Assembly: GCF_004799685.1 (NCBI RefSeq)
Contig: NZ_CP031311.1
Coordinates: forward strand, 744,001 to 808,000
Length of the DNA: 64,000 nt
Direction of reading: 5' to 3'
From: Halobellus limi
Lineage (GTDB): Archaea; Halobacteriota; Halobacteria; Halobacteriales; Haloferacaceae
In this document: positions 1-64,000 of the stretch, one piece after another
Numbering within the stretch: the stretch's first letter is position 1
Layout of the letters: the number at the start of each line of letters is the position of its first letter
Translations under genes and position numbers: made by a program
The notes under the pieces: generated by a model
What the model was told of the DNA's origin: nothing
The model's input: only the letters and a program-made list of their open reading frames with translations
Database searches by the model: none

Positions 1-222
1 GACCCCGAGCTCGTGGGGGAAGTCCTCGAAGTGATGCGCGGCCTCGCGGACGAGGGGATGACGATGATGGTCGTCACCCACGAGATGGGCTTCGCCCGCG
101 AGGTGGCCGATCGCGTCGTGCTGATGGACGAGGGACGCATCGTCGAGACCGGCGATCCCGAGTCGTTCTTCGAGAACCCGGAGACCGAACGCGGCGAACA
201 GTTCCTCTCGAAACTGCTCTGA
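1..222 (+). CDS. Amino-acid ABC transporter ATP-binding protein, C-terminal end (partial)
   Basis: Only the last 73 codons are in the window; the reading frame is open from base 1 and stops at 220-222. The visible part holds the switch histidine motif (VTHEMGFAREVADRV) followed by VVLMDEGRIVETGDP, the pattern of polar amino-acid importer ATPases of the GlnQ/HisP type. Such proteins sit on the cytoplasmic face of the membrane and hydrolyse ATP to drive uptake. The Walker motifs lie before the window, so substrate choice cannot be judged. The C-terminus is short, with no extra regulatory domain. Confidence 0.85.
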   Translation, partial: DPELVGEVLEVMRGLADEGMTMMVVTHEMGFAREVADRVVLMDEGRIVETGDPESFFENPETERGEQFLSKLL

Positions 223-283
223 GGGCACTCGCGGTTTTTCGACGAGGCCTCCCGGATCTCCTCTTCGGAGGCGATCGTCCCGC

Positions 284-505
284 TCACGGGCCGCGTCCGA
301 GCAGCCCGAGGACGACGAGCGCGATCCCGCCCAGTATCGTACAGAACGCCGCCATCGACGCGTACGCGCGCTGTTCCTGTCTCGCACTCTCGGGGTCCGA
401 TTCCCAGTGGTCCGCGGTCGGATAGTTGCGGATCGACAGCGGACGAGCCAGCGCGTACCCGCCGGCCAGCACGCACAGGACGCCCGTCGCCTCGGTGAGC
501 ACCAT
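284..505 (-). CDS. Small two-helix membrane protein, haloarchaeal, unknown function
   Basis: A 73-residue protein starting at the ATG complement at 503-505. Two hydrophobic segments are visible, about residues 2-20 and 50-69, joined by a polar, charged loop. Convergent with the preceding ABC ATPase gene. No catalytic motif is recognisable. It is called as a gene because the hydrophobic pattern is coherent and the surrounding space has no competing frame. The function is unknown to me. Confidence 0.55.
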   Translation of the reverse strand: MVLTEATGVLCVLAGGYALARPLSIRNYPTADHWESDPESARQEQRAYASMAAFCTILGGIALVVLGLLGRGP

Positions 506-667
506 ACGCGTGTGGTTTCATCCGGGCGGCGCGTACTAACGTTTCCGCCGCCGAGTCGCGAGCGCGCGGACGGCCACCGTGACGCTCACCCGTCCCACGA
601 CGCTCACCAGCACCGCGACGTCCACCGCCCGACAAAACACTTACCGCCCGTCCGCGTAGCCGCGGCC

Positions 668-1207
668 GTGACCAACGTCCCCGGTACCGGGTTCCTCGTC
701 GTCCTCGCGGCGATCGCGACCCTCCTCGCCCTCCCGCTGCTCGCGGGCGTGAGCCTCGTCGTCGCCCGAGTCACCGACACCCGCATCGAGATGACGCTGC
801 TCGTCGTCCACGCGCTCGCCGTCCTCACCGCCGTCGCGGTCGCCGCGTTCGGTCCCGCGGGTGGCGTAGAGACGGTCACGCTCGGGACGGTCGTCGGACT
901 GGCCCGGTTCTCCGCCGTGACCCTCGCCGCGGGGCTCCTGCTCGCGGCCGTCGCGGAGGGGATACCGATCGCGGTCGGCGCGGCGCTGATCGTCGTGATC
1001 CGTGACGCCCCGCGAGAGTCGGCGCTCGGCTACGCCACCGCCGGTTACGCGCTCGGAGGGGTCGGCGGCGCGAGCGCGGGTATCACGCTCACCGGTGCAG
1101 TCGAGGGCGCGGCGCTCGGCGCGCTATTGGCGGGGCCGGCGGCTCTCGGGAGCGTTCTCCTCGAGGTGGCGGTCTCGCGGTTCGAGCGGCCCGTTTCGGT
1201 CCCGTAG
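668..1207 (+). CDS. Multi-pass membrane protein, unknown function
   Basis: The start is placed at the GTG at 668 (MTNVPGTGFLVVL), because the upstream in-frame stretch is Arg/His-rich and reads like non-coding sequence. The 179-residue product is almost wholly hydrophobic: about five membrane segments rich in Ala, Val, Gly and Leu, broken by short polar turns, ending in a short basic/polar tail. No transport signature is recognisable. It could be a small haloarchaeal integral membrane family of unknown role. Antisense frames in this region are GC-driven shadows. Confidence 0.6.
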   Translation: MTNVPGTGFLVVLAAIATLLALPLLAGVSLVVARVTDTRIEMTLLVVHALAVLTAVAVAAFGPAGGVETVTLGTVVGLARFSAVTLAAGLLLAAVAEGIPIAVGAALIVVIRDAPRESALGYATAGYALGGVGGASAGITLTGAVEGAALGALLAGPAALGSVLLEVAVSRFERPVSVP

Positions 1208-1331
1208 CGCCGCGGCGGACCCCGGGGACGTCTGATTCGTTCGCGGTCGATCTCGACGTCCGCCGTCTCGTGTCGCGGTCGGCCCCGACGTCGGCCGCCT
1301 CACGTCACGGTCGGTCTCGACGCCGACACGC

Positions 1332-2807
1332 TCACATGAAGTCCGAGAGGCCCGCCTGCCCGTCGTCTTCCTCGGCCGGTTCGGCGTCGTCCACGTCGTC
1401 CCCCTCAGCGCGGTCCAGCACGTCCGAATCGAACGTCTGCTGGTCGTCGCCGTCGTCCGCTTCTCCGTCCGCGTCGCCGTCCGTTCCCTCCTCTGCCGCG
1501 CGCTCGACGAACGCGTCGCCGGCGTGGTCCTCGACCGCCTCCGACCGCAGTTCGGCCGCGTCCTCGACGATCGACTGGACCTTGTTCGTCGTCTCGCCGC
1601 TGCCCGTGACGTAGGAGACGGCCGCCTCGTCTAAGTCGTACCACGCGGCCATCGCGACCGTCAGCTCCCGGGGTTTACAGTGGTGGGTCATCGCCGCGAG
1701 GAACGGCAGCACGTCCAGGCGGGCGGTCGTCATCGAGAAGCCGCCGGACTCGGCGATCGAGCGGACGACCTCGTCGCGGGTCGAGTCCTTCGTCGAGCGG
1801 TAGGGCGCGCCGCCGTACTGCGTCCACCCGCCGCGGGTGCGATCGCGCGCGGCCGCGACCCCCCCGGCGAGGTTGTCGGTGGCGTAGCGCCACCAGCTGT
1901 AGTCGAAGTCCGTCGTGTACACCCGGCTGGTCCAGACGTCCGCGTTCGAGAGGAACTCGTAGGCGCGGGCGAGTTCCTCGCCCTCGTAGACCAGAGACAC
2001 CTTGTCCTCGACCCACTGGAGGAGGTCGTCGGGCGTCTCGTCGACGTCGTAGGCCGTCCGGAGCGCCTCCTCGGCGGGCTCTTCTTTCAGGACCGCATCG
2101 AGGAACGAGAAGATGTCGACCGCGCGGTTTCGCGACCCCGTCGTCACGTCTTCGAGGGTCACCGTCGATTTCCCTTCGGCGGTCGCCTGGAGGTCCTTCA
2201 CCGCCGCGCGCAGGTCGCCGCTGTTCTCCTCGGCGATCCGTTTCAGCGCGTCCTCGTCGAACTCGATGCCCTCCTTCCGCAGGATGTCGCGGAGGACGGG
2301 CACGATCGACCGCGCGGAGACGTCGCGGAACTCGATTTCCCTCGCTGCGTTGCGCAGCCCCTTCGACATGTCGTAGTACTCGTTGGCGATGAGAACGATC
2401 GGCTGGTTCGCCTCCTTCAGGAGGCTCGTGACCGCCTGTTTGCCGCCGCGGTCGTACTGGTAGTGGATGTTGTCGGCCTCGTCCATCACGACGAGCTGTC
2501 GGCCGCCGCTGCCGTCGCCGACCGACCCCGCGAGCGTCGAATTGCGCGAGGCCCGCCCCGCGAACCGCTCGATGGCGTCGGCCGTCCGCTCGTCGGAGGC
2601 GTTGAGCTCGACGACCTCCCAGCCCATATCGTTCGCCAGCGCGTGGGCCGCGGAGGTCTTTCCCACGCCGGGCGCGCCGTGGAGGACCACCGGCTCGCGG
2701 TGGTCGGACCACGTCTCGGCCCACTCCTTCAGCGCGTCTCGGGCCTTGTTGTTGCCGCGAACCTCGGAGAGGGTCGACGGACGGTACCGTTCGGTCCAGT
2801 CGGTCAT
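1332..2807 (-). CDS. rfcL: Replication factor C large subunit (clamp loader)
   Basis: The 491-residue AAA+ ATPase opens the PCNA sliding clamp at primer-template junctions together with small RFC subunits. The Walker A motif GAPGVGKT is at about residues 44-51 and Walker B VVMDEADN at about 106-113; the N-terminus WTERYRPSTLSEV is typical of the family. The C-terminal roughly 70 residues are an Asp/Glu-rich halophilic extension that ends in QAGLSDFM, which resembles a PCNA-interacting (PIP) box. The gene is divergent from the PPOX-family gene across a promoter region of about 120 bases. Length and motifs agree with archaeal RfcL. Confidence 0.95.
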   Translation of the reverse strand: MTDWTERYRPSTLSEVRGNNKARDALKEWAETWSDHREPVVLHGAPGVGKTSAAHALANDMGWEVVELNASDERTADAIERFAGRASRNSTLAGSVGDGSGGRQLVVMDEADNIHYQYDRGGKQAVTSLLKEANQPIVLIANEYYDMSKGLRNAAREIEFRDVSARSIVPVLRDILRKEGIEFDEDALKRIAEENSGDLRAAVKDLQATAEGKSTVTLEDVTTGSRNRAVDIFSFLDAVLKEEPAEEALRTAYDVDETPDDLLQWVEDKVSLVYEGEELARAYEFLSNADVWTSRVYTTDFDYSWWRYATDNLAGGVAAARDRTRGGWTQYGGAPYRSTKDSTRDEVVRSIAESGGFSMTTARLDVLPFLAAMTHHCKPRELTVAMAAWYDLDEAAVSYVTGSGETTNKVQSIVEDAAELRSEAVEDHAGDAFVERAAEEGTDGDADGEADDGDDQQTFDSDVLDRAEGDDVDDAEPAEEDDGQAGLSDFM

Positions 2808-2893
2808 TGTCGGGCGAAGGGCCGAGACCCGTTTAGCTTCTGCGGGTCGGACGCCGTCGGCGGCGATCGTTCCCGATTTGCTAAACCGAGCGA

Positions 2894-2900
2894 TACTTTA
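2894..2900 (+). promoter_or_regulatory. TATA-like box of the PPOX-family gene
   Basis: The sequence tacttta lies 27-33 bases before the ATG at 2927, the spacing expected of a haloarchaeal promoter giving a leaderless or nearly leaderless transcript. It sits in an AT-rich dip between the divergent rfcL and PPOX genes. Confidence 0.5.
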
Positions 2901-2926
2901 TCAGTCAGCGAACCGAACAGTCAGGT

Positions 2927-3385
2927 ATGACCGACGAGGAGAGCGCGGTCGTGATGGACCGCGACGAGATCGACGAACTGCTCGGGACCGGCGGCGTCGG
3001 CGTGCTCGGACTCGCCGAGGAGAGCGACCCCTACGCGATCCCCGTCTCGTACGGCTACGACGCCGACGCCGGCGAGGTGTACCTCCGACTCGGGTTCGGC
3101 GAGGAGTCCGAAAAGGAACGCTACCTGGAGAGCTCCGAGCGCGCCGCGCTCGTCGTCACCGCCGAGGACGACCGCGGCTGGGCGTCCGTGGTCGTCCGCG
3201 GTCCGCTCGCGGAGATCCCCGAGGCGAGCATCGACGGGACCGTGGTGGAGGCGATCCGGTCGATCGACATCCCGTTCTTCACGATCTACGAGGAGGCCCC
3301 GCGGGAACTGGAGTACCAGCTCTACCGGCTCCGCCCGGAGGAGATCACCGGCCGCCGAGAGAAGCCGCCGGTCGGGATCGAATAA
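2927..3385 (+). CDS. Pyridoxamine 5'-phosphate oxidase (PPOX) family flavin-binding protein
   Basis: The 152-residue protein has the split-barrel layout of small PPOX-like proteins: an N-terminal strand pattern ending GVGVLGLAEESDPYAIPVSYGYD, a second beta block with YLRLGFGEESEK, and the closing block WASVVVRGPLAEI. Members bind FMN or F420, and several haloarchaeal ones are annotated only as flavin-nucleotide-binding. The start codon ATG at 2927 has a TATA-like box at the right distance. No operon partner. The substrate cannot be inferred. Confidence 0.8.
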   Translation: MTDEESAVVMDRDEIDELLGTGGVGVLGLAEESDPYAIPVSYGYDADAGEVYLRLGFGEESEKERYLESSERAALVVTAEDDRGWASVVVRGPLAEIPEASIDGTVVEAIRSIDIPFFTIYEEAPRELEYQLYRLRPEEITGRREKPPVGIE

Positions 3386-3520
3386 GCCTCGGAGAGCGAT
3401 TCTCCGTCGCCAGTCGGGATCGATCACTGCCGGAGAACCGCTACGCCGCCGACGCGCGGCGTCCGGTGCCGACCGATCCCGACCAGAAGATACCTACGTC
3501 TCCTCGGCCACGTGCGGACG

Positions 3521-4117
3521 ATGTCTCGCCCCGAATCGTCCTCGAACTCGCGCGGTGGAATCACGCCCGATGGACGGACGCTCGGCGCCGCAGCCCTCGG
3601 CGGCGTCCTCTCGTACGTCGTCGCGTACGCGATCACCTACGCGGTGACCGGCCAGCGGATCGCGAACTCGCTGGCCTCGCGGGTACTGGAGATCGCGACC
3701 GGCGACCCCGGCACGTGGAAGCTCGTCGGCTGGGTCTTTTACAGCGCACACTACGTCACGAGCGAGATCCCCGGGCTGTTCGGATCGACCGCGGTGAACC
3801 TCGTCGGCCGCGGCGACACCTTCCCCGCGGCGCTGTTTCTCCTCCCGCCGGTCGCGCTCGCGGTCGCCGGCGGCCTCGTCGCGGTCGCGGGCCGCGCCGA
3901 GACGCCGCTCGCCGGCGCGGTCGGCGGAGCGTCGGTCACGCTCGGGTACCTCCCGCTGGCGATCGCCGGCGCGTTCCTCTTCGCTATCTCCGTCGGCGAC
4001 TCGACGGCCGGCCCGACGCTCGTGACGGCGATCCTCCTCGCTGGGCTCGTCTACCCGCTCGTCTTCGGCGGGATCGGTGGCGCCGTCGGCGCGCTGGCCT
4101 CGGGGGCTCGCGACTGA
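3521..4117 (+). CDS. Haloarchaeal multi-pass membrane protein, unknown function
   Basis: The start is taken at the ATG at 3521 (MSRPESSSNSRGG); an in-frame codon at 3512 is an alternative. The roughly 198-residue product has a polar N-terminus and then about five hydrophobic segments (GAAALGGVLSYVVAYAITYAV, a central pair, and two near the C-terminus). The loop DPGTWKLVGWVFYSAHYV is distinctive and resembles conserved haloarchaeal membrane proteins that carry only DUF names. No catalytic motif. Convergent with the GNAT gene that follows. Confidence 0.65.
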   Translation: MSRPESSSNSRGGITPDGRTLGAAALGGVLSYVVAYAITYAVTGQRIANSLASRVLEIATGDPGTWKLVGWVFYSAHYVTSEIPGLFGSTAVNLVGRGDTFPAALFLLPPVALAVAGGLVAVAGRAETPLAGAVGGASVTLGYLPLAIAGAFLFAISVGDSTAGPTLVTAILLAGLVYPLVFGGIGGAVGALASGARD

Positions 4118-4153
4118 GGGCGCGTCGCTGCACTCGGGCGACCGTCCCCCCGG

Positions 4154-4693
4154 CTACAGGCCTCTTGCGACCATCTCGCCCCAGTGTTCGAACCCGTAGC
4201 GCTCGTAGAACGCCCGCGCCCTGTCGTTCTCGCGGTCCACGTCGAGCACCATCCGATCGAGCGGGAGGTCCTGCGACCGGGCGCACTCGACGGCGGCGTC
4301 CATCAGCGCGTCGGCGATGCCCGTCCCCCGCTCGTCGGGCGCGACGAAGATCTCGTTGAGGACGGCGGCGTCCCAGACGAACGACAGCGACTCCGGGAGG
4401 ACGAACGCGTAGCCGACGGGCCCGGCGTCCCTCCCTCCCGTCACATCGTCGCGTTCCGCCTCGGCGACGACGACGCACCCCGGGTCCTCCTCGACGCAGC
4501 GGTCCACCCACGCCAGCCACCGGTCGCGATATCGTTCGGTCAACTTCTCCTCGTAGACCGCGCCCTTCTCGTCGCCGCCGGTCCCCTCGCCGATCCCCAA
4601 CTCGAAACCGCGCTTCAGCTTCCAGAGCGCCTCGCGGTCGATCTGGGGGTCGTAGGGACGGACGCGACCGTCGACGTCTGCCTGCTCGCTCAT
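4154..4693 (-). CDS. GNAT family N-acetyltransferase
   Basis: The 179-residue protein starts at MSEQADVDGRV (ATG complement 4691-4693); an earlier in-frame Met gives an unlikely extra leader. The acetyl-CoA pyrophosphate-binding loop is visible as DERGTGIADALM, followed by the family's closing helix and strand ending RAFYERYGFEHWGEMVA. Such enzymes move an acetyl group from acetyl-CoA to an amine. The acceptor is unknown. It lies 70 bases from the end of the following minus-strand gene, so co-transcription is possible. Confidence 0.85.
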   Translation of the reverse strand: MSEQADVDGRVRPYDPQIDREALWKLKRGFELGIGEGTGGDEKGAVYEEKLTERYRDRWLAWVDRCVEEDPGCVVVAEAERDDVTGGRDAGPVGYAFVLPESLSFVWDAAVLNEIFVAPDERGTGIADALMDAAVECARSQDLPLDRMVLDVDRENDRARAFYERYGFEHWGEMVARGL

Positions 4694-4763
4694 CGGTGTC
4701 CCTCCGCGGGGAAGTGCCAAGAGCGCTGGCATTCCTCGCCGCCGGGGAGCGAAGCGGTCCGGC

Positions 4764-5468
4764 TCATCTGTCGGCCTCGCTGCCGACGGACGTCCGGTGG
4801 GCCCGCCACAGCCGCGTCGCCGTGACGAACGCCGACAGCGGGAGCAGCCACGCGCGAAAGCCCGTCATCGCGATCGGGAAGAGGCGCTCAACGCGCCGGG
4901 GTCCGCCGCCACCGCCCGCTCCCGACCCACCGGAGTCCGACTGCTCGACGCCGAGGGTGGGCTCGGCGTCGAGCACCGTCCGGAAGTCGAAGTTGCCCGT
5001 CGTCCGCCGCTCCGTGGGTCCGTCGGGCGAGAGGTCGACGAACGTCTGCACCCACCCCCGGTCCGTCGAGTAGTACAGCCGGCCGTCGACCGTGTAGAAC
5101 GCGTCGTGCAGCGGGTACAGCGCGTTCACGCCGCCGACGACGAGGTCCGGAACGATCGCCGCGCCGAAGATGCAGAAGGCCGCGACGAACGCCACGCGGA
5201 CGCCCCGGTCGCCGTACCGGCGTCGGACCGCGGAGGCCGACCCGCGCCTGGAGTCCCACAGGAGCGCCGCGAACAGGACCGCCGGCAGCAGGAACGTGTG
5301 CCCGACCGAGCGGTGCGCGCCCGACAACAGGGGTTCGAGCGCGACGTCGAGGTCGGGGACCACCGTCGCCGCCGCGACGGCGAGCGCGCTCCGGCCGTCG
5401 AACTCCTCGCCGAGCAGGCCGGCGGCGAGCAGCAACGCCAGCGAGACGTGGACGAGTGTCGAGGGCAC
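4764..5468 (-). CDS. Membrane-bound metal-dependent hydrolase, YdjM/DUF457-type
   Basis: The 234-residue protein begins MPSTLVHVSLALLLAAGLLGEEFDG and continues with VVPDLDVAL and HRSVGHTFLLPAVLF. The HVS, PDLD and HRSVGHT motifs with interleaved hydrophobic helices are the signature of the DUF457 inner-membrane hydrolase family related to YdjM. The first histidine, paired aspartates and later histidines are the presumed metal ligands. A soluble loop (about residues 125-195) is Gly/Ser-rich. The natural substrate of this family is not established. Confidence 0.8.
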   Translation of the reverse strand: MPSTLVHVSLALLLAAGLLGEEFDGRSALAVAAATVVPDLDVALEPLLSGAHRSVGHTFLLPAVLFAALLWDSRRGSASAVRRRYGDRGVRVAFVAAFCIFGAAIVPDLVVGGVNALYPLHDAFYTVDGRLYYSTDRGWVQTFVDLSPDGPTERRTTGNFDFRTVLDAEPTLGVEQSDSGGSGAGGGGGPRRVERLFPIAMTGFRAWLLPLSAFVTATRLWRAHRTSVGSEADR

Positions 5469-5648
5469 GGCGGTATCTGTGCCGTGATCGGACTTGAACG
5501 TTCGCGCCGGAGGCGGGTCGCTCGTCCCCGCGTCTTTTCACCCGTATCGGCGTTCGTCGAACCCCACCTTCGATACGCTTTTGCGGCCGCCTCTCTCACT
5601 TCCCACCAGTATGTGCCGAGAGAACCCGGTCTCGGGGGGTCGCCGGAC

Positions 5649-6356
5649 GTGACGACGGTGCCCAGAGAGGACCTCGCGCGTCGCATCGCCGGCGAAATTA
5701 CGTTGAGTGACGATCCGGGCGCGACGCTCCGGAAGTGGCGGACGGACTTCGACGTCTCCCAGACCGCCCTCGCCGAACAGCTCGACGTCTCTTCTTCCGT
5801 TATCTCCGATTACGAGAGCGGCCGCCGCGAGAGCCCCGGGATCGGCGTCGTCCGGCGGATGGTCGAGGCGCTGCTGGACATCGACGAGTCCCGCGGTGGC
5901 GGCCGCATCCGCCAGTACGCCCGCGTCATCTCCGCCGGCTTCGAGAGCGACATCGTCCAGGACCTCAGAGAGTACCCGACGTCGATCCCGCTCGAAACCC
6001 TCTACGACGCGATGGACGCGACCGAACTCGTCCGCGGCGACCAGGACAGAATCAGCGGGCACACGGTGATCAACAGCATCGAGGCGATCACCCGGCTCTC
6101 CTCGGAGGAGTTCTACCGCCTCTACGGGCAGTCGACCTCGCGCGCGCTGGTGTTCACGGGCGTCACGCGCGGGGAGTCGCCGCTCGTGGCGATGCGCGTC
6201 GTCAATCCCACGCCCAACGCCGTCATACTCCACGGCCTCACAGAAGAGGACCTCTGGGAGCACGCCCCGGCGCTCGCGACGATCGACGGGTTCTCGCTCG
6301 CGATCTCGAACCGCGATTTAGAAGAGATGCTCGACGACCTGCGCCGGTTGCCGTAG
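5649..6356 (+). CDS. XRE-type helix-turn-helix regulator next to HMG-CoA synthase
   Basis: The start is placed at the GTG at 5649 (MTTVPREDLARRIAG), giving 235 residues; frames further upstream read as Arg-rich shadow. The helix-turn-helix spans about residues 25-65 (LRKWRTDFDVSQTALAEQLDVSSSVISDYESGRRES). The remaining 170 residues form a conserved C-terminal domain with DRISGHTVINSIEAI and RALVFTGVTRGESPLVAMRV. It resembles the archaeal MBF1-like, MJ1164-type regulators often found beside HMG-CoA synthase. It converges with that gene 48 bases later. A role in isoprenoid control is inference. Confidence 0.8.
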   Translation: MTTVPREDLARRIAGEITLSDDPGATLRKWRTDFDVSQTALAEQLDVSSSVISDYESGRRESPGIGVVRRMVEALLDIDESRGGGRIRQYARVISAGFESDIVQDLREYPTSIPLETLYDAMDATELVRGDQDRISGHTVINSIEAITRLSSEEFYRLYGQSTSRALVFTGVTRGESPLVAMRVVNPTPNAVILHGLTEEDLWEHAPALATIDGFSLAISNRDLEEMLDDLRRLP

Positions 6357-6403
6357 GCGGCGCCGCGCACGACTTCCGTACTCTTTCACCCCTCCCGACT
6401 CCC

Positions 6404-7741
6404 TCACTCGACGTAGTCGTACCGCCGCTCGTTCATCCGGCCCCAGCCCGTGAAGACGAACTCGCCGGAGGGCTGGGTGAACTCGTCGACTTCGACCTCC
6501 TTCTCGTGGTTGTGGACGTCGTGGACGAGTTCGTACTCCTCGTAGGAGAGGTCGTAGCGGTCGTCGAGGCGGGCCTCGACGTCGACGGCCTCGACGCCCT
6601 CGCGCCAGCCGTTCTGCACCGTCTCGGCGTGGATCTCCGCCTGCGCGCCGGAGCCGTAGGACCCCACCAGCAACTTCTCGCCCGCGAGATCGACGTCTGC
6701 CTCGGCGGCCGCCCGGAGCGCCGACAGGCGCGCGATGTGGACGGATCCGGTGTACCAGTTGCCGACCTGCCCGGAGATCTGGATCGTCGGCTCGATCGCC
6801 CGCTCGTACCACTCGCGGTACCGGCGCGTCTCCTTCAGCTCGTCCATATACGCCCGGATCGCCTCCTCGTAGTCCTCGCGCTCCGGGAAGTCGGCCTCCC
6901 GCGGCTGCATCCCGATGTCGTCGGCGAGGGCGTCCTCGATCTCGGTGTCGCGGGTGATGTGGCGATACCCGAGCAACGCCGCCTTCCGAACCATTCCCGG
7001 ATACGGCGTGTGGAACGGGAAGTAGACGAAGTCGTCGGGGTGCGTGTCGCCGGCGACCGACTCGTAGTCTTCGAGGGCCTCGCGCATCCGCGCGAGGTAC
7101 ACCTGGATCGAGCGCTTGCCGTCGACGCTGGGGAACTGCTGGTTGGGTTTCAGGAAGTCGGTCTCGTCGGCGCTGCCGTAGCCCTGTTCAGTCGAGAGCG
7201 CCACGACGTCGGGCTCCTCGTCGACGAGCATCGCGACCGCGCCCGCCCCCTGGGTGGCCTCGCCGGGGTCGCCGCGCTCGTACAGCGCCGTGTCGGTCGC
7301 GATCACGAGCGCCGCGCGCCCGCGGTTGCGACCCGCGCGGATCCAGTTGTACGCGTCGTCGATGACCTGCGTCCCCGACAGGCAGGCGAACTTCCGCTCG
7401 CCCTTGTTCGCGTGGTGGAAGTCGCCGTCGTAGACCTGCTCCAAACAGCCGGCGACGTACGTCGAGACGGGCTTGGAGTTGTCGAAGGCGGACTCGGTCG
7501 CGACGTCGATCCGCCCGATGTCGTCGGGGACGAGTCCCCTGCGGTCCATCAGGCGCTTCGCCGCGTTCGCGCCCATCGTCACGATGTCCTCGTAGACGTC
7601 GGGCAGGGAGGAGTACTCGATTCCGATGCCCTTCGTGTACTTGCCGGGGTCTTCGCCCTTCACCGGCGCGAAGGTGTTCGGCAGGTCGAGTCGCAGTTTG
7701 CCCGTCCAGAGTTCGATGGCGTCGATGCCGACGGCGGTCAT
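6404..7741 (-). CDS. hmgB: Hydroxymethylglutaryl-CoA synthase
   Basis: The 445-residue enzyme condenses acetyl-CoA with acetoacetyl-CoA to HMG-CoA, the entry to the mevalonate route that supplies archaeal lipid isoprenoids and carotenoids. The catalytic residues are visible: Glu83 in ATESAFDNSK, the nucleophile Cys120 in KFACLSGTQ, and His244 in FPFHTPYPGMVRKA. The length fits archaeal and eukaryotic type synthases. The ATG complement at 7739-7741 is followed upstream by an AT-richer stretch (gcttattgttttgtcgat) that may hold the promoter. Convergent with the XRE regulator. Confidence 0.96.
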   Translation of the reverse strand: MTAVGIDAIELWTGKLRLDLPNTFAPVKGEDPGKYTKGIGIEYSSLPDVYEDIVTMGANAAKRLMDRRGLVPDDIGRIDVATESAFDNSKPVSTYVAGCLEQVYDGDFHHANKGERKFACLSGTQVIDDAYNWIRAGRNRGRAALVIATDTALYERGDPGEATQGAGAVAMLVDEEPDVVALSTEQGYGSADETDFLKPNQQFPSVDGKRSIQVYLARMREALEDYESVAGDTHPDDFVYFPFHTPYPGMVRKAALLGYRHITRDTEIEDALADDIGMQPREADFPEREDYEEAIRAYMDELKETRRYREWYERAIEPTIQISGQVGNWYTGSVHIARLSALRAAAEADVDLAGEKLLVGSYGSGAQAEIHAETVQNGWREGVEAVDVEARLDDRYDLSYEEYELVHDVHNHEKEVEVDEFTQPSGEFVFTGWGRMNERRYDYVE

Positions 7742-7884
7742 ACCTCGCTTATCTCGCGGGACCGCTTATTGTTTTGTCGATAGCGGTGTCGACGATCGTC
7801 TAAGTCCGGCGACGTCGGGCCGACGCGATCGGAACTGAGCGGCGTTCTCGACCGCGGCCCCCGCCCGAGGTAGCTCGGTCGGCG

Positions 7885-9393
7885 TCACCGGAACGGCCAC
7901 GGGACGCTCCAACCGCCCCGGCCCTCGTCGCCTCGGTCGTTGCGGTCGTCGCCATCACCGCCGTCGTCTCCGTCGTCTCCGCCGTTTCCGCCGAAGAGGG
8001 ACTCCCACAACTCCTCAAGTACGTCGCGGAGGCTCTCGTCCTCCTCGGCCTCCGGATGGATGGTCACGTTCACCCGGTCGGTGTCAGTCGCACCCTCGGG
8101 GTCCGTCACGGTCAGTTCGACCGTGACGTTCCGTCGCTCCGACTCCGGCAGCGAACGTAGCACCACTCGGGGCGTGGCGCTCTGTGCGTCGAGGAGATCG
8201 AGCGCGTCCGAGTCGAACCCGTCCCGCCCCGTGACCGTCCACTCGTACTGTAACTCGCCGCCCTCCGGGTCGTAGCTCCCCGTCCCGTTCAGTTCCACGG
8301 ACGGATCGTCGAGTTCGGTGTCGTCGTCCGTATCGTCCGGGAGGCCCGCGTCGACGCCCGGCGGGTAGATGACCGCCGCCCCCGGTACCGTGACTGGATT
8401 CGCGAGTGCGTCCGAATCGTCTTCCTCCTCGTCTCCGCCGTCGTTGCTGTCGTCGTCTCCGTCGTCATCGCCGTCTCCGTCGTCGCTGTCTCCATCGTCT
8501 CCGCCGTCTCCGTCGTCGTCGCTGTCTTCGCCGTCCCCGTCCCACTCCCGGTCCTCACCGGCGTCGGCGACCGGCGGACGATTGAACCCCTCGATCACGA
8601 CTGCCGTCCGGTCCGCGCCCGACGCGGTGTCGTTGCTCGCGGTGAACTCGACCTCGACGGTGTGGTTGTCGGTGACGTTTTCGTACACGTTGAACGTCGG
8701 ATCGGTCGTCGTCTCGTCGGTCAGTCCGACGGCCTCCGCAGCCACCCCGTCGTCGTCTGTGATCTCCCAGTCGTACCCCAGACCGTTCGCCGAACCGTTC
8801 ACGATCCCGTCCAGCGTGACCGACGACCCCGACTCCCCGGAGACGGTCCGCCGCGGCCCGGCGTCGACGCCGACGACGGCCTCGCTCGTGTCGGTGCCCT
8901 CAGCGCTCTCTCTCGATTCGTCCACGGTGGCCGATTCGACGGTCGTCGTCTGCCGGAGCACCAGCGTCTCGGAATCGGCGTTCACGACCGCGACGGTTAC
9001 CGATTCGCCGGCCGGCTGCCTCCACCCGAGCCGCCACGTCTCGCCGGGATCGAACTGCCCGTTCGCGTCGCCGCCGTCCCGGATCTGTCCGTCGGAGAAG
9101 GCGTAGGCGAACTCCCCGGAGTCGTTCCTGACGGTGACGCGGAGGGTCCCGATCTCGTAGGACGGCCCGCCGTTGTGCGAGAGCCGGAGCGCGTCCTCGG
9201 TCGCAGAAAGCGTCAGGTCTACCGTCGATCCCGCCGCGGTGCCGGCGCTTCCCGCCGACCCGCCCGCTCCCCCACCGTCCGTCGAGGCCACGTAGTACGC
9301 CCCGAAGGTCGCCCCGCTGACGACGACCACCGCGACGAGGAGCAGGCTCCCGAGGGACTCGGCCTGGGCGCGGTCGAGGGACCGATCAGTCAT
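7885..9393 (-). CDS. Pilin-signal surface protein with PKD-like domains and an Asp/Gly-rich insert
   Basis: The start is placed at MTDRSLDRAQAESLG (ATG complement 9391-9393), giving 502 residues. The N-terminus is a class III (type IV pilin-like) signal: charged residues, then AQAES and a hydrophobic helix GSLLLVAVVVVSGATFGAYYV. After it come a beta-rich region and PKD-like or Ig-like segments (GVDAGPRRTVSGESGSSVTL; PEGGELQYEWTVTGRDGFD). Residues about 283-332 are nearly all Asp, Gly, Glu and Ser. The C-terminus is another Asp/Gly-rich tail. Probably cell-surface, possibly a minor pilin or adhesin. The following minus-strand gene upstream also has a pilin-like N-terminus. Confidence 0.75.
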   Translation of the reverse strand: MTDRSLDRAQAESLGSLLLVAVVVVSGATFGAYYVASTDGGGAGGSAGSAGTAAGSTVDLTLSATEDALRLSHNGGPSYEIGTLRVTVRNDSGEFAYAFSDGQIRDGGDANGQFDPGETWRLGWRQPAGESVTVAVVNADSETLVLRQTTTVESATVDESRESAEGTDTSEAVVGVDAGPRRTVSGESGSSVTLDGIVNGSANGLGYDWEITDDDGVAAEAVGLTDETTTDPTFNVYENVTDNHTVEVEFTASNDTASGADRTAVVIEGFNRPPVADAGEDREWDGDGEDSDDDGDGGDDGDSDDGDGDDDGDDDSNDGGDEEEDDSDALANPVTVPGAAVIYPPGVDAGLPDDTDDDTELDDPSVELNGTGSYDPEGGELQYEWTVTGRDGFDSDALDLLDAQSATPRVVLRSLPESERRNVTVELTVTDPEGATDTDRVNVTIHPEAEEDESLRDVLEELWESLFGGNGGDDGDDGGDGDDRNDRGDEGRGGWSVPWPFR

Positions 9394-9524
9394 CAGTTGT
9401 CCTCTGGTGTGTGGCACAGTCAAACTTCCCCAGCGATTCTCAAATTCAATAGCAATCGGAGGCGCCGTTCGGCACTCCGATTCCTCGACTCAGAAGCGCC
9501 TTGAGTGGAGGTGTCCGATACCAG

Positions 9525-11240
9525 CTACTCGAAGTAGAAGGTCTTCCGCCCGCCGTCGCTGGTTTCGAGTATCACAAACAGTTCCGCCTCCGTCTCCGAG
9601 GATCCGGGCGCGTACCGTAGGGCGTCGAGCGTCCCCGCCGGCACATTGTCCCCGTTAGCGTCCTTCAGTCCACGGAACTGAACCGTTTGGGTGTTTCCCG
9701 CTGATATCTCCGGGTTCTGATCGAATGCATACAGCGTTCCATCGGCATCGTAGGGACCGTCGGACGCCTCACCGTTGGCGATCTGAAGTTCTTGATTGTT
9801 GTTCGCGTCGAGTTCCGCGACGAGACCTCCACCGACTCCAAACTGGACGATCTCGACGGCCGTCGTGTCCGTGTTTTCAACGTCGAAACTAAACCGGCCT
9901 TGCGTCTGTCCCTCGATCGTTTCGTTTCCGACGAAGGCGAGTCGAGCGGCGTCTCCGCTCCCATCTCCGTCACCGCCGCCGCTACCGCTGCCACTCGTCG
10001 CCTGCACGTTCACGTCGTACTCGACGTTCTCGACGCGCTCGCCCTCGAAATCGGGGTCCTCGACGTCGTAAGCGGGGTCGTTGGAACCCGTTCGATACGT
10101 CACCCCGACCGAGTCCGAACTCGCCGTCGAACCGTCGGGGGCGGTGTACTGATAGCGGTAGCGCCCCGGTTCGAGCACCACCCCGTCCGGAACCGTCGTC
10201 TCCTCGCTCCCGGCCTCGACGGACGTTCGGACCGGGTTGTTGTACTTGTCGCGCGACTCGACCACGAACGGGTAGGTACGTCCCTCGAAGGGGTTCGACT
10301 CGAGGTCCTCGACGCTCGTCAGGTACGCCGGTTCGGTGTCGTCGACGCCACTCCCGACGCCGACCTTCGAGAGTTTCAACTGGTAGGTCGCCCCGGGCTC
10401 GAAGTACAGTTCGACGCCGTCCCGCCCGTCGCTCTCGACGCCTTCGACCCGGTAGACGCGCGCGTCGTTACCGGGATCGGCGGCCGGGTCGTACTCGCCG
10501 GTCTCGTTCAACAGGTCCGTCCACGACTGCGCGCTCAGCCGCGAGGGGACGAAGACCGAGACGTTCTCCCCCGCAGAGACGTTCGAGACGCTGATCGTGC
10601 GCGTCGAGACGCTCACCGCCCGCGGGTCGACCGAGAGGGTGCTGGCCCCGCCGCGGGAGAGGTTCCCCGAGAGCGCGACCAGCGAGATGCGCGTGCCGGC
10701 GACGACCGACTGTCCGGTCCGCGTCAGCGTCCCCGAATCGAAGCGGTTGTACACGACGCCGTTCTCGTAGACCGTCGTCGGGGCGGCGTCGTAGTTCGCG
10801 TAGTCCGGCCGGTAGACCAGCGACTTCGTGGCGTAAGTGCGCGCGGTGCCGTTCCAGAAGTCCGCCGTCTCGGGGTAGTCGGCGCCGTCGGTCGCCCGGT
10901 CGTCGGCCGTGGCGTTCGAGATCCGGATGGTTCCGAGGTCCGCCGTCGAGAGCGTGCCGCTCGGTGGCCCCGGGTTCACGGCGACGACGCGGGACGGATA
11001 GTTCGTCCCGAGTTCGACGCCGACGGGGGCGGCAGCGCCGGACGACGCCGTCCCGAGGATCGCGTTCCTGACCTGCTGCATGTCCGCCTGCACGCGCTGG
11101 TTGTGCTGGAACTCGACCTGGCGGTTCTCGTTGGGGACGACCGTCGCCTGATACAGCGACAGGGAGACGACGAGAAAGCCGAGCAGCAGGACCGCCCCGA
11201 TCTGGACGGTCACGGCCCTGTCGTCGCCTCCGAGAGACAT
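9525..11240 (-). CDS. Haloarchaeal surface protein with pilin-like N-terminal helix
   Basis: The 571-residue protein begins MSLGGDDRAVTVQIGAVLLLG, a short charged head followed directly by a hydrophobic helix, the layout of haloarchaeal pilin-like proteins. The helix is followed by a heptad-like polar region (NENRQVEFQHNQRVQADMQQVRNAI), then a long beta-rich, Ser/Thr-rich ectodomain with many N-x-S/T sequons. A central Ser/Gly/Asp linker precedes a C-terminal domain. It lies 131 bases upstream of the PKD-like pilin protein on the same strand, so the two may form one surface-structure unit. The function is not known. Confidence 0.75.
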   Translation of the reverse strand: MSLGGDDRAVTVQIGAVLLLGFLVVSLSLYQATVVPNENRQVEFQHNQRVQADMQQVRNAILGTASSGAAAPVGVELGTNYPSRVVAVNPGPPSGTLSTADLGTIRISNATADDRATDGADYPETADFWNGTARTYATKSLVYRPDYANYDAAPTTVYENGVVYNRFDSGTLTRTGQSVVAGTRISLVALSGNLSRGGASTLSVDPRAVSVSTRTISVSNVSAGENVSVFVPSRLSAQSWTDLLNETGEYDPAADPGNDARVYRVEGVESDGRDGVELYFEPGATYQLKLSKVGVGSGVDDTEPAYLTSVEDLESNPFEGRTYPFVVESRDKYNNPVRTSVEAGSEETTVPDGVVLEPGRYRYQYTAPDGSTASSDSVGVTYRTGSNDPAYDVEDPDFEGERVENVEYDVNVQATSGSGSGGGDGDGSGDAARLAFVGNETIEGQTQGRFSFDVENTDTTAVEIVQFGVGGGLVAELDANNNQELQIANGEASDGPYDADGTLYAFDQNPEISAGNTQTVQFRGLKDANGDNVPAGTLDALRYAPGSSETEAELFVILETSDGGRKTFYFE

Positions 11241-11330
11241 AGTTCCGATTCGGCGGCTACCGGATAAAAACGTGCCGCCGCTACGTGACGGACCGAGGCC
11301 AGAAGGCGTGACGTCGGTTCCGCTCGGGGG

Positions 11331-11930
11331 TCAGTCCTCTTCTTCTTCGACGACTTCCGGGTCGCTCATCGCGCTCTGGAGGCTGTCGAGGCCGTTGACC
11401 CACTCGGAGACGAGGCCGTACTCTAAGTCGTCGACGACGGCCATGTCGAGTTCGTCGCCGACGATGATGCGCGTCCCGGCCTGCACGAGGTAGCCCAGCG
11501 CGGCGTCCATATCGTCGTCCCGCTCGGCGGCCGCGGCGGCCTCGACGTACTCGTCGAGGGGCGCTTCCTCGGCCGCGCCGGCGACGATGTACTCCTCGGC
11601 GGCGTAGAAGACGCAGACGAGGCTCGTCTGGACGCCGTCGACGAGCATCTCCTTGTCCTCGCGCGCGGCGTCGTCCTCGATGTCCAGTTCGGGCTCCGAG
11701 AGGACGATCGTTCGGACGCGTTCGAGTTCCTCGATCGCCTCCTCGTCGTCAAGGCGGTCCTCCTCGTACGCGGAGACGATCTTCGCCACCGCAATGGCGG
11801 CGTCGTCCTGGAGATTCAGGAGCAATCGCGCGGAGTCTTCGTTCTCGGGATCGAGCTCTTCCTCTTCGACGCGGGAGAGCCAGTTCTGCCAGCGTTCTTC
11901 GGTGTAGTAAGTCTCCTCGGCCTCGGTCAT
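11331..11930 (-). CDS. DUF2150 family protein
   Basis: The 199-residue, very acidic, all-helical protein starts MTEAEETYYTEERWQNWLSRVEEEELDPENEDSA at the first 17 residues a family-typical opening. It has no transmembrane segment and no catalytic motif. DUF2150 is widespread in haloarchaea and methanogens but has no assigned function. It stands alone between the surface-protein pair and a small zinc-ribbon gene. Confidence 0.85.
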   Translation of the reverse strand: MTEAEETYYTEERWQNWLSRVEEEELDPENEDSARLLLNLQDDAAIAVAKIVSAYEEDRLDDEEAIEELERVRTIVLSEPELDIEDDAAREDKEMLVDGVQTSLVCVFYAAEEYIVAGAAEEAPLDEYVEAAAAAERDDDMDAALGYLVQAGTRIIVGDELDMAVVDDLEYGLVSEWVNGLDSLQSAMSDPEVVEEEED

Positions 11931-12106
11931 ACTCCACCATTTCCGCCGGGATTCAAATGCCTTTCTTGTCGAGGTCCGATCTTTCCGGTTCCTGGTACCG
12001 ACTACGGACGCAGTTGCGCCCTCTTCGCGTGTGCGCGTCGTCGCTGTGCGTCCCCCGTCGCTCTCGGATCACGCGGCGTCGCGTTCGCCACCGATCGGAC
12101 CGACGA

Positions 12107-12262
12107 TCACTCGAGCGATTTCCCTCGGTTCTGGAACTCGCCGCCGCACTCACAGACGCCGGGATGGGACGTCGCCGTGACGATCTGGCCGCACTGGAGG
12201 CACTCGTACGTCGATTCGGAGTCGGGGCTGTTGGCGCCTTCCCGGTCTTGACCGTGGGGCAT
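12107..12262 (-). CDS. Small rubrerythrin-like zinc-ribbon protein
   Basis: The 51-residue product starts MPHGQDREGANSPDSES (ATG complement 12260-12262). It holds one zinc-binding knuckle pair, YECLQCGQ and GVCECGGEFQNRG. Haloarchaeal proteins of this kind are annotated as rubrerythrin-like domain proteins; only the rubredoxin-like knuckle is present, with no diiron helix bundle. AT-rich sequence (ataagtattgatcagtta) just upstream is a plausible promoter. Confidence 0.75.
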   Translation of the reverse strand: MPHGQDREGANSPDSESTYECLQCGQIVTATSHPGVCECGGEFQNRGKSLE

Positions 12263-12378
12263 ATTCGAAAGTAGTTCGGTAACGAACATAAGTATTGATC
12301 AGTTACGTCCGGGGTTCAGTAGCGGATCCGCTCACGGCTCGGCGCTGTGCGTCGATCCGCTCGCCCAACCGGATTCAC

Positions 12379-13227
12379 TCACCGCGACAGCGTCGCGCGG
12401 GTGTCGATCCCGTAGACCCGCTGCGGCGTCTCCACGTGGGCGCGCTCGACGGCCTCACCGTGGCCCTCGTCGAGTAACCACCGCACGCGACGCGGGACGG
12501 TCTTCGGACCCAGCACCGCGCCCGGACGGTCGGGGTCGTCGACGAAGTCCGTCTCCATCAGGAACGGCGCGCCCGACTCGGCGGCGGTCTCCAGTCGATC
12601 CTTCTCGCTCATCACGCTCGGCGTCGGCCCCGCCAGCGTCCCGCCCGCGTAGTGCTTCACGACCCGATGCGACGGGAGGCCCCGCTCCTCGGCCCACTCG
12701 GCGACCTCGGTCAGGTCCTCCGCGGCCTCCGTGTGCAACTGCACGGCGCAGCCGAGGTCTGCGCCCAGGGAGAACGCGTGGCGCATCACCTCGTTCGAGG
12801 CTTCCCACACGGCCTCGGAGACGTCGTAGTGGGGCCGCCCGGACTTCAGCGCGAGCGCGTCGCCGTCGCGGACGAACCCGGCCGCCTCGTCGAGCCCGGC
12901 GCGCATCAGGTCGCCGGCCTCCTCGGGCGAGAGGCCCCGCTCGTCGACGAGTTTCGAGACGAGACCGGGGTGGACGCCGAGGACGGGCCACGCCCGTCCC
13001 GGCAGGATCTCGCTCGCTCGTTCGACGACGTCCAGCGTCGTCTCGAAGACCGGTCGGAAGTCCGCGCCCGCGTCGGGCTCGACGCCGAGCAGCCACGACG
13101 GCTTGTTCACGACGAGCAGGTGCGTCCCGCCGAGGCGGGCGAAGTCGCGGACGGCGTCGAGCCCGCGTCCGTGCTCCGGGTCGAGGTGGAGGTGGTCGTC
13201 GAGCACCGGCGTCCCGAGTTCTTCCAT
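12379..13227 (-). CDS. TatD-related metal-dependent hydrolase
   Basis: The 282-residue protein starts MEELGTPVLDDHLHLDPEHG. The metal ligands of the TIM-barrel amidohydrolase fold can be followed: the HLH pair in DDHLHLD, a glutamate/lysine region near ALKSGRPHYDV, the histidine in QLHTEAAED, the histidine in RVVKHYAGG and the aspartate in FLMETDFVDD. TatD family members act as DNases or related phosphodiesterases. Archaeal homologues are mostly uncharacterised. Convergent neighbours are absent; it stands 61 bases from the NYN gene, which is on the same strand. Confidence 0.85.
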   Translation of the reverse strand: MEELGTPVLDDHLHLDPEHGRGLDAVRDFARLGGTHLLVVNKPSWLLGVEPDAGADFRPVFETTLDVVERASEILPGRAWPVLGVHPGLVSKLVDERGLSPEEAGDLMRAGLDEAAGFVRDGDALALKSGRPHYDVSEAVWEASNEVMRHAFSLGADLGCAVQLHTEAAEDLTEVAEWAEERGLPSHRVVKHYAGGTLAGPTPSVMSEKDRLETAAESGAPFLMETDFVDDPDRPGAVLGPKTVPRRVRWLLDEGHGEAVERAHVETPQRVYGIDTRATLSR

Positions 13228-13288
13228 ACCCGCCCTTCGGCGCACCGTTCCAAAAACCCGTCCGCTTTCCGGCGACGCTCCCGATCGG

Positions 13289-13798
13289 CTATCCGTCGTA
13301 GCCGACGAGGGTCGGGCCCTCGTCCTCGCTGTCGTCTTCGATCGTGACGCGCTCTGTCGCGGCGTTCCGGAGGGCGTCCGACCGACCGAACTCGCCGGGC
13401 GCGATGGCGAAGGTCCGACAGCCGTAGGCGTTCGCGGTCTCGATGGCGGGCTTGAAGTCGGTGTCGCGAGAGGCGATGGCGATCACGTCGGCGCGGTCCT
13501 CGACGGCGAAGCGGGTCACGTCGACCGCGAGCCGGACGTCGACGTCGCCGCTCGTGACGACGACCTCAAACCCGCGCGCCTCGGCCGCCTGAATCAGCCC
13601 CGGCGTCGCGTGCTCGTCGAGGTAGAGCCGCATCGCCGTCAACTGCCCGGCCGCCGCGGCCGCTTCGCGGACGTCGTCGAGGTCGACGTCGAACTCGTCG
13701 CGGAGGACGTTCGGCCCGTCGACGAAGAGCGCGACCCACGGCTCCCCAGGGTCGTCGTCGGCGGAATCCTCCGCGTACAGCCGTCCCAGGAGGTCCAT
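13289..13798 (-). CDS. NYN/LabA-like PIN-fold protein
   Basis: The 169-residue protein starts MDLLGRLYAEDSADDDPG (ATG complement 13796-13798). The NYN-domain acidic residues are visible in ALFVDGPNVL, SGDVDVRLAVDVTRFA and IAIASRDTDFKP, matching the LabA/DUF88 arrangement. NYN domains share the PIN nuclease fold and often act on RNA. The tail is acidic and short. It is on the same strand as the TatD-like gene 61 bases on, so a joint nucleic-acid role is possible but only inferred. Confidence 0.85.
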   Translation of the reverse strand: MDLLGRLYAEDSADDDPGEPWVALFVDGPNVLRDEFDVDLDDVREAAAAAGQLTAMRLYLDEHATPGLIQAAEARGFEVVVTSGDVDVRLAVDVTRFAVEDRADVIAIASRDTDFKPAIETANAYGCRTFAIAPGEFGRSDALRNAATERVTIEDDSEDEGPTLVGYDG

Positions 13799-13935
13799 AC
13801 CGCAGCATTCGCGGGGACGAACATAACGACGACGATGTCGCAACTCCCGAGGACGTCACAACCGACGACGATCCCGCGGACCGACGACGACCTCGTGGAC
13901 CGGCGACGACCCCGCGACCGCCGAGACCACCGCAT

Positions 13936-15126
13936 CTACGCCGGACCGTACCTGTCGCGGCCGTCGGCCGCCCGCTCCCGCTCGCTCTTCGACCGCCCGC
14001 GCCCGTCGGCGGCTCGATCCTCCGCGGAGTGGACTGCCGTGGTGCCCGCCTCGGCGTCGGCAGCGATTCCCGACCCCGCTCCGGTGACCGTCACGTCGCG
14101 CTTCGGGTACGGGATCTCGATCCCGGCCGCGTTCAGCGCCTTGTACAGCGCGCGGTTGAGTTCGTGCTGCGCGCGCCGCCGTCGCGTGGGCCCGTTGACC
14201 CAGCAGAGGAGTTCGTACTGCAGCGCCGAGTCGCCGAACGACCGGAACCGCGCCCGGGGCTTCGGCGAGTCGCGGACCAGCGACTCGGCCATCGCGACCT
14301 CGACGAGGATCTCCTCGAACGCGTCGATGTCGGTCCCGTAGGCGACGCCGACGGGCACCCGGATGCGACGGCGGCGCTGCGGGGCGGACTCGTTCGTCAC
14401 CTTCGCGGCGTTGAGCGCGGCGTTGGGGACGGTGACCATCACCTCGTCGCGGGTGAGAAGCGTCGTCGAGCGGACGCCGACCTTGATGACCGTCCCGGCG
14501 GTGTCGTCGTCGAGGACGATGTAATCGCCGAGCTTGTAGGTGTCGTCGAAGTACAGGGCGATTCCCCCGAAGAAGTTCGCGACGGTGTCCTTCGCGGCGA
14601 AGCCGACGGCGATTCCCGCCACGCCCGCGGCCCCCAGAAGCGGCGTGATCTCGATGCCCCAGAGCCACAGCAGCGTCCCCGCGCTGCCGACGACCACCGA
14701 CAGCGTCCAGATGTTCGAGAAGACCGGCGCGAAGTCGAACCGGCCGCCCTCCTCGTTGACGGCGGCGACGAGCCGGTTCACCACCTCGTTGGCGGCGTAG
14801 GCCCACACGAGAACGAGGACCGAGAGCGCCGGCCGCCCGAACAGGTCGTCGAGCGTCCCCGGATCGACGAGCACCGACGAGCGCACCGAGGGCACCTGCG
14901 TGAGCACGAACACGCCCACCAGCGCCGCGGTGACGACTACCGGCACCCGGAGCGTGGAGAAGACGATGTTGTCGTAGACTGTGTCGGTGGCGGCGACGTA
15001 CCGTTTGGCGAGCCGGAGGACGACGAACTCCATCGCGACGGCGGTCGCGACCGAGACGAGAAGCACCGCGAGCGTCGCCTCGGTCGCGGAGAGCCCATCG
15101 AAGAGTCGGAGCAGCGGTTGTATCAT
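13936..15126 (-). CDS. MscS family small-conductance mechanosensitive channel
   Basis: The 396-residue protein has N-terminal membrane helices (TEATLAVLLVSVATAVAMEFV, VVTAALVGVFVLTQV, and two more), then the pore-lining and beta-domain signature AGVAGIAVGFAAKDTVANFFGG followed by ALYFDDTYKLGDYIVLDD. This is the MscS core. The last 60 residues are charged and low complexity. Such channels release solutes on hypo-osmotic shock, a clear need for a halophile. It is monocistronic. Confidence 0.93.
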   Translation of the reverse strand: MIQPLLRLFDGLSATEATLAVLLVSVATAVAMEFVVLRLAKRYVAATDTVYDNIVFSTLRVPVVVTAALVGVFVLTQVPSVRSSVLVDPGTLDDLFGRPALSVLVLVWAYAANEVVNRLVAAVNEEGGRFDFAPVFSNIWTLSVVVGSAGTLLWLWGIEITPLLGAAGVAGIAVGFAAKDTVANFFGGIALYFDDTYKLGDYIVLDDDTAGTVIKVGVRSTTLLTRDEVMVTVPNAALNAAKVTNESAPQRRRRIRVPVGVAYGTDIDAFEEILVEVAMAESLVRDSPKPRARFRSFGDSALQYELLCWVNGPTRRRRAQHELNRALYKALNAAGIEIPYPKRDVTVTGAGSGIAADAEAGTTAVHSAEDRAADGRGRSKSERERAADGRDRYGPA

Positions 15127-15212
15127 ACCGACTGGTGGCGGTTCTGTGAGATAACCGTTTCTCGGGTACGGCTGTCGGTCGAGGTACTCGAATCCGGCAA
15201 TCAGTTACTGAT

Positions 15213-15298
15213 GGAAGCGTCGTCTCCGCTCTATTCGACGGGAAGGTGTCGTGTCCGCCTTATCCGATGGGAACGGCTCGTCTCCGCTCTGTCCGATG
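15213..15298. repeat. Three imperfect tandem repeats of about 28-29 bases
   Basis: Between the MscS gene and the next small gene, a unit resembling ggaacggctcgtctccgctc followed by nnTCCGATG recurs with starts at 15213, 15241 and 15270. The spacing is 28 then 29 bases, and the copies differ at several positions. No gene is visible across them. They are too few and too close for CRISPR. Confidence 0.6.
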
Positions 15299-15393
15299 TG
15301 ACCGTCTATCTCCAATTCAGAATAATACGTACATACTCCTTATATTCTTTATAACGTAGATTTATTAACCGATACGCTCCATAATTGGATAGA

Positions 15394-15672
15394 ATGAGTC
15401 GAAGTACCGATTCGACCCCCGATTCGTTCACAGTAGTCGCCGAGATGAACAGCCACGACGCGGTGACGGTGCGCTCGACGGCGACACACGCGACCTACCA
15501 CCTGGTCGATTTCGCCGACGACGCCACCCGGGAGGCGCTTTCGTCGCTGTCGGTCGGCGAGTCCGTCCGCCTCGACCTCTCGCGCGTCGGCCGCCGCGGG
15601 AACGTCTGGCGGGCCGACGACGCCGCGTCCCGATCCCCCGCCGAGGTCGCGACCGAGTCCGCCGGAAGCTGA
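15394..15672 (+). CDS. Small haloarchaeal protein, unknown function
   Basis: The start at ATG 15394 (MSRSTDSTPDSF) gives 92 residues. An AT-rich block (ttatattctttataacgtag, 15339-15358) stands about 36-55 bases before the start and can supply a promoter. The core SFTVVAEMNSHDAVTVRSTATHATYHLVDFADDATREALSSL is compact, mixed alpha/beta, without membrane segments or metal ligands; the C-terminus is low complexity. I do not recognise a characterised family. Confidence 0.6.
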   Translation: MSRSTDSTPDSFTVVAEMNSHDAVTVRSTATHATYHLVDFADDATREALSSLSVGESVRLDLSRVGRRGNVWRADDAASRSPAEVATESAGS

Positions 15673-15784
15673 TTCCCGCCGCCCGGTTCGCGCTCTCGGA
15701 CGCCGCTCGGTGCTGTCTCTTCGCTTTCGGGCCTCGATCTCCCGCTCCCAAACAAATATCATCACGTTCTATCATTTGGTACCT

Positions 15785-16855
15785 ATGGACGAACTGGACG
15801 ACGTGTTCGTCGCGGACGCGGTCGTACACGCCTACAACCAGGCCGAATCGAACTTCCGGGTGCCGCGGTACGCACAGCAGGTCGCCGAGATCGGCGTCGG
15901 ACTGGAGAGCAAGATGCCCGAGGGCTACCGGCGGACCCGCGAGTCGTTCCTCAGCGACTGGCCGATCGAGGAGACCGAGAACGCGCTCTTCCGGGAGAGC
16001 CGGACCGACTTCGCCGTCATCCACCCCCAGTCCATCACGGTGTTCCACGACGGGCTCACCGCCGAGTCGAAGGCCGAGCAGTTCGTCGAGCGCAACCCGA
16101 CGCGGGCGGCGGCGCTCGCCAGCGTCGACGCCGTCGGGATGGACGACCCGCAGGCCGAACTGACCCGACAGGTCGAGGCGTTCGACCCCCACGGCGTGAA
16201 GGTGTACCCATCGTACTGGGAACAGGACGGCACCCACCACGGCTTCAAGATGGACGACCCGGAGGTCGCGTTCCCGCTGTGGGAACACGCCGCCGACCTC
16301 GGCCTCGACGTCGTCGCCGTGCACAAGGCGCTCCCGTTCGGCGCGGTCCCGATGGATTCGTACAAGGTCGGCGACGTCGAGGAGGCGGCGGCGTCGTTCC
16401 CGGATCTCACCTTCGAGATCGTCCACGGCGGGCTCTCCTTCGCCGAGGAGACCGGCTGGCAGATCGCTCGACACCCGAACGTCTACGTCAACCTCGAACT
16501 CACGCTGGCGGAACTCGTCACGTCGCCGGAGTCGTTCGCGGAGACGCTCGAAGACCTCCTCTACGGCGGGGGCGAACTGGCGCTGGAGAAGATCCTCTGG
16601 GGCACCGGCGCGCCGCACTTCCACCCCGGCCTCCTGCTCGAACGCTTCTGGGAGTACGACTTCCCGGAGATGAAGAGCTTTTCAGGAACGTTCGAGATCA
16701 CGAAGGAGGACAAGAGGAAGATCCTCGGCGAGAACTGGGCGGAGGCGCACGGCTTCGACGTCGACGAGATCCAGTCAGACATCGAGGACGATCAGTACAG
16801 CGACGTCGAACTGACCGACGAGTGGGAGTCGACGGGCTTCGAGGTGGCCCAATGA
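15785..16855 (+). CDS. Amidohydrolase family protein (ACMSD-like TIM barrel)
   Basis: The start ATG at 15785 gives 356 residues (MDELDDVFVADAVVHAYNQ). The TIM-barrel metal and active-site positions are suggested by VVHAY at the first strand, the lysine in GVKVYPSYW, the histidine in VVAVHKALPFG, the histidine in FEIVHGGLSF and a late WGTGAPHFHP. This resembles the 2-amino-3-carboxymuconate semialdehyde decarboxylase-like branch. Its TGA overlaps the ATG of the next gene (ATGA), so the two are translationally coupled. Substrate unknown. Confidence 0.8.
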   Translation: MDELDDVFVADAVVHAYNQAESNFRVPRYAQQVAEIGVGLESKMPEGYRRTRESFLSDWPIEETENALFRESRTDFAVIHPQSITVFHDGLTAESKAEQFVERNPTRAAALASVDAVGMDDPQAELTRQVEAFDPHGVKVYPSYWEQDGTHHGFKMDDPEVAFPLWEHAADLGLDVVAVHKALPFGAVPMDSYKVGDVEEAAASFPDLTFEIVHGGLSFAEETGWQIARHPNVYVNLELTLAELVTSPESFAETLEDLLYGGGELALEKILWGTGAPHFHPGLLLERFWEYDFPEMKSFSGTFEITKEDKRKILGENWAEAHGFDVDEIQSDIEDDQYSDVELTDEWESTGFEVAQ

Positions 16856-17316
16856 GCGTCGAATCCGAAGCGTCCACCGACGTCGAGTCCGCGGTCGTCC
16901 CCGACACCATCGACCGGGTCGACGCCGACGGGAGCGTCCCCGCCGCCCGCGTCTTCGAACGCCTCCGCGACGTCGTCGACCCCTGCAGCGCCGCTACCGG
17001 TTCGAATCTCGACGTCGTCGCGATGGGACTGGTGAAGTCGGTCGACGTCGACGGCGGCCACGTCGACGTCGAGATGCGGCTCACCTCGCCGATGTGCCAC
17101 ATGGTCCCGTACTTCTACGAGGAGGTCGAGGGGAAGGTCGGCGGCCTCGACGGCGTCGAGTCGGTCGAACTCGACACCGACGCCGGATTCGAGTGGAGCG
17201 AGGAGCTGATGTCCGAGGGCGCGAGGAGGAAGCGACAGGCGGTCCTCGACGAGCAGGCCGCGCGGTACGAGGCCGAGCGGTCGGCCGAGCGCACGGGCGC
17301 GTCCTCGGACGCCTAG
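16852..17316 (+). CDS. DUF59/MIP18-type metal-sulfur cluster assembly factor
   Basis: The 154-residue protein starts at ATG 16852, overlapping the amidohydrolase stop. It follows the PaaD/MIP18 plan: a helical head with RVFERLRDVVDPCSAATGSNLDVVAMGLV, a beta strand DGGHVDVEMRLTSPMCHMVP with the conserved cysteine, then VGGLDGVESVELDTD. The extra DPC cysteine in place of the usual DPE glutamate is notable. These proteins help insert Fe-S clusters into clients. Here the coupling suggests the amidohydrolase is the client or partner, which is an inference. Confidence 0.8.
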   Translation: MSVESEASTDVESAVVPDTIDRVDADGSVPAARVFERLRDVVDPCSAATGSNLDVVAMGLVKSVDVDGGHVDVEMRLTSPMCHMVPYFYEEVEGKVGGLDGVESVELDTDAGFEWSEELMSEGARRKRQAVLDEQAARYEAERSAERTGASSDA

Positions 17317-17362
17317 CGCCACCGGGATATATCTCACTGCGGTTCCGACGTCCGGTCGTCAG

Positions 17363-18706
17363 ATGACGTCGGGACGAACCGCGACCGAGACGGACGAACC
17401 GGGGCCGCTTTACGCCTTCCGTCAGTTCTTCGCGCTCGAACGAGACGTCCTGGTGCTGTCGCTGGCGATGTTCGTGTTCAGCCTCGGCTTCCAGATGACG
17501 AACCGCTTCCTCCCGGAGTACCTGGTCGCCCTCGGCGCGAGCGGGTTCGTCGTCGGGCTGTTCGGGACCGTCGGCAACGTCGTCTCCGCGGTGTACCCCT
17601 ACCCCGGCGGCGCGGTCTCCGATCGGATCGGTTCGCGGTACGCGCTCACGCTGTTCGGCCTGGTGTCGACGCTCGGGTTCGGCCTCTGGCTCGCCGCGCC
17701 CGGAATCGGTCCGCTCTCGGTCGCCGGCCTGACCGTCGAGCCGTGGATCTGGATCTTCGCCGGCCTGCTCTTCGCACAGGCGTGGAAGTCGTTCGGACTC
17801 GGAGCCACCTTCGCGGTCGTCAAGCAGGCGACCGACCCCTCCCGACTCGCGGCGGGCTTCGCCAGCACCGAGACGTTCCGGCGGACCGCGTTCCTGATCG
17901 GCCCCGTCCTCGCGGCCGTCCTCATCGGCTTGCACCCGGCGTTCGCGGTGAGCTTTCAGTACGTCCTCGCTGTCGCCGTCGTCTTCGGCGTCGTCGGGAC
18001 CGTCGCGCAGCACGTACTCTACGACGCGAGCGAGGACACGATCGGCGGCTCTTTCGCGGGCCTCGCACAGGTCCGCCGCGACCTCCGGGAGATGCCGAGC
18101 GAACTGCGACCGCTGCTCGTTGGCGACACGCTCGTCCGCTTCGCCAACGGGATGGTCTACGTGTTCTTCGTGCTCGTGGTCACGCGGATCTACGAGGTCG
18201 GCCTGGAGACGACAGTCTCGCTCGCGGGACTCTCCTACGCCGTCGACCTCTCGCCGGCGGCGTTCTTCGGCTACCTGCTCGGCGTCGAGATGCTGGTCGC
18301 GCTGCTGGTGATGGCTCCCGCCGCGAAGGCGGCCGAGCGCGTGGGACTGAAGCCTGTCGTCGCGCTCGGTTTCGCCGTCTACGCCGTCTTCCCGGTCGTC
18401 CTGATCAACGCGCCGGCGAGCGCAGTGGCGATGGTCCTCGTCTTCGCCTTTTCGGGACTTCGGTTCGCCGGGCTTCCCTCCCACAAGGCGCTGATCGTCG
18501 GCCCCGCACAGCGGGGGTCCGGCGGGCGCGTCACCGGGACGTACTACCTGCTGCGGAACACCGTCGTGATCCCGAGTGCGGCCCTCGGTGGCTACCTCTG
18601 GGCGTTCGTGAGCCCCGGGGTTGCGTTCACCATCGCCGCCGCCGTCGGCGTCGTCGGAACGGGCTACTTCCTCATCTTCGGCGAGGAGTTCGAGGCGTAC
18701 GCGTGA
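17363..18706 (+). CDS. Major facilitator superfamily transporter
   Basis: The 447-residue protein starts MTSGRTATETDEPGPLYAFRQ and has about 12 hydrophobic segments. The family-specific loop between helices 2 and 3 is seen as YPYPGGAVSDRIGSRYAL, a form of the GxxxDRxGRR motif. The gap to the preceding gene is 46 bases, so read-through from the amidohydrolase operon is possible. No cargo can be assigned. It converges with acr3. Confidence 0.9.
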   Translation: MTSGRTATETDEPGPLYAFRQFFALERDVLVLSLAMFVFSLGFQMTNRFLPEYLVALGASGFVVGLFGTVGNVVSAVYPYPGGAVSDRIGSRYALTLFGLVSTLGFGLWLAAPGIGPLSVAGLTVEPWIWIFAGLLFAQAWKSFGLGATFAVVKQATDPSRLAAGFASTETFRRTAFLIGPVLAAVLIGLHPAFAVSFQYVLAVAVVFGVVGTVAQHVLYDASEDTIGGSFAGLAQVRRDLREMPSELRPLLVGDTLVRFANGMVYVFFVLVVTRIYEVGLETTVSLAGLSYAVDLSPAAFFGYLLGVEMLVALLVMAPAAKAAERVGLKPVVALGFAVYAVFPVVLINAPASAVAMVLVFAFSGLRFAGLPSHKALIVGPAQRGSGGRVTGTYYLLRNTVVIPSAALGGYLWAFVSPGVAFTIAAAVGVVGTGYFLIFGEEFEAYA

Positions 18707-18766
18707 GTCCGGGCGGCCGCGTCGAACCGCCGTCCGTCAGCCGTCGTCGATCGACGCACGCTCCCG

Positions 18767-19948
18767 TCAGTCGTCGTCGACTATCGGTTCGGTCCCGTCG
18801 GCTCCGACCGCGCCCGTCGCTTCGCCGAGACTGCCGGTCGCGTGGCCGGTCCAGTCGAACTCCCGCTGGAAGTACAGCGCGACGTTGACCAGCGCGAGCA
18901 GCACGGGGACTTCGATGAGCGGTCCGACGACGGTCGCGAAGGCGACGCCGGAGCCGACGCCGAAGACCGCGACGGCGACCGCGATGGCGAGTTCGAAGTT
19001 GTTCGATGCCGCGGTGAAGCCGATCGCCGTCGTCGTCGAGTAGTCCGCGCCGATCCCGCGTCCCATCCCGAAGCTCACGAGGAACATCACGACGAAGTAG
19101 ATGGTCAAGGGAACGGCGATGAGCAGCACGTCGCCCGGTGCGGCGACGATGTTGCCGCCCTGCGTCGCGAACATCACGACCACCGTGAAGAGCAGCGCGA
19201 CGAGCGTCAGCGGGTCGATCTTCGGGACGAAGACGTCGTCGTACCACGCCCGGCTCTTGACCCGAGTCCCGACGTAGCGGGTCAGGAAGCCGCCGGCGAA
19301 GGGGATCCCGAGGAAGACGACGATCGCCTCGAACACCTGCACCGGCGTGATGTCGAACGTCGAGATGCCCGCGACCAGCGACTCCATCCCGAGAAGTGGG
19401 GGCAGAAACAGCGCGAAGAACCAGACGTACACGCCGTAGGTGACGATCTGAAAGAGGCTGTTGAACGCCACGAGCCCGGTCACGTACTCCGTCGAGCCCT
19501 CGGCGAGTTCGTTCCAGACGAGCACCATCGCGATGCACCGCGCCATCCCGATGAACACGAGCCCGAGGAAGTACTCCGGTCGCGCGGGCAGGCCGGGAAC
19601 GAGGCCGCTGAAGAAGACGACCGCGAGGCCGAACATCAGCGTCGGGCCGATGAGCCAGTTCTGCACGAGACTCAGCCCGAGAACCCGCCAGTTGCTGAAG
19701 ACCGTCGGCAGCCGCGAGTAGTCGGCCTTCGCCAGCGGCGGGTACATCATCAGCACCAGTCCGATCTCGACGAGGTGGAGGTCCCGTATCGGCCGAGTGA
19801 CCGCGGGGGCGACGTAGCCGAGGCCGACGCCGATCGCCATCGCGCCGAAGATCCAGACGGTGAGGTACTTATCGAGGAAGTCCATCGACCGCGGGTCCCC
19901 GCAGCTCTCGCAGTCGCAGTCCGGGCCGTGCTCGTGAGCGTCACCCAT
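18767..19948 (-). CDS. acr3: Acr3-type arsenite efflux permease
   Basis: The 393-residue protein has an N-terminal Cys/His-rich head (EHGPDCDCESCGD) followed by ten membrane segments. The Acr3 hallmark cysteine in the fourth helix region is present (GMARCIAMVLVWNELAEG), and the tail helices carry TAIGFTAASNNFELAIAVAV. Acr3 expels arsenite, and sometimes antimonite, using the ion gradient. It sits six bases after the ArsR-type gene on the same strand, so the pair is an ars operon. The Cys-rich head may bind metalloid before export (inference). Confidence 0.93.
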   Translation of the reverse strand: MGDAHEHGPDCDCESCGDPRSMDFLDKYLTVWIFGAMAIGVGLGYVAPAVTRPIRDLHLVEIGLVLMMYPPLAKADYSRLPTVFSNWRVLGLSLVQNWLIGPTLMFGLAVVFFSGLVPGLPARPEYFLGLVFIGMARCIAMVLVWNELAEGSTEYVTGLVAFNSLFQIVTYGVYVWFFALFLPPLLGMESLVAGISTFDITPVQVFEAIVVFLGIPFAGGFLTRYVGTRVKSRAWYDDVFVPKIDPLTLVALLFTVVVMFATQGGNIVAAPGDVLLIAVPLTIYFVVMFLVSFGMGRGIGADYSTTTAIGFTAASNNFELAIAVAVAVFGVGSGVAFATVVGPLIEVPVLLALVNVALYFQREFDWTGHATGSLGEATGAVGADGTEPIVDDD

Positions 19949-19954
19949 CGGCGG

Positions 19955-20404
19955 TCACTCGCTCCCCGAGGCGTCGCCACTCTCGCCGTCGGACGCACCG
20001 CTGGGCGCGCTGCCGCCCACGCTCCCCTCGACGACGGTGACGAGCGCCACCGCGCGGTTCGTCGCCCGGTACATCTTCCAGCGACCGTCCTTCCGACTCT
20101 CGACGAGACCCGCCTCGACCAGGCGAGAGAGGGCGTGACTGAGGCCGCTCTCGCTCACGTCGACGACGGCGTTCAGTTCACAGACGCAGAGTTCGTCTCT
20201 GGCCGCGACGAGGACGCGCACGAGCGTGTACCGCGTCTCGTTCGCCAGTGCCGACAGCACGTCGAGTTCGGCCTCGACCTGCTCTCGCCCGATCGCGGCT
20301 TCGAGCGTGCCGAGCTCGTCGAGCCTGCGCTCGACGTCCTCGCTGCGGCACTCTCCGAGTTCGTCCTCCAGATAGCGCTGGAGCCGTTCCGTTGCTTGTG
20401 CCAT
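19955..20404 (-). CDS. arsR: ArsR-family metal(loid)-sensing repressor
   Basis: The start is taken at the ATG complement 20402-20404; a GTG one codon upstream is equally possible. The 149-residue winged-helix protein carries the ArsR metal-binding motif in ELCVCELNAVVDVSESGLSHALSRLVEAGLV, with the CVC cysteines, plus a further cysteine near residue 19. The wing ends SRKDGRWKMYRAT. It directly precedes acr3, so it most likely represses the operon until arsenite binds. The tail is Gly/Ser/Asp-rich. Confidence 0.92.
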   Translation of the reverse strand: MAQATERLQRYLEDELGECRSEDVERRLDELGTLEAAIGREQVEAELDVLSALANETRYTLVRVLVAARDELCVCELNAVVDVSESGLSHALSRLVEAGLVESRKDGRWKMYRATNRAVALVTVVEGSVGGSAPSGASDGESGDASGSE

Positions 20405-20729
20405 CACGAAATAATTGAAAGAATACTAAATTAACTGTTCCGATGCCGCATCCTCTACCGGACCATATATGCTCTCCACGGGATCCGGACGAGACAAGCA
20501 TATCGTTCTCTTTTGGTGGTTGAATACGGTGTGAATTGAACTGAGACCCGTCGATGACGTTCGATCGATTCCCCGTCACCGGTCTCGATCCGTCGGACAG
20601 ATCGGAGGCGTCGCGACCGGCCCCTCTCATCGGGAGTATCGCAGCCGATCGGACGTCCACAGACTCTCGGCTGGCCGCGGTACGCGGTTCGGATGAAACC
20701 GAGTCGACGGGTCTCTCCGATACTCCCTA
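20405..20729. other. Intergenic stretch between arsR and wtpC
   Basis: About 325 bases without a believable gene. It holds the arsR promoter near 20424-20433 and, at 20462-20471, the 10-mer accatatatg, which also occurs just before wtpA at 23638-23647. The rest is GC-rich with only shadow frames. Confidence 0.6.
20424..20433 (-). promoter_or_regulatory. TATA-like box of the arsR-acr3 operon
   Basis: The AT-rich stretch tactaaatta (plus-strand text) is 20-29 bases before the arsR ATG complement at 20404. This spacing fits a leaderless transcript and supports the chosen start. Confidence 0.5.
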
Positions 20730-21827
20730 TCAGACCGCCGACAGCGACACGCGGCGTCCCGCCTCGCGGTCGAACAGGTGGAGGCGATCCGCCGGAAACG
20801 CCACGGCGACGTCGTCGTCGACCGCCGGCGGCGACGACACCTGCTCTGCGACGAGGTCCTCGCCGGCCCCGATCCCGACGGTCACGTCGTAGCGACGGCC
20901 GACGTCCGCGACGCGGGTCACCGTCCCGCGGATCGACGGATCCGTGGTCTCGGTCCCGATCGGCCGAACCGAGAGGTCCCCGGGATGAACGTGACACGTG
21001 ACCGTCGATCCCTCCGAAACGCCCGGCGCGTCCGCCTTGAACCCCGAGACTTCTACCGTGCCGTCGCCTCGCCGGAGCGTGAGCGGGTCCGCGTCCAGCA
21101 CCGTCGCGTCGAACGCGTTCGCCCGTCCGAGGAACGACGCGACGAAGGGGGTCGGCGGCGATTCGTACAGGTCCCGCGGCCGTCCGCTGGCGACGATTCG
21201 ACCGCCGTTCATCACGACGAGGCGGTCGGCCAGCGCCATCGCGTCCTCCTGGTCGTGCGTGACGAACAGCGTGGTCACGCCGGTCTCCCGCTGGATTCGC
21301 GCGATCTCGTCGCGCAGTTGAATCCGCAGCGTGCGATCGAGCGCCGACAGCGGTTCGTCGAGCAACAGCACGTCCGGCGACGGCGCCAGCGCCCGCGCGA
21401 GTTCCGCCCGCCGCCGCTGTCCGCCGCTCAGCTCCGCCGGCCGCGCCGCCCGCTGGTCCGCCAGCGAGACCAACTCGAGGTGGTCCGCGACGAGTTCCTC
21501 GCGGCGAGCGGGTGCGATGTCCTGGGCTCCGAGTCCGTAGGCGACGTTCTCGCCGACGGTCATGTGCGGATACAGCGTCGAGCGCTGGAAGACGACGCTG
21601 ACGCCCCGCGCCTCCGGCGGCACATCGGTCACGTCCTCGCCGCGGAGGGCGATCCGCCCGGCCGTCGGGCGGACGTGCCCCGCGACCGACTGGACGACGG
21701 TCGTCTTCCCGCAGCCGCTGGGCCCGACCAGCGCCACCAGTTCGCCCGCCTCGATCCCGAACGATACGTCGTCGACGGCCAGTTCCTCGCCGTAGCGGTG
21801 CGAGAGGGCGTCGATTTCCAGTCTCAT
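20730..21827 (-). CDS. wtpC: Tungstate/molybdate ABC transporter ATP-binding protein
   Basis: The start is placed at MRLEIDALSHRYG (ATG complement 21825-21827), giving 365 residues. Walker A is GPSGCGKTT, the signature LSGGQRRRAELARAL, and Walker B LLLDEPLSALD. The C-terminal 120 residues resemble a TOBE/MOP-type regulatory domain. It energises oxyanion uptake with the permease and binding protein directly upstream on the same strand. Tungstate or molybdate is inferred from the WtpA-like binding protein. Confidence 0.88.
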   Translation of the reverse strand: MRLEIDALSHRYGEELAVDDVSFGIEAGELVALVGPSGCGKTTVVQSVAGHVRPTAGRIALRGEDVTDVPPEARGVSVVFQRSTLYPHMTVGENVAYGLGAQDIAPARREELVADHLELVSLADQRAARPAELSGGQRRRAELARALAPSPDVLLLDEPLSALDRTLRIQLRDEIARIQRETGVTTLFVTHDQEDAMALADRLVVMNGGRIVASGRPRDLYESPPTPFVASFLGRANAFDATVLDADPLTLRRGDGTVEVSGFKADAPGVSEGSTVTCHVHPGDLSVRPIGTETTDPSIRGTVTRVADVGRRYDVTVGIGAGEDLVAEQVSSPPAVDDDVAVAFPADRLHLFDREAGRRVSLSAV

Positions 21828-21882
21828 CGGTCCCCCGCGAGCCTCGTTCGTCGGTCGCGGCCCCACTCGTCGATCGCCGCCC

Positions 21883-22701
21883 TCATTCCTCGACCACCGT
21901 CGGAATCCGACCGAACCGCTGCACGGCGGTGATGACGATCAGCGTGATCGCGAGCAGCGCGAGCGCGAGCGGGACGACCGTGTCGATGCCGCCCGCGATG
22001 AAGTCGATCCAGATCCGCGTCGGGATCGTCCGGGGGTTGTACGCGACCATCATCGTCGCCCCGAACTCGCCGATGGCCCGGGCGAACGTCAGCGTGATCC
22101 CCGCGAGGATCGCCCCGCGGGCCAGCGGGAGCGAGACGTTCCAGAACGTCGCGAGCGGCCCGTATCCGAGCGACCGAGAGGCCTGTTCTAAGCGCTCGTC
22201 GACCCCGCCGAAGCCCGCGCGCGCCGTGATGACGACGAACGGCGCGGCCACGAACGTCTGGGCGAGAACGACGCCGAGGAGACTCCCGGTGAGCGGGACG
22301 CCCGCGCCGGCCGCGATGCGGCCGATCGGAGTGAACCGACCGACGGCCGTCAGGAGCATCGCCCCCCCGACCACCGGCGGGAGGACCAGCGGCAGCACCA
22401 CGACTCCCTCGACCAGCCGCTTGCCGACGAACGACGTCCGCGCCAGGAGATACGCCAGGGGCACACCGAAGACCGTCGCGACCGCCGTCGAGACGGGCGC
22501 GGTGAGAAGCGAGTTCCGGACCGCCGCCTGGGCCTCGGGCGTCGATAGCCTGCCGAGCACGTTCGCCGTCCCGGTGCGGGTCAAAAACGCCACGAACGGC
22601 AGGGCGAAGTAGACGAGCAGGAACCCGCCGAGAACCGCCGGAACGAGCCCTCCCGGAACCCGGAACGGTCGCCCGGAACGAACGGCGTCGGTGCGGTTCA
22701 T
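21883..22701 (-). CDS. wtpB: Tungstate/molybdate ABC transporter permease
   Basis: The 272-residue protein has six hydrophobic segments and the EAA-type cytoplasmic loop EQASRSLGYGPLATFWNVSLPLARGAILAG, which contacts the ATPase. It closely matches the ModB/WtpB plan, including the last helices VVPLALALLAITLIVITAV. Its ATG overlaps the 3' end of wtpA by four bases, so the genes are translationally coupled. There are 55 bases to wtpC. Confidence 0.9.
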   Translation of the reverse strand: MNRTDAVRSGRPFRVPGGLVPAVLGGFLLVYFALPFVAFLTRTGTANVLGRLSTPEAQAAVRNSLLTAPVSTAVATVFGVPLAYLLARTSFVGKRLVEGVVVLPLVLPPVVGGAMLLTAVGRFTPIGRIAAGAGVPLTGSLLGVVLAQTFVAAPFVVITARAGFGGVDERLEQASRSLGYGPLATFWNVSLPLARGAILAGITLTFARAIGEFGATMMVAYNPRTIPTRIWIDFIAGGIDTVVPLALALLAITLIVITAVQRFGRIPTVVEE

Positions 22702-23630
22702 ACCTCGACGTCCTCCGGGAGGTCGCCGTGACCGCGGGGTAGATCCGCCGTGACGGTCAGTCCGGCCTCGTCGAGGAGTCCCGGGGTATCGGCGAGAAAC
22801 TGCACGAACCGTCGGCCCGCGTCCGGGTTGTCGGCGTTCGCCTTCGTCGTGGCGTTGTAGACGATCGGCCGCCCCTCGGCCGTGTACCCCTCCTCGGTGG
22901 TGTACGTCGCCGTCGCGTAGTGGTCTGCCAGCGCCGGATCGGAGAAGTTGTACGCGTCGGGGAACTCGACGAACGGCATCCCGTGGTCGACGGCCATATT
23001 CCGGTAGACGACCGCTGCGGCGCGAGAGCCGCTCTCGACGCCGGCCATCATCTGCGGTTCCTCCGGTTCCCGATACACGCGCCGGGACATCTCCTCCCGG
23101 AAGCCGTCGAGGCCGTGTTCGCGCTCTGCGAGCTCGAACGCCTGGAGGGCGCGGTAGCCGAGCGGGTCCAGGTCCGGATCGCCGATGGCGACCGCCCCGT
23201 CGTCGGCCCCGCGTACCACCTCGTACCAGGGACGCCCGGCGTCGAGGGCCCGACCGATCGACGTGGACCCGCGGTAGCCGAGACCCAGGCTGTTCGTCGC
23301 GAACTCGACGTCCCAGTCCGTGAACTCGCCGTAGAGCCGGTCCCGGAGGAGCGTCGCGTCGGCGCTCACGATCACGTCGGGGTGCTTCGTCCGGTCCTCG
23401 ACCATCCGCATCACGGCGTTGGTCCCGTAGTACTCGCCGTGGACCGCGGTCCCGGTTTCCGACTCGAAGGCCGGGCCGAGGTGGTCGGAGATGGCGCTGG
23501 CGAGGCTTCCGGCCGACAGGACGGAGACCGATCCGGCAGCCGACCCGGTGCAGCCGGCGTGGCCGCCGACCGCGGCGGTTCCGACCGCCGCCAGGTACGT
23601 CCGCCTCGAAATTCCCCTCCCGGTCGACAT
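22698..23630 (-). CDS. wtpA: Tungstate/molybdate-binding lipoprotein
   Basis: The start at MSTGRGISRRTYLAAVG (ATG complement 23628-23630) gives 310 residues; another ATG lies four codons upstream, but the TATA-like box fits the inner one. The twin Arg followed by a hydrophobic stretch and the lipobox GHAGC indicate Tat export and lipid anchoring. The mature domain has the oxyanion-binding signature VLSAGSLASAI and SADATLLRDRLYGEFTDWD. Such proteins capture tungstate or molybdate outside the cell for molybdopterin enzymes. Confidence 0.9.
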   Translation of the reverse strand: MSTGRGISRRTYLAAVGTAAVGGHAGCTGSAAGSVSVLSAGSLASAISDHLGPAFESETGTAVHGEYYGTNAVMRMVEDRTKHPDVIVSADATLLRDRLYGEFTDWDVEFATNSLGLGYRGSTSIGRALDAGRPWYEVVRGADDGAVAIGDPDLDPLGYRALQAFELAEREHGLDGFREEMSRRVYREPEEPQMMAGVESGSRAAAVVYRNMAVDHGMPFVEFPDAYNFSDPALADHYATATYTTEEGYTAEGRPIVYNATTKANADNPDAGRRFVQFLADTPGLLDEAGLTVTADLPRGHGDLPEDVEV

Positions 23631-23637
23631 AGTAGAA

Positions 23638-23660
23638 ACCATATATGGTGTCTAATTAAG
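23638..23660 (-). promoter_or_regulatory. Promoter and palindrome before wtpA
   Basis: The perfect 12-base palindrome accatatatggt lies at 23638-23649 and a TATA-like taattaag at 23653-23660, the latter 23-30 bases before the wtpA ATG at 23630. The palindrome is placed between box and start, a fitting site for a repressor. A 10-base version occurs again at 20462-20471. Confidence 0.5.
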
Positions 23661-23708
23661 AATAACGAAACTTCGTACGGTTACACACCGAAACCGTCCG
23701 CCGTGACG

Positions 23709-23990
23709 TCACTCCGGTCGCTCGGAGCGTCCATCTCCCTCGTCCGCCGGTTCGTCGGCAGCGTAGGCGACGTGATCCACCTCACGGCGACGGAGCGTCT
23801 CGCCCACCTCGACGTACCGGTACAGCCCGTCGTCGGCTTCGGTTCTCGTGTTTCGGTGGCTCCCATCGCAGAACGGGAACTCGTCGGAGAGCCCACACCG
23901 ACAGACCGCGACGTCTCCCTTCTCGGGGTCCAGGTCCGACTCGTCGAGTTTCAGCGGCCCGGTCGCGTCGAGTTCGACTAACCGTCCCAT
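23709..23990 (-). CDS. CDGSH iron-sulfur domain protein
   Basis: The 93-residue protein holds the complete CDGSH motif: CRCGLSDEFPFCDGSH, with three cysteines and one histidine that bind a 2Fe-2S cluster in mitoNEET-like proteins. The head KLDESDLDPEKGDVAVC is typical of archaeal members. The tail is acidic and probably disordered. It is monocistronic and divergent from the glycine cleavage operon. Electron transfer or cluster transfer is known for the family; the partner here is unknown. Confidence 0.92.
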   Translation of the reverse strand: MGRLVELDATGPLKLDESDLDPEKGDVAVCRCGLSDEFPFCDGSHRNTRTEADDGLYRYVEVGETLRRREVDHVAYAADEPADEGDGRSERPE

Positions 23991-24170
23991 AGCCGGTCTT
24001 CTCTCTCAGAGCAAATAACGACGGCGCTCGGCGCGGTTCGACGCCGTCGGTGGTGTCGCCCCGGCCGAAATACCGCATTTGTTATCGCAGTATACCGTTT
24101 AAACCTGGCAAAAGGCGGCGGCCTCGGCGGACATACCAAAACATTTCTTGCCGCGAACCATCCGTCCACT

Positions 24171-25262
24171 ATGGCCCTTCGGAAGCCGCCGCTGTACGAC
24201 GTCTACGCCGCAGACGCCACGTTCACCGGGTTCGGCGGGTGGGATATGCCCGTCGAGTTCGAATCGATCCGGGCCGAACACGAGGCCGTGCGCGACTCGG
24301 TCGGGCTCTTCGACGTCTCGCACATGGGCGAAATCGTCGTGAGCGGGTCGGACGCGACGGCGTTGATGCAGCGCCTCACGTCGAACGACGTCGAGGCGCT
24401 CTCGCCGGGCGAGTCCCAGTACTCGGCGATCACTGACGAGTCGGGGGTCATCGTCGACGACACGATCGTCTACCGGCTTCCCGAGGCGGAAGACCGGTAC
24501 CTCTTCGTGCCGAACGCCGGCCACGACGAGGCGGCGTACCGTCGGTGGGTCGACCACAGGGACGAGTGGGGCCTCGACTGCGAGGTCCGCAACGAGACCG
24601 ACGCGTGGGCGATGGTGGCGGTGCAAGGGCCGGACGCAGCCGAGACGGTCGACCGCGCGACGGACGCCGACGTGGCCCCGCTGTCGTGGGGCGACGTGAT
24701 CGAGGCCGAGGTCGGCGGCGTCCGCTCGTTCGTCTCGCGGACGGGCTACACCGGCGAGGACGGCTTCGAGATCCTCTGTCCGACCGACGAGGCCGAACCC
24801 GTCTGGTCCGCCTTCGCGGCGGACTGCACCCCGTGCGGTCTCGGCTCCCGCGACACGCTCCGGACGGAGATGGGGTTTCTCCTCTCCGGACAGGACTTCG
24901 ATCCCGACGCGGAGCCGCGCAACCCCTACGAGGCGGGGATCGGCTGGACCGTCGCGCTCGACACCGACTTCGTCGGCCGCGACGCGCTCGCGACCGTCGC
25001 CGACGCGGGCGTCGAAGAGACGTTCGTGGGGCTGGTCCTGCGGGAGCGCGGGATCGCCCGACACGGCCACGAGATCGTCGCGGACGGCGACGTCGTCGGT
25101 CACGTGACGAGCGGGACGATGAGCCCCACCCTGGGCGAGCCGATCGCGCTCGGCTACGTCCCGACGTCGCTCTCTGAGCCCGGAACCGAGCTCTCGATCG
25201 CCGTCCGCGGACAGGAGAAGCGCGCCGAAATCGTTCCCACACCATTCATCGAGGACAACTAA
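24171..25262 (+). CDS. gcvT: Glycine cleavage system aminomethyltransferase (T protein)
   Basis: The 363-residue protein takes the aminomethyl group from lipoyl-H protein and forms methylene-tetrahydrofolate and ammonia. It has the family motifs [30 protein letters not shown] and the late GRDALATV, and the length is normal. It is the first gene of the four-gene gcv operon; its TAA overlaps the gcvH ATG by one base (TAATG). An AT-rich stretch (ccaaaacatttcttg) about 23-37 bases upstream of the ATG may be the promoter. Confidence 0.96.
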
Positions 25263-25642
25263 TGTTCGAAGTACCCACAGACCGCAAGTACCAGGAATCG
25301 CACGAGTACGCCACGACCGACGGAGAGACCGCGACGGTCGGGATCACCGACTTCGCCCAGGACGAACTGGGCGACGTCGTCTTCGTCGAACTGCCGGAGG
25401 TCGGCGAGGAGATCACCCAGGGCGAGGAGTTCGGCGTCGTCGAATCGATCAAGGCCGTCTCGGACCTCTACGCGCCGATCTCGGGGACCGTGACCGCCGT
25501 CAACGAGGACCTGTTCGACCGCCCCGAACTGGTGAACGAAGAGCCCTACGGCGACGGGTGGATGCTCGAAGTCGAGGTCGCAGACGACGCGGCGTTCGAC
25601 GAGTTGCTCTCGGCCGACGAATACCGCGAGCAGACCGAGTGA
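25262..25642 (+). CDS. gcvH: Glycine cleavage system H protein
   Basis: The 126-residue carrier swings its lipoyl arm between the P, T and L proteins. The lipoylated lysine is Lys64 in [15 protein letters not shown], and the surrounding hybrid-barrel strands are intact. The start ATG shares a base with the gcvT stop. Seventy bases separate it from gcvPA, the longest junction in the operon. Confidence 0.97.
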
Positions 25643-25712
25643 TCAGGATGCACCCGAACGCGCGTTCGACGCGGGCTCGAACCGCCCGTTCCGCCAGCGG
25701 GAGGTGCGACGG

Positions 25713-27059
25713 ATGAGCGAGGGCGGACGCCACGAGCGGGTCGCGGGCAGCCCGTACACGCCGCACACGCCCGCAGAGACCGCCGAGATGCTCGCGGCGG
25801 TCGGCGTCGACAGCGAGGCGGAACTCTTCGACGTTCCGCCCGAGGTGCGGTTCGACGGCGACCTCGGCATCGAACCCCGGAGCGAGCGCGAACTCCGCGC
25901 GGAGCTGTCGTCGGTGCTCGCGAAGAACGACGACCTGACGGGGTTCCTCGGGCGCGACCACCACTCACACTACGTCCCGTCGGTCGTCGACGACCTCTCA
26001 CAGCGGGCCGAGTTCCTGACCTCCTACACGCAGTACCAGCCGGAGATCGCTCAGGGCTTCCTGCAGGCGCTCTTCGAGTACCAGTCGCTCGTCGTCGAAC
26101 TGACCGGGCTTCCGGTCGCGAACTGCTCGATGTACGACGCCGCGACGGCGCTGGGAGAGGCGGCCAGGCTCGCCGACCGAGTTCGGAAGGTGTCCGGGTC
26201 CGTCGTGTGGGTACCCGAGGTTCTCCACGAGAACAAGCGCGCGGTGCTCGAAAGCTACGTCGACGGTACCGACCTCGCGGTCGAGACGTATCCGATGGCC
26301 GAGGGGACCGTCGACGTCGACGCGCTCGCCGAACTCGCCGACGGGGAGTCGGCGATGATCTACGCCGAGAACCCGACCGTTCACGGGACGATAGAGGAGC
26401 GTCTCTCCGACGTTGGCGACGTCGCCGACGAGGCGGGCGCGCTGTTCTGTCTCGGCACCGACACCGTCGCGCTCGGCCTGCTCGAAGAACCGGCGAGCGT
26501 CGGCGCCGACGTCGTCGTCGGCGAGGCCGACGCGCTGGGCCTGCCGACGGCCTACGGGATGGGGCTGGGCCTCTTCGCGACGCGCGAGGCGTTCCTCAGA
26601 CAGGTCCCCGGTCGACTCGTCGGAGCCGGCGAGGACGCGGCCGGCAAGCGCGCCTACACGCTCACGCTGCAGACCAGAGAACAGCACATCCGCAAGGAGC
26701 GCGCCACCTCGAACATCTGCACGAACCAGGCGTGGGTGGCGCTGCGGACCGCGATGCACCTCGCGTGGCTCGGTCCGGACGGCCTCGTCGATCTCGCGAG
26801 CCGGTGCGTTCGCGAGGCGGAGTCGCTCTCGGCGCGGCTGGACGAGTTCCCCGGAGTCAAAGCGCCGGTCCACGATCGGCACCACTTCCGGGAGTTCCTC
26901 GTCCGGACCGACCAGCCGGCGCCGGCGATCGCGCGAGACCTCGAAGCGGACGGCTTCGCGGTCCACGTCCTCGACGACCACCTGCTGCAGATCTGTGTCA
27001 CCGACGTGAACGCCGACGAGACGGACGCGCTCGTCGCGGCGTTCGAGGAGGCACTATGA
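25713..27059 (+). CDS. gcvPA: Glycine dehydrogenase (decarboxylating) subunit 1
   Basis: The start at ATG 25713 ([12 protein letters not shown]) gives 448 residues. This is the N-terminal half of the split P protein, as in archaea and many Gram-positive bacteria. Motifs include the head [44 protein letters not shown] and the C-terminal [28 protein letters not shown] at 26645 onward (the conserved block before subunit 2). The catalytic PLP lysine is in subunit 2. The TGA overlaps the gcvPB start. Confidence 0.95.
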
Positions 27060-28480
27060 TGAACCACGATCAGGCGCGCTACGGCGACGACGACCGGTAC
27101 GAATCGCTGCTCTCCGAGAAGGACACGACGGCCGTCGACGTCGCGGAGGCGTCGCCGCTGCCCGACGATCTGACCCGCGATAGCCTCGAACTGCCCGGAC
27201 TCTCCGAACCGGAGCTGTCGAGGCACTACACGCGGCTCTCGCAGATGAACTGGAGCGTCGAGAGCGGGCCGTACCCGCTCGGATCGTGCACGATGAAGTA
27301 CAACCCCTCGTTCACCGAGGACGTCGCGGCCGACCCGAACGGGGGCGTCCACCCCGACCGCTCCGAGGAGAGCGTCCAGGGGACGCTCGAACTCCTCTAC
27401 GGCCTCCAGGACTACCTCGCACGCATCGGTGGTATGGACGCGGTGACGCTACAGCCGCCCGCCGGCGCGGCCGGGGAGTTCACCGGCATTATGATCGCGA
27501 AAGCGTGCCACGAGGCCCGCGGCGACCCGCGGTCGGAGGTCATCGTGCCCGCGTCGGCGCACGGCACGAACTTCGCGAGCGCGGCGATGGCCGGCTACGA
27601 CGTCGTCGAACTCCCCTCCGGCGACGACGGTCGCGTCGACCTCGACGCGCTCGAAGCGGCGGTCTCCGAGGAGACGGCGGCGCTGATGCTGACGAACCCG
27701 AACACCGTCGGGCTCTTCGAGCGCGACATCGAGGAGATCGCCGAGATCGTCCACGACGCCGGCGGCCTGCTGTACTACGACGGCGCGAACCTCAACGCGC
27801 TGCTCGGGCGGGCCCGTCCCGGCGATATGGGCTTCGACGTGATGCACTACAACGTGCACAAGACGTTCGCGACGCCGCACGGCGGCGGCGGTCCCGGCGC
27901 GGGCCCGGTCGGCGTCACCGAGGAACTCGCCGAGTTCCTTCCTCGACCCCACGTCCGCGAGCGCGACGGCCGTTACGAACTGTACGACCCCGAGCGGAGC
28001 ATCGGGAAGGTCCACGGCTACCAGGGCAACTGGCTCGTGCTCGTGAAGACCTACGCCTACATCGCCCGACTCGGAGACTCCGGGCTGAAGGACACCTCGG
28101 CGAAGGCCGTGTTGAACGCGAACTACCTCGCCGAGCGGATCGACTACGACATCCCGTACGGTCCGTTCCACCACGAGTTCGCCGCGACGGCGGGCGACCG
28201 CGACGCGGCCGACGTCGCGAAGGGGATGCTCGATCACGGCGTCCACCCGCCGACGACGAAGTGGCCCGAGTTCGTCCCGGAGGCGATGCTCACCGAACCG
28301 ACCGAAGCCGAGAGCAAGGCGTCGCTGGACGACCTCGCGGACGCCTTCGACGCCGCGATGGCCGACTCGAAAGACGCACTCGAAGCCGCACCGTCGAAGA
28401 CGACGGCGCGCCGGATCGACCAGGCCGCCGCGGCGCGGAACCCGCGGCTCTCCTGGCGCGCACTCGACAGAGAAGATTAA
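27056..28480 (+). CDS. gcvPB: Glycine dehydrogenase (decarboxylating) subunit 2
   Basis: Two in-frame ATGs stand at 27056 and 27059; the first overlaps the gcvPA stop as ATGA. The 474-residue subunit carries the PLP-binding lysine, Lys269, in [20 protein letters not shown], plus [11 protein letters not shown] and the glycine-rich loop. It decarboxylates glycine and loads the aminomethyl group on GcvH. The operon order T-H-PA-PB and the coupling are clear. No gene for the L protein is in the window. Confidence 0.96.
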
Positions 28481-28500
28481 CCCGCGGGCCGACCGCTCGA

Positions 28501-28662
28501 CTACGCTTTCGCGGTGCTGATGCCGTTGATCTCGATGAAGCCGTAGCCGCACTCGTTACAGCTCCACTTCGTCTTCGTCCCGAGGTGGAGTTCCATCGAC
28601 GCCGTCTTCCAGAATCCGTCGTGGCCGCACTCGGGGCACTCGTACTCGCGTTCGAGGCTCAT
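28501..28662 (-). CDS. Small zinc beta-ribbon protein
   Basis: A 53-residue protein read from the ATG complement at 28660-28662 to a TAG at 28501-28503. It begins MSLEREYECPECGHDGFWK and has two CxxC knuckles (CPEC and CNEC) 25 residues apart, with strands between them, ending GFIEINGISTAKA. It matches the haloarchaeal putative zinc beta-ribbon type of about 50 residues. Such ribbons often bind nucleic acid or protein. It is convergent with gcvPB. Confidence 0.8.
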   Translation of the reverse strand: MSLEREYECPECGHDGFWKTASMELHLGTKTKWSCNECGYGFIEINGISTAKA

Positions 28663-28868
28663 ACGCACGGATTCGGCGCCACCGGTGTTGAATATACTGA
28701 TTCGAGCGCCCGCCTCGACATATACCTTATTTCACGATATACAATCCGCCAACGGGGAGAACAGTTTGAGGATCCGGGTTAACGATACGGGTTTCTGTTA
28801 GGTATGTGAAGTATCGAACCCGTGTTCACGCCAGCCGGTGTCCCAACTGAACACGATGGAGCCACCTT

Positions 28869-29222
28869 ATGAGCGACTTACCACCGTCGATATCGACAGA
28901 GACAGCACTACGGCTGCTGACCAAACGGCAGCGACGACGGATCCTCCGCCGGGTGGCCGACACGCCCGAGGGGACGACTGTCGACGGGCTCACGGAGCAC
29001 CTAGCCGTAGCGGGCTCGACGACCTCGAACGGAAACGGACTCTCGGAAAGTCGGGGTATCGAACTTCACCACGTTCACCTGCCGATGTTACGGGAGGCGA
29101 ACGTGATCGAGTACGATGCCGGTCGGCCCACCGTGCGTCGGGGCCGAGAGTTCCAACGCGTTCTGTCTCTGTTGGAGGCGATCGACGGTCACCGAAAGGA
29201 CACATCGACGGACCGCTCCTGA
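28869..29222 (+). CDS. DUF7344-type winged-helix protein
   Basis: The 117-residue protein has the layout of the haloarchaeal DUF7344 domain: ALRLLTKRQRRRILRRVADTPEGTTVDGLTEHL (first helices), a Ser/Gly linker, then IELHHVHLPMLREANVIEYDAGRPTVRRG (recognition part and wing). Such proteins are presumed DNA-binding regulators. It starts the accessory stretch that runs to about 37 kb, and is convergent with the HalOD1 gene. Target unknown. Confidence 0.8.
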   Translation: MSDLPPSISTETALRLLTKRQRRRILRRVADTPEGTTVDGLTEHLAVAGSTTSNGNGLSESRGIELHHVHLPMLREANVIEYDAGRPTVRRGREFQRVLSLLEAIDGHRKDTSTDRS

Positions 29223-29310
29223 TCGCGGGTATCTCAGCTCTCTCGCAGGCGACGAGTCGGGCTCCCGGATCGTCGCAGTCCGTACCGTGCGCTCCAGCGG
29301 GGAGGAGGCA

Positions 29311-29649
29311 CTACCCGTCGTCTGTCCCCAGGAACCTTCCGTCGACTCGGACTTCGATGCTGCCGTCCCCGCTCACCGAGACGCCGGTGCCGGCGTACCG
29401 AAACGAGACTGTTACCGGCGGTGACTGTCCATCGAGCAGCGTATCGAGCGCCCCCGAATCGACAGTCTCCTGCAGAGGTGGCAGATCGGTCGTCGCCCGG
29501 TCAGTGGCCGCAGCAACTGCTTCGACGATCGCCACACTGGGCAGGGTCGATTGCTCCCAGTTGTGGCGGACCGTCGTGGACCTCGCATCTGTGTTTGCAG
29601 GCTGGTCTACTGTGTCTGAGTCACCGATCTGATCTGTGTCGTCACACAT
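29311..29649 (-). CDS. HalOD1 output-domain protein
   Basis: The start at MCDDTDQIGDSD (ATG complement 29647-29649) gives 112 residues. The domain core LPSVAIVEAVAAATDRATTDLPPLQETVDSGALDTLLDG, followed by VTVSFRYAGTGVSVSGDGSIEVR, is the pattern of HalOD1, a haloarchaeal output domain found alone or with sensor domains. Genes with DUF7344 often stand beside it, as here. The activity is unknown. Confidence 0.85.
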   Translation of the reverse strand: MCDDTDQIGDSDTVDQPANTDARSTTVRHNWEQSTLPSVAIVEAVAAATDRATTDLPPLQETVDSGALDTLLDGQSPPVTVSFRYAGTGVSVSGDGSIEVRVDGRFLGTDDG

Positions 29650-29761
29650 TATTTTCACTTGGTCGAGGAAACGAGAGCGGAGGTCACTGCTCGGGTTTCT
29701 GTACCGGGCCTTCGATCCGCGTCTGGATCGGATCGCTGTGCGTCTCTGCGCCCACTCATGG

Positions 29762-30556
29762 CTATTCGCGGTTACTGTCGAGTTGCCACGTGAACAGCGC
29801 TTTCAGGACGACGACCAGGCTGTTCGTGGGCCCCGTTCCCCAGATGGCCGTTTCGTCGCGCGGCTCGGGCGGGTGTTGACCGTCACCGTCGACGAGGACA
29901 CTCACGAGCGTCTTCTCTCGGTCCACCATAAGGAGGCGACCGGCGGGCGTATCCGACCAGTCCCACAGCGACTCGAACAGTTGCGCGTCGGGGACCTCCT
30001 GTTCGAGCCGATCCTCGGCCGGTTGAGACATCTCTGCGAGCCGGATCGACGCTCCGCGGTCGCTGGCGGCGGCTAAGCTTCGGACGATCTCCTCGGTCAG
30101 TAGCTCCTCGACGGTCATGTAGACGATCTCGTCGTCAGCGGTCGAGACGAACTCCACGACGCGTTCGGTCACGGTTTCTCGGCCGGTGACCGTCCAGACG
30201 CCCTGCTGTTCGGTCGTCCGGTTCGATGATGCGAGCGTATCCAGGGCGTCTGTCAGGGCGGCCACGCGGTGGTTGTACTCCTGCTCGAAGTGACGGGCGG
30301 TCGTCTCCGTCGAGATCGCCCAATATCGCCGTGGACTCGACTGTTTGACGTCGACGAGGCCGCGCTCTCGGAGTTCGTCGGCCGCGTCGTAGACGCGGGT
30401 TCGGGGGACGTCGGCGGCTTCGCTCACGTCCTGAGCCGTTCCCTCACCGAGGCCCACGAGTGCGACGAACGTCCGGGCGGCGTAGGTACTGAGCCCGAGT
30501 TCTTCGAGTTGTTTGACGGCCGTGGACCGTGCGTGGTCGGATGGGTCACCGGACAT
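29762..30556 (-). CDS. TrmB-family transcriptional regulator, copy 1
   Basis: The start is taken at the ATG complement 30554-30556 (MSGDPSDHARSTAV); a GTG nine codons upstream is possible. The 264-residue protein has the TrmB winged helix at about residues 10-75 (KQLEELGLSTYAARTFVALVGLGEGTAQDVSEAADVPRTRVYDAADEL) and a PLD-like C-terminal domain with MTVEELLTEEIVRSLAAASDRGASIRLAEMS and RLLMVDREKTLVSVLV. TrmB proteins usually answer to sugars; this shorter type has a different effector domain. It is divergent from copy 2. Confidence 0.88.
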   Translation of the reverse strand: MSGDPSDHARSTAVKQLEELGLSTYAARTFVALVGLGEGTAQDVSEAADVPRTRVYDAADELRERGLVDVKQSSPRRYWAISTETTARHFEQEYNHRVAALTDALDTLASSNRTTEQQGVWTVTGRETVTERVVEFVSTADDEIVYMTVEELLTEEIVRSLAAASDRGASIRLAEMSQPAEDRLEQEVPDAQLFESLWDWSDTPAGRLLMVDREKTLVSVLVDGDGQHPPEPRDETAIWGTGPTNSLVVVLKALFTWQLDSNRE

Positions 30557-30600
30557 CGAGTCGTCACCAGTCTCGTGAACCACCGAGTGTGGTGGTTTTC

Positions 30601-30647
30601 GGCGTGTAGCCGCAGCGAGGTTGGGACCAAATCTGCGGCTTCACGCC
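30601..30647. promoter_or_regulatory. Inverted repeat enclosing the 15-base TrmB-region motif, site A
   Basis: Arms at 30601-30615 (ggcgtgtagccgcag) and 30633-30647 match as reverse complements at 14 of 15 positions. The 17-base centre holds cgaggttgggaccaa (30616-30630), which itself contains the short palindrome ttgg-ga-ccaa. The same 15-mer stands at 30833-30847 before copy 2. Site A begins 45 bases before the copy-1 ATG. Confidence 0.55.
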
Positions 30648-30832
30648 ACGCTACTGTCTGTGCTACCCGTACATAGATGTACTGTGATTAAGTGAGTGAA
30701 TAATCTCGGAGCGCTGGCTCTGGCGGTTCCAGGACCCCTAGAAATCGGGCCGTCGTCTGACTCTGTGAGTGACGCCCTCGTATCTCGGTGCCACGTACTA
30801 AACACCCGGCGGGTGAACGTCCACGTAGCGGT

Positions 30833-30847
30833 CGAGGTTGGGACCAA
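30833..30847. promoter_or_regulatory. 15-base motif cgaggttgggaccaa at the start of TrmB copy 2, site B
   Basis: An exact copy of the site A core that ends on the first base of the ATG at 30847. In a leaderless gene, a protein bound here would cover the transcription start. The equal motif in front of both divergent genes suggests a shared or crosswise operator. Confidence 0.5.
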
Positions 30848-31677
30848 TGGAAGACGTGTCAAATCAAGATAAATCGATCGAACTGCTCCAGCAACTCGGG
30901 CTCAAGGAGTACGAAGCGAAGTCGTTCGTCGCGCTCGCGCGCCGACAGCGCGGGACGGCCAAGGACATCAGCGAGACCTCGGAGGTTCCCCGGACGCGAG
31001 TGTACGACGCGATTCGCGTGTTGGAATCGAAGGGGCTCGTCGAGACCCAGCACTCGAATCCACAGGTGTTTCGTGCCGTCCCGATCGACGAGGCCGTCAA
31101 TACACTCCAGACGGAGTACGTCGAACGAGCGCAAGCACTTCGAGGCGCCCTGAGCGGGCTCGAACCGACCGACGAGAGAGAATCAACAGAGGCCACCCAC
31201 GAGGTGTGGTCCATCTCCGGCGATCAGGGCATTACGAGCCGGGCGCGGCAGTTGATCGAGGGAGCGACAGAGGAGTTGATCCTCGTGGTCGGCCACGAGA
31301 GTATTTTCACCGACCAGCTGGCCGAACAGCTGCAGTCGGCTCAGGAACGCGATGTGAACGTCATCATTGGGACGGTCGATGAAGACCTCCAGGCCACCAT
31401 TCAAGATGCCCTGCCTGGTGTCGAAGTGTTCGTCTCAGGATTGGACTGGCTGAGCCGGTCGCCGCTTCCAGATGACGATACCGAAATCAGTCGGCTGTTA
31501 CTGGCCGACCGTGAGGCGATCCTAGTAAGTTCGTTCACCGAAACGAGGGCAGACGGGCGTGAGCACGAACAAGGCGTCTTTGGCCGCGGATTCGACAACG
31601 GGCTGGTCGCGATCACTCGGCGGCTGATGGCGACCGGATTGCTGTCTGTGAACGATCCCGAAACTGAGGCGACTTGA
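30847..31677 (+). CDS. TrmB-family transcriptional regulator, copy 2
   Basis: The start at ATG 30847 gives 276 residues; a TTG three codons upstream is a weaker choice. The N-terminal winged helix KSIELLQQLGLKEYEAKSFVALARRQRGTAKDISETSEVPRTRVYDAI closely parallels copy 1, including PRTRVYDA. The C-terminal domain carries EELILVVGHESIFTDQLAEQLQSAQERDVNVIIGTV and RLLLADREAILVSSF. The pair is probably an old duplication. Its 3' end lies 53 bases from the broken transposase. Confidence 0.88.
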   Translation: MEDVSNQDKSIELLQQLGLKEYEAKSFVALARRQRGTAKDISETSEVPRTRVYDAIRVLESKGLVETQHSNPQVFRAVPIDEAVNTLQTEYVERAQALRGALSGLEPTDERESTEATHEVWSISGDQGITSRARQLIEGATEELILVVGHESIFTDQLAEQLQSAQERDVNVIIGTVDEDLQATIQDALPGVEVFVSGLDWLSRSPLPDDDTEISRLLLADREAILVSSFTETRADGREHEQGVFGRGFDNGLVAITRRLMATGLLSVNDPETEAT

Positions 31678-31730
31678 GCATCTCGTGAGCGTCAGAGAGA
31701 ACGTCATATCATTGCCCGGGAACGGCAGGC

Positions 31731-33508
31731 GTGTCCCCGATGGCACCGACTTCTGTCTCTCGGCGCGATGTCTTCCGTTCGATAGCGACAACAGAGTATC
31801 CCGACTGGCCGGCCTACGACTCGACGCCACTGTACGACCAGAGCTCACTGACGGCGCTCATTGAGGATTTCCGAACCGTCTCGGGAATCTGGTTCGAGCA
31901 CGACGCCCACGACTCGATCGAGGGGTTCGTCTGTCAGTATCCACTGTCCTACGCGGAGTTCAACCCCCACGACCAGTACTCCGGTCCAACTGAATACGAG
32001 ATGCCACAGCTCTTCAGGGCGTTCCTGCTGAAAGTGATACACGGCTGGGGCCACGAGACAGCGCTCGTCGAATATCTCCGGCAGCACTCAGAGACCCGTC
32101 GCTCGCTCGGGTTCGACTCCGTTCCCGATCAGTCGACACTCTGGCGCAGTTGGAACAAGCGCTTCAGCGCTGATCTCCGTGAGACAGTTGAGAGAACGGC
32201 TCGGACGCTCCTCATCAACGCACAGAATACCGGTGTTGTGGTTCCTCGTGACCCGGAACGGAAGCTCCAGTACTATGACGACGAGTCTGAGGCGACCGAT
32301 CCGGACGACCAGACTGTTTTGGAAGAAACAGCGAAGATCAGCGATCACGTCAGCCGCGTCGTCTTCCCCGCGTTCTCGCTGGACCGTGGTGAGGGCTGTG
32401 AGATCCACGAGAACGCGTACTGAGACCTGCAGACATATCTCGGACTTCGCGAGCGGCTGGCTGCGAACGAAGGGGCTCGCAGTTTCGTCTACGAATCGAC
32501 TCGAGATCGGACACCGCTGGGGCACGCCCGTCGCAAACACATCCGTGACCTCTCGATTGACCAAGTGCGAGAGATGTACCGGCAGGCCATCACTCGGCTC
32601 CTGAACGAAGTTACGGAGACAGAGCAGTTCTTTCGAGCGGGGATCGTCGCGATCGACATTACCGAAGCTGATCCGTTCACCGGCGATAGAACGGGCTACG
32701 AAGACGAGATCATCGGGACGAAGGAGAAGACCGACGAGTACGCTCACCAGTGGGCCACAGTTCAGCTGGTCGGCAACGCCGTCCCAATCGTGCTTGATGC
32801 GCGCCCGTCCGAAAGGGGGAGATACGACTGGCAATCGTCGAGGACTTACTGGATTCGGCTGAGGACCTCGTTCACGTCGATAACGTGCTGATGGACCGGA
32901 AGTTCGACAGCCAGCACGTTCTGGAGATGGTCAGTCAGCGCGGGCTTTCCTACGCCGTCCCAAAGCGGATGCAGACGAGCGAGAAAACTCAGGCCAAGCG
33001 GTTACTCCAGCGGGACCAGGATCGGTACGAGACTGACCGCAAACTACATTTCGGGAAGAATGAGTGGCACGAGGCGACGCTAATCTATCGTCGAAAAGAA
33101 GACTCTGAGCACGACGATCATCGACAATATTCGGTGTTCATAACGAATTGCGGGAGTGGTCACCTCACGGAGTACGGGTATCGGTGGGAAATCGAGAGCG
33201 GGTACAGATCGATAAAGCGGTTTATGGCTGCGACGACGTCAAAGGATTTCGAGCTTCGCTTCTCCTACTTCGCGCTCGCGTGTTCGCTGTACTCTATTTG
33301 GCGAGCAATCGATTTGCCGGTACAGGCCGATTTGACCGGTGAATATGAACACTTGCCGATCGTGACGGCCGACAACACGCTTACGCTGTTGAAGAAGGAA
33401 ACCGGAATCGGATCGCGAGGGTATCTATCCGTGGTAGCGCGGCGTCTGAGTGGCTACACTAGCCGCGGTCTCGGAAACGATCCGAATGAGTTGATCATCC
33501 AACAATAA
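31731..33508 (+). pseudogene. IS4-superfamily (ISH-type) transposase, broken by a stop and a frameshift
   Basis: Three pieces line up as one DDE transposase. Piece one is open from 31731 (GTG) or 31740 (ATG) to a TGA at 32421-32423. The same frame continues after the stop (DLQTYLGLRERLAANEGA) to about 32810, where a shift near a run of five G (32815-32819) moves the frame; piece three runs to 33508. The IS4 signature Y-2-R-3-E-6-K is exact in YGYRWEIESGYRSIKRF. Likely catalytic aspartates are in VAIDITEADPF and the VLMDRKFDS region. Both lesions make activity unlikely. Confidence 0.85.
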
Positions 33509-33721
33509 TGTCCGGTCAGAAAGCGATCTGAATCAGTTTCTGCTCACCGATTCGGCTGATACTACGCATCAAAGCCCCGCTAATCCCGCTATAGTCTCAA
33601 CTTCTACGGCGAGGAACTTGCGACTGGCCTTCTCGACGCGTACGAGAGTTGAACTCTCTTCGGTAACCAGAGTTCTGTTGGCCCTAATCAGACACTATCA
33701 CGGCGAATCCGGTGTATACTT

Positions 33722-33730
33722 TTTTATATT
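33722..33730 (+). promoter_or_regulatory. TATA-like box of the four-helix membrane protein gene
   Basis: ttttatatt lies 19-27 bases before ATG 33749, in one of the most AT-rich spots of the region. It indicates a leaderless transcript. Confidence 0.55.
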
Positions 33731-33748
33731 GACATCGAAGACAGGGAT

Positions 33749-34237
33749 ATGGATCCAGTACGAAGTAGCCTCGGCGGTGGGATCGCAGCAACCGCCGCGT
33801 TATTGGTGTTTCTCCTGGTTGCGGATCTCCTCCTCGCCGGAACCAACCTCTTCGTATTCGCCACCTTCACGAGCCTGTGCGCGGTCGGTGGAGCGCCCTA
33901 CTGTGAACTCGGAAGCCCGACTGCGACGTTTCTGACGTTCATCTGGTTTGGGCTTCTGTACGCCGTCGCCTGGCCACTCCTCTTCGCGGGGTTCACGTGG
34001 GGACTCCCCGGCGAAACGGGGCTGACTCACGGGGCAGTGTATGGCCTCATCCTCTGGGCGGGGTACGTCGTCGCCGTACTCTACGGGATCAGCATCGAAG
34101 GCCAGACGCTCGGCGATAATCTCCCGATGGTGGTCGTAACGCTCCTCGCGTACCTGGTCTACGGGGTCGTGCTCGGAGCGGGGTACGATTACCTCGCTGA
34201 ACACCGGACCTTCCTCAGCGAGAGACAGCCCACCTAG
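33749..34237 (+). CDS. Four-helix membrane protein, unknown function
   Basis: The 162-residue protein has four hydrophobic segments (about residues 10-30, 58-85, 94-114 and 126-146). A polar loop with two cysteines (CAVGGAPYCELGSP) lies between helices one and two. A strong TATA-like ttttatatt at 33722-33730, 19-27 bases before the ATG, supports both the start and transcription. I do not recognise a family. It follows the transposase remnant after a 240-base gap. Confidence 0.7.
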   Translation: MDPVRSSLGGGIAATAALLVFLLVADLLLAGTNLFVFATFTSLCAVGGAPYCELGSPTATFLTFIWFGLLYAVAWPLLFAGFTWGLPGETGLTHGAVYGLILWAGYVVAVLYGISIEGQTLGDNLPMVVVTLLAYLVYGVVLGAGYDYLAEHRTFLSERQPT

Positions 34238-34366
34238 ACCCCTACCGATTCACACGATGGCTGACCCCGGCATCGCAAGTCGACTGCAGTTGTCCATTGG
34301 GACGATCGTTCACGTCGTTTCCCGGCGACGAATCACTCTTTGTCAGTCAGCGTTAATGATGATACT

Positions 34367-35527
34367 ATGGCCGAACCCTCGTTCACCATTCGTCACCTCG
34401 ACCGGAACCCGATCACCGCCCGGACGACGGAGTTCGTCGAACGGAAGGGAATCGGCCACCCGGACTCGATCTGTGACGGCATCGCGGAAGCCGTCTCGCG
34501 GCATCTCTCGCGGTACTACCTCGACGAATTCGGGCAGATCCTTCACCACAACACCGACAAGGTTCAGCTCGTTGCGGGAACGACGGTCCCGGACTTCGGC
34601 GGCGGTGAGATCACCGATCCGATCTACGTGCTGATCGGCGGTCGAGCGACCCGATCCGTCGATGGGCGACGTATCCCGATCGACGAAATTGCGATCGGCG
34701 CGGCGAGAGAGTACGTCGACGAGCACTTTTCGGAATTGAGTGGCGATATGGTCGAGTTCGAGTCGCGTATCGGCGAAACGTCGGTCGATCTGAAATCACT
34801 GTTCGACTCACCGGCGGCCTCGCTGGCGAACGACACCAGCGTCGGGATCGGCTACGCCCCGCTCTCGGAAACCGATCGAATCATCAACGGTCTCGAGCCG
34901 GAACTCCGTGAGCGGCTCCCCGCCGTCGGCGAAGATATCAAGTTGATGGGGTGGCGGACGGACGACGAACTCAGAATCACCGTCGCGGCCGCCGTCATTT
35001 CTCGAAACGTCGCAGACGTCGACGAGTACGTGGAGGTGAAAGAGCGGATTGTGGAACTCGCCACTCGGTACGCGAACCGGCATACCGAGCGAACCGTCCA
35101 CGTCGACGTGAACGCCGCAGACGACGTCGAATCCGGGGTGGTGTACCTCACCGAAACCGGCCTCTCCGCGGAGATGGGCGACGACGGAAACGTCGGCCGT
35201 GGGAACCGTGTCAACGGCGTCATCACGCCGCACCGGCCGATGACCCTCGAGGCGTCGGCGGGAAAGAATCCAGTCTCCCACGTCGGCAAACTGTACAATC
35301 TCGTCGCCACGAACGCCGCAGAGCGCATCCACCGGGAACTCGGAGCCGAACACACCGAAGTGAAACTCCTCTCTCAGATCGGGCAACCGGTGACACGACC
35401 CCTGGCCGTGGACATCGACACGACGGTGCGCGACGACGACGAGGTGCGACACATCGTCACCGACGAACTCGAAGACGTGGAGTCGCTCACCCGCGATCTC
35501 GTAGACGGTGAGACGACGGTTTTCTGA
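34367..35527 (+). CDS. mat: Archaeal-type S-adenosylmethionine synthetase
   Basis: The start ATG at 34367 (MAEPSFTIRHLDRNP) gives 386 residues, a little shorter than most archaeal enzymes. Motifs of the archaeal family are all visible: VERKGIGHPDSICDGIAE, ILHHNTDKVQLVAG, FGGGEITDPIYVLIGGRAT, VGIGYAPLSETDRI, GEDIKLMGWR, GDDGNVGRGNRVNGVITPHRPM and GKNPVSHVGKLYN. It makes AdoMet from ATP and methionine. Its place in an accessory stretch beside an IS remnant suggests it could be a second copy in the genome. Confidence 0.93.
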   Translation: MAEPSFTIRHLDRNPITARTTEFVERKGIGHPDSICDGIAEAVSRHLSRYYLDEFGQILHHNTDKVQLVAGTTVPDFGGGEITDPIYVLIGGRATRSVDGRRIPIDEIAIGAAREYVDEHFSELSGDMVEFESRIGETSVDLKSLFDSPAASLANDTSVGIGYAPLSETDRIINGLEPELRERLPAVGEDIKLMGWRTDDELRITVAAAVISRNVADVDEYVEVKERIVELATRYANRHTERTVHVDVNAADDVESGVVYLTETGLSAEMGDDGNVGRGNRVNGVITPHRPMTLEASAGKNPVSHVGKLYNLVATNAAERIHRELGAEHTEVKLLSQIGQPVTRPLAVDIDTTVRDDDEVRHIVTDELEDVESLTRDLVDGETTVF

Positions 35528-35739
35528 CGACCCCATTAGGACGGGGCACATTCAGTACGGGCCCAGACTCAGATACTCAGGGTCCAAGACGGCGCCAGCC
35601 GGACGAACATTTCTTTTATTATTCGCCGCGGTAGTTTCGGTAAGAGACGGCCAGAGAATCTCGAATTGGCGGATCAGATGTCGCTTCTCGTGACCGAGAG
35701 CGGGCCGTTGAGGCCCCCGAAGGAACATAGGCATCAGCT

Positions 35740-36471
35740 ATGGTAGCGTTTCCGGCGGAGTTCTACTGGATTGCAGCGTTTGCCATTGTCGCGGCGCTGG
35801 TAAACAGTGCAGGAATCATCGCTATATTTCGACACCGGGAGTGGGCGGAACGATCGCTTCCGTATCTTATGTGCTTTGCTGCGGGAATTCTTATCGCGAC
35901 GCCGTTGATTCACGCCGTCCCGAACGCGGTCGAGAACAACGCCGACGCGGGCTTTACCGCCTTGGCTGGTTTCCTCTTTATGTATCTCTCCAACCAAGTG
36001 ATCAAACGTCGAACCGGAGAGGAGACACTCGCGTTTGGGGTGACGGCAGCGGAGGGCATCGGGGTCCACTCGCTGATCGACGGCGTCGTCTACACCGTCA
36101 CGTTCAACATCTCGCTGCTGACCGGCGTTCTGGCTGGAACCGGACTGGTCGTCCACGAATTCGCCGAGGGAGTCATCACGTATCTCGTCTTATTGAGGGG
36201 GGACGTGACGGAACGAACGGCGGCAACGTACGCGTTTTTCATCGCGACATTGACGACACCGATCGGCGCCTTCGTCGCCTATCCTCTAGTGGGTGGGTTG
36301 GGACAAAGCGATCTGGGCCTCTTGCTTGGATCCGTCTCGGGCGTGCTGATCTATATTTCCGCAGCCCATCTGCTTCCCGAAGCACAGTCCTACGAGAAGG
36401 AACATTCGATGCTCGCCCTCCTGGCCGGTGTCGGCCTGGCGTTGTTTATCGTATTCGCGCGGACAATGTGA
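35740..36471 (+). CDS. ZIP-family divalent metal transporter
   Basis: The 243-residue protein has about eight hydrophobic segments. The two metal-binding helices carry the ZIP pattern: GIGVHSLIDGVVY and VVHEFAEGVITY, with His and acidic residues spaced as in zinc or iron importers. The usual HN..DG of helix four is HSLIDG here. A third histidine, in SAAHLLPEA, fits the last helix. It imports zinc, iron or a similar cation; selectivity cannot be read from sequence. Confidence 0.88.
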   Translation: MVAFPAEFYWIAAFAIVAALVNSAGIIAIFRHREWAERSLPYLMCFAAGILIATPLIHAVPNAVENNADAGFTALAGFLFMYLSNQVIKRRTGEETLAFGVTAAEGIGVHSLIDGVVYTVTFNISLLTGVLAGTGLVVHEFAEGVITYLVLLRGDVTERTAATYAFFIATLTTPIGAFVAYPLVGGLGQSDLGLLLGSVSGVLIYISAAHLLPEAQSYEKEHSMLALLAGVGLALFIVFARTM

Positions 36472-36842
36472 ACCGATTCTGCGAATAAATCACGAGTTCG
36501 GCACCGAGACGTGCCGACAGATAGGGACGATTGTAGACGATTTCAAGTTCTCCCGATCACGGCCTCGTCGGAGTGGTCGGTTCACTGCCGGAAGGCGAAC
36601 TCTCAGGGATTCGCTCTCCCCTGCGTGGTCACTTTGACGTACTCACGTCTTGGATGAGTATCTGAACACCTATACATAGAGACAGGGACTGCCGGAAGGA
36701 CAGACGATTGAACGGCCAGACAGAACAACTCAGGCACCCATCCACTACCATCGATAGGATAGAACCTATCACTGCGAGAGGGTTCAACAGTGCCACCGAG
36801 AGTATGGTCGCGTGGAACCGCAGTGTAGGCTATTGTAGCCAG
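36472..36842. other. Non-coding stretch after the ZIP gene
   Basis: About 370 bases, AT-richer than the core, with no frame that has haloarchaeal codon bias. A small perfect inverted repeat gatagg-atagaa-cctatc lies within 36750-36770. It looks like decayed sequence at the far end of the accessory island. Confidence 0.5.
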
Positions 36843-36844
36843 TT

Positions 36845-37101
36845 ATCGCTTATGTGGCTGCTGACCGTCGTAACGCGCGGGAAGTGACCACGTTCTCCAT
36901 TCCAATCCCGTCTGAATGCATCGGTGTCGTCGGCGTAGCGATCGCGACCGTCGGCCTCCGGCTAGCATCGGGTTCCTTCTCACGGAGAATTGGGACCTGA
37001 TGGGATGGTCTCTGTTTCTCGGAAGCGGAACGCTCTGGGCGATTCCCTGGCTCTGCTGTCTGAGCTGGGGATGGGATTGGTTTCCGTACTCCCGGTCGTG
37101 A
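36845..37101 (+). pseudogene. Remnant of a small two-helix membrane protein, frameshifted
   Basis: One frame from 36845 reads EVTTFSIPIPSECIGVVGV then AIATVGLRLASG, a plausible first membrane helix. The next frame, from about 36966, reads FLLTENWDLMGWSLFLGSG and then TLWAIPWLCCLSWGWDW, a plausible second helix, ending at 37101. The two join well if one or two bases were lost or gained near 36960-36985. No normal start is certain. It could be chance. Confidence 0.3.
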
Positions 37102-37213
37102 CCTGATGTACACGTGAGAGAGGCAGCTGACCCACTCACGCGTCCAAAGATTCGATTTGGAACCGGTTGACGCGAGTACAGCAGAAAGACGAGGTTCCGT
37201 CGCGTCCTGCTCG

Positions 37214-37843
37214 CTACCGAGTCGCTTTGATACCCACGAAGGAGCCGTCTCCGTATCCCGATTCGATCGGTTCGGGCCCTTCGATCTCGCCGGGCCAGTG
37301 GTAGATGGTCTGGACGAACTCGAAGTCGGAGAACCCCGCGGTTTCGAGCGCGTCGACGAGCTCCTCGGTCGAGACGAAGACGGCCTCCCGGTAGAACGGG
37401 TTCTGAGCCTTCGTTTCCTGATAGATCTTTCCAACGGGACTGTCCTTGTCGATGTATCCGATCACGAGCGCCCCGTCCGGTCTGAGGACGCGCGCGACCT
37501 CGGCCAGCGTCTGCGGAACGTCGTCGACGAAGCAGATCGTCGTCACGATCAACGCGGTATCGAACGTCCCGTCTTTGAATGGGAGAGACTCGGCGACGCC
37601 CCCGACCACCTCGACCCCTCGCTCACGGGCGTGTTCGAGCATCTCTTCTGAGGGGTCGATGCCGACCTGCACTCCGAGCGGCGCGGCGAATCGAGCGCTT
37701 CCGACGCCGACCTCGATCCCGTACCCCGTCGTCGGAACGAGCCGTCGGAGTGCCTCCAGTTCGGACTGGTAGGCGGCCTCGTGTTCCTCGAACCATCCTT
37801 CGTACCGCTCTGTGTGTTTCTCGAACGGCTCCGTCTTCGGCAT
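37214..37843 (-). CDS. Class I SAM-dependent methyltransferase
   Basis: The start is placed at MPKTEPFEKHTERYEGW (ATG complement 37841-37843), giving 209 residues. SAM-binding motif I is GYGIEVGVGSARFAAPL, followed by VGIDPSEEMLEHARERG (motif II), PFKDGTFDTALIVTTICFVDD and VLRPDGALVIGYID (motif post I-III). It is of the UbiE/MenG-like Methyltransf_11 type. The substrate is unknown. It stands at the edge of the accessory region, so its own origin is open. Confidence 0.9.
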   Translation of the reverse strand: MPKTEPFEKHTERYEGWFEEHEAAYQSELEALRRLVPTTGYGIEVGVGSARFAAPLGVQVGIDPSEEMLEHARERGVEVVGGVAESLPFKDGTFDTALIVTTICFVDDVPQTLAEVARVLRPDGALVIGYIDKDSPVGKIYQETKAQNPFYREAVFVSTEELVDALETAGFSDFEFVQTIYHWPGEIEGPEPIESGYGDGSFVGIKATR

Positions 37844-38010
37844 AGAGAGACATACGTGGCGCGACGACACCAAGGTTCGGGGCGGTAGAACTACGGGAGA
37901 TGACTGGTCCCGCGTCCGCCGGGTCTCGACCTGCGAGCGGTCGCGTCCGGGGGACTCCATTCAACGAATCCGGCCCGGAGAACCGCTCGCGATGCCGCCT
38001 GCGTCGCGGT

Positions 38011-38448
38011 TCAATCGTGTTCGCCGTTGGCGGCGTCGCGCAGTTCGACCGCCCGTTCGGAGGAGACGTCGAGGTCGGGGACGGGCGTCGGGGAGTTGTC
38101 CTCGTCGATGGCGACGTAGACGAAGTGCGACTCGGTCGTGAGTTCGGTGTCGCCCGAGAGCGGGTCCTCGCTGAACACGCGGAGGTAGACGCTGACGCTC
38201 GTCGTGCCGGCGTCGTAGACGTACGACTTGATGAGCGCGGTGTTCCCGCGCGGGATGGGGCGGTGGAAGTCGACGCCCTCCATCTGGGCGGTGACGACCG
38301 TCTCGCCGGCGAAGCGCATCGCCGACATCGCGCCGACCTCGTCCATCCACTTCATCACGTTGCCGCCGTGGGCGGTGTCGTTGTTGTTGGTGTCGTTCGG
38401 TTGCACGAGAACCCGGTTCTCGATGTACGTGTCTTCCAGCGGAATCAT
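38011..38448 (-). CDS. Acyl-CoA thioesterase, hotdog fold
   Basis: The 145-residue protein has the hotdog helix and catalytic region TAHGGNVMKWMDEVGAMSAMRFAGETVVTA, with the conserved Asn/Asp pair, and the strand pattern GVDFHRPIPRGNTALIKSYVYDAG. It hydrolyses fatty acyl-CoA or similar thioesters. It is of the BFIT/YciA-like type with HGG. It is monocistronic, divergent from the J-domain gene. Confidence 0.9.
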   Translation of the reverse strand: MIPLEDTYIENRVLVQPNDTNNNDTAHGGNVMKWMDEVGAMSAMRFAGETVVTAQMEGVDFHRPIPRGNTALIKSYVYDAGTTSVSVYLRVFSEDPLSGDTELTTESHFVYVAIDEDNSPTPVPDLDVSSERAVELRDAANGEHD

Positions 38449-38505
38449 AGCCGGCTATCTCTCCACGCGGGTAATTGTTCTGTCGTCTCGGAGACGGCGG
38501 CGCGT

Positions 38506-38571
38506 GATCGGCCCATCGATCGGCGTCGGATCGACTCCACCGGCGTGGGACCGGCCCGTCGATCGGCGTCG
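38506..38571. repeat. Direct repeat of 23 bases between divergent genes
   Basis: Copies at 38506-38528 and 38549-38571 match at 21 of 23 positions and both end in gtcgatcggcgtcg or atcgatcggcgtcg. The offset is 43 bases. They lie between the thioesterase and the J-domain protein genes. Confidence 0.6.
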
Positions 38572-38651
38572 AAGCAGTTCGTCGGTCTACTGTCCCGGTA
38601 GTCGGCGCAGACGCCGGGAGGCTTACGGTCGTCGACGCCCTTCTCCCGATC

Positions 38652-39185
38652 GTGGACGAAGACGGACTCGTCATCGGTCTCGCCGCGGTGTTCGCCGGGA
38701 CGACGGTGCTCTTCGGCGTCCTCGGCTTCGTCTATCAGCCGCTGCTTTTCCTCTTCGCGACGATCTTCGCGATCGCGACGTACCTCCTGTGGTACCACGC
38801 GAGCGGCCGCCTCGGCGAGCGGATCAGGCGAACCGCCGGGAGCGCACGCGAGCGGCGACGCCGACGCGGGAACGCCGCCTCGCGCGGGCCGGGCGACTTC
38901 GAGGGATTCGGTCCGGGACGGCGGGCGGCCGGGTCGGGTCGTCAGCGCCGGGCGGACGGGCGCGGCGCGGCCGGCGGCCAGCGCGGGGAGCGGCGCCGAC
39001 GCGACCCGAACGAACCCACCCGCGGGGAGGCGTACCGGACGCTCGGACTCGACGCCGACGCGGACCAGACGGCGGTGAAGGCCGCCTACCGCGAGCGGGT
39101 GAAGGCCGTCCACCCCGACACCGACGACGGCGACGAGGAGCAGTTCAAGCGCGTCAACCGCGCTTACGAACGGCTCAAGGAGTGA
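38652..39185 (+). CDS. Membrane-anchored J-domain protein
   Basis: A GTG start at 38652 gives 177 residues. The N-terminus has two membrane helices (about residues 5-24 and 28-47), then a basic Arg/Gly-rich linker, then a J domain at about 121-177: AYRTLGLDADADQTAVKAAYRERVKAVHPDTDDGDEEQFKRVNRAYERL. The HPD tripeptide that stimulates Hsp70 ATPase is present. It probably recruits DnaK to the membrane (inference). Confidence 0.88.
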   Translation: MDEDGLVIGLAAVFAGTTVLFGVLGFVYQPLLFLFATIFAIATYLLWYHASGRLGERIRRTAGSARERRRRRGNAASRGPGDFEGFGPGRRAAGSGRQRRADGRGAAGGQRGERRRRDPNEPTRGEAYRTLGLDADADQTAVKAAYRERVKAVHPDTDDGDEEQFKRVNRAYERLKE

Positions 39186-39314
39186 GTGACCCGCCGGGGA
39201 CGAGGAGTGACCCGCGCGTTCGCGGCCAGCTACGCCCGACCTCGGGAGAACTACTGTGACACGGGAACTCACACCACGAAAAGGGTTTTATCAGGCGATT
39301 CCCTATCCGCGGCT

Positions 39315-40937
39315 ATGAGCGCTGACCGGGCCGTACTGGAATCGGCCCTCGAGCGCGGCGAGCAGGAGGGCGGCAGCGTCGAATTCAAAGAGCGGCTCTC
39401 GCGGGAGCTCCACCTCGCCGACGGTCGGCTCGAGAGCCTCGCGGCGCAACTGCGCCACCGCGTGCTCTCCGGCGACGGCACGGCGACGTACGTCGTCGGC
39501 GTCACCGACGACGGCGGCATCGCCGGCATCACGCCCGACGCGTTCTCCGAGTCGATGGACGTGCTCTCGATCCTGGCCGAGGAGGCGGGCGCCCACATCG
39601 ACGACGTCGAGACGTGGGGCGTCGGCGACGACGGCGACCGGGGACTCGTCGGCGTCGCGACGGTCGCGGAGGGGGCCGTCCTCGACGTCGACGACGACCA
39701 CATCGTCGTCGGGACCGCGGGCCACGTCGACCACGGCAAGTCGACGCTCGTCGGCTCGCTCGTCACCGGGACCGCCGACGACGGTCAGGGCCAGACCCGC
39801 GGGTTCCTCGACGTCCAGCCCCACGAGGTCGAGCGCGGGCTCTCGGCGGACCTCTCCTACGCCGTCTACGGGTTCACCGAGGACGGCCCGGTCCACCTGG
39901 ACAACCCGCACCGGAAGTCCGATCGCGCGCGCGTGGTCGAGGAGTCCGACCGGCTGGTCTCCTTCGTCGACACGGTGGGCCACGAGCCCTGGCTGCGGAC
40001 GACGATCCGGGGGCTGGTCGGGCAGCGACTCGACTACGGCCTCCTGGTGGTCGCCGCCGACGACGGGCCGACGAAGACGACCCGGGAGCACCTCGGCATC
40101 CTGCTCGCGATGGAGCTCCCGACGGTCGTCGCGATCACGAAGGCCGACGTCGTCGACGCGGATCGGCTCGCGGAGGTCGAACGGGAGGTCGAACGGCTGC
40201 TCCGGGACGTCGGGCGGACGCCGCTCCGGGTCGACAGACACGGCGTCGACGTCGCCGTCGAGGAGTTGAGCGACTCGGTCGTCCCGATCCTGGGAACCAG
40301 CGCGGTCACGATGGACGGCCTCGACGACCTCGATGCGATGTTCGAACGGCTCCCCAAAACGGCCCGGGACGCCGGCGACGACTTCCGGATGTACGTCGAC
40401 CGGACGTACTCGGTGACGGGCGTCGGCGCGGTCGCGTCCGGGACGGTGAACGCCGGGAGCGTCGAGGCCGGCGACGAACTGCAGATCGGGCCGATGCCCG
40501 ACGGCTCCTACCGCGAGGTCGAGGTGCGCTCGATCGAGATGCACCACCACCGCGTCGACCGGGCGAAGGCCGGGCGCATCGTCGGCATCGCGCTCAAGGG
40601 CGTCCGCGAGGAGGAGATCGAGCGCGGGATGGCGCTGCTCCCCGCCGACGCCGACCCGCCGGCGGTCCGCTCGTTCGAGGCCGAGGTGATGGTGCTGAAC
40701 CACCCAACCAGGATCCGCGAGGGGTACGAGCCCGTCGTCCACCTCGAAACCGTCAGCGAGGCGGTCGTGTTCCGACCCGAGGGCGGGCAGTTGCTCCCGG
40801 GCGACACCGGGACGGCGACGGTCGAGTTCAAGTTCCGGCCGTACCTCGTCGAGGAGGGCCAGCGGTTCGTCTTCCGCGAGGGCCAATCGAAGGGCGTCGG
40901 GACGGTGCTGGACGTCGCCGACGACGGCGACCGGTAG
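39315..40937 (+). CDS. GTPBP1-family translational GTPase-like protein
   Basis: The start ATG at 39315 (MSADRAVLESAL) gives 540 residues. After a 130-residue N-terminal domain specific to the GTPBP1 group, the GTPase domain has GHVDHGKST (G1, about 136-144), VDTVGHEPW (G3) and ITKADVV (G4). EF-Tu-like beta-barrel domains follow (SVTGVGAVASGTVNAGSVEAGDEL and further). Relatives act with EF1A-like activities in mRNA and protein quality control. The direct role in archaea is unproven. The TTTTATC upstream (39286-39292) is a likely TATA box. Confidence 0.9.
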   Translation: MSADRAVLESALERGEQEGGSVEFKERLSRELHLADGRLESLAAQLRHRVLSGDGTATYVVGVTDDGGIAGITPDAFSESMDVLSILAEEAGAHIDDVETWGVGDDGDRGLVGVATVAEGAVLDVDDDHIVVGTAGHVDHGKSTLVGSLVTGTADDGQGQTRGFLDVQPHEVERGLSADLSYAVYGFTEDGPVHLDNPHRKSDRARVVEESDRLVSFVDTVGHEPWLRTTIRGLVGQRLDYGLLVVAADDGPTKTTREHLGILLAMELPTVVAITKADVVDADRLAEVEREVERLLRDVGRTPLRVDRHGVDVAVEELSDSVVPILGTSAVTMDGLDDLDAMFERLPKTARDAGDDFRMYVDRTYSVTGVGAVASGTVNAGSVEAGDELQIGPMPDGSYREVEVRSIEMHHHRVDRAKAGRIVGIALKGVREEEIERGMALLPADADPPAVRSFEAEVMVLNHPTRIREGYEPVVHLETVSEAVVFRPEGGQLLPGDTGTATVEFKFRPYLVEEGQRFVFREGQSKGVGTVLDVADDGDR

Positions 40938-41068
40938 CCGGCAGCGGCGCGTCGTCGCGGACGACGTCGGTGCCGTCGTCGCAGACGATCACCGAGAGCC
41001 CCGCCACGAGCGGCGGCCGACGAACCGTCCCGCGACGTTGAAGTCCCACGAGACCCGATTCGGAGGCA

Positions 41069-42379
41069 ATGGTCGCAACTGCCGCGCTCGCGCTCGCCGG
41101 ACTCCTCCTCGGCATCCAACTGCTGGAGACGGCGCTCGATTACCTGAACCTCCAGTACGGCGCCGACGCCGTCCGCGACGCCGACGAGTGGGTCCGGAAC
41201 GCGCTCGACGTCGACGACCCCGAGGAGATGCTGGCGTATCAGCGCTCGAAGACGATCCTCTCTCGATCTCAGTCCTGGCTCGGCGTCGCCGCCGTCGTCG
41301 CCGTCGTCGTGTCGGGAGCGTACGGCGACGTCGCGACCGCGCTGTCGGAAACCGGACTGCCGAGCGCCGCCCAGGGCGTCTCCCTCCTGGCCGGCGCGGT
41401 CGTCGCGGGACGGCTCCTCTCCGCGCCGTTCGACGCCTACGAGACGTTCGTCGTCGAGGAGCGCTTCGGGTTCAACAACCAGACCGCAGGGCTGTGGCTC
41501 CGGGATCTCCTGATCGGGACGGTCCTCGCGCTCGTCCTCGGCGGGCTCGTCGGCGGCGCGATCCTCTTGGCCGTCGAGGCGCTGCCCGCGGTCTGGCCGG
41601 TCGTCGGCTGGGCGCTCGTCGTCGGCTTCTCCCTGCTTATGATGATCGTGTACCCGCGCGTGATCGCGCCGCTGTTCAACGACTTCGAGCCGATCGGGGC
41701 CGGCGACCTTCGGGATGCCGTCGAGGACGTCTTCGAGCGCGCGGGGTTCGAGTGCGAGCAGGTCTACGAGATGGACGCCAGTCGGCGCTCCTCGCACTCG
41801 AACGCCTACTTCGTCGGCTTCGGGCGAGCCAAGCGCGTCGTGCTGTTCGACACGCTCGTCGAGCAGATGGACCGAGAGGCGATTCAGGCGGTGCTCGCGC
41901 ACGAACTCGCCCACTGGAAGAAGTCCCACATCTGGAAGCAGCTGGCGGCCTCCGCGGTGCAGATGGCCGTCGTCTTCGCGTTCCTGTGGTGGGTGACGAC
42001 CTCCCAGTGGGTGTACGCCGCGTTCGGCCTGCCCGCGGAGACGTACGCCGCGCTGGGAATCGGGCTGCTGTACGCCGCGCCCGTCCTCACGCTCACCGCG
42101 CCGCTGACGAACCGGCTGTCGCTGGCTCACGAACGCGAGGCCGACGACTTCGCCGCGGCGACGATGGGCGAGGCGGCGTCAATGACGCGCGCCTTAGAGA
42201 CGCTCGCGGGCGAGAACCTCAGCAACCCGTTCCCGCACCCGGCCTACGCCGCGTTCCACCTGACGCATCCGCCGATCCCCGAACGGATCCGTCGGCTCCG
42301 AGAGCAGTACGGCGAGGACGGCGGAAGCGAGGGCGTCGCGGGCGACGAGGGCGGGCCGGACGTCCCGCCGGCCGCGTAG
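41069..42379 (+). CDS. M48-family membrane metalloprotease, Ste24-like
   Basis: The 436-residue protein has the Ste24/CAAX-protease-1 layout: an N-terminal helix with LETALDYLNLQYGADAV, several membrane spans, the region FVVEERFGFNNQTAGLW, the zinc motif HELAH in AIQAVLAHELAHWKKSH, and the third ligand glutamate in LAHEREADDFAAATM. It cleaves peptides near or in the membrane and serves in membrane-protein quality control. It follows the GTPBP1 gene by 131 bases. Confidence 0.92.
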   Translation: MVATAALALAGLLLGIQLLETALDYLNLQYGADAVRDADEWVRNALDVDDPEEMLAYQRSKTILSRSQSWLGVAAVVAVVVSGAYGDVATALSETGLPSAAQGVSLLAGAVVAGRLLSAPFDAYETFVVEERFGFNNQTAGLWLRDLLIGTVLALVLGGLVGGAILLAVEALPAVWPVVGWALVVGFSLLMMIVYPRVIAPLFNDFEPIGAGDLRDAVEDVFERAGFECEQVYEMDASRRSSHSNAYFVGFGRAKRVVLFDTLVEQMDREAIQAVLAHELAHWKKSHIWKQLAASAVQMAVVFAFLWWVTTSQWVYAAFGLPAETYAALGIGLLYAAPVLTLTAPLTNRLSLAHEREADDFAAATMGEAASMTRALETLAGENLSNPFPHPAYAAFHLTHPPIPERIRRLREQYGEDGGSEGVAGDEGGPDVPPAA

Positions 42380-42387
42380 GCGGGATC

Positions 42388-42903
42388 CTACGCTCGGCGT
42401 CGCGGGCTGCCGCTTCGTTCAACGCGGACGTATCCCTCGTCGCGCTCGGCGGCGAGGTCGAGGAGGACGGCCCACTCTACGATCCGCTCGACGCGCTCGC
42501 GCCACACGTCGCGCCAGTCGCCGGCCGCGCGGTGGGTCTCCCAGACGGGGACGCGATCCTCGAACTCCGCGAAGACGTCGTCGACCGTCCGTGACTCGTC
42601 GGTTTCGAGGCTGTCCAGTACCTCTCTCGCGCCGTAGATCCGGCGCTCGAAGGCCGACCGGAGGTGTTCGGGCGTCGGCTCTGTCGGCTCGCGGACGAAC
42701 CCCGAGGGCGTCTCCGAGACCAGTTCGAGCGCGCGCAGGAACGTGAGCCACGTCCGCGCGACGTCGCGGCTGGGGAAGTCGAGCCGCCGCAGCAGGCGGG
42801 CAGTGCAGTCGTCCTCGCTCGCCGGCACGAGCGGAACCGCACGCCGGGCGTCGGCGACGACGTCGAGCGACTCCGGCGGCTCCGGGAGGAGTTTGAATCG
42901 CAC
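42388..42903 (-). CDS. Haloarchaeal winged-helix-like protein, unknown function
   Basis: The 171-residue acidic, helical protein begins MRFKLLPEPPESLDVVADARRAVPLVP. The middle part ARLLRRLDFPSRDVARTWLTFLRALELVSETPSGFVREP reads as a winged helix-turn-helix. No enzymatic motif is visible. It converges with the protease gene at 8 bases and is followed by nothing on its strand. It lies 13 bases after mch and may be co-transcribed with it. Confidence 0.7.
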   Translation of the reverse strand: MRFKLLPEPPESLDVVADARRAVPLVPASEDDCTARLLRRLDFPSRDVARTWLTFLRALELVSETPSGFVREPTEPTPEHLRSAFERRIYGAREVLDSLETDESRTVDDVFAEFEDRVPVWETHRAAGDWRDVWRERVERIVEWAVLLDLAAERDEGYVRVERSGSPRRRA

Positions 42904-42916
42904 GGTCTCCCCTCGC

Positions 42917-43861
42917 TCACGACCGGTAGCCGAACGACTCGGCGAGAATCTCCTCGTCGGTCTCGCCCAGCACGTGCGTCGGGCCGTCGACGACGTCTAT
43001 CGTCACCGACGCGGGCGCGAAGATGGTCTCGGGCACTTCGTAGAAGTCCCAGCCGGCGTCGTCGAAGATGTCCTCGAACGGCGTCCCGTACTCCTCGCGC
43101 GCGCTCGAGGGCACGCGATCGAACTCCTCGAAGTCCTCGGCGACGGTGAGGTGGACCTCGCCGCCGTAGGCGACGGCGTCGTTCGTGCGGGCCATCGCGA
43201 CGCTCTCGTCGTAGCTGACCGGGGCGATGGGGGCGGAGCCGAACGCCGACTGGACGTCGCGGACGTCGTACCCGAGTTCGAAGAGGCGGAAGACCGCGAG
43301 TTCGGCCGCGCGGGCGGCCGCGGTGACGCTCCCGACGGTCGAACCCGTGGCGTAGGCGGGGAGGAAGACCCCCGAGGGTTCGACGCCGGCCTGCTCGGCG
43401 ACGTGCTCGGCGATCCGATCGCCCGGGAGGTCGATGCTCTCGACGGAGAGGACCGTGAGGTCGAACTCGTCGAAGTACTCCAGTTCGTGGAACTCGTCCT
43501 CCTCGGCGACGAGCGCGCGGGCCGGCCCGGCACCGAGGCCGTCGTACGGCGGGTCCTCGAAGGTGAGCTCCCAGCCGGCCTTCTGCGAGCAGAGCAGCGA
43601 GAGCGCGGGGTTGTCGGTCTGGAGTTCGACGTGCGGGGTCGGCGCGCCCCGGATTTCGTCCATCCGGGTCTGGACCGTCGAGAGCCCGGCGGTCTGGACC
43701 TCGGCCAGCAGCATCCCGGCCTCGATACCGCCCGGCGCGTCGACGCCGAAGTCGAGGACGGTCGCCCCCGACTCCAGTTCGTGCGGCACGACGCGGAGTT
43801 CCTCCGCGAAGTCGATGGCCTCGTCGATCAGTTCGATGGCCATCCGGTTGATCGAATCCAT
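42917..43861 (-). CDS. mch: Methenyl-tetrahydromethanopterin cyclohydrolase
   Basis: The 314-residue protein begins MDSINRMAIELIDEAIDFAEEL and shows the Mch features GATVLDFGVDAPGGIEAGMLLAEV, ALSLLCSQKAGWEL, AYATGSTVGSVTAAARAAELA and FGSAPIAPV. Mch interconverts 5,10-methenyl and 5-formyl forms of a methanopterin-type carrier. In haloarchaea, which use folate-like C1 chemistry, it is thought to serve one-carbon metabolism that links to glycine cleavage. The operon partner may be the winged-helix gene 13 bases on. Confidence 0.93.
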   Translation of the reverse strand: MDSINRMAIELIDEAIDFAEELRVVPHELESGATVLDFGVDAPGGIEAGMLLAEVQTAGLSTVQTRMDEIRGAPTPHVELQTDNPALSLLCSQKAGWELTFEDPPYDGLGAGPARALVAEEDEFHELEYFDEFDLTVLSVESIDLPGDRIAEHVAEQAGVEPSGVFLPAYATGSTVGSVTAAARAAELAVFRLFELGYDVRDVQSAFGSAPIAPVSYDESVAMARTNDAVAYGGEVHLTVAEDFEEFDRVPSSAREEYGTPFEDIFDDAGWDFYEVPETIFAPASVTIDVVDGPTHVLGETDEEILAESFGYRS

Positions 43862-43966
43862 ACGCAGGGGTTACTCGTCGTCCGGTAAAGACGTTGGCAG
43901 TCGGTCGGGATCGGCTCCTGCCCTCGTTTCTCCACGCCGCATTCGGTCGAAGCGTTTGTATACTTC

Positions 43967-43981
43967 GCATACAATGTATGC
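43967..43981 (+). promoter_or_regulatory. Palindromic operator before the UPF0175/DUF3368 module
   Basis: gcatac-aat-gtatgc is a perfect inverted repeat ending three bases before the antitoxin ATG at 43985. A further half-site gtatac stands at 43958-43963. This is the usual place and shape for an antitoxin autorepression site. Confidence 0.6.
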
Positions 43982-43984
43982 AAT

Positions 43985-44275
43985 ATGGGAACCGTTTCGG
44001 CACGCGTGCCCGACGACGTCGAGTCCGAGCTCGAGGCGTACCTCGACGCCGAGAAGCTCGATCGGAGTACGGCGATTCGGAAACTCCTCTCCGAGGGGCT
44101 CGAACAGTGGCGTCGCGAACAGGCGCTCGAACGGCTCGACGCGGGAGACGTCTCTTTCAATAGGGCTGCGGAGATCGCGGGGCTGTCCGTCTGGGACTTC
44201 GCGCAGTTGGTCGAGGAGCGCGACGTCACGTGGGTCGCCGAGGAGCACCTCGACGACGACCTCGAGGCGCTGTGA
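43985..44275 (+). CDS. UPF0175-family antitoxin-like protein
   Basis: The 96-residue protein has a ribbon-helix-helix-like N-terminus (MGTVSARVPDDVESELEAYLDAEKLDRSTAIRKLLSEGLEQW) and a UPF0175 helix-turn-helix (DVSFNRAAEIAGLSVWDFAQLVEERDV). Such proteins pair with DUF3368 PIN-like toxins in archaea. The gene stops one codon before its partner's ATG, and a palindrome overlaps its promoter. It most likely binds DNA and the partner protein. Autoregulation is inferred. Confidence 0.85.
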   Translation: MGTVSARVPDDVESELEAYLDAEKLDRSTAIRKLLSEGLEQWRREQALERLDAGDVSFNRAAEIAGLSVWDFAQLVEERDVTWVAEEHLDDDLEAL

Positions 44276-44788
44276 ATGTGGGTCTTCGACGCCACGCCGC
44301 TCATCTACCTCGGGAAGACCGATTCACTCGACCTTCTCCGAAACCTCGACGAGCCGTGCGTGATCCCCGAGCGGGTCTACGCGGAGGTCGTGGAAGCGGG
44401 CGTCGAGCAGGGCCATCCCGACGCTCGACGCGTCGAACGCGCCGTTTCGGACGGCGTGTTCCGAGTGGTCGCGGTCGAAGAATCGGGGATGCTAACACGA
44501 CTGCGGGAGAATCCGAACCTCAGCGAGGCGGACGCGGCAGTTCTCGCCTGCGCCGACGCACGCGACGGGACCGCAGTGATGGACGAGGCCTACGGTCGCG
44601 ACGTCGCGGGAGTCGAGAACATCACGACTCGGGGCACGGCGTATCTCCTCTTACTTTTGGTGTCTCGGGACCGGATCACGGTCGAGACGGCACGGACCGT
44701 CGTCGACGCGATGGTCGAGGCGGGCTGGTACTGCGCGCCCGACGTCTACGCGAAGATTCTGCGGAAACTGGAGTCGTTCGAGGAGTGA
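44276..44788 (+). CDS. DUF3368 PIN-like toxin
   Basis: The 170-residue protein starts MWVFDATPLIYLGKTDSLDLLRNL. The PIN-like acidic positions are in FDATPLIYL, EVYAEV-like RVYAEVVEAG, LSEADAAVLACADARDG and AVMDEAYGRDVA. DUF3368 proteins are VapC-like presumed RNases. Its ATG directly follows the antitoxin's TGA without a gap. Whether it is toxic has to be shown by experiment. Confidence 0.85.
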   Translation: MWVFDATPLIYLGKTDSLDLLRNLDEPCVIPERVYAEVVEAGVEQGHPDARRVERAVSDGVFRVVAVEESGMLTRLRENPNLSEADAAVLACADARDGTAVMDEAYGRDVAGVENITTRGTAYLLLLLVSRDRITVETARTVVDAMVEAGWYCAPDVYAKILRKLESFEE

Positions 44789-45112
44789 TAGCGGCCGCTG
44801 CTTAGACCCGTGATAGCGGCTACCGCAACCGTCGAGAGTTCGTCACCGATTCGAACGCAGACTGACGGGGTTAGACGTCTCCTCGCACCAGCCGATCGAC
44901 GAACTGCTCTCGTTTCCTCCCCTTTGCTCGTCGGAGCCGGCGTCGTGTGCCGATTCGATCCGCGCGCTGTACGCATCGATGATTGATTCCTCGCCGACGA
45001 GCGGAGCAGCGTCCCGGAGCGCGGCGTACGCGACGTGGGTGGGCGGCGCCTCAATGTCGTGGTGGGTTGAAGCGACAGAACGCTTATCCCGAATTGTCGT
45101 CTACATTCGCGT
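44789..45112. other. Intergenic stretch between two toxin-antitoxin modules, with a possible gene remnant
   Basis: On the minus strand, about 45105 to 44880 stays open without a start codon and reads HDIEAPPTHVAYAALRDAAP, then LVGEESIIDAYSARIESA, with good haloarchaeal composition. A TAG closes the frame upstream. It may be the tail of a lost gene. The HicB promoter (cttatccc near 45083) lies at the other end. Confidence 0.35.
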
Positions 45113-45316
45113 ATGAGTATGGGCCGTGAGATCCGCCTGATCGAGGAGGACGAGGGCGGCTGGTCAGCCATCGACGAGGGGGTCGGCGTCGCCAGCCAGG
45201 GCGAGACGCGCGAGGAAGCGCTCGCGAACCTCGATGAGGCGGTCGCGCTGACGAAAGAAGCACGCGAGACCGACACGGACGCGCCGGTTGCGGACGCTCC
45301 CTGGTTCGAGGGATGA
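45113..45316 (+). CDS. hicB: HicB-family antitoxin
   Basis: The 67-residue protein has the HicB partial RNase-H-like fold: IRLIEEDEGGWSAIDEGVGVASQGETREEALANLDEAVAL. It lacks a separate DNA-binding tail. A TATA-like cttatcc lies 25-31 bases before the ATG. The last codons overlap hicA by four bases (ATGA). It neutralises HicA by blocking the active site in known systems. Confidence 0.88.
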   Translation: MSMGREIRLIEEDEGGWSAIDEGVGVASQGETREEALANLDEAVALTKEARETDTDAPVADAPWFEG

Positions 45317-45564
45317 GCGGCCCACCACGAGACTTCTCGGGTCAGGAGATCGTCAGCGTTCTGACCTCCTTCAACTATCGCAAGGATCGACAGCGGGGGA
45401 GTCACGCAGTTTTGAAATACACGAACCCCGACACTGGAGAAGTCCGAACCGTGACTGTCCCACTACACGACCGCGTGAAAATCGGGACATTGCATTCGAT
45501 TGCGGATCAATGCGGTGCGAATGACTTCGACGCGTGGTGTCGTTGGATCGATGCGAATCGCTGA
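45313..45564 (+). CDS. hicA: HicA-family mRNA interferase toxin
   Basis: The 83-residue protein has the double-stranded-RNA-binding-like HicA fold with the catalytic histidine in RQRGSHAVLKY, preceded by SGQEIVSVLTSFNYRKDR and followed by TVTVPLHDRVKIGTLHSIADQ. HicA cuts mRNA and arrests growth. The translational overlap with hicB is typical. The gene pair stands 460 bases before the first S-layer gene. Confidence 0.9.
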   Translation: MSGPPRDFSGQEIVSVLTSFNYRKDRQRGSHAVLKYTNPDTGEVRTVTVPLHDRVKIGTLHSIADQCGANDFDAWCRWIDANR

Positions 45565-46024
45565 GATATTACGCCTTCTGCGGTTCACGGCGTGCGTACA
45601 GACGCACGAAGCGATGAGAAACGGTACTCAATCGCACGTCCCGTTCGACGGGAGTTCCGCTGGACGACAACCAGAGTCCGACACGTGATCCGTCGGACCG
45701 GTTGATCCGTCAAACAACCCGACATCGCCGGCGAGTGCGAACAATTTAGGCACCGATTACACGCCGAAAAATGTTGTCCGATCGATCACCGAAAGGTGTG
45801 TGAACTGTTCTCACAGAATTCCGGGGTCTGGAGCGCTCTCGCGTCCGCTCAGCGTCAGACGACTACACAAAGTATTTACCGGACGTGGTACTTGGTTGTC
45901 CCGTACCCCTACCCATGGTGGCACCAGCGAGTACTGCGGACCACGTCCGGACGCCCGGACGCACGCATCGGCGTTTCGGTGCGCGCAAAGCTGTTGTCGC
46001 CGATTGTGGTCAACACAACAAACT
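45565..46024. other. Intergenic region before the first S-layer gene
   Basis: No gene is visible in 460 bases. The 3' part holds the predicted promoter (45871-45880), a GTACCCC motif (45903-45914) and a leader of about 120 bases to the ATG at 46025. Upstream in-frame codons from 45800 lack a signal peptide and run into promoter sequence. Confidence 0.7.
45871..45914 (+). promoter_or_regulatory. Promoter and initiator motif of S-layer gene 1
   Basis: TATA-like agtatttacc at 45871-45880 and gtacccctaccc at 45903-45914, about 28 bases apart. The same motif pair is in front of S-layer gene 3, and a shorter gtacccc in front of gene 2. Transcription probably starts at or near the GTACCCC, leaving a leader of about 120 bases. 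Confidence 0.55.
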
Positions 46025-48451
46025 ATGACAGGAAATACAACCAAGACCCGCGCAGTGATTCTCGCGGCGCTTATGGTCTTCAGCGTCTTCGCTGGGACCG
46101 TGGCGTTCACGGGGAGTGCTGCTGCTGGAACACCGACATACACTGGGAATGCTGTCCACTATGTAAATGAAAGTGGCAGCGGCACCCCTGTAGTTGAAGT
46201 ACCGTTCGAAGGTGGAACCATCGACGTGACCACTGTAAGTAACTCCAGCTTTACGCTGCTGGACGATGGAGACAACGCCAGCGCCTACGTTGAAAACTAC
46301 GAAGTCCGCGATGGTGCTGTCTACATCGAGGTGAACCAAACTATCGCCTCTAACGATTTAGAGGTAGATATTAGTGACACCGTCCAGTCTACCAGCAACG
46401 ACCCTGTGAGTAACCCTGGAGAAAAGTCCATCATCTTCGCAGGTCAAACGCTGGAGTTCGATGAATCCGCACCTACTCCGAGTTCACCGGCTAACTCGAG
46501 TGCATATCAGGGCTCGGTAGTTGCGATTGAGACGAATGCGACGAACACCGATGTGACTGTTGAAGGTGAGGACAACAACTACTTCAGCGAAGGAAGTACT
46601 GGTACCAACAGTACAGTCTTCACTTTTGACACTAGTGACCGCGAAATCGGCGAATACAGAGTCTTCGTTGCGGGTAGCGACGACAGCAACAATCGGACGT
46701 TCATTAACGTCCGCGACCTGCAGCTTGACGTTGAGGTCGACGATCTGAACGTCACCAACGAAGACACGATCGAAGGAACTGTCTCCGCTGTTGCGGGTGG
46801 TCGAAACGTTGATATCGATCTCCTCGACAGCAGTGGAGATAGCGTGAATACGACGAACGTTAACCTGAACGGACAGGGAGAATACGACTTCGAGTTCAAC
46901 ACTCAGACCGCAGACGATGGTTCCGTCCTCGAGACGGGAACCTACACGGTCGAAGTGACTGACACCACCTCCGGTGTCGCAACTGAATCCTCCGATATCG
47001 AGGTCTCAGAGGCGGCTGACGAGGACGTTGACTTCGCGTCTAACGTTATCTCGAACCAGCGTGGTGACTTCCTCGAGGCTACGGTCGAACTGACTTCGAC
47101 TGATACAGCGACGCTCTCGTTCGGTTCACAAAGCGACGGCGTCGTTGCGAACGCCACTGTTGAGGATGACGACGGTGACGGTCAGGTGACCGTCTACCTC
47201 AACACGTACAATATGCAGAACGGCAACGACGTCTACAGCCTAGACAGTGACAGCGACGACGTCATCCTCGATCAGAATAACCCCACGAAGACGTCTGATC
47301 TGATCGACGCGGGGGACTACGACTTCGAGGTCCAGGCCGGTGACCAGGGCGTCGGAACCGGCGTGACGAGCTCCGACGACGTCGCCACGGTGACGCTCGA
47401 AGAGCGCAGTACGGACGCCCTCCGGATGTGGACGGGTAGCTCCGACGAGATCGGCAGCGTCTCCGATCTCGAAGACGTCAACGAAGCGCTTGATGAGGGT
47501 CAGATCACCCAGTCCTCGGAAGTGGCTGTCGGTGATCTCGCGGTTCACCAGCTCGAAGCCTCCGGCTTCGAAGGTGCACTCGACGCTCGTGACAACGAAC
47601 TGGTCACGCAAGAGTTCGTGAATCTTAACCGGACTGGTCCGATCAACCTGACGATCGAAGAGGCCGATCCGGGTGCGAACCAGGCTCCGTCCGAACTCGC
47701 ACTTGACTCCACGAACAACCTGACCGTGATCGCCGATGGTGAGAACGACACCTACTTCATCATCGTCGACACGGGAGAGGCCCAGTTCAAGGGTGGAGAA
47801 GACCTCCCGGCTGACGACGACACGGCGCTGGAGACGAACTTCACCGTCATCAACCGCGACGCTGGGTACGACTTCACGCCTGAAGGCGAGTTCGACTCCG
47901 ACGAGAACGAGGAGACCATCCTCGAGTGGGGCGCCAACGAGCCGGACGTCACTGTCAGCCAGCCGTACAACGTCTCGCAGGCTAGTGGCCAGTCCATCAG
48001 CGGTACGACCAACATCGCTCCGGGCACGGAACTGAATCTCCGCGTCCGTAGTCAGAGCGGGACGAGCCCGAGCTTCCTGAAGACGGCCTCGCCGGTCGTC
48101 GAGTCGGACGGCACGTGGAGTGCCGAGTTCGACTTCAGTGAACAGAACGTCGGCGACGAGTACGACATCGTCGTTAACGCCAACATCCTCGCGAGCGCAA
48201 CCGAGGAAGAAGGCACAGTCGTCGAGGCTGTCGAAACCGACACCGCGACGCCTGAGCCGGACACGGACACGCCTGAGCCGGACACGGACACGCCTGAGCC
48301 GGACACGGACACGCCTGAGCCGGACACGGACACGCCTGAGCCGGACACGGAGACCTCCGAACCGACGGAGACCTCCACGCCCGGCTTCGGTGTCGTCGTC
48401 GCGCTGACGGCACTGCTCGCCGCAGCCCTGCTCGCGACTCGTCGCGACTAA
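46025..48451 (+). CDS. S-layer glycoprotein 1 (PGF-CTERM)
   Basis: The start ATG at 46025 gives 808 residues. The signal peptide (MTGNTTKTRAVILAALMVFS, cleavage after GSAAA) has the haloarchaeal surface-glycoprotein form. The ectodomain begins with a short AVHY module, followed by an Ig-like or beta-sandwich series with many N-x-S/T sites. Residues about 741-776 are five copies of a seven-residue DTPEPDT unit, a likely O-glycosylated spacer. The end, TSTPGFG plus a hydrophobic helix and RRD, is a PGF-CTERM sorting tail for archaeosortase A processing and lipid anchoring. It lacks the N-terminal domain seen in genes 2 and 3. Confidence 0.92.
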   Translation: MTGNTTKTRAVILAALMVFSVFAGTVAFTGSAAAGTPTYTGNAVHYVNESGSGTPVVEVPFEGGTIDVTTVSNSSFTLLDDGDNASAYVENYEVRDGAVYIEVNQTIASNDLEVDISDTVQSTSNDPVSNPGEKSIIFAGQTLEFDESAPTPSSPANSSAYQGSVVAIETNATNTDVTVEGEDNNYFSEGSTGTNSTVFTFDTSDREIGEYRVFVAGSDDSNNRTFINVRDLQLDVEVDDLNVTNEDTIEGTVSAVAGGRNVDIDLLDSSGDSVNTTNVNLNGQGEYDFEFNTQTADDGSVLETGTYTVEVTDTTSGVATESSDIEVSEAADEDVDFASNVISNQRGDFLEATVELTSTDTATLSFGSQSDGVVANATVEDDDGDGQVTVYLNTYNMQNGNDVYSLDSDSDDVILDQNNPTKTSDLIDAGDYDFEVQAGDQGVGTGVTSSDDVATVTLEERSTDALRMWTGSSDEIGSVSDLEDVNEALDEGQITQSSEVAVGDLAVHQLEASGFEGALDARDNELVTQEFVNLNRTGPINLTIEEADPGANQAPSELALDSTNNLTVIADGENDTYFIIVDTGEAQFKGGEDLPADDDTALETNFTVINRDAGYDFTPEGEFDSDENEETILEWGANEPDVTVSQPYNVSQASGQSISGTTNIAPGTELNLRVRSQSGTSPSFLKTASPVVESDGTWSAEFDFSEQNVGDEYDIVVNANILASATEEEGTVVEAVETDTATPEPDTDTPEPDTDTPEPDTDTPEPDTDTPEPDTETSEPTETSTPGFGVVVALTALLAAALLATRRD
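48248..48352 (+). repeat. Five tandem 21-base units in S-layer gene 1
   Basis: Units start at 48248, 48269, 48290, 48311 and 48332. The first four are identical and the last differs at its final base. Each codes for the same seven residues in the Thr/Pro/Glu/Asp spacer before the membrane tail. Genes 2 and 3 have similar but non-repetitive spacers. Confidence 0.95.
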
Positions 48452-48463
48452 GGCTCTGAACTA

Positions 48464-48482
48464 CCGGATCTAATCCGGCTTT
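48464..48482 (+). terminator. Hairpin with T-rich tail after S-layer gene 1
   Basis: Stem ccggat (48464-48469) pairs with atccgg (48473-48478) around a three-base loop, followed by ctttcgacttcccatttcttt. A near copy with the flanking sequence is found after S-layer gene 2 at 51681-51695. Confidence 0.55.
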
Positions 48483-48611
48483 CGACTTCCCATTTCTTTC
48501 GACGCTACGTCGGTTAGCGACAGCTTTGATACGAGTGTCTCTTCGTTCAGTTGCCCGTGATTCTGCTGCGTTTCGCCGGAGTGATTTTCGTCTCTGAGAA
48601 TCGGGAAGGAA

Positions 48612-48648
48612 TCTATTTAGGGCTCGTCTGATCCTCTTTTCGTACCCC
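48612..48648 (+). promoter_or_regulatory. Promoter and initiator motif of S-layer gene 2
   Basis: TATA-like tctatttag at 48612-48620 and gtacccc at 48642-48648, about 26 bases apart. The leader to the ATG at 48736 is about 94 bases. It is the shortest version of the motif shared by all three S-layer genes. Confidence 0.5.
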
Positions 48649-48735
48649 AGTCTGTGAGACGGTTGTGCCACGCTCTCGGTCGGTAAAGGGGGAGAGGGAG
48701 TCGGCGACGCCGTGCTCACTCGTGAAACTAACTTT

Positions 48736-51576
48736 ATGACAACAGAGACAAACAAGATCCGCGCGGTGTTCCTCGCGGCGCTTATGGTTCTCAGCGTCTT
48801 CGCTGGGACCGTGGCGTTCTCGGGGAGCGTTGCAGCGGCGGAAAGCGCAGACGGTGGAAGCGTCTCGAACGAGACGGTGTACGAACAGACTACCAACACG
48901 CACACGGTACAGCTCAACGCGACGCTGAATACGACTGCGACGAACAACCCGTCGAACGCGAACTACACGGTGACTTTCCCGGATTCGCCGGACTTCGACC
49001 TCTCCGCGGAGGATAACTCCACGGTCCAGATCCACGGGACGGGAAGCGGTAACGTCGACGTCTCGAACACCTACTGGGACTCGGCCAACAACAACTTCAC
49101 CGTCGAACTCGCTCGAACGGGTGCAGACGGTTCACCGCACGAACAGGACGTCAACCTCTCGTTCCGGCTTCGGAGCGTCGTCGCTCCGGAAGTGAGCAGC
49201 ACCACGAGCGGACAAGCGTCGTTCGCACTGGATACGAACGCTGACAATACGGACGAGTACTCGACGAACATCCAGCAGTTGACCGTCGAAGCGACGCCCG
49301 AGGGGGCACCCGAACTCGAAAGCGCCGTCCACTACGACGACACCATCGACGGTGGAGTCGGCGTCGAGCTGGCGTTCAGCGAGGCGGTCGACGTCGCCGC
49401 TGACGACATCACCCTCTACGAGGGCGACTCGGAGGTCGACGCCTACACCGTCGAGGACACCGGCGTCACGGGACGCGTCTTCGTCACTACGGACGGGGAG
49501 CTCCTGACCGGCGATCTCAAGGTCGGATTGTCGAGCGACATCGCGGACGTCGACGGTGACACGCTCGTCGACACCGGCAACAATTCCGTCACGTTCGCAC
49601 CCGTAACCGTGGCCGAGACAGACGACAAGAGTGCCTACAAGGGAGGAAACGTCGCGATAATCGGCGATCAGACGAACGACGATGTCGAGATCGAAGGTCC
49701 CGGAAGTTACTATTTCGAGGGCTCGACCGACACGAACAGCGAGGTACTCGTATTTAACACGACGAACCGTGACTTCGGTCAGTACAACGTCAGCATCGAC
49801 GGCAGCAATATTGACAGTACTCAGGTCACGGTTCGTGACCTCGGGTTCGGTGTCACCATTGACGACGTGAATGTCACCACCGACGACACCATTGAAGTGG
49901 ATCTCAGCGCTAACGCCGGAAATCGCGACGTCGAAGTCGATCTCCTCGACAGCAACGGTGACAGCGTCAACTCGACCCAAGTCACGACCGACGGTCAGGG
50001 AGAGGCGATCGTGGAATTCAACACCGCAACCGCTGACGGTGGCGATGCACTCGATACTGGTGACTACACGGTCGAAGCGACCGACCTGTTCTCCGGTGTG
50101 AGTACTGCGTCCCCGACGATTACTGTGAGCCAAGCCGCTGATACGGACGTCAACTTCGCGGAGAACGTAATCGTCAATCAGCGCGGTGACTTCCTCGAAG
50201 CCACCATCGAGATGACTCAGACCTCCGAGGCGACGCTTTCGTTCGGTTCGGAGAGTGACGGCGTCGTCGCGAACGCGACGGTTGACGACGCGGACGGCGA
50301 CGACCAGGTGACCGTACTTCTCAACACATACAACTTCAAGACCGGTGGTAACATCTACAGCTTACCGGATGACAGCGACGATGAACTCCTCGATCAGAAC
50401 CTACACACACCTGCTCTCGATGACCTGATCGACGCAGGCGACTACGACTTCGAGGTCCAGGCCGGCGACCAGGGCGTCGGAACCGGCGTAACGAGTTCCG
50501 ACGACGTCGCTACGGTGACACTCGAAGAGCGAAGCACGGACGCCCTCCGGATGTGGACGGGGAGCTCCGACGAGATCGGGAGCGTCTCCGATCTCGAAGA
50601 CGTCAACGAAGCGCTCGATGAGGGTCAGATCACCCAGTCCTCGGAAGTGGCTGTCGGTGATCTCGCGGTCCATCAGCTCGAAGCCTCTGGCTTCGAGGGT
50701 GCACTCGACGCACGCGAAAACGAGGACGTCACGAGTCAATTCCTGACACTCAACCAGTCTGGCCCGATCAACCTGACGATTGAAGAGGCCAGCCCCGGTG
50801 CGAACCAGCAGTCTCAGGAACTCGCTCTCAACTCCACGAACAACCTGACCGTGATCGCAGACGGTGTGAACGACACTTACTACATCGTCGTTGACACTGG
50901 CGAAGCCCAGTTCAAGGGTGGAGAAGACCTCCCGACGGACGAGGACACGGCACTGGAGACGAACTTCACCGTCATCAACGATGACGCTGGATTCGACTTC
51001 ACGTCGTCTGACCTCGACTCCGACGAGAACGAGGAGACCATCCTCGAGTGGGACGCCAACGAGCCGGACGTCACTGTCAGCCAGCCGTACAACGTCTCGC
51101 AGGCTAGTGGCCAATCCATCGGCGGCACGACCAACATCGCTCCGGGCACGGAACTGAATCTCCGCGTCCGTAGTCAGAGCGGGACGAGCCCGAGCTTCCT
51201 GAAGACGGCCTCGCCGGTCGTCGAGTCGGACGGCACGTGGAGCGCCGAGTTCGACTTCAGTGAACAGAACGTCGGCGACGAGTACGACATCGTCGTCAAC
51301 GCCAACATCCTCGCGAGCGCAACCGAGGAAGAAGGCACAGTCGTCGAGGCCGTCGAGACGCCGACGGCGACGCCTGAACCCGAGACCGACACCTCCCAGA
51401 CGGAGACGGACACGTCTTCCCCGGGGACGGACACGCCTGAACCGGATACGGCGACGCCCGAACCGGCTGCGGGGACCTCCGAACCGACGGAGACCTCCAC
51501 GCCCGGCTTCGGTGTCGTCGTCGCGCTGACGGCGCTTTTGGCCGCGGCCCTGCTCGCGACCCGCCGCGAACGCTAA
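48736..51576 (+). CDS. S-layer glycoprotein 2 (PGF-CTERM)
   Basis: The start ATG at 48736 gives 946 residues with signal peptide MTTETNKIRAVFLAALMVLS, cleaved after GSVAAA. An extra N-terminal domain of about 150 residues precedes the shared AVHYDDT module, which contains VGVELAFSEAVDVAADDITLYEGDSEVDAYTVEDTGVTGRVFVTTDGELLTGDL at 49330-49500. The rest follows gene 1 domain by domain. The segment EVQAGDQGVGTGVTSSDDVA to FEGALDAR is identical in protein to gene 1. The spacer (about residues 874-922) is Thr/Pro/Glu-rich. The PGF-CTERM end is followed by RRER, as in gene 3. Confidence 0.92.
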   Translation: MTTETNKIRAVFLAALMVLSVFAGTVAFSGSVAAAESADGGSVSNETVYEQTTNTHTVQLNATLNTTATNNPSNANYTVTFPDSPDFDLSAEDNSTVQIHGTGSGNVDVSNTYWDSANNNFTVELARTGADGSPHEQDVNLSFRLRSVVAPEVSSTTSGQASFALDTNADNTDEYSTNIQQLTVEATPEGAPELESAVHYDDTIDGGVGVELAFSEAVDVAADDITLYEGDSEVDAYTVEDTGVTGRVFVTTDGELLTGDLKVGLSSDIADVDGDTLVDTGNNSVTFAPVTVAETDDKSAYKGGNVAIIGDQTNDDVEIEGPGSYYFEGSTDTNSEVLVFNTTNRDFGQYNVSIDGSNIDSTQVTVRDLGFGVTIDDVNVTTDDTIEVDLSANAGNRDVEVDLLDSNGDSVNSTQVTTDGQGEAIVEFNTATADGGDALDTGDYTVEATDLFSGVSTASPTITVSQAADTDVNFAENVIVNQRGDFLEATIEMTQTSEATLSFGSESDGVVANATVDDADGDDQVTVLLNTYNFKTGGNIYSLPDDSDDELLDQNLHTPALDDLIDAGDYDFEVQAGDQGVGTGVTSSDDVATVTLEERSTDALRMWTGSSDEIGSVSDLEDVNEALDEGQITQSSEVAVGDLAVHQLEASGFEGALDARENEDVTSQFLTLNQSGPINLTIEEASPGANQQSQELALNSTNNLTVIADGVNDTYYIVVDTGEAQFKGGEDLPTDEDTALETNFTVINDDAGFDFTSSDLDSDENEETILEWDANEPDVTVSQPYNVSQASGQSIGGTTNIAPGTELNLRVRSQSGTSPSFLKTASPVVESDGTWSAEFDFSEQNVGDEYDIVVNANILASATEEEGTVVEAVETPTATPEPETDTSQTETDTSSPGTDTPEPDTATPEPAAGTSEPTETSTPGFGVVVALTALLAAALLATRRER

Positions 51577-51586
51577 CGCGTTCGCG
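51565..51586 (+). terminator. Perfect hairpin over the stop codon of S-layer gene 2
   Basis: cgcgaacgc (51565-51573) pairs with gcgttcgcg (51578-51586); the four-base loop taac contains the TAA stop. Gene 3 has the same arrangement at 54891-54912 with one mismatch. A role in termination or mRNA stability is inferred. Confidence 0.5.
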
Positions 51587-51610
51587 AGCGCCCGTCTCCG
51601 ACGAGGACGC

Positions 51611-51635
51611 CGTGAGAACTAACTGAGTTCTCACG
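51611..51635 (+). terminator. Ten-base perfect hairpin after S-layer gene 2
   Basis: cgtgagaact (51611-51620) pairs completely with agttctcacg (51626-51635) around aactg. It lies 35 bases after the stop codon. It lies between the two copies of the 14-base direct repeat. Confidence 0.55.
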
Positions 51636-51921
51636 AGCCCTCGTCTTCGACGAGGACGCCGCGACTAAACCGCTGAACCACCGGATCGAATCCGGCCGTT
51701 CGACTTCCTTTTCTTTCGGACGCGACGATCGAGAGCGGCAGCGCCGCGTACGTGTTGTTCGCTGTCTCGCCCGAACCCGACCCGTCGGCGGTACTCGTTT
51801 CGACTGTTTGCCGTCGTCGCTCAAATCGAGAGCCGACGGCCCGCCTCCCGGTATCGGCCGTTATACACCGACTAAACGGTCGGTAAGAACGTGTTAGTCT
51901 GCGAGTAGTTGTATGGCAACC

Positions 51922-51959
51922 CCTAATAGAGGCAGGTGGTCGTCCCAGTACCCCTACCC
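51922..51959 (+). promoter_or_regulatory. Promoter and initiator motif of S-layer gene 3
   Basis: TATA-like cctaatagag at 51922-51931 and gtacccctaccc at 51948-51959, about 22 bases apart. The 12-mer is identical to that before gene 1. The leader to the ATG at 52086 is about 138 bases. Confidence 0.55.
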
Positions 51960-52085
51960 GGAGGCGGCGGCCGGCCGTCCGAGAGATCCGATCGGCCCAG
52001 CGGGACGCGGAACCCACGTCGGGGGCGACGCCGGTCGGCGCAGTCGGACGGGCGGCGCGCCGCCATCGCGACCATTCACACAACT

Positions 52086-54902
52086 ATGACAGACCACACG
52101 AACCAGCGCCGCGCGGTGTTCCTCGCGGCGGTTATGATCTGCAGCGTCTTCGCCGGGGTCACGGCGTTCGCCGGGAGTACGGCGGCGGATCTGCACGGCA
52201 CAGACAACCCGGTGACGGTCGAGAACCCCGACACCGGCGCAACGACGACGCACACGCTGAACGTCTCCGCGAGCGACGGCACCTGGCCGGCGCCGATGGA
52301 CACCGACAGGATCAAAATCGACTACAGCGTCGGCTCGCAGGCGGCCGACGTGAGCGGCGTCGGCGCCGGCGACGTCACAGTCGTCATCGACGAGGCCGAC
52401 GGCAGCACGACGGACGTTGACGTCGACAGCGTCGCTAGCTCCAACGGCGGCGAGACGCTGACCATCGAGCTGTCGAGCGTCGAGGACGTCGGCGACGGCG
52501 ACGACGTGAGCGTGCGGCTCGACGGCGTCACGAACCCGCCGAACGCGGGCACCTACAACGTGAACTTCCGGGTCTCCGACGGCGGGAGCGGAGCCCAGAT
52601 CGCCGAGCTCTCCTATTCGATCGGCGACCAGTCGGAGGCGCCGCCGCAGCTCACGAAGGCCGTTCACTACGACGACACGGGTGACGAGGGAGTCGGCGTC
52701 GAACTCGCGTTCAGCGAGGCGGTCGACATCGCCGCCGACGACGTCACCCTCTACGAGGACGACAGCGAGGTCGACTCCTACACCGTCGAAGACACCGGCG
52801 TCACGGGACGCGTCTTCGTCACCACGGACGGCGAGCTCCTGACCGGCGATCTGGAGGTCGAACTGTCCGACGACGTCGCGGACCTCGACGGCAACACGCT
52901 CGTCGACACCGGACGCAACGACGTCACGTTCGCGCCGGTGACGGTGAAGACGAACGACGACCGGGGCGCCTACCGAGGGAGCACCGTCGCCATCGTCAGC
53001 GACAGCGGGACCGACGTCGGTATCCAGATCGAGGGTCCGGACCAGTACTTTTTCGACGGCTCGACGGACACGAACAGCGAGGTGTTCGTCTTCGATACGG
53101 AGGGGCGGGACCTCGGCGAGTACAACTTCGGCATCGCGGGCAGCGACAACGAGGACACCCGGCTCGATCTGCGTGACCTCGGGCTGGCGGTGACCGTCGA
53201 CGACGCCACCGTCACGAACGCGGAGGCCATCGAGGGGACCGTCGAGGCCCGAAGCGCCGATCGACCGCTCACGGTCGAACTGCTCGACGGCGGCGGCGAC
53301 ACGGTCGACGGATCGGAGACGGCCGCGACGCTCAACGGCCAGGGCGAGTACGACTTCGCGTTCGACCTCTCCCCGTCCGGACTCGACGTGGACCCGGGGA
53401 CGTACACGGTCCGGGTGACCGACGACTACTCCGGCGTCGAGGCCGACTCCTCGGACGTCACCGTCCGGGCGGCGAGCGAGGAGGACGCGCAGTTCGCGAG
53501 CGGCACAGTCACCGACCAGCGCGGTGACGTCGTCGCGATCACGGTCGACATAGAACGCACCGATCAGGCGACGGTGACCGTCGGTACCGAAGAGCAGGGT
53601 CTCGTCTCGACGGCGACCGTCGAGGACGGGAACGACGACGGGACGGTCACGCTGTATCTCGACACGTCGATCGGCGCGCTCGCGCAGTCGGAGGGATCCT
53701 CCAGCACCGGTGGGTACGGGATCTACACGGTCGCCGCTGACGACGACGAGGTCGTCGCGGCCGGTCTCTCGTCCAACGTCGACGACCTGATCGACGCCGG
53801 GACCTACGACCTCGAAGTGACGCCGGGACGGGACGCTTCGGCGGACTCGACCGACATCGCCTCGCTCGTCCTCGAAGAGCGCGGGACGACCGCGTTCGAC
53901 ACGTGGACGGCTCCGGGGTCGCTCTCGGTCTCCGACCTCGAAGACGTGACGACGGCGATCGAGAACGACGAACTCACGCGGGCCTCCGAGGTCGCCCGTG
54001 GCGACAAGGTCGTCCATCGTCTCCAGGCGTCCGGCTTCGAGGGCGTCCTCGGCGCACAGGGTGACGAGGACGTCACGGCCGCGTTCTTCGACAACGCCGG
54101 CTCTGGAACCGGTATCTACGACCTGACCGTCGAACAGTCGCAGGCCGGCGCGAATCAGGATCCGTTCGAGGTCGCGCTCGGTCCCGACAACACGACCGTC
54201 GTCGCCGACGGTGACGGCGACACCTACTACGTCGTCGTCGACACGAGCGCAGTCACGACGACTCGCTCGGACGGCGAACTCCCCGCCGACGAATCGCTGA
54301 CGGCGGAGTTCACCGTCTACGACGACGACTCGACTGACTTCCTCCCCGACGACGTCGACGAGAATCAGACGACCTCCGTCGACTACGACGTCGTCGAACC
54401 CGAGATCACGGTGAGCGAACCCCACGACGTCGCCCCCGCCGGCGGACAGACGATCACCGGCACGACGACGTACGCGCCGGGGACGGAACTGCGCGTCCGC
54501 GTCCGGAGCGCGGGCGAGACCAGTCCGAGCTTCCTGAAGACGGCGGCGCCCACGGTGGGGCCGGACCGGCGGTGGAGCGCGACGCTCGACTTCGCAGAGC
54601 AGAATGTCGGCGACACCTACGAGATCGTCGTCGAAGGCGACGACGCGGAGACGACCGAGGACGGCGAGGTCGTCGAGGCCGTCGAGACCCCGGCCGAGAC
54701 GCCGGGTCCGGATACGGACACGCCGGATTCGACCGCGACGGACACGGCGACGGCCGAACCCGACACCACCACCGCGGCTTCCGAACCGGGGACGACCGAA
54801 CCCGCGACGGAGACGTCGACCGCCACGCCCGGCTTCGGCGTCGTCGTCGCGCTGACGGCGCTTTTGGCCGCGGCCCTGCTCGCGGCGCGCCGAGAACGCT
54901 AA
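52086..54902 (+). CDS. S-layer glycoprotein 3 (PGF-CTERM)
   Basis: The start ATG at 52086 gives 938 residues. Signal peptide MTDHTNQRRAVFLAAVMICS is cleaved after GSTAA. The N-terminal domain is different from gene 2, but the AVHYDDT module and the series that follows align with it. Base composition is markedly more GC-rich and the sequence has fewer N-x-S/T sites than gene 1. The spacer (about residues 868-915) is Thr/Ala/Asp-rich, and TATPGFG with a hydrophobic helix and RRER closes the PGF-CTERM tail. It is a full-length paralogue, not a relic. Confidence 0.92.
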   Translation: MTDHTNQRRAVFLAAVMICSVFAGVTAFAGSTAADLHGTDNPVTVENPDTGATTTHTLNVSASDGTWPAPMDTDRIKIDYSVGSQAADVSGVGAGDVTVVIDEADGSTTDVDVDSVASSNGGETLTIELSSVEDVGDGDDVSVRLDGVTNPPNAGTYNVNFRVSDGGSGAQIAELSYSIGDQSEAPPQLTKAVHYDDTGDEGVGVELAFSEAVDIAADDVTLYEDDSEVDSYTVEDTGVTGRVFVTTDGELLTGDLEVELSDDVADLDGNTLVDTGRNDVTFAPVTVKTNDDRGAYRGSTVAIVSDSGTDVGIQIEGPDQYFFDGSTDTNSEVFVFDTEGRDLGEYNFGIAGSDNEDTRLDLRDLGLAVTVDDATVTNAEAIEGTVEARSADRPLTVELLDGGGDTVDGSETAATLNGQGEYDFAFDLSPSGLDVDPGTYTVRVTDDYSGVEADSSDVTVRAASEEDAQFASGTVTDQRGDVVAITVDIERTDQATVTVGTEEQGLVSTATVEDGNDDGTVTLYLDTSIGALAQSEGSSSTGGYGIYTVAADDDEVVAAGLSSNVDDLIDAGTYDLEVTPGRDASADSTDIASLVLEERGTTAFDTWTAPGSLSVSDLEDVTTAIENDELTRASEVARGDKVVHRLQASGFEGVLGAQGDEDVTAAFFDNAGSGTGIYDLTVEQSQAGANQDPFEVALGPDNTTVVADGDGDTYYVVVDTSAVTTTRSDGELPADESLTAEFTVYDDDSTDFLPDDVDENQTTSVDYDVVEPEITVSEPHDVAPAGGQTITGTTTYAPGTELRVRVRSAGETSPSFLKTAAPTVGPDRRWSATLDFAEQNVGDTYEIVVEGDDAETTEDGEVVEAVETPAETPGPDTDTPDSTATDTATAEPDTTTAASEPGTTEPATETSTATPGFGVVVALTALLAAALLAARRER

Positions 54903-54963
54903 CGCGTTCGCGAGCGCCGTCTCCGACACCGACGCTTTTGCCGCACGGGCCCTACTGTGAGGT

Positions 54964-55389
54964 ATGACAGATCTCGCCGACGCGGTCGAGGGAATCGTCC
55001 ACGAACCGACGCAGGTCCGGGAGGGCGGCGTCGATCTCACTGTGAGCGAAATATACGAGATCCACGGGGCGGGACGGATCGATTTCGGTGGCGACGAACT
55101 CCGGGATGCGGATCTCGTTCCCCACAGCCGGATCTGGCGCGACGAGGGCGACGACTACCAGTGGTGGCACCTCGAATCGGGGACGTACCTGTTGGAGTAC
55201 AACGAGTCGCTGTCGGGCGTATCGCCCGCCGACGAGGTGGGGCTCCAGCCGCGGACGGAGGTCCTCGAACGCGGCGCGTCCCACCCGTCGCTCCGGGTCG
55301 AGACGCTCCCCCGCGTCCCGCTGACGGTCGGCGGCGCGGGCGTTCGCCTGAAGGAGAACGCGCGGGTGTCGACGTTGCTCACGCGGTGA
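54964..55389 (+). CDS. dut: dUTPase/dCTP deaminase-family protein
   Basis: The 141-residue protein belongs to the trimeric dUTPase-like fold: LADAVEGIVHEPTQVREGGVDLTVSEIYEI (strand and uracil-binding region), DYQWWHLESGTYLLEYNESLSG and GLQPRTEVLERGASHPSLRVE. The last conserved block is short but ends GGAGVRLKENARVSTLL. It most likely hydrolyses dUTP, which prevents uracil incorporation into DNA. Assignment against dCTP deaminase rests on its short length and is not certain. It is 61 bases after S-layer gene 3. Confidence 0.8.
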   Translation: MTDLADAVEGIVHEPTQVREGGVDLTVSEIYEIHGAGRIDFGGDELRDADLVPHSRIWRDEGDDYQWWHLESGTYLLEYNESLSGVSPADEVGLQPRTEVLERGASHPSLRVETLPRVPLTVGGAGVRLKENARVSTLLTR

Positions 55390-55510
55390 GTTCGCACTCC
55401 TCCGGGCCAGTTCCGGGGGCGAACCCCGGTCCGGCCGTGCCGCCGTAGACACCGGCGGCCCCGCGGTACAGACGGCCGATGCGAGACGACGGCGATACCT
55501 CGTGTCCGGG

Positions 55511-55849
55511 CTACTTCCACGGTGTGCCGACGACCTCGGCCTGGATGCCGTGACCGACGCGGAGCCGACAGTCCGTCTCCGGCGTGGCGATACAGGGAAG
55601 GACGTATCCCGCGTCGAGCGCCCGGTCTTTCAGCGCTCGCGGCGGCTCCAAGTGCGTCATCTCGCCCTCGAGCAGTTCGGCGGTGCAGGTCCCACAGGCT
55701 CCGTACAGACACCCGTAGGGGAGGGAGACGTCGGCTGCCTCGGCGGCGTCGACCACGGTCTCGTCGCCACCGACGCGAATCCTCTCGTGTCGGCCGTCCG
55801 CCCAGCGGAGTTCGACGGTGTGCGTCGCGCGTCGGCGACGCCCGTTCAC
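55511..55849 (-). CDS. Plant-type 2Fe-2S ferredoxin
   Basis: A GTG start at 55849 gives 112 residues. The cluster ligands C-x4-C-x2-C and a distant C are visible in LPYGCLYGACGTCTAEL and YVLPCIATPE. The GTG shares bases with the TGA of the SBP56-like gene (GTGA), so the two are translationally coupled. It is shorter and less acidic than the classical haloarchaeal ferredoxin and probably is a dedicated electron carrier of the upstream enzyme (inference). Confidence 0.9.
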   Translation of the reverse strand: MNGRRRRATHTVELRWADGRHERIRVGGDETVVDAAEAADVSLPYGCLYGACGTCTAELLEGEMTHLEPPRALKDRALDAGYVLPCIATPETDCRLRVGHGIQAEVVGTPWK

Positions 55850-57258
55850 TGCCAGACGTCGCTGGTGCAGTCGCCACCGGGCCAGCGGATCTCGTGGGCG
55901 CGCGCCGGGCCGCCGGGCGCGTCACCGAAGTCGACGAGGAACTCCTCGTCCAGCTCCATTCGCCCCTCGTCGGGGTAGACGTCCGCCTTCAGCATCAGCG
56001 ATCCATCCTCGGCGATGTCGGGGAAGAACTGGTTGTCCCACGAGGAGAAGAGCGACGTCGTCCAGTAGAGCCGCCGGCCGTCGCGGGAGAGCTGCAGCAT
56101 CTGCGGTGCGCCGCGGATCTCGGTGTTCTTCACCTCCTGTCGGTCGCCGAACAGCCCGCCGGCCCACACCCGGTCGACCAGCCGGGGATTCGCCGAGTCG
56201 CTCACGTCGTACATCCGCACGTCGCCGTGGAGCCAGTTCGAGAAGAAGAGGAACTGGTCGTCGAGCGACAGGAGGATGTCGGTGATCAGCGGCGGAACGG
56301 GCATGTCCCAGTCTTCGTGTTCGCGGGGTTCCTCGTCGATGACGACGTCCCAGTCCCACGTGCCGTCGTCCTCCTCGTAGAAGCGGATGATGTTCGAGGA
56401 CAGCGCGGCGCCGACGTAGCCCTGCGTCTCCTCGGGGTTGTGGCTCATCCGGACTTCCAGCGGGATCCGACCGCGTTCGCCGAACTCCAGGGTCTGGACG
56501 TGCTCGCGGTCCTCCCAGGCCCAGACGTGGATGCTGTCTCCGTACTTGCCTTCTTCGACGTCTTCGAGGTCGAAGCCCGGATAGTAGGTGTTCGGCGCGG
56601 CCCACTCGCTGGAGATCAGGACGTCGTGACGCGGCTGATACCAGTAGTCGTAGTTCATCTCCATCTCGCCGCGATCGGCCTCCCAGTGGCCCTCGATGCT
56701 GAAGTCCTCCTGATCGAGCTGCAGGAAGCCGCCGGGGAGTTCGCCCTCGGCGTCGCCGAGCATACTGACGACGACCTTGCCGCCGGGGACGCAGTGGACG
56801 GTGTGGGGAGCCGAGAGGTCGTGGGCGAACACCTCCTCGGGTTCGATGACCTTCACCATCTCGGGGTCGCGCGGGTCCTCCGCGTCGATGACGTGGATGC
56901 GCGAGGAGCGCTGTCCGGGAACGACGAGGTACTGGCGAGTCAGTCCCTCGGCGTGGCAGGACGACGAGCAGGCGTTCCAGCCGAAGTGGTGGAGTTCGTC
57001 GCCCCTGTTCGGCATCTCGACGGTGTCGATGAGTTCGCTGTACGTGTCGGATTCCGGGTCGAGGTCGACGACGCCGACGAAGTCCGGGCCGTCCTCCTCC
57101 ATCCCTACTCGGGGGGCCATCACGTACGCCGTCTGCTCCCGTCCGCCCTCGGTTCGCATCGCGGCGGGCGTCGGATAGCCCGGTCCCTCGACTTCGTAGT
57201 GTTCCTGGTGTCCTCGGCTACTGTGCTCCGAATGGGGGGAAGGGTCGTCGGTGCTCAT
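55846..57258 (-). CDS. Selenium-binding protein SBP56 / methanethiol oxidase-like
   Basis: The 470-residue protein matches the SBP56 family over its whole length: HHFGWNACSSSCH, VIDAEDPRDPEMVKVIEPEE, NYDYWYQPRHDVLISSEWAAPN, EVRMSHNPEETQGYVGAALSS, ITDILLSLDDQFLFFSNWLHGD and the end GGDCTSDVWQ. Family members oxidise methanethiol to H2S, formaldehyde and H2O2 with a copper centre. The usual CSSC is CSSSC here (Cys97, Cys101). The very AT-rich promoter and the coupled ferredoxin set it apart. Activity is inferred. Confidence 0.93.
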   Translation of the reverse strand: MSTDDPSPHSEHSSRGHQEHYEVEGPGYPTPAAMRTEGGREQTAYVMAPRVGMEEDGPDFVGVVDLDPESDTYSELIDTVEMPNRGDELHHFGWNACSSSCHAEGLTRQYLVVPGQRSSRIHVIDAEDPRDPEMVKVIEPEEVFAHDLSAPHTVHCVPGGKVVVSMLGDAEGELPGGFLQLDQEDFSIEGHWEADRGEMEMNYDYWYQPRHDVLISSEWAAPNTYYPGFDLEDVEEGKYGDSIHVWAWEDREHVQTLEFGERGRIPLEVRMSHNPEETQGYVGAALSSNIIRFYEEDDGTWDWDVVIDEEPREHEDWDMPVPPLITDILLSLDDQFLFFSNWLHGDVRMYDVSDSANPRLVDRVWAGGLFGDRQEVKNTEIRGAPQMLQLSRDGRRLYWTTSLFSSWDNQFFPDIAEDGSLMLKADVYPDEGRMELDEEFLVDFGDAPGGPARAHEIRWPGGDCTSDVWQ

Positions 57259-57280
57259 CCTCGCTTCGAAGTTTCACCTC

Positions 57281-57308
57281 AATGAATTAATATTATATTT
57301 AATATTTG
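57281..57308 (-). promoter_or_regulatory. AT-rich promoter of the SBP56-ferredoxin operon
   Basis: Twenty-eight bases of almost pure A and T (aattaatattatatttaata within it) lie 23-50 bases before the SBP56 ATG complement at 57258. It is the most AT-rich stretch in the last 10 kb and can hold more than one TATA box. Confidence 0.6.
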
Positions 57309-57378
57309 TGTCGTTTTAGGTTCGTATAGAAGGTCTCAGAGAACGCTCTCGCCATCGAGAGAAACGACGAACCGATGA

Positions 57379-57534
57379 GTGCCCGGGGTGGGCTCCGAAC
57401 CCACGATCTCCGCATATCCCAGGTCCGAGGCTCGGCGGGCCCCGTGGGGAGCGGCGGAGGCTTCCAAGGCGTACCGCACCGAATCTCAGGAAACCCTATG
57501 AGTGCGGCGCTATGTCCAGCTAAGCCACCCGGGC
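57379..57534 (-). tRNA. Elongator tRNA-Met (CAU) with an 82-base intron
   Basis: On the minus strand, the 5' half GCCCGGGTGGCTTAGCTGG runs from 57534, the anticodon CAT is at 57500-57498, and the 3' half from 57414 pairs with it: anticodon stem CCGCA/TGCGG, T arm GTGGG-TTCGGAG-CCCAC and acceptor CCCGGGC. The intron is 57496-57415, after the base 3' of the anticodon, the normal archaeal site. Haloarchaeal elongator tRNA-Met is known to carry such introns. A TTTAAG box is about 20 bases upstream (57551-57560). The CCA end is not encoded. Confidence 0.93.
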
Positions 57535-57644
57535 TCGTCTCACCGTTGGCCGATGACGTTCTTAAACCTTCGCAAGTCCGACGACGGCGGGGCCGTCGAC
57601 CCCCACCGACCGAGGGGTTCGGTCCCACACCGTCGACGGCCGAC

Positions 57645-58322
57645 TCACGAACCGCCGTCGGGGGCGTCCCCCGCGTCGGCACCTCCGGACCGGTCGAGAT
57701 ACCACCCGTACGCGGTCGGCCCGAGCACCAGCGCGGCCGCGATCCCCGCGGCCGCGACGAGGCGGAGATCCGCCGCTCCCGCGACGTCGCCGGCGGCGAG
57801 CGTCTCGGCGGAGGCTCCCGCGAGCACGCCGGCGAGCACCCACGGGATCTCGCCGATAGCCGTCCCCACGAGGAACGTCGAGAGCCGGACGCCGGCGACG
57901 CCCGCGGCGACGCTCACGACGTCGGAGGGCGCGGGAACCAGGCGGCTGGCGACGACGCTTCGGATCCCGCCGGCGCGGTCGACGAACGCCTCGCCCGCGT
58001 CTGCGAGTCCGCCGCCGCGGCCGAAGCGTCGCGCCAGGAGGAACGGCGGGGCGCTCGTGAGCGCGACGAGCGCGAGCGCCAGCGGGAACCCCGCCGGGCC
58101 GAGTCCGTAGCCCAGAAGCACCGCCAGGAGCGTCGTCGGCCACGCCAGCAGCGGTCTGATCGCGGCGAGGACGACCGACGCCGCGACGAGTCGAATCGGA
58201 TCGGACACGAGCCACGCCGCGCGCGAGAGCACCGCGTCGGGCGAGACGAGGAGCGCGCCGGCGACGACGAGAGCGATCGCGGCGCCGGCGACGACGCGAG
58301 CCCGCAGGCGTGACCGATCCAT
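57645..58322 (-). CDS. VTT-domain (TVP38/TMEM64-like) membrane protein
   Basis: The start at MDRSRLRARVVAGAAIALV (ATG complement 58320-58322) gives 225 residues. It has five to six membrane segments. The VTT core is visible in RPLLAWPTTLLAVLLGYGLGPAGFPLALALV, ARRFGRGGGLADAGEAFVDRAGGIRSVVASRLVPAPSDVVSVAAGVAGVRLSTFLVGTAIGEIPWVL at about residues 98-165, with the G-x-x-P and SRLxPxP motif. It resembles the DedA superfamily, whose members flip or move lipids. The function of archaeal ones is open. Confidence 0.85.
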   Translation of the reverse strand: MDRSRLRARVVAGAAIALVVAGALLVSPDAVLSRAAWLVSDPIRLVAASVVLAAIRPLLAWPTTLLAVLLGYGLGPAGFPLALALVALTSAPPFLLARRFGRGGGLADAGEAFVDRAGGIRSVVASRLVPAPSDVVSVAAGVAGVRLSTFLVGTAIGEIPWVLAGVLAGASAETLAAGDVAGAADLRLVAAAGIAAALVLGPTAYGWYLDRSGGADAGDAPDGGS

Positions 58323-58397
58323 CGTGTCGTCTCCGCCTCGCTCTCGGGCGGGCATAACAGTTGTTTTGTCGCTGTGGCGCGGACACCCGGTCGGATC

Positions 58398-59009
58398 GTG
58401 GCCGACGACGAACAGCCGGACCTCTCGGAGTTCGAAGGCGGTGACGCCGAGAGCGACGCGGACGGCGAGGCCGGGCCGGGACCGGAATCGAGCGGCGAAA
58501 CCGGGGTCGACCCGAATCCCGAAACCGAACCGGAACCGAACGCCGAAACTGGGAGCGATCCGAACGCCGAAACCGCGCTCGACCCGAACGCCGACACAGA
58601 CGTTTCCGACGTTCCGAGCGCCGAGGCCGCGCGTCCCGTCTCGGAACTCGACCGCAGCGAGCGCGTCGAACTCGGCGTCGACCTGCTGGCGCACATAGAG
58701 CGGGAGTCGCTGTCGCTGTCGGAGGCGGTCGACCGCATCGAGTCGGTGACGACGAACCCCGCGTTGACACGGGAGATCCTCGACACCGCGGAGCTTCGCG
58801 GCGTCATCGAGCGCGAGGAGGGGCGACTCCGGACGCGACGCGGCGGCACCTTCGTCCGGTTCGAACGCCAGGTCGTCGAACGCGAGGGCGACTACGAGTG
58901 CCGCCGCTGCGGGGCCGGCCTCTCGACGGGACACTTCGTCAGATTCGAGTCCGGCGAACTCGGCCCGTTCGGGCCCTCCTGCGTGCGGAAGGTCCTCGGA
59001 CGGGAGTGA
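58398..59009 (+). CDS. DUF5830-type haloarchaeal protein with zinc-knuckle tail
   Basis: The GTG start at 58398 (MADDEQPDLSEFEGG) is preferred; another GTG 24 bases upstream is in frame. The 203-residue protein has an acidic, repetitive N-terminal region (units like DPNAETxx), a helical middle (ERVELGVDLLAHIERESLSLSEAVDRIESVTTNPALTREILDTAELRGVIEREEGRL at about residues 86-145) and a C-terminal knuckle CRRCGAGLSTGHFV with a last cysteine in FGPSC. It is probably nucleic-acid related (inference). The role is unknown. Confidence 0.75.
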   Translation: MADDEQPDLSEFEGGDAESDADGEAGPGPESSGETGVDPNPETEPEPNAETGSDPNAETALDPNADTDVSDVPSAEAARPVSELDRSERVELGVDLLAHIERESLSLSEAVDRIESVTTNPALTREILDTAELRGVIEREEGRLRTRRGGTFVRFERQVVEREGDYECRRCGAGLSTGHFVRFESGELGPFGPSCVRKVLGRE

Positions 59010-59028
59010 GGGGCCGCCTCCGACGCGC

Positions 59029-60471
59029 TCACCGACCGCGGCGGAGCTCTTCTATGAGCTGTTCGACCAGTTCGCGCTGCGCCTGCAGCTCCGCGTTCTG
59101 GCGCTCGACCGTCTCGCGGAGGTCCGCGAGTTCGTCGAGGATCCGCTCGTCGGCCGCGGGCGCCGCCGACTCGAACCCGGATCCCGCGAAACCGGCGTTC
59201 GCTCGCTTTTGTGCCGGAGTCTCCTCCGGCCCCGACCGCTCCCCGCCCGTCCCGGCCTCTTCCGCACTCGCTCGCGAGCGTTCGTCGTGGGTCGTCTCCT
59301 CGGGGGACCCACGAGCCTGGTCGGCCGCGGCGGGCCCGGTCGCCTCGGGGGCCGGCGTCGTCCGATCCTCCTCGGCCGCTCGTGGGGCGCCCGACTGCGA
59401 CGACGCGGCGTCGCCGGAATCGGTCCTCGTGCCGTCGGCGCCCGCTCCGCTGATCGGCTCGTTCTTCCGCTGCGGCTCGCCCTCCGATGCCGCTCTCGGC
59501 CCGTCTCCAGGTGTCGGTTCCGACCCGTTTCTCGACGCGGGTTCGGACTCCGTTCTCGACGTCTCCTCCGGGCCACTCCCCCTCGTCTGTCCCTCCGAGA
59601 GCGGGTCGGCCTCGGCCTCCGCGTCCGTCGGTCGCTCGACCTGCCGGGCGACGGCGTCGGGTGTTCCGGCCGTCGATTCGGCTTCGCTCTCGCCTCCGTC
59701 GTCCGAACGCGTCGCGTTCTCCGGCAGCTCCTCGGGCTCGGCGGGGTCGGCGATCAGCGGGTCGGGGCCGTCGCCGAAGGAGACGTCCCGTCCCTGCGCG
59801 TCGTCGGCCGCCTCCTCCGGCTCGTCCTCGTCGGGCTCGGCGGCGGCGCGGAGTTCCTCGACCGAATTGACCTCCCAGTGGGAGAGAAGCGAGGTCTCCA
59901 GGGCGGCGCGGACCGCCCGGGCCTCGTCGTTCGGGGCCTTGAACCGTTCCTGTCGGCCGTTCACCGTCAGGACGACGGAGGTGGCGACGCTGCCGTCCTC
60001 GAAGTCGAGGTCGCTCACGTCGTCGTAGTGGTAGGTCTCGCAGTCCTCGTCCCACAGGTTCGCGCCGATGTGGCGCACGACGCGCTCGCCCGCGATCGCG
60101 ATGGTGAGTTCGCTGAACCGGAAGAGCCGCTCCATCGGTTCGTCGGCCTCGAGGACGCCGTTGGCCTTGAGCACGCCCTCGACGATCGGCTGCAGTGCGC
60201 GTTCGAGTCGCTTCGCCGGCAGCGAGATCGTCTTCTCGCCGTCGAGGCCGTAATCGAGCGTCACCTTCGCCTTGCGGCGGCCCTCCGAGACCGTGATCCG
60301 CTCGGCCTCGTGGGGGTACTCCTCGACGGACTCGTCGGAGAGCAGCCCCTCGGCGCGATAGAGCAGGGTCCGCGTCGGCGTCACGTACAGTTCGTCCTCG
60401 CCGCCGAGGTCGACTCGCGCGACCACGTCCTCGTCGGCGAGGTCGGCCTGGACGATCTCCGGTTGGCTCAT
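59029..60471 (-). CDS. DUF7115-type haloarchaeal protein with disordered linker and coiled coil
   Basis: The start at MSQPEIVQADLADEDVVAR (ATG complement 60469-60471) gives 480 residues. The first 210 residues are a folded domain of beta strands and helices (YVTPTRTLLYRAEGLLSD; KTISLPAKRLERALQPIVEGVL; NLWDEDCETYHYDDVSDLDF). Residues about 215-425 are a disordered linker of Glu, Ser, Ala, Pro and Gly. The last 40 are a coiled coil (DELADLRETVERQNAELQAQRELVEQLIEEL). No enzyme motif. It is downstream of carA on the same strand, past a strong hairpin. Confidence 0.75.
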   Translation of the reverse strand: MSQPEIVQADLADEDVVARVDLGGEDELYVTPTRTLLYRAEGLLSDESVEEYPHEAERITVSEGRRKAKVTLDYGLDGEKTISLPAKRLERALQPIVEGVLKANGVLEADEPMERLFRFSELTIAIAGERVVRHIGANLWDEDCETYHYDDVSDLDFEDGSVATSVVLTVNGRQERFKAPNDEARAVRAALETSLLSHWEVNSVEELRAAAEPDEDEPEEAADDAQGRDVSFGDGPDPLIADPAEPEELPENATRSDDGGESEAESTAGTPDAVARQVERPTDAEAEADPLSEGQTRGSGPEETSRTESEPASRNGSEPTPGDGPRAASEGEPQRKNEPISGAGADGTRTDSGDAASSQSGAPRAAEEDRTTPAPEATGPAAADQARGSPEETTHDERSRASAEEAGTGGERSGPEETPAQKRANAGFAGSGFESAAPAADERILDELADLRETVERQNAELQAQRELVEQLIEELRRGR

Positions 60472-60614
60472 AGATCCGTTCTCCGCCCGTTCGATCATAA
60501 ATCCGTGGGTATTGTTCGTGCCCGTCGGCGGTGAAAAAGGCGGAGAGCGGCGTCGGACCCGCTCGAACGCGACGTATCGGTGTCAGAACTGCGGTCGCAA
60601 CGCGACGGGTTCAT

Positions 60615-60691
60615 ACTGATTACTCTCACTTTTCACCGCCGAGCGCCACCCCGCCGACAGCGCTCGGCGGTGAGAGACGAGAGCAATCAGT
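60615..60691 (-). terminator. Large hairpin after carA
   Basis: Two 31-base arms, 60615-60645 and 60661-60691, are inverted repeats matching at 26 positions, with a 15-base loop. Three of the five mismatches become G-U pairs if the minus strand is transcribed, but not if the plus strand is. The arm adjoins the carA TGA complement at 60693-60695. A terminator or RNA-processing signal for carA is likely. Confidence 0.65.
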
Positions 60692-60692
60692 G

Positions 60693-61757
60693 TCAGTCGT
60701 CGGCGACGACGTGGTGGCTCTCGCTCGTCATCGCGAGGACGTCGTCGAAGAAGCCGAGCGAGTCGTGCGGGCCGGGGTGTGCCTCGGGGTGGTACTGGCG
60801 GGTGATGACGTCGAGTTCGTCGTTCGCGAGGCCCTCGGCGGTGCCGTCGTTGACGTTGACCTGCTTGACGTCGAGTTCGTCGCCGGGTTCGCCGACGGTG
60901 TAGCCGTGGTTCTGCGTGGTCATCACGACCTTCCCCGAGTCGAGGTCGCGGACGGGCTGGTTGACCCCGCGGTGGCCGAAGTCCATCTTCTCGGTGGTGC
61001 CGCCGAGAGCGCGCGCGACGACCTGCTGGCCGAGACAGATGCCCGCGATGGGCACCTCGCCGACGTACTCCTCGACGAGTTCCTGTGCGGCCTCGAAGTT
61101 CGCCGGGTCGCCCGGGCCGTTCGAGATGAAGAGCAGATCGGGATCGACCGCGGCGAGTTCTTCGGGGGTCGTGTCGTAGGGAAGCACGTGGACCGTCGCG
61201 TCGCGCTCGACGAGCGACTCGACGATCGACATCTTCGCGCCGCAGTCGACGAGCGCGACGTCCGCGCCGCCGTCGCCGTAGGTGGTGTGTTCGACGGTCG
61301 TGACGCGCTTGCCGATGTCGACGTGCTCGCTCATCCCCTTGCACTCTTCGAGTTCGGCCTTCGCGTCCTCGGGGGTGACGTCCTCGCCGACCGCGATGCC
61401 GCACTTCATCGCCCCCTCCTCGCGAATGGAGGTGACGAGGTCGCGGGTGTCGATGTGATCGATCGCGGGGACGTTTTCCTCTTCTAACCACTCGACGACG
61501 TCCTCGGTGAACTCGTGGGCGATCGCCGCACGCGGGTGGACGCGGTCGGACTCGAACCGCTCCTCTCGGACGCCGTAGTTGCCGATGAGCGGGTAGGAGA
61601 ACGTGAGGACCTGCTCCTCGTAGGAGGGGTCCGTCAGGCTCTCCTCGTAGCCGGTGTAGGCGGTCGTGAACACTAACTCGCCGCGGGTCCGTCCCGAAGC
61701 GCGACCGCGAGCCTCGATCACGCGGCCGTCCTCCAGGGCCAGATAGGCGTCCGACAT
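60693..61757 (-). CDS. carA: Carbamoyl-phosphate synthase small (glutaminase) subunit
   Basis: The 354-residue subunit hydrolyses glutamine and passes ammonia to CarB for arginine and pyrimidine synthesis. The class I glutamine amidotransferase triad is seen as Cys241 in AGICLGQQ, His323 and Glu325 in QYHPEAHPGP. The N-terminal domain has YLALEDGRVIEARG, TAYTGYEESLTDPSY and SIREEGAMKCG. The carB gene is not in the window. It is divergent from an Lrp-type regulator, 97 bases away. Confidence 0.96.
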   Translation of the reverse strand: MSDAYLALEDGRVIEARGRASGRTRGELVFTTAYTGYEESLTDPSYEEQVLTFSYPLIGNYGVREERFESDRVHPRAAIAHEFTEDVVEWLEEENVPAIDHIDTRDLVTSIREEGAMKCGIAVGEDVTPEDAKAELEECKGMSEHVDIGKRVTTVEHTTYGDGGADVALVDCGAKMSIVESLVERDATVHVLPYDTTPEELAAVDPDLLFISNGPGDPANFEAAQELVEEYVGEVPIAGICLGQQVVARALGGTTEKMDFGHRGVNQPVRDLDSGKVVMTTQNHGYTVGEPGDELDVKQVNVNDGTAEGLANDELDVITRQYHPEAHPGPHDSLGFFDDVLAMTSESHHVVADD

Positions 61758-61854
61758 TACGAGAAACGCACGTGATCCGGGGGCATAAGTGTTGCTTTCG
61801 TAGCTCAGTTACGATTTTCGTAATCGGTAAGCCCACGGAGGTCGTTGGGCCGCT

Positions 61855-62277
61855 ATGGACGACCTCGACCGGCAGATCCTCGACATCCTGCGGCGAGACG
61901 CTCGGACCCCGTACACGGAGATCGCCTCGCAGGTGGGGACCTCCGAAGGGACGGTCAGGAACCGCGTCGAGCGGTTGACCGAGGAGGGGGTCATCGAGCG
62001 GTTCACCGTCTCCACGCGGACCGGGAACATCAAGGCGATGATCGAGGTGTCGGTGAAAGTCGACGTCGACACCACAGAGATCACAGAACAGATGACCGAG
62101 TGGGACCAGGTCGACTTCGTCTGGCAGGTCTCCGGCGAGGAGGACGTCGTCCTCGTCGTCGACGCCGCCGACACGCGCGCGGTGAACCAGCTCATCACCC
62201 GCGCGCGCGAGCTCGACGAGGTCAAGAACACGAAGACGCGACTGATCCTCGACGAGCGACTCGGTCGGTCGCCGTAG
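61855..62277 (+). CDS. Lrp/AsnC-family transcriptional regulator
   Basis: The 140-residue protein has the N-terminal helix-turn-helix (LDRQILDILRRDARTPYTEIASQVGTSEGTVRNRVERLTEEGVI, residues 4-47) and a C-terminal RAM ligand-binding domain (IEVSVKVDVDTTEITEQM; VWQVSGEEDVVLVVDAADTRAVNQLI). Such proteins sense amino acids. Its place next to and divergent from carA suggests it controls nitrogen or arginine metabolism, which is only an inference. It is 82 bases before rps17e. Confidence 0.92.
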   Translation: MDDLDRQILDILRRDARTPYTEIASQVGTSEGTVRNRVERLTEEGVIERFTVSTRTGNIKAMIEVSVKVDVDTTEITEQMTEWDQVDFVWQVSGEEDVVLVVDAADTRAVNQLITRARELDEVKNTKTRLILDERLGRSP

Positions 62278-62359
62278 ACCGAGGCCGACGAGCGGGCGCG
62301 ACGCGCTCGCGCCGGTCCGGAACGAATCGTTTTAGTGCGCGCTGACGGAAGAGACGGGT

Positions 62360-62563
62360 ATGGCGATCAAACCCAAGTACGTCAAACAGCTGGGGAAGCT
62401 GCTCTTAGAGAAGTATCCGGACGCGTTCAACACGGACTTCGAGACGAACAAAGAGAGCGTCTCGACGCTCACGAACGTCGAATCGAAGGGCGTCCGAAAC
62501 CGGATCGCGGGTTACATCACGCGCAAGAAGAGCGGCGGCAACCAGTCCTCCTCCTCGGCGTAA
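62360..62563 (+). CDS. rps17e: 30S ribosomal protein S17e
   Basis: The 67-residue protein begins MAIKPKYVKQLGKLLLEKYPDAFNTDFE and has the S17e signature TNVESKGVRNRIAGYITRKK. It is a component of the small subunit found in archaea and eukaryotes. The Ser-rich tail is typical of haloarchaeal versions. Monocistronic or co-transcribed with the Lrp gene. Confidence 0.97.
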   Translation: MAIKPKYVKQLGKLLLEKYPDAFNTDFETNKESVSTLTNVESKGVRNRIAGYITRKKSGGNQSSSSA

Positions 62564-62637
62564 ATTCTCCTCGGAGCCGTCGACGTCGCGACAGTTCGGA
62601 CCCGCGTTCGGCAGCGTCGACTGTGGCGAATCGAATA

Positions 62638-62979
62638 TTAAAACCGGTCCGCACGCGCCGCGGCCGTCCACTTCTCGCGCGGTGCGCCGTCGGGGACGCG
62701 CCGGACGCGACGGCCGCTCGACGCGGCCACGCGGCCCGCGAACGTCCACTTCTCGCCGTTCCACGTCGGTACCGACCGGGCCGTCGCGGCCGCCGCAGCC
62801 GCCGCCGCGCGCTCGCCGTCGGCGACGTGGGCCGCGACCGCGGCGGCGATGGCCGCGGCCTCCTCGTCGGTGGCGTCGTCGGGGATCGACAGCCGGTCGG
62901 TGACGCGGTCGGATTCGGAGACGCCGTCGGATCGATCGGATTGAGTGACGCCGCCGTCGGGATCGGTTTCGGCTCCCAT
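62638..62979 (-). CDS. pccX: Acyl-CoA carboxylase small accessory subunit (PccX-like)
   Basis: The 113-residue protein has the family's form: acidic head, then [21 protein letters not shown] (helix), an Ala-rich stretch and [41 protein letters not shown]. Haloarchaeal proteins annotated as acc-operon protein or PccX are needed for propionyl-CoA carboxylase in Haloferax mediterranei. It begins six bases after the pccB stop on the same strand, so the two are coupled. Its helical and basic motif resembles bacterial epsilon subunits of acyl-CoA carboxylase. Confidence 0.85.
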
Positions 62980-62985
62980 CGTCGA

Positions 62986-64000
62986 TCAGATCGGGAGGTT
63001 CCCGTGTTTCTTCTCGGGCAGTGACTCGCGCTTCGAGCGGAGCATCTCCAGATCGGAGACGAGCCGCGAGCGGGTCTCCGGCGGCTCGATGACGGCGTCG
63101 ACGAAGCCGCGATCCGCCGCCGTGTAGGGGTTCGCGAACTCCTCGCGGTACTCCTCGATCAGTTCGTCGCGTCGCTCCTCGGGGTCCTCGGCGGCGGCGA
63201 GTTCGTCGCTGTAGAGGATGTTGACCGCGCCCTGCGGGCCCATCACCGCGATCTCGGCGGTCGGCCACGCGTAGTTGACGTCCGCTCCGAGGTGCTTCGA
63301 GGCCATCACGTCGTAGGCGCCGCCGTAGGCCTTCCGGGTGATGACCGTCAGAAGCGGGACGGTCGCCTCCGAGTAGGCGTACAGCAGTTTCGCGCCGTGG
63401 CGGATGATCCCTTCGTGCTCCTGGTCGGTGCCGGGGAGGAAGCCGGGGACGTCGACGAAGGTGACGATGGGCACGTTGAACGAGTCGCAGATGCGGACGA
63501 AGCGGGCGGCCTTCTCGGAGGCTTCGATGTCGAGCGTGCCGGCGTTGACGCGGGGCTGGTTGGCGACGACGCCGACGGAGTGGCCGTCCAGTCGGGCGAA
63601 GCCGACGAGGACGTTCTTCGCGAAGCCCTCGTGGACCTCGAAAAAGGAGCCCTCGTCGAGGACGCCCGCGAACACGTCGTGCATATCGTAGGGCTTTCGG
63701 GGCTCGTCAGGTACGACGGAGTTCAGCGACTCGTCGGCGCGTTCGGGGTCGTCCCACGGTTCGACGCGGGGCGGGTCCTCGACGTTGTTCGGCGGGAGAT
63801 ACGAGAGCAGCCGTCGGATGTCGTCGAGCGCCTCTTCTTCACTCTCGCAGGCGAACTGGGCGACCCCCGAGGTGGCGGCGTGGGTGACCGCGCCGCCGAG
63901 TTCCTCGAAGCTCACCTCCTCTCCGGTCACGGTCTTGATCACGTCGGGGCCGGTGATGAACATGTGGCTCGTGTCCTTCACCATGAACGTGAAGTCGGTG
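62986..64000 (-). CDS. pccB: Propionyl/acetyl-CoA carboxylase carboxyltransferase (beta) subunit, partial
   Basis: The gene runs off the right edge; about 338 C-terminal residues are visible, and the frame is open to base 64000 (TDFTFMVKDTSHMFITGPD). Family motifs are GVVANQPRVNAGTLDIEASEKAARF, PIVTFVDVPGFLPGTDQEHEGIIRHGAKLLYAYSEATVPLLTVI at about 63310-63440 and GPQGAVNILY. It transfers the carboxyl group from biotin to propionyl- or acetyl-CoA. It is coupled with pccX. The biotin-carboxylase subunit is not in the window. Confidence 0.93.
   Translation of the reverse strand, partial: TDFTFMVKDTSHMFITGPDVIKTVTGEEVSFEELGGAVTHAATSGVAQFACESEEEALDDIRRLLSYLPPNNVEDPPRVEPWDDPERADESLNSVVPDEPRKPYDMHDVFAGVLDEGSFFEVHEGFAKNVLVGFARLDGHSVGVVANQPRVNAGTLDIEASEKAARFVRICDSFNVPIVTFVDVPGFLPGTDQEHEGIIRHGAKLLYAYSEATVPLLTVITRKAYGGAYDVMASKHLGADVNYAWPTAEIAVMGPQGAVNILYSDELAAAEDPEERRDELIEEYREEFANPYTAADRGFVDAVIEPPETRSRLVSDLEMLRSKRESLPEKKHGNLPI

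Follow-up and report, generated by a model that had tools for sequence, protein, structure and literature searches.

What does a haloarchaeon do with three full-length S-layer glycoprotein genes that stand head to tail: are they equal coats to be swapped, or one main gene accompanied by accessory copies? The array that raises this question lies in a 64,000-nucleotide stretch of Halobellus limi DNA (the window, which is the whole stretch that was analysed). Its genes are here called g1, g2 and g3, the genome under study is labelled G000, and its relatives are labelled G002-G015. S-layer proteins of haloarchaea serve both as the cell wall and as a virus receptor (PMC9973310, PMC10544981).

The array and its products

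As proposed in the preliminary description of this locus, three intact PGF-CTERM glycoproteins are encoded head to tail at 46025-54902, all by ATG-started ORFs on the plus strand (Table 1). Each of the three exceeds the cut-off of 24.6 for TIGR04207 (haloarchaeal surface glycoprotein signal peptide), the curated cut-offs for DUF7827 and the BGTF surface domain (NF045517), and the cut-off for the PGF-CTERM sorting tail (TIGR04126/PF18204). The signal peptide and sorting tail that had been described are recovered as domain-model matches in every protein, and the Thr-rich spacer is present. The claim that all three share the same domain series holds from approximately the middle of the proteins onwards, but not at the N-terminus, where g1, representing a short type (A), lacks the ~130 additional residues of the long type (B) represented by g2 and g3.

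Table 1. Features of the S-layer locus, in positions of the window.
Feature	Position	Strand	Basis or description
Variable island holding the array	43905..57378	.	alignment to G008, G011
Conserved S-layer core promoter of g1, ACACAAAGTATTTA ... ACCCCTACC	45865..45913	+	aligned upstream regions
Structured 5' leader RNA of g1, ~120 nt	45903..46027	+	model R1, 132 bits; ends at ATG
g1	46025..48451	+	short S-layer glycoprotein (type A) of 808 aa with a C-part of class 1
Exchange tract, g1 in common with g2	47315..48226	+	silent codons
Thr/Pro-rich spacer of g1	48239..48364	+	21-nt (7-residue) tandem repeats, repeat family D1
Hairpin CCGGATCTAATCCGG after g1	48464..48478	+	read from sequence
g2	48736..51576	+	long S-layer glycoprotein (type B) of 946 aa; N-part of type B joined to a g1-like C-part of class 1
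Exchange tract, g2 in common with g3	49324..49578	+	polymorphic sites
Exchange tract, g2 in common with g1	50440..51348	+	silent codons
3' end of g2	51486..51592	+	PGF-CTERM, stop, 16 nt beyond; repeat family D5
Degenerate leader relic before g3	51948..52088	+	13.8 bits; keeps only GTACCCCTACCC, basal stem, start region
g3	52086..54902	+	S-layer glycoprotein of 938 aa, B-like, with a C-part of class 2
Exchange tract, g3 in common with g2	52659..52913	+	polymorphic sites
3' end of g3	54812..54918	+	matches g2 end
tRNA-Met(CAT) with 81-nt intron	57379..57534	-	right island edge

Seven PGF-CTERM matches are present in the genome, the three strongest being g1, g2 and g3; full-length homologues of lower similarity are encoded at two further places, C1:604448 and C1:2462527. 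Judged by their profile scores, the three proteins are homologues of NF041335 (ArtA-dependent S-layer glycoprotein) rather than that equivalog, since they score 505-537 bits (E 4e-151 to 1e-160) against a threshold of 1100. Likewise, TIGR04216 (the HVO_2072 family), which needs 400 bits, is matched at 72 bits by g1 and 33 bits by g3, and not at all by g2. For the AlphaFold model of g1 (mean pLDDT 78), to which the fold comparison applies, the best match in the PDB is 7ptp ('In-situ structure of pentameric S-layer protein'), with an E value of 1.5e-18 over 710 columns and a TM score of 0.31-0.34 for a flexible multi-domain chain. A sequence search found no relatives in the PDB, the likeness to 7ptp having come from the fold search. 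The locus is thus supported as a real multi-copy S-layer array.

The third gene is atypical. Its GC3 is 0.902, as compared to 0.705 for g1 and 0.778 for g2, with neighbouring genes mostly near 0.9, and its N-glycosylation sequons number 3, as compared to 18 in g1 and 20 in g2. Relative to composition shuffles, sequons are enriched in g1, g2 and nearly all other A and B genes, but not in g3. Mutation bias, and not function, could account for both the GC3 and the sequon loss of g3, and it is likely, from its sequence, that g3 is little expressed or conditionally expressed. A missing enzyme was ruled out as the reason for the scarcity of sequons, aglB being present; that gene is 13.6 kb past the end of the window, which places the array in linkage with the region for N-glycosylation.

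Mosaic structure of the copies

In a search of the contigs of relatives, each species being represented by one genome, g2 alone as query retrieved nothing, and an alignment as query retrieved 52 loci. Across Halobellus the C-parts fall into two classes, such that g1 is A1, g2 is B1, and g3 is a B gene with a class 2 C-part. Tandem pairs in G005, G006, G007 (H. clavatus) and G013 have the same genes in the same order as here, A preceding B, but without the third copy, the combinations being A1-B1 in G005, A2-B2 in G006, and A1-B2 in G007 and G013. Those of G006, G007 and G013 occupy the same genomic slot as the array, and the G006 pair is also mosaic. A single A1 gene is found in G014 (H. inordinatus) and G015 and a single A2 gene in G003 (H. 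captivus), and G004 carries B1 in the slot and A1 elsewhere on the same contig.

The nucleotide identity of g1 and g2 is 40-55% in the N-part as against 97-99% in parts of the C-part, the C-part of g2 being 91% identical to that of g1. Within the tract that they have in common, 86.8% of silent codons are identical, as compared to 56.8% outside it (permutation p 0.0005). The G006_1/G006_2 pair gives the same pattern in this permutation test, in which none of six cross-genome control pairs was significant at 0.05. Protein constraint as the source of the g1/g2 identity is ruled out by the silent codons, and chance by the control pairs. A further, N-terminal tract shared by g2 and g3 (amino acid columns 236-341) scores 136 on polymorphic sites, where permutations reached at most 28 (p 0.002); on silent codons alone p is 0.066. 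In addition, the 3' end of g2 shows 93% identity with that of g3, and 76% with that of g1.

N-part and C-part trees conflict. For the N-part, the AU test rejects sisterhood of g1 and g2 (p 3e-72), and for the C-part it rejects both sisterhood of g2 and g3 (p 2.6e-8) and a single clade of all B genes (p 3e-74). Tracts and trees support movement of sequence between the copies, with g2 as a chimera; the conversion may have run from g1 to g2 or in the opposite direction. A simple recent unequal crossing-over that turned A1-B2 into A1-B1-B2 does not suffice by itself, as the spacers g1-g2 and g2-g3 have no repeat of at least 40 nt in common and the end of g2 is closer to that of g3 than to that of g1. 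Several conversion tracts fit the sequences better than one unequal crossing-over.

Promoter and leader RNA of g1

The suggestion that each gene has its own promoter, as three equivalent genes would, does not survive comparison of the upstream regions, for the conserved promoter and leader are found on g1 only. The core promoter has a single match genome-wide, at g1, and a covariance model search finds the leader once in this genome, before g1. By the covariance model, there is no leader or relic upstream of g2, a region that retains a TATA-like box and a GTACCCC element, and g3 is preceded by the relic listed in Table 1. Alignment of upstream regions shows the promoter and leader of g1 to be conserved among A genes; in Halobellus, exactly one leader is present in each genome that has an A-type gene (9/9), and the B genes of the Halobellus genomes examined are without a conserved leader. 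The absence of a leader is, in itself, no proof of low expression.

The leader is not confined to Halobellus. The covariance model search found it in 106 of 242 genomes of the haloarchaeal class, representing 42 of 73 genera (homologue loci L052-L065, L069, L070, L136-L179 and L186-L220), and, together with a fixed upstream TATA box, it sits before S-layer-type genes or signal peptides in many haloarchaeal genera. Covariation in the model-fitted alignment is strong, with 122 doubly changed cells where shuffles give 47.7 +/- 5.2, and the signal collapses in slid controls. De novo folding of the leaders of other genera gives the basal stem only, the upper helices resting on the model-fitted alignment and on the 13-sequence building set. 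No Rfam family matches the leader, and it may represent an undescribed element that controls S-layer synthesis or mRNA stability.

Other arrangements of the leader are seen outside the genus. For instance, G022, from another genus of the family, has four leader-bearing S-layer-type genes (L060, L061 and C1:808039), two of which are convergent at a locus that shares the DUF7115/DUF5830/VTT flank. In the case of G054, from another family, two S-layer-type genes separated by a few kb are both preceded by a leader match, whereas here g1 alone has a leader. Downstream of g1 is a hairpin, and a sequence resembling it is present between the A and B genes of relatives; it is possibly a terminator.

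A variable locus and its interpretation

In most carriers among the relatives, the slot lies between an MCH cyclohydrolase gene and VTT/DUF5830/DUF7115 genes, the exceptions being the array of G005 and one G004 gene, both located elsewhere. The preliminary description had called for a search of related genomes for different copy states, and these exist: the slot holds 0, 1, 2 or 3 genes among congeners. The picture is thus not one of the same three-gene array standing unexchanged in every close relative, as copies have exchanged sequence and copy number varies. In alignments with G008 and G011 (H. rarus), which are the nearest relatives, homology ends near 43,905 and returns near 57,378, and their slot contains no S-layer gene, with ~4 kb of other genes instead. 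These comprise an SDR gene and genes resembling the pntA/pntB transhydrogenase, the latter assigned by reading the translations (L118 13189-17135 and L119 12180-16021).

At another locus, a divergent PGF-CTERM surface glycoprotein is encoded in tandem arrays in G008 (L062), G011 (L063) and G002 (H. rufus; L064). Because the proteins examined from these arrays hold only 1-9 sequons, N-glycosylation of the main coat may be poor in the three species, despite the presence of aglB. Within the island, a PIN-like DUF3368 gene is found just left of the array (44276-44788) and is possibly one half of a toxin-antitoxin pair. The intron-bearing tRNA-Met(CAT) gene at the right edge was missed by a default tRNA search.

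The tree of the locus is discordant with the species tree. The N-part of g1 groups with G004b and G005_1 (support 99/99), and the flanking genes, which represent the species, reject a G000+G004+G005 clade (AU test, p 8e-7). We infer transfer of the locus by homologous recombination, or else loss and replacement in G008 and G011.

How, then, are the three genes likely to be used? Three equal coats that are swapped freely are not supported. The reading that we prefer, with a probability of about 0.7, is that of one main S-layer gene (g1) with recombining, horizontally mobile accessory copies (g2 and g3). The assignment of g1 as the main gene follows from the leader, which is single in this genome and on g1, occurs once per A-type Halobellus genome, and is associated with S-layer genes across haloarchaea. 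Here, g1 would be transcribed from the conserved S-layer promoter with its structured ~120-nt leader and would build most of the lattice, g2 would be an alternative long subunit with a C-part overwritten by g1 sequence through gene conversion, and g3 would be an atypical, sequon-poor copy that is rarely or conditionally used. The whole locus would be replaced or transferred between species by homologous recombination through the conserved flanks, such that coat composition would shift quickly over evolution. We infer also an expression hierarchy, assembly into one lattice, and virus-driven selection, and evasion of viruses by coat variation is plausible. A more elaborate version, which we regard as doubtful, is a coat-diversification system in which the leader defines the lattice-building copy, a fixed expression gene, and leaderless neighbours swap segments into chimeras. 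The corollary that gene conversion would keep those leaderless copies in step, as they supply or receive segments, is held just as tentatively.

Other uses of the array can be imagined. If g1 (A) and g2 (B) were obligate partners in one hetero-lattice, with C-parts alike for shared lattice contacts and the membrane anchor, the A-then-B order kept in G000, G005, G006, G007 and G013, the abundance of sequons in both types, and the coexistence of two S-layer proteins in Haloarcula hispanica (PMC9943897) would all be expected. We nonetheless consider this unlikely, given that the slot of G003, G014 and G015 contains one A gene only, with no B gene detected in these genomes, that B genes are without the conserved leader, and that silent-site identity indicates DNA exchange rather than protein constraint. 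Comparable odds apply to an ordinary duplication in tandem, after which the copies, passively homogenised in a polyploid archaeon that recombines readily, would serve gene dosage only. The diverged N-parts (~40-55% nucleotide identity) are not those of recent dosage copies, and the recurrent replacement of S-layer genes among closely related species would point to selection, but copy number does range freely from 0 to 3, and efficient gene conversion is reported for polyploid Haloferax volcanii (PMC11276520).

Less probable still is that g2 and g3 form a silent archive of mostly unexpressed donors that are copied into g1, in the manner of pilin or VSG archives. Such donors would be expected to lack a leader, as g2 and g3 do, and both the conversion tracts and the single leader per Halobellus genome with an A gene are compatible with copying into one expressed site. 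However, the supposed donors are full-length genes that retain a start codon, a signal peptide and elements resembling a promoter, and the N-part of g1 clusters among other A genes, with no donor insert seen.

The statement that most haloarchaea studied rely on one main S-layer gene needs qualifying, since two proteins are published for three species and tandem A-B pairs exist in four other Halobellus genomes. Haloarcula hispanica has two S-layer glycoproteins (PMC9943897), Csg1 and Csg2 (UniProt G0HV85 and G0HV86; PMC8640222), as compared to the three genes found here. Two S-layer genes that are 41% identical, Hlac_2976 and Hlac_0412, are carried by one strain of Halorubrum lacusprofundi, where one lies inside a large deletion that spares the other; one of the proteins is a virus receptor, and a benefit against viruses has been proposed (PMC10544981). 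These two do not constitute a mosaic array. In Haloferax gibbonsii (HfgLR_11210 and HfgLR_04635), one of two S-layer proteins serves as a virus receptor, and loss of one gene is tolerated and gives virus resistance (PMC9973310), but the locus numbers of the genes are far apart, in contrast to the head-to-tail array described here. Recombination events are reported in Haloferax S-layer glycoprotein (SLG) genes (PMC5867893), where they occur within clades of strains and not among paralogues that stand in tandem in a single genome. For Halorubrum, strains are reported to diverge in their S-layer (PMC6011602). Thus, two-gene cases have already been published, and the three-gene mosaic array extends a known kind. 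The open-access literature yielded no three-gene mosaic array, no genus-wide combinatorics of A/B by 1/2 and no such leader RNA, and among literature naming both Halobellus and the S-layer no study of the Halobellus S-layer was found.

With between 0 and 3 genes in closely related genomes and swaps that can be traced between copies, the locus represents a concrete system in which to ask how a cell changes an essential coat. The leader RNA provides a handle on the production of a very abundant haloarchaeal protein, as well as a simple rule by which the main S-layer gene can be separated from its paralogues.

Follow-up and report, generated by a model that had tools for sequence, protein, structure and literature searches.

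The bacterial REPs of the GTAG and CGTC superfamilies are short, dispersed palindromes that lie mainly between genes and close to gene 3′ ends, and the termini of GTAG REPs often supply the stop codon TAG (PMC3733652, excerpts). REPs close to a stop codon were reported to stall ribosomes (PMC12306157, excerpt). The PATEs of Haloquadratum walsbyi are haloarchaeal, transposase-free palindromes with no target duplication and with forms down to 52 bp, and they are tied to IS605-type transposons (PMC3119063, excerpts). Considering these descriptions, the nearest known systems to the module that was found here at the ends of S-layer-type genes of Halobellus limi and other haloarchaea are the bacterial REPs, a part of which provide stop codons, and the PATEs. 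The haloarchaeal repeats resemble REPs in being short and dispersed and in lying mostly between genes, close to gene 3′ ends, and they resemble PATEs in their host range, their palindromes, and the absence of a transposase and of target duplications. However, whereas a REP is a single hairpin with an unpaired GTAG or CGTC tag, the haloarchaeal unit has two different hairpins in a fixed order, and its stop codon sits in a hairpin loop rather than at a terminus as in the GTAG REPs (PMC3733652, excerpts). The CGTC tags of REPs vary to TGTC (PMC3733652, excerpts), and the haloarchaeal repeats frequently have GACG or GACA at their end, the other-strand equivalents of CGTC and TGTC as read by eye without alignment to the REP families. 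The phyla listed for the CGTC repeats in the same excerpts were all bacterial, while the haloarchaeal repeat was seen only in haloarchaea in our searches. REPs are paired with a tyrosine transposase (RAYT, Y1_Tnp), but Y1_Tnp (PF01797) was absent in six of the eight repeat-bearing genomes searched (G000, G066, G090, G097, G063, and G083) and present only in G018 and G045. In the full-text literature searched, which covers few subscription papers, neither this repeat family nor hairpins at the stop codons of S-layer genes were found to be described.

The window, which is the whole stretch of 64,000 nucleotides that was analysed, contains three tandem genes for PGF-CTERM S-layer-type glycoproteins on the forward strand. 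Gene 1 (46025..48451, frame checked) ends in RRD-stop, while gene 2 (48736..51576) and gene 3 (52086..54902) both end in RRER-stop. All three scored above the cut-offs of the N-terminal halo_sig_pep model (TIGR04207; 46.5, 51.7, and 37.3 bits for genes 1, 2, and 3, cut-off 24.6) and of the PGF_CTERM model (TIGR04126; 48.3, 49.2, and 42.5 bits, cut-off 24.5). With the full-length S-layer equivalog NF041335 they reached only 505–537 bits against a cut-off of 1100, and they are therefore called S-layer-type rather than proven S-layer proteins. The charged tail of PGF-CTERM proteins, which are archaeosortase substrates, is removed on processing. A total of 78 ORFs was collected, of which 74 were kept as PGF-CTERM tails and 73 were placed in a quick tree, the others being short or without the motif. 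Genes 1 and 2 were sisters in this tree, and gene 3 belonged to another S-layer clade. Gene 1 carries perfect 21-base tandem repeats at 48243–48369 in its Thr/Pro/Asp-rich stalk (PEPDTDT), and their copy number is likely variable. On a larger scale gene 2 is mosaic: a stretch of its N-terminal half (49312–49611 vs. 52647–52946) has 79–89% DNA identity to gene 3, and much of 50449–51336 in its C-terminal half is mostly 75–99% identical to gene 1.

The simple form of the site is seen in gene 1 (48440..48510), where the RRD stop at 48449–48451 is followed by a hairpin at 48464–48478; cgcgactaaggct, which an earlier sequence-only reading of this DNA had placed at 48441, starts at 48443. That reading had described two ends at gene 2, and we found a third between them, CGCCGTGAGAACTAA at 51608–51622, which encodes RREN-stop. 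From 5′ to 3′, the ends of gene 2 are CGCCGCGAACGCTAAC at 51562 (RRER, the working stop), CGCCGTGAGAACTAAC at 51608 (RREN), and CGCCGCGACTAA at 51657..51668 (RRD). The second and third lie 46 and 95 bases downstream of the first, and both are out of frame with gene 2. The 95 bases before the displaced RRD end consist of a two-hairpin module that is present twice in a stack on the forward strand, M1 (46 bases, 51562..51607) and M2 (49 bases, 51608..51656), which scored 68.6 and 62.3 bits with R1, a covariance model built from seven tail modules. Each module consists of hairpin A, the letters AGC or similar, and a second hairpin with a GAGGA end. In M1, which was also recovered by a pattern search and an inverted-repeat scan, hairpin A pairs 51565–51573 with 51578–51586 around the working stop (51574–51576) and is followed by a degraded hairpin B. 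In M2, hairpin A pairs 51611–51620 with 51626–51635 at the displaced RREN end (stop 51620–51622), and hairpin B reads CCTCGTC-TTC-GACGAGG. The stops of M1 and M2 each lie in the loop of a perfect hairpin of nine pairs; in hairpin A of M2 (51611–51635) a tenth pair is possible, which takes in the T of its stop. Since the hairpin B half is nearly alike in both modules (19 of 20 bases), one module may have arisen from the other by tandem copying rather than as a separate arrival. An imperfect direct repeat (51582–51615 and 51631–51664, 85%) runs through the same region, and an 8-bp direct repeat, CGCCGCGA, stands at both ends of the 95-base stretch (51562–51569 and 51657–51664). The end of gene 3 (54886..54935, forward strand) has a degraded, cut-short copy of M1 (R1 37.8 bits; hairpin A pattern at 54888–54915). 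Apart from two chance-level matches, an Rfam scan of 51400–51900 gave nothing, and plasmid records held nothing similar to 51540–51740.

The gene-1-type end left behind gene 2 was confirmed, as 51657–51728 aligned with the end of gene 1 from 48440 at 83% identity over 72 columns (E 6e-15, with a small subject). The sequence-only reading had named a chance-level match here as evidence against it. The match is better than chance, because a CCGG-loop-CCGG hairpin of the same kind lies no more than 200 nt past the stop in 44 of the 65 module-free PGF-CTERM tails among the 74 tails from relatives. In 35 of these 44 tails the hairpin lies within 19 nt of the stop, while in gene 2 it is found at +105; the distance of 19 in the module-bearing tail L077 refers to hairpin B of its own module, not to a terminator. 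This conserved S-layer 3′ UTR behind gene 2 (51669..51728, forward strand) comprises the CCGG hairpin at 51681–51695 and then a T-rich stretch. On the simplest reading, the end behind gene 2 would be the normal genus-wide S-layer 3′ UTR pushed downstream, and it is probably still a transcription terminator and not a relic.

The module is not restricted to this locus. In total, 10 PGF-CTERM genes from nine genomes and five genera (g1, which is Halobellus, g5, g10, g18, and g28) were found to carry it at their ends. The same layout was seen in G008 (L050, RRES), G013 (L044, RREN), G011 (L094, RRES with TAG), and G020 (L077, RREN), and the tail of G033 (L084) is a stack of two modules with three RREN-type ends; G299 (L188), G141 (L189), and G143 (L193), together with genes 2 and 3, complete the set. 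L188, L189, and L193 are included in neither the 74 tails nor the 73 tree rows. An older end was recognisable behind the module in seven of the 10 (gene 2, L050, L077, L084, L188, L189, and L193) and was not recognised in gene 3, L044, and L094. A simple end and a module-bearing end stand side by side in G008, and the hairpin of G143 has imperfect pairing, with the stop in the stem instead of the loop. The second hairpins of the stacked modules in L084 and L094 are unrelated to each other, and the stacked modules there are therefore not tandem copies. Hairpin A was 100% paired in all seven tail modules, with changes on both sides at four of its nine pairs. In 6 of the 74 tails the stop lay within a perfectly paired stem of nine pairs or more, as compared with a rate of 0.00027 from shuffled UTR letters. 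When 170 genomes of the family were searched with a generalised hairpin A pattern, it matched four places in three of them, and each was one of the module tails given above. A strict nested-palindrome scan recovered L084 and missed the other tails, because the arms of neighbouring hairpins vary between copies. In a congener of G033 (G056, L090 2261), the tail seems to hold a rearranged module, with the second hairpin inside the remains of hairpin A.

Searching the 391 genomes of the class with R1 gave 25 matches at E ≤ 1e-8. Seven of them scored above 60 bits, and all seven were PGF-CTERM gene ends; five of these had been used to build the model, which leaves G299 and G141 as the independent ones. 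The high R1 scores of the seven modules in its training set are likewise not independent. The tails newly brought in by R1 were those of G299 and G141 (63–64 bits) and of G143 (46 bits). R1 also matched many lower-scoring places outside tails in other haloarchaea, several of them repeated within one genome. A second covariance model, R2, was built from 20 such dispersed copies only, with no tails. Among these copies, changes on both sides were found at 12 of 15 pairs, and the covariation score exceeded all 500 shuffles. In 533,558 bases from 61 sources, R2 gave six matches at E ≤ 0.1, and five were S-layer tails: L084 (57.9 bits), L094 (48.3), L050 (44.3), M2 at 51606–51659 (41.2, E 5e-6), and L077 (38.9). 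The sixth was a dispersed copy (L043:12807, 49.1 bits). M1 of gene 2, the tail of gene 3, and that of G013 were not recovered by R2 at the same threshold. As a model built without tails still picked out five tails, the modules belong to a dispersed family of palindromic repeats. About seven dispersed copies were present in the Halobellus limi genome outside the window at E ≤ 3e-4, and at least 61 of 99 relatives had matches at E ≤ 1e-4, with at least 54 in the richest genome. A 111-base query around one dispersed copy hit 19 plasmid records, all haloarchaeal by name, for example, Halobacterium salinarum pNRC100 and Haloarcula hispanica pHH126. A search for a link between the repeat and IS605/TnpB or Y1 transposases found none at the loci covered. 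R2 had no match at E ≤ 0.1 in 11 Y1_Tnp loci of G018 and G045, and two TnpB loci of the Halobellus limi genome gave only a 9.7-bit partial match, both being small samples; in this respect the repeats differ from PATEs with their IS605-type transposons (PMC3119063, excerpts).

Based on the module stack and its relation to dispersed repeats, we consider it likely that repeat copies and exchange between paralogues together rebuilt the end of gene 2. The native end would have had the form of gene 1, that is, -RRD, a stop, and a short 3′ UTR with the CCGG hairpin and T-rich tail. Copies of the dispersed two-hairpin repeat would have inserted where two arginine codons (CGCCG) stand close to the stop, and the 5′ hairpin of each copy, reading -RRE(N or R) with the stop codon in its loop, would have provided a nearly equivalent protein end. 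With each entry, the existing stop and terminator would have been shifted further downstream, first by 49 and later by 46 bases, and the positions of the modules suggest that M2 came first and M1 last. Exchange between paralogues, in whichever direction, accounts for what genes 2 and 3 share here, namely the outer module and some of the last helix. The downstream CCGG hairpin would still end the transcript, and the changed ends may have been tolerated because the charged PGF-CTERM tail is removed on processing. Neither a transposase nor a target duplication was seen at the modules. If this history is right, palindromic repeats rewrite the stop codon and 3′ UTR of genes that are probably among the most expressed in these archaea, and the older gene ends stay downstream as a readable record. 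A single locus thereby makes several questions about haloarchaeal repeats testable, including their mobility, what moves them, and the effect of a stop-codon hairpin on translation and RNA ends.

A narrower proposal, which we put forward only tentatively, is that a subfamily of the repeat, with -RREN-stop in its first hairpin, has become a stop-codon cassette of S-layer-type genes, moving between PGF-CTERM ends across genera, stacking, and keeping the older stops as a record. It is favoured because the 25-base hairpin of M2 was found exactly in 4 of the 391 genomes, from three genera and always at a PGF-CTERM gene end, and no variant of one or two mismatches was found in the 391 genomes.

The sequence-only reading had explained the same end by recombination with gene 3: gene 2, once ending like gene 1, would have received the tail of gene 3, and the old end would be a relic. 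Its observation of a gene-3-type 3′ end through the stop held up. In the alignment of the three ends, gene 2 resembles gene 1 to about 51513 and then gene 3 across 51534..51601 (forward strand). At positions that distinguish gene 1 from gene 3, gene 2 was gene-1-type at five of five in 51486–51513 and gene-3-type at five of five in 51534–51546, after which the sites were mixed (51559 gene 1, 51561 neither, 51564 gene 3, 51567 gene 1, and 51570 gene 3). From there on, gene 2 and gene 3 stay identical as far as 51601, beyond the stop, except for a single 1-base indel and three mismatches (51559, 51561, and 51567). Over 50422–51576, 311 sites were gene-1-type, 41 gene-3-type, and 29 other, and the longest gene-3-type run was 5 (permutation p = 0.005). 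The 66-nt tails of genes 2 and 3 had an identity of 0.939, higher than all 56 cross-clade pairs between different genomes (maximum 0.909), and the codon pair CTT TTG at the tract was confined to these two among 16 tails compared. Considering that genes 1 and 2 are sisters and gene 3 lies in the other clade, the common tract reflects exchange. A pair in G007 is comparable, with members from two clades that share 50% identity in the C-terminal domain and tails that are 98.5% identical (0.985). As judged from these alignments, tail exchange between S-layer paralogues is real and is documented by both pairs. The S-layer genes of Haloferax also recombine (PMC5867893, excerpts), but between strains, whereas the exchange here concerns tandem paralogues of one genome and the tail only. 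Both G007 genes (L046 9514 and 6329) have decayed module remnants after their stops (26.6 and 23.5 bits).

Nevertheless, as the full explanation of the gene 2 end, recombination with gene 3 is unlikely. The short shared tract and the older gene-1-type end displaced downstream agree with it, but the exchange alone leaves M2 with its RREN stop unaccounted for, gene-1-type bases persist at 51559 and 51567 inside the tract, and the module is truncated in gene 3, not in gene 2. An occurrence of the arrangement in distant species, which the sequence-only reading had named as evidence against it, was found in part: other species and genera show the arrangement with tails not copied from gene 3. As for direction, gene 2 as the donor of the shared tail to gene 3 would fit slightly better, because of the persisting gene-1-type bases and because the module of gene 3 is cut short in hairpin B.

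The 8-bp direct repeat allows a different course, in which the stack was already present in the common ancestor of genes 1 and 2, and gene 1 lost the 95 bases between the copies of CGCCGCGA, giving its present form. Such a repeat would permit a clean deletion, genes 1 and 2 are sisters, G013 of the same clade has a module, and the G007 genes carry their decayed remnants (26.6 and 23.5 bits). However, a module is absent from 64 of the 73 rows of the tree, among them the near relatives L041, L042, and L043, and a plain end is therefore likelier to be ancestral; we regard the loss in gene 1 as improbable. The seven module rows needed seven changes on the quick tree, no fewer than the mean of 6.8 for shuffled labels, and parsimony on this tree cannot separate module gains from losses.

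A further reading, in which the hairpins formed locally through template switching at short inverted repeats, or are kept by selection as RNA structures around the stop codon, with no relation in either case to the dispersed repeats, is very unlikely. In its favour, their pairs are nearly all Watson–Crick with changes on both sides, the 180-nt RNA of 51556–51735 folds at z = −5.5 (a value compatible with every reading), and bacterial REPs close to a stop codon were reported to stall ribosomes (PMC12306157, excerpt), but the unpaired parts are also common to the modules (CGCCG before, AGC between, and GGACGCC after), and R2, a model of dispersed copies only, selects these tails.

Entry of dispersed repeat copies remains the reading that we prefer, and a few minor observations were made on these copies. 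In some genera, copies (L190, L191, L195, L196, L200, and L203, near 1501) were found several hundred bases from tRNA-Val genes, and several of these were preceded by GGTTCRAATCCGCC, which resembles a tRNA T-arm. No tRNA genes were found near the copies scanned in the Halobellus limi genome (L104, L172, L173, L175, and L178). At G000:C1:1748109-1748485 (L104, L174, and L176), three dispersed copies in both orientations lie within 400 bases and adjoin longer inverted repeats.
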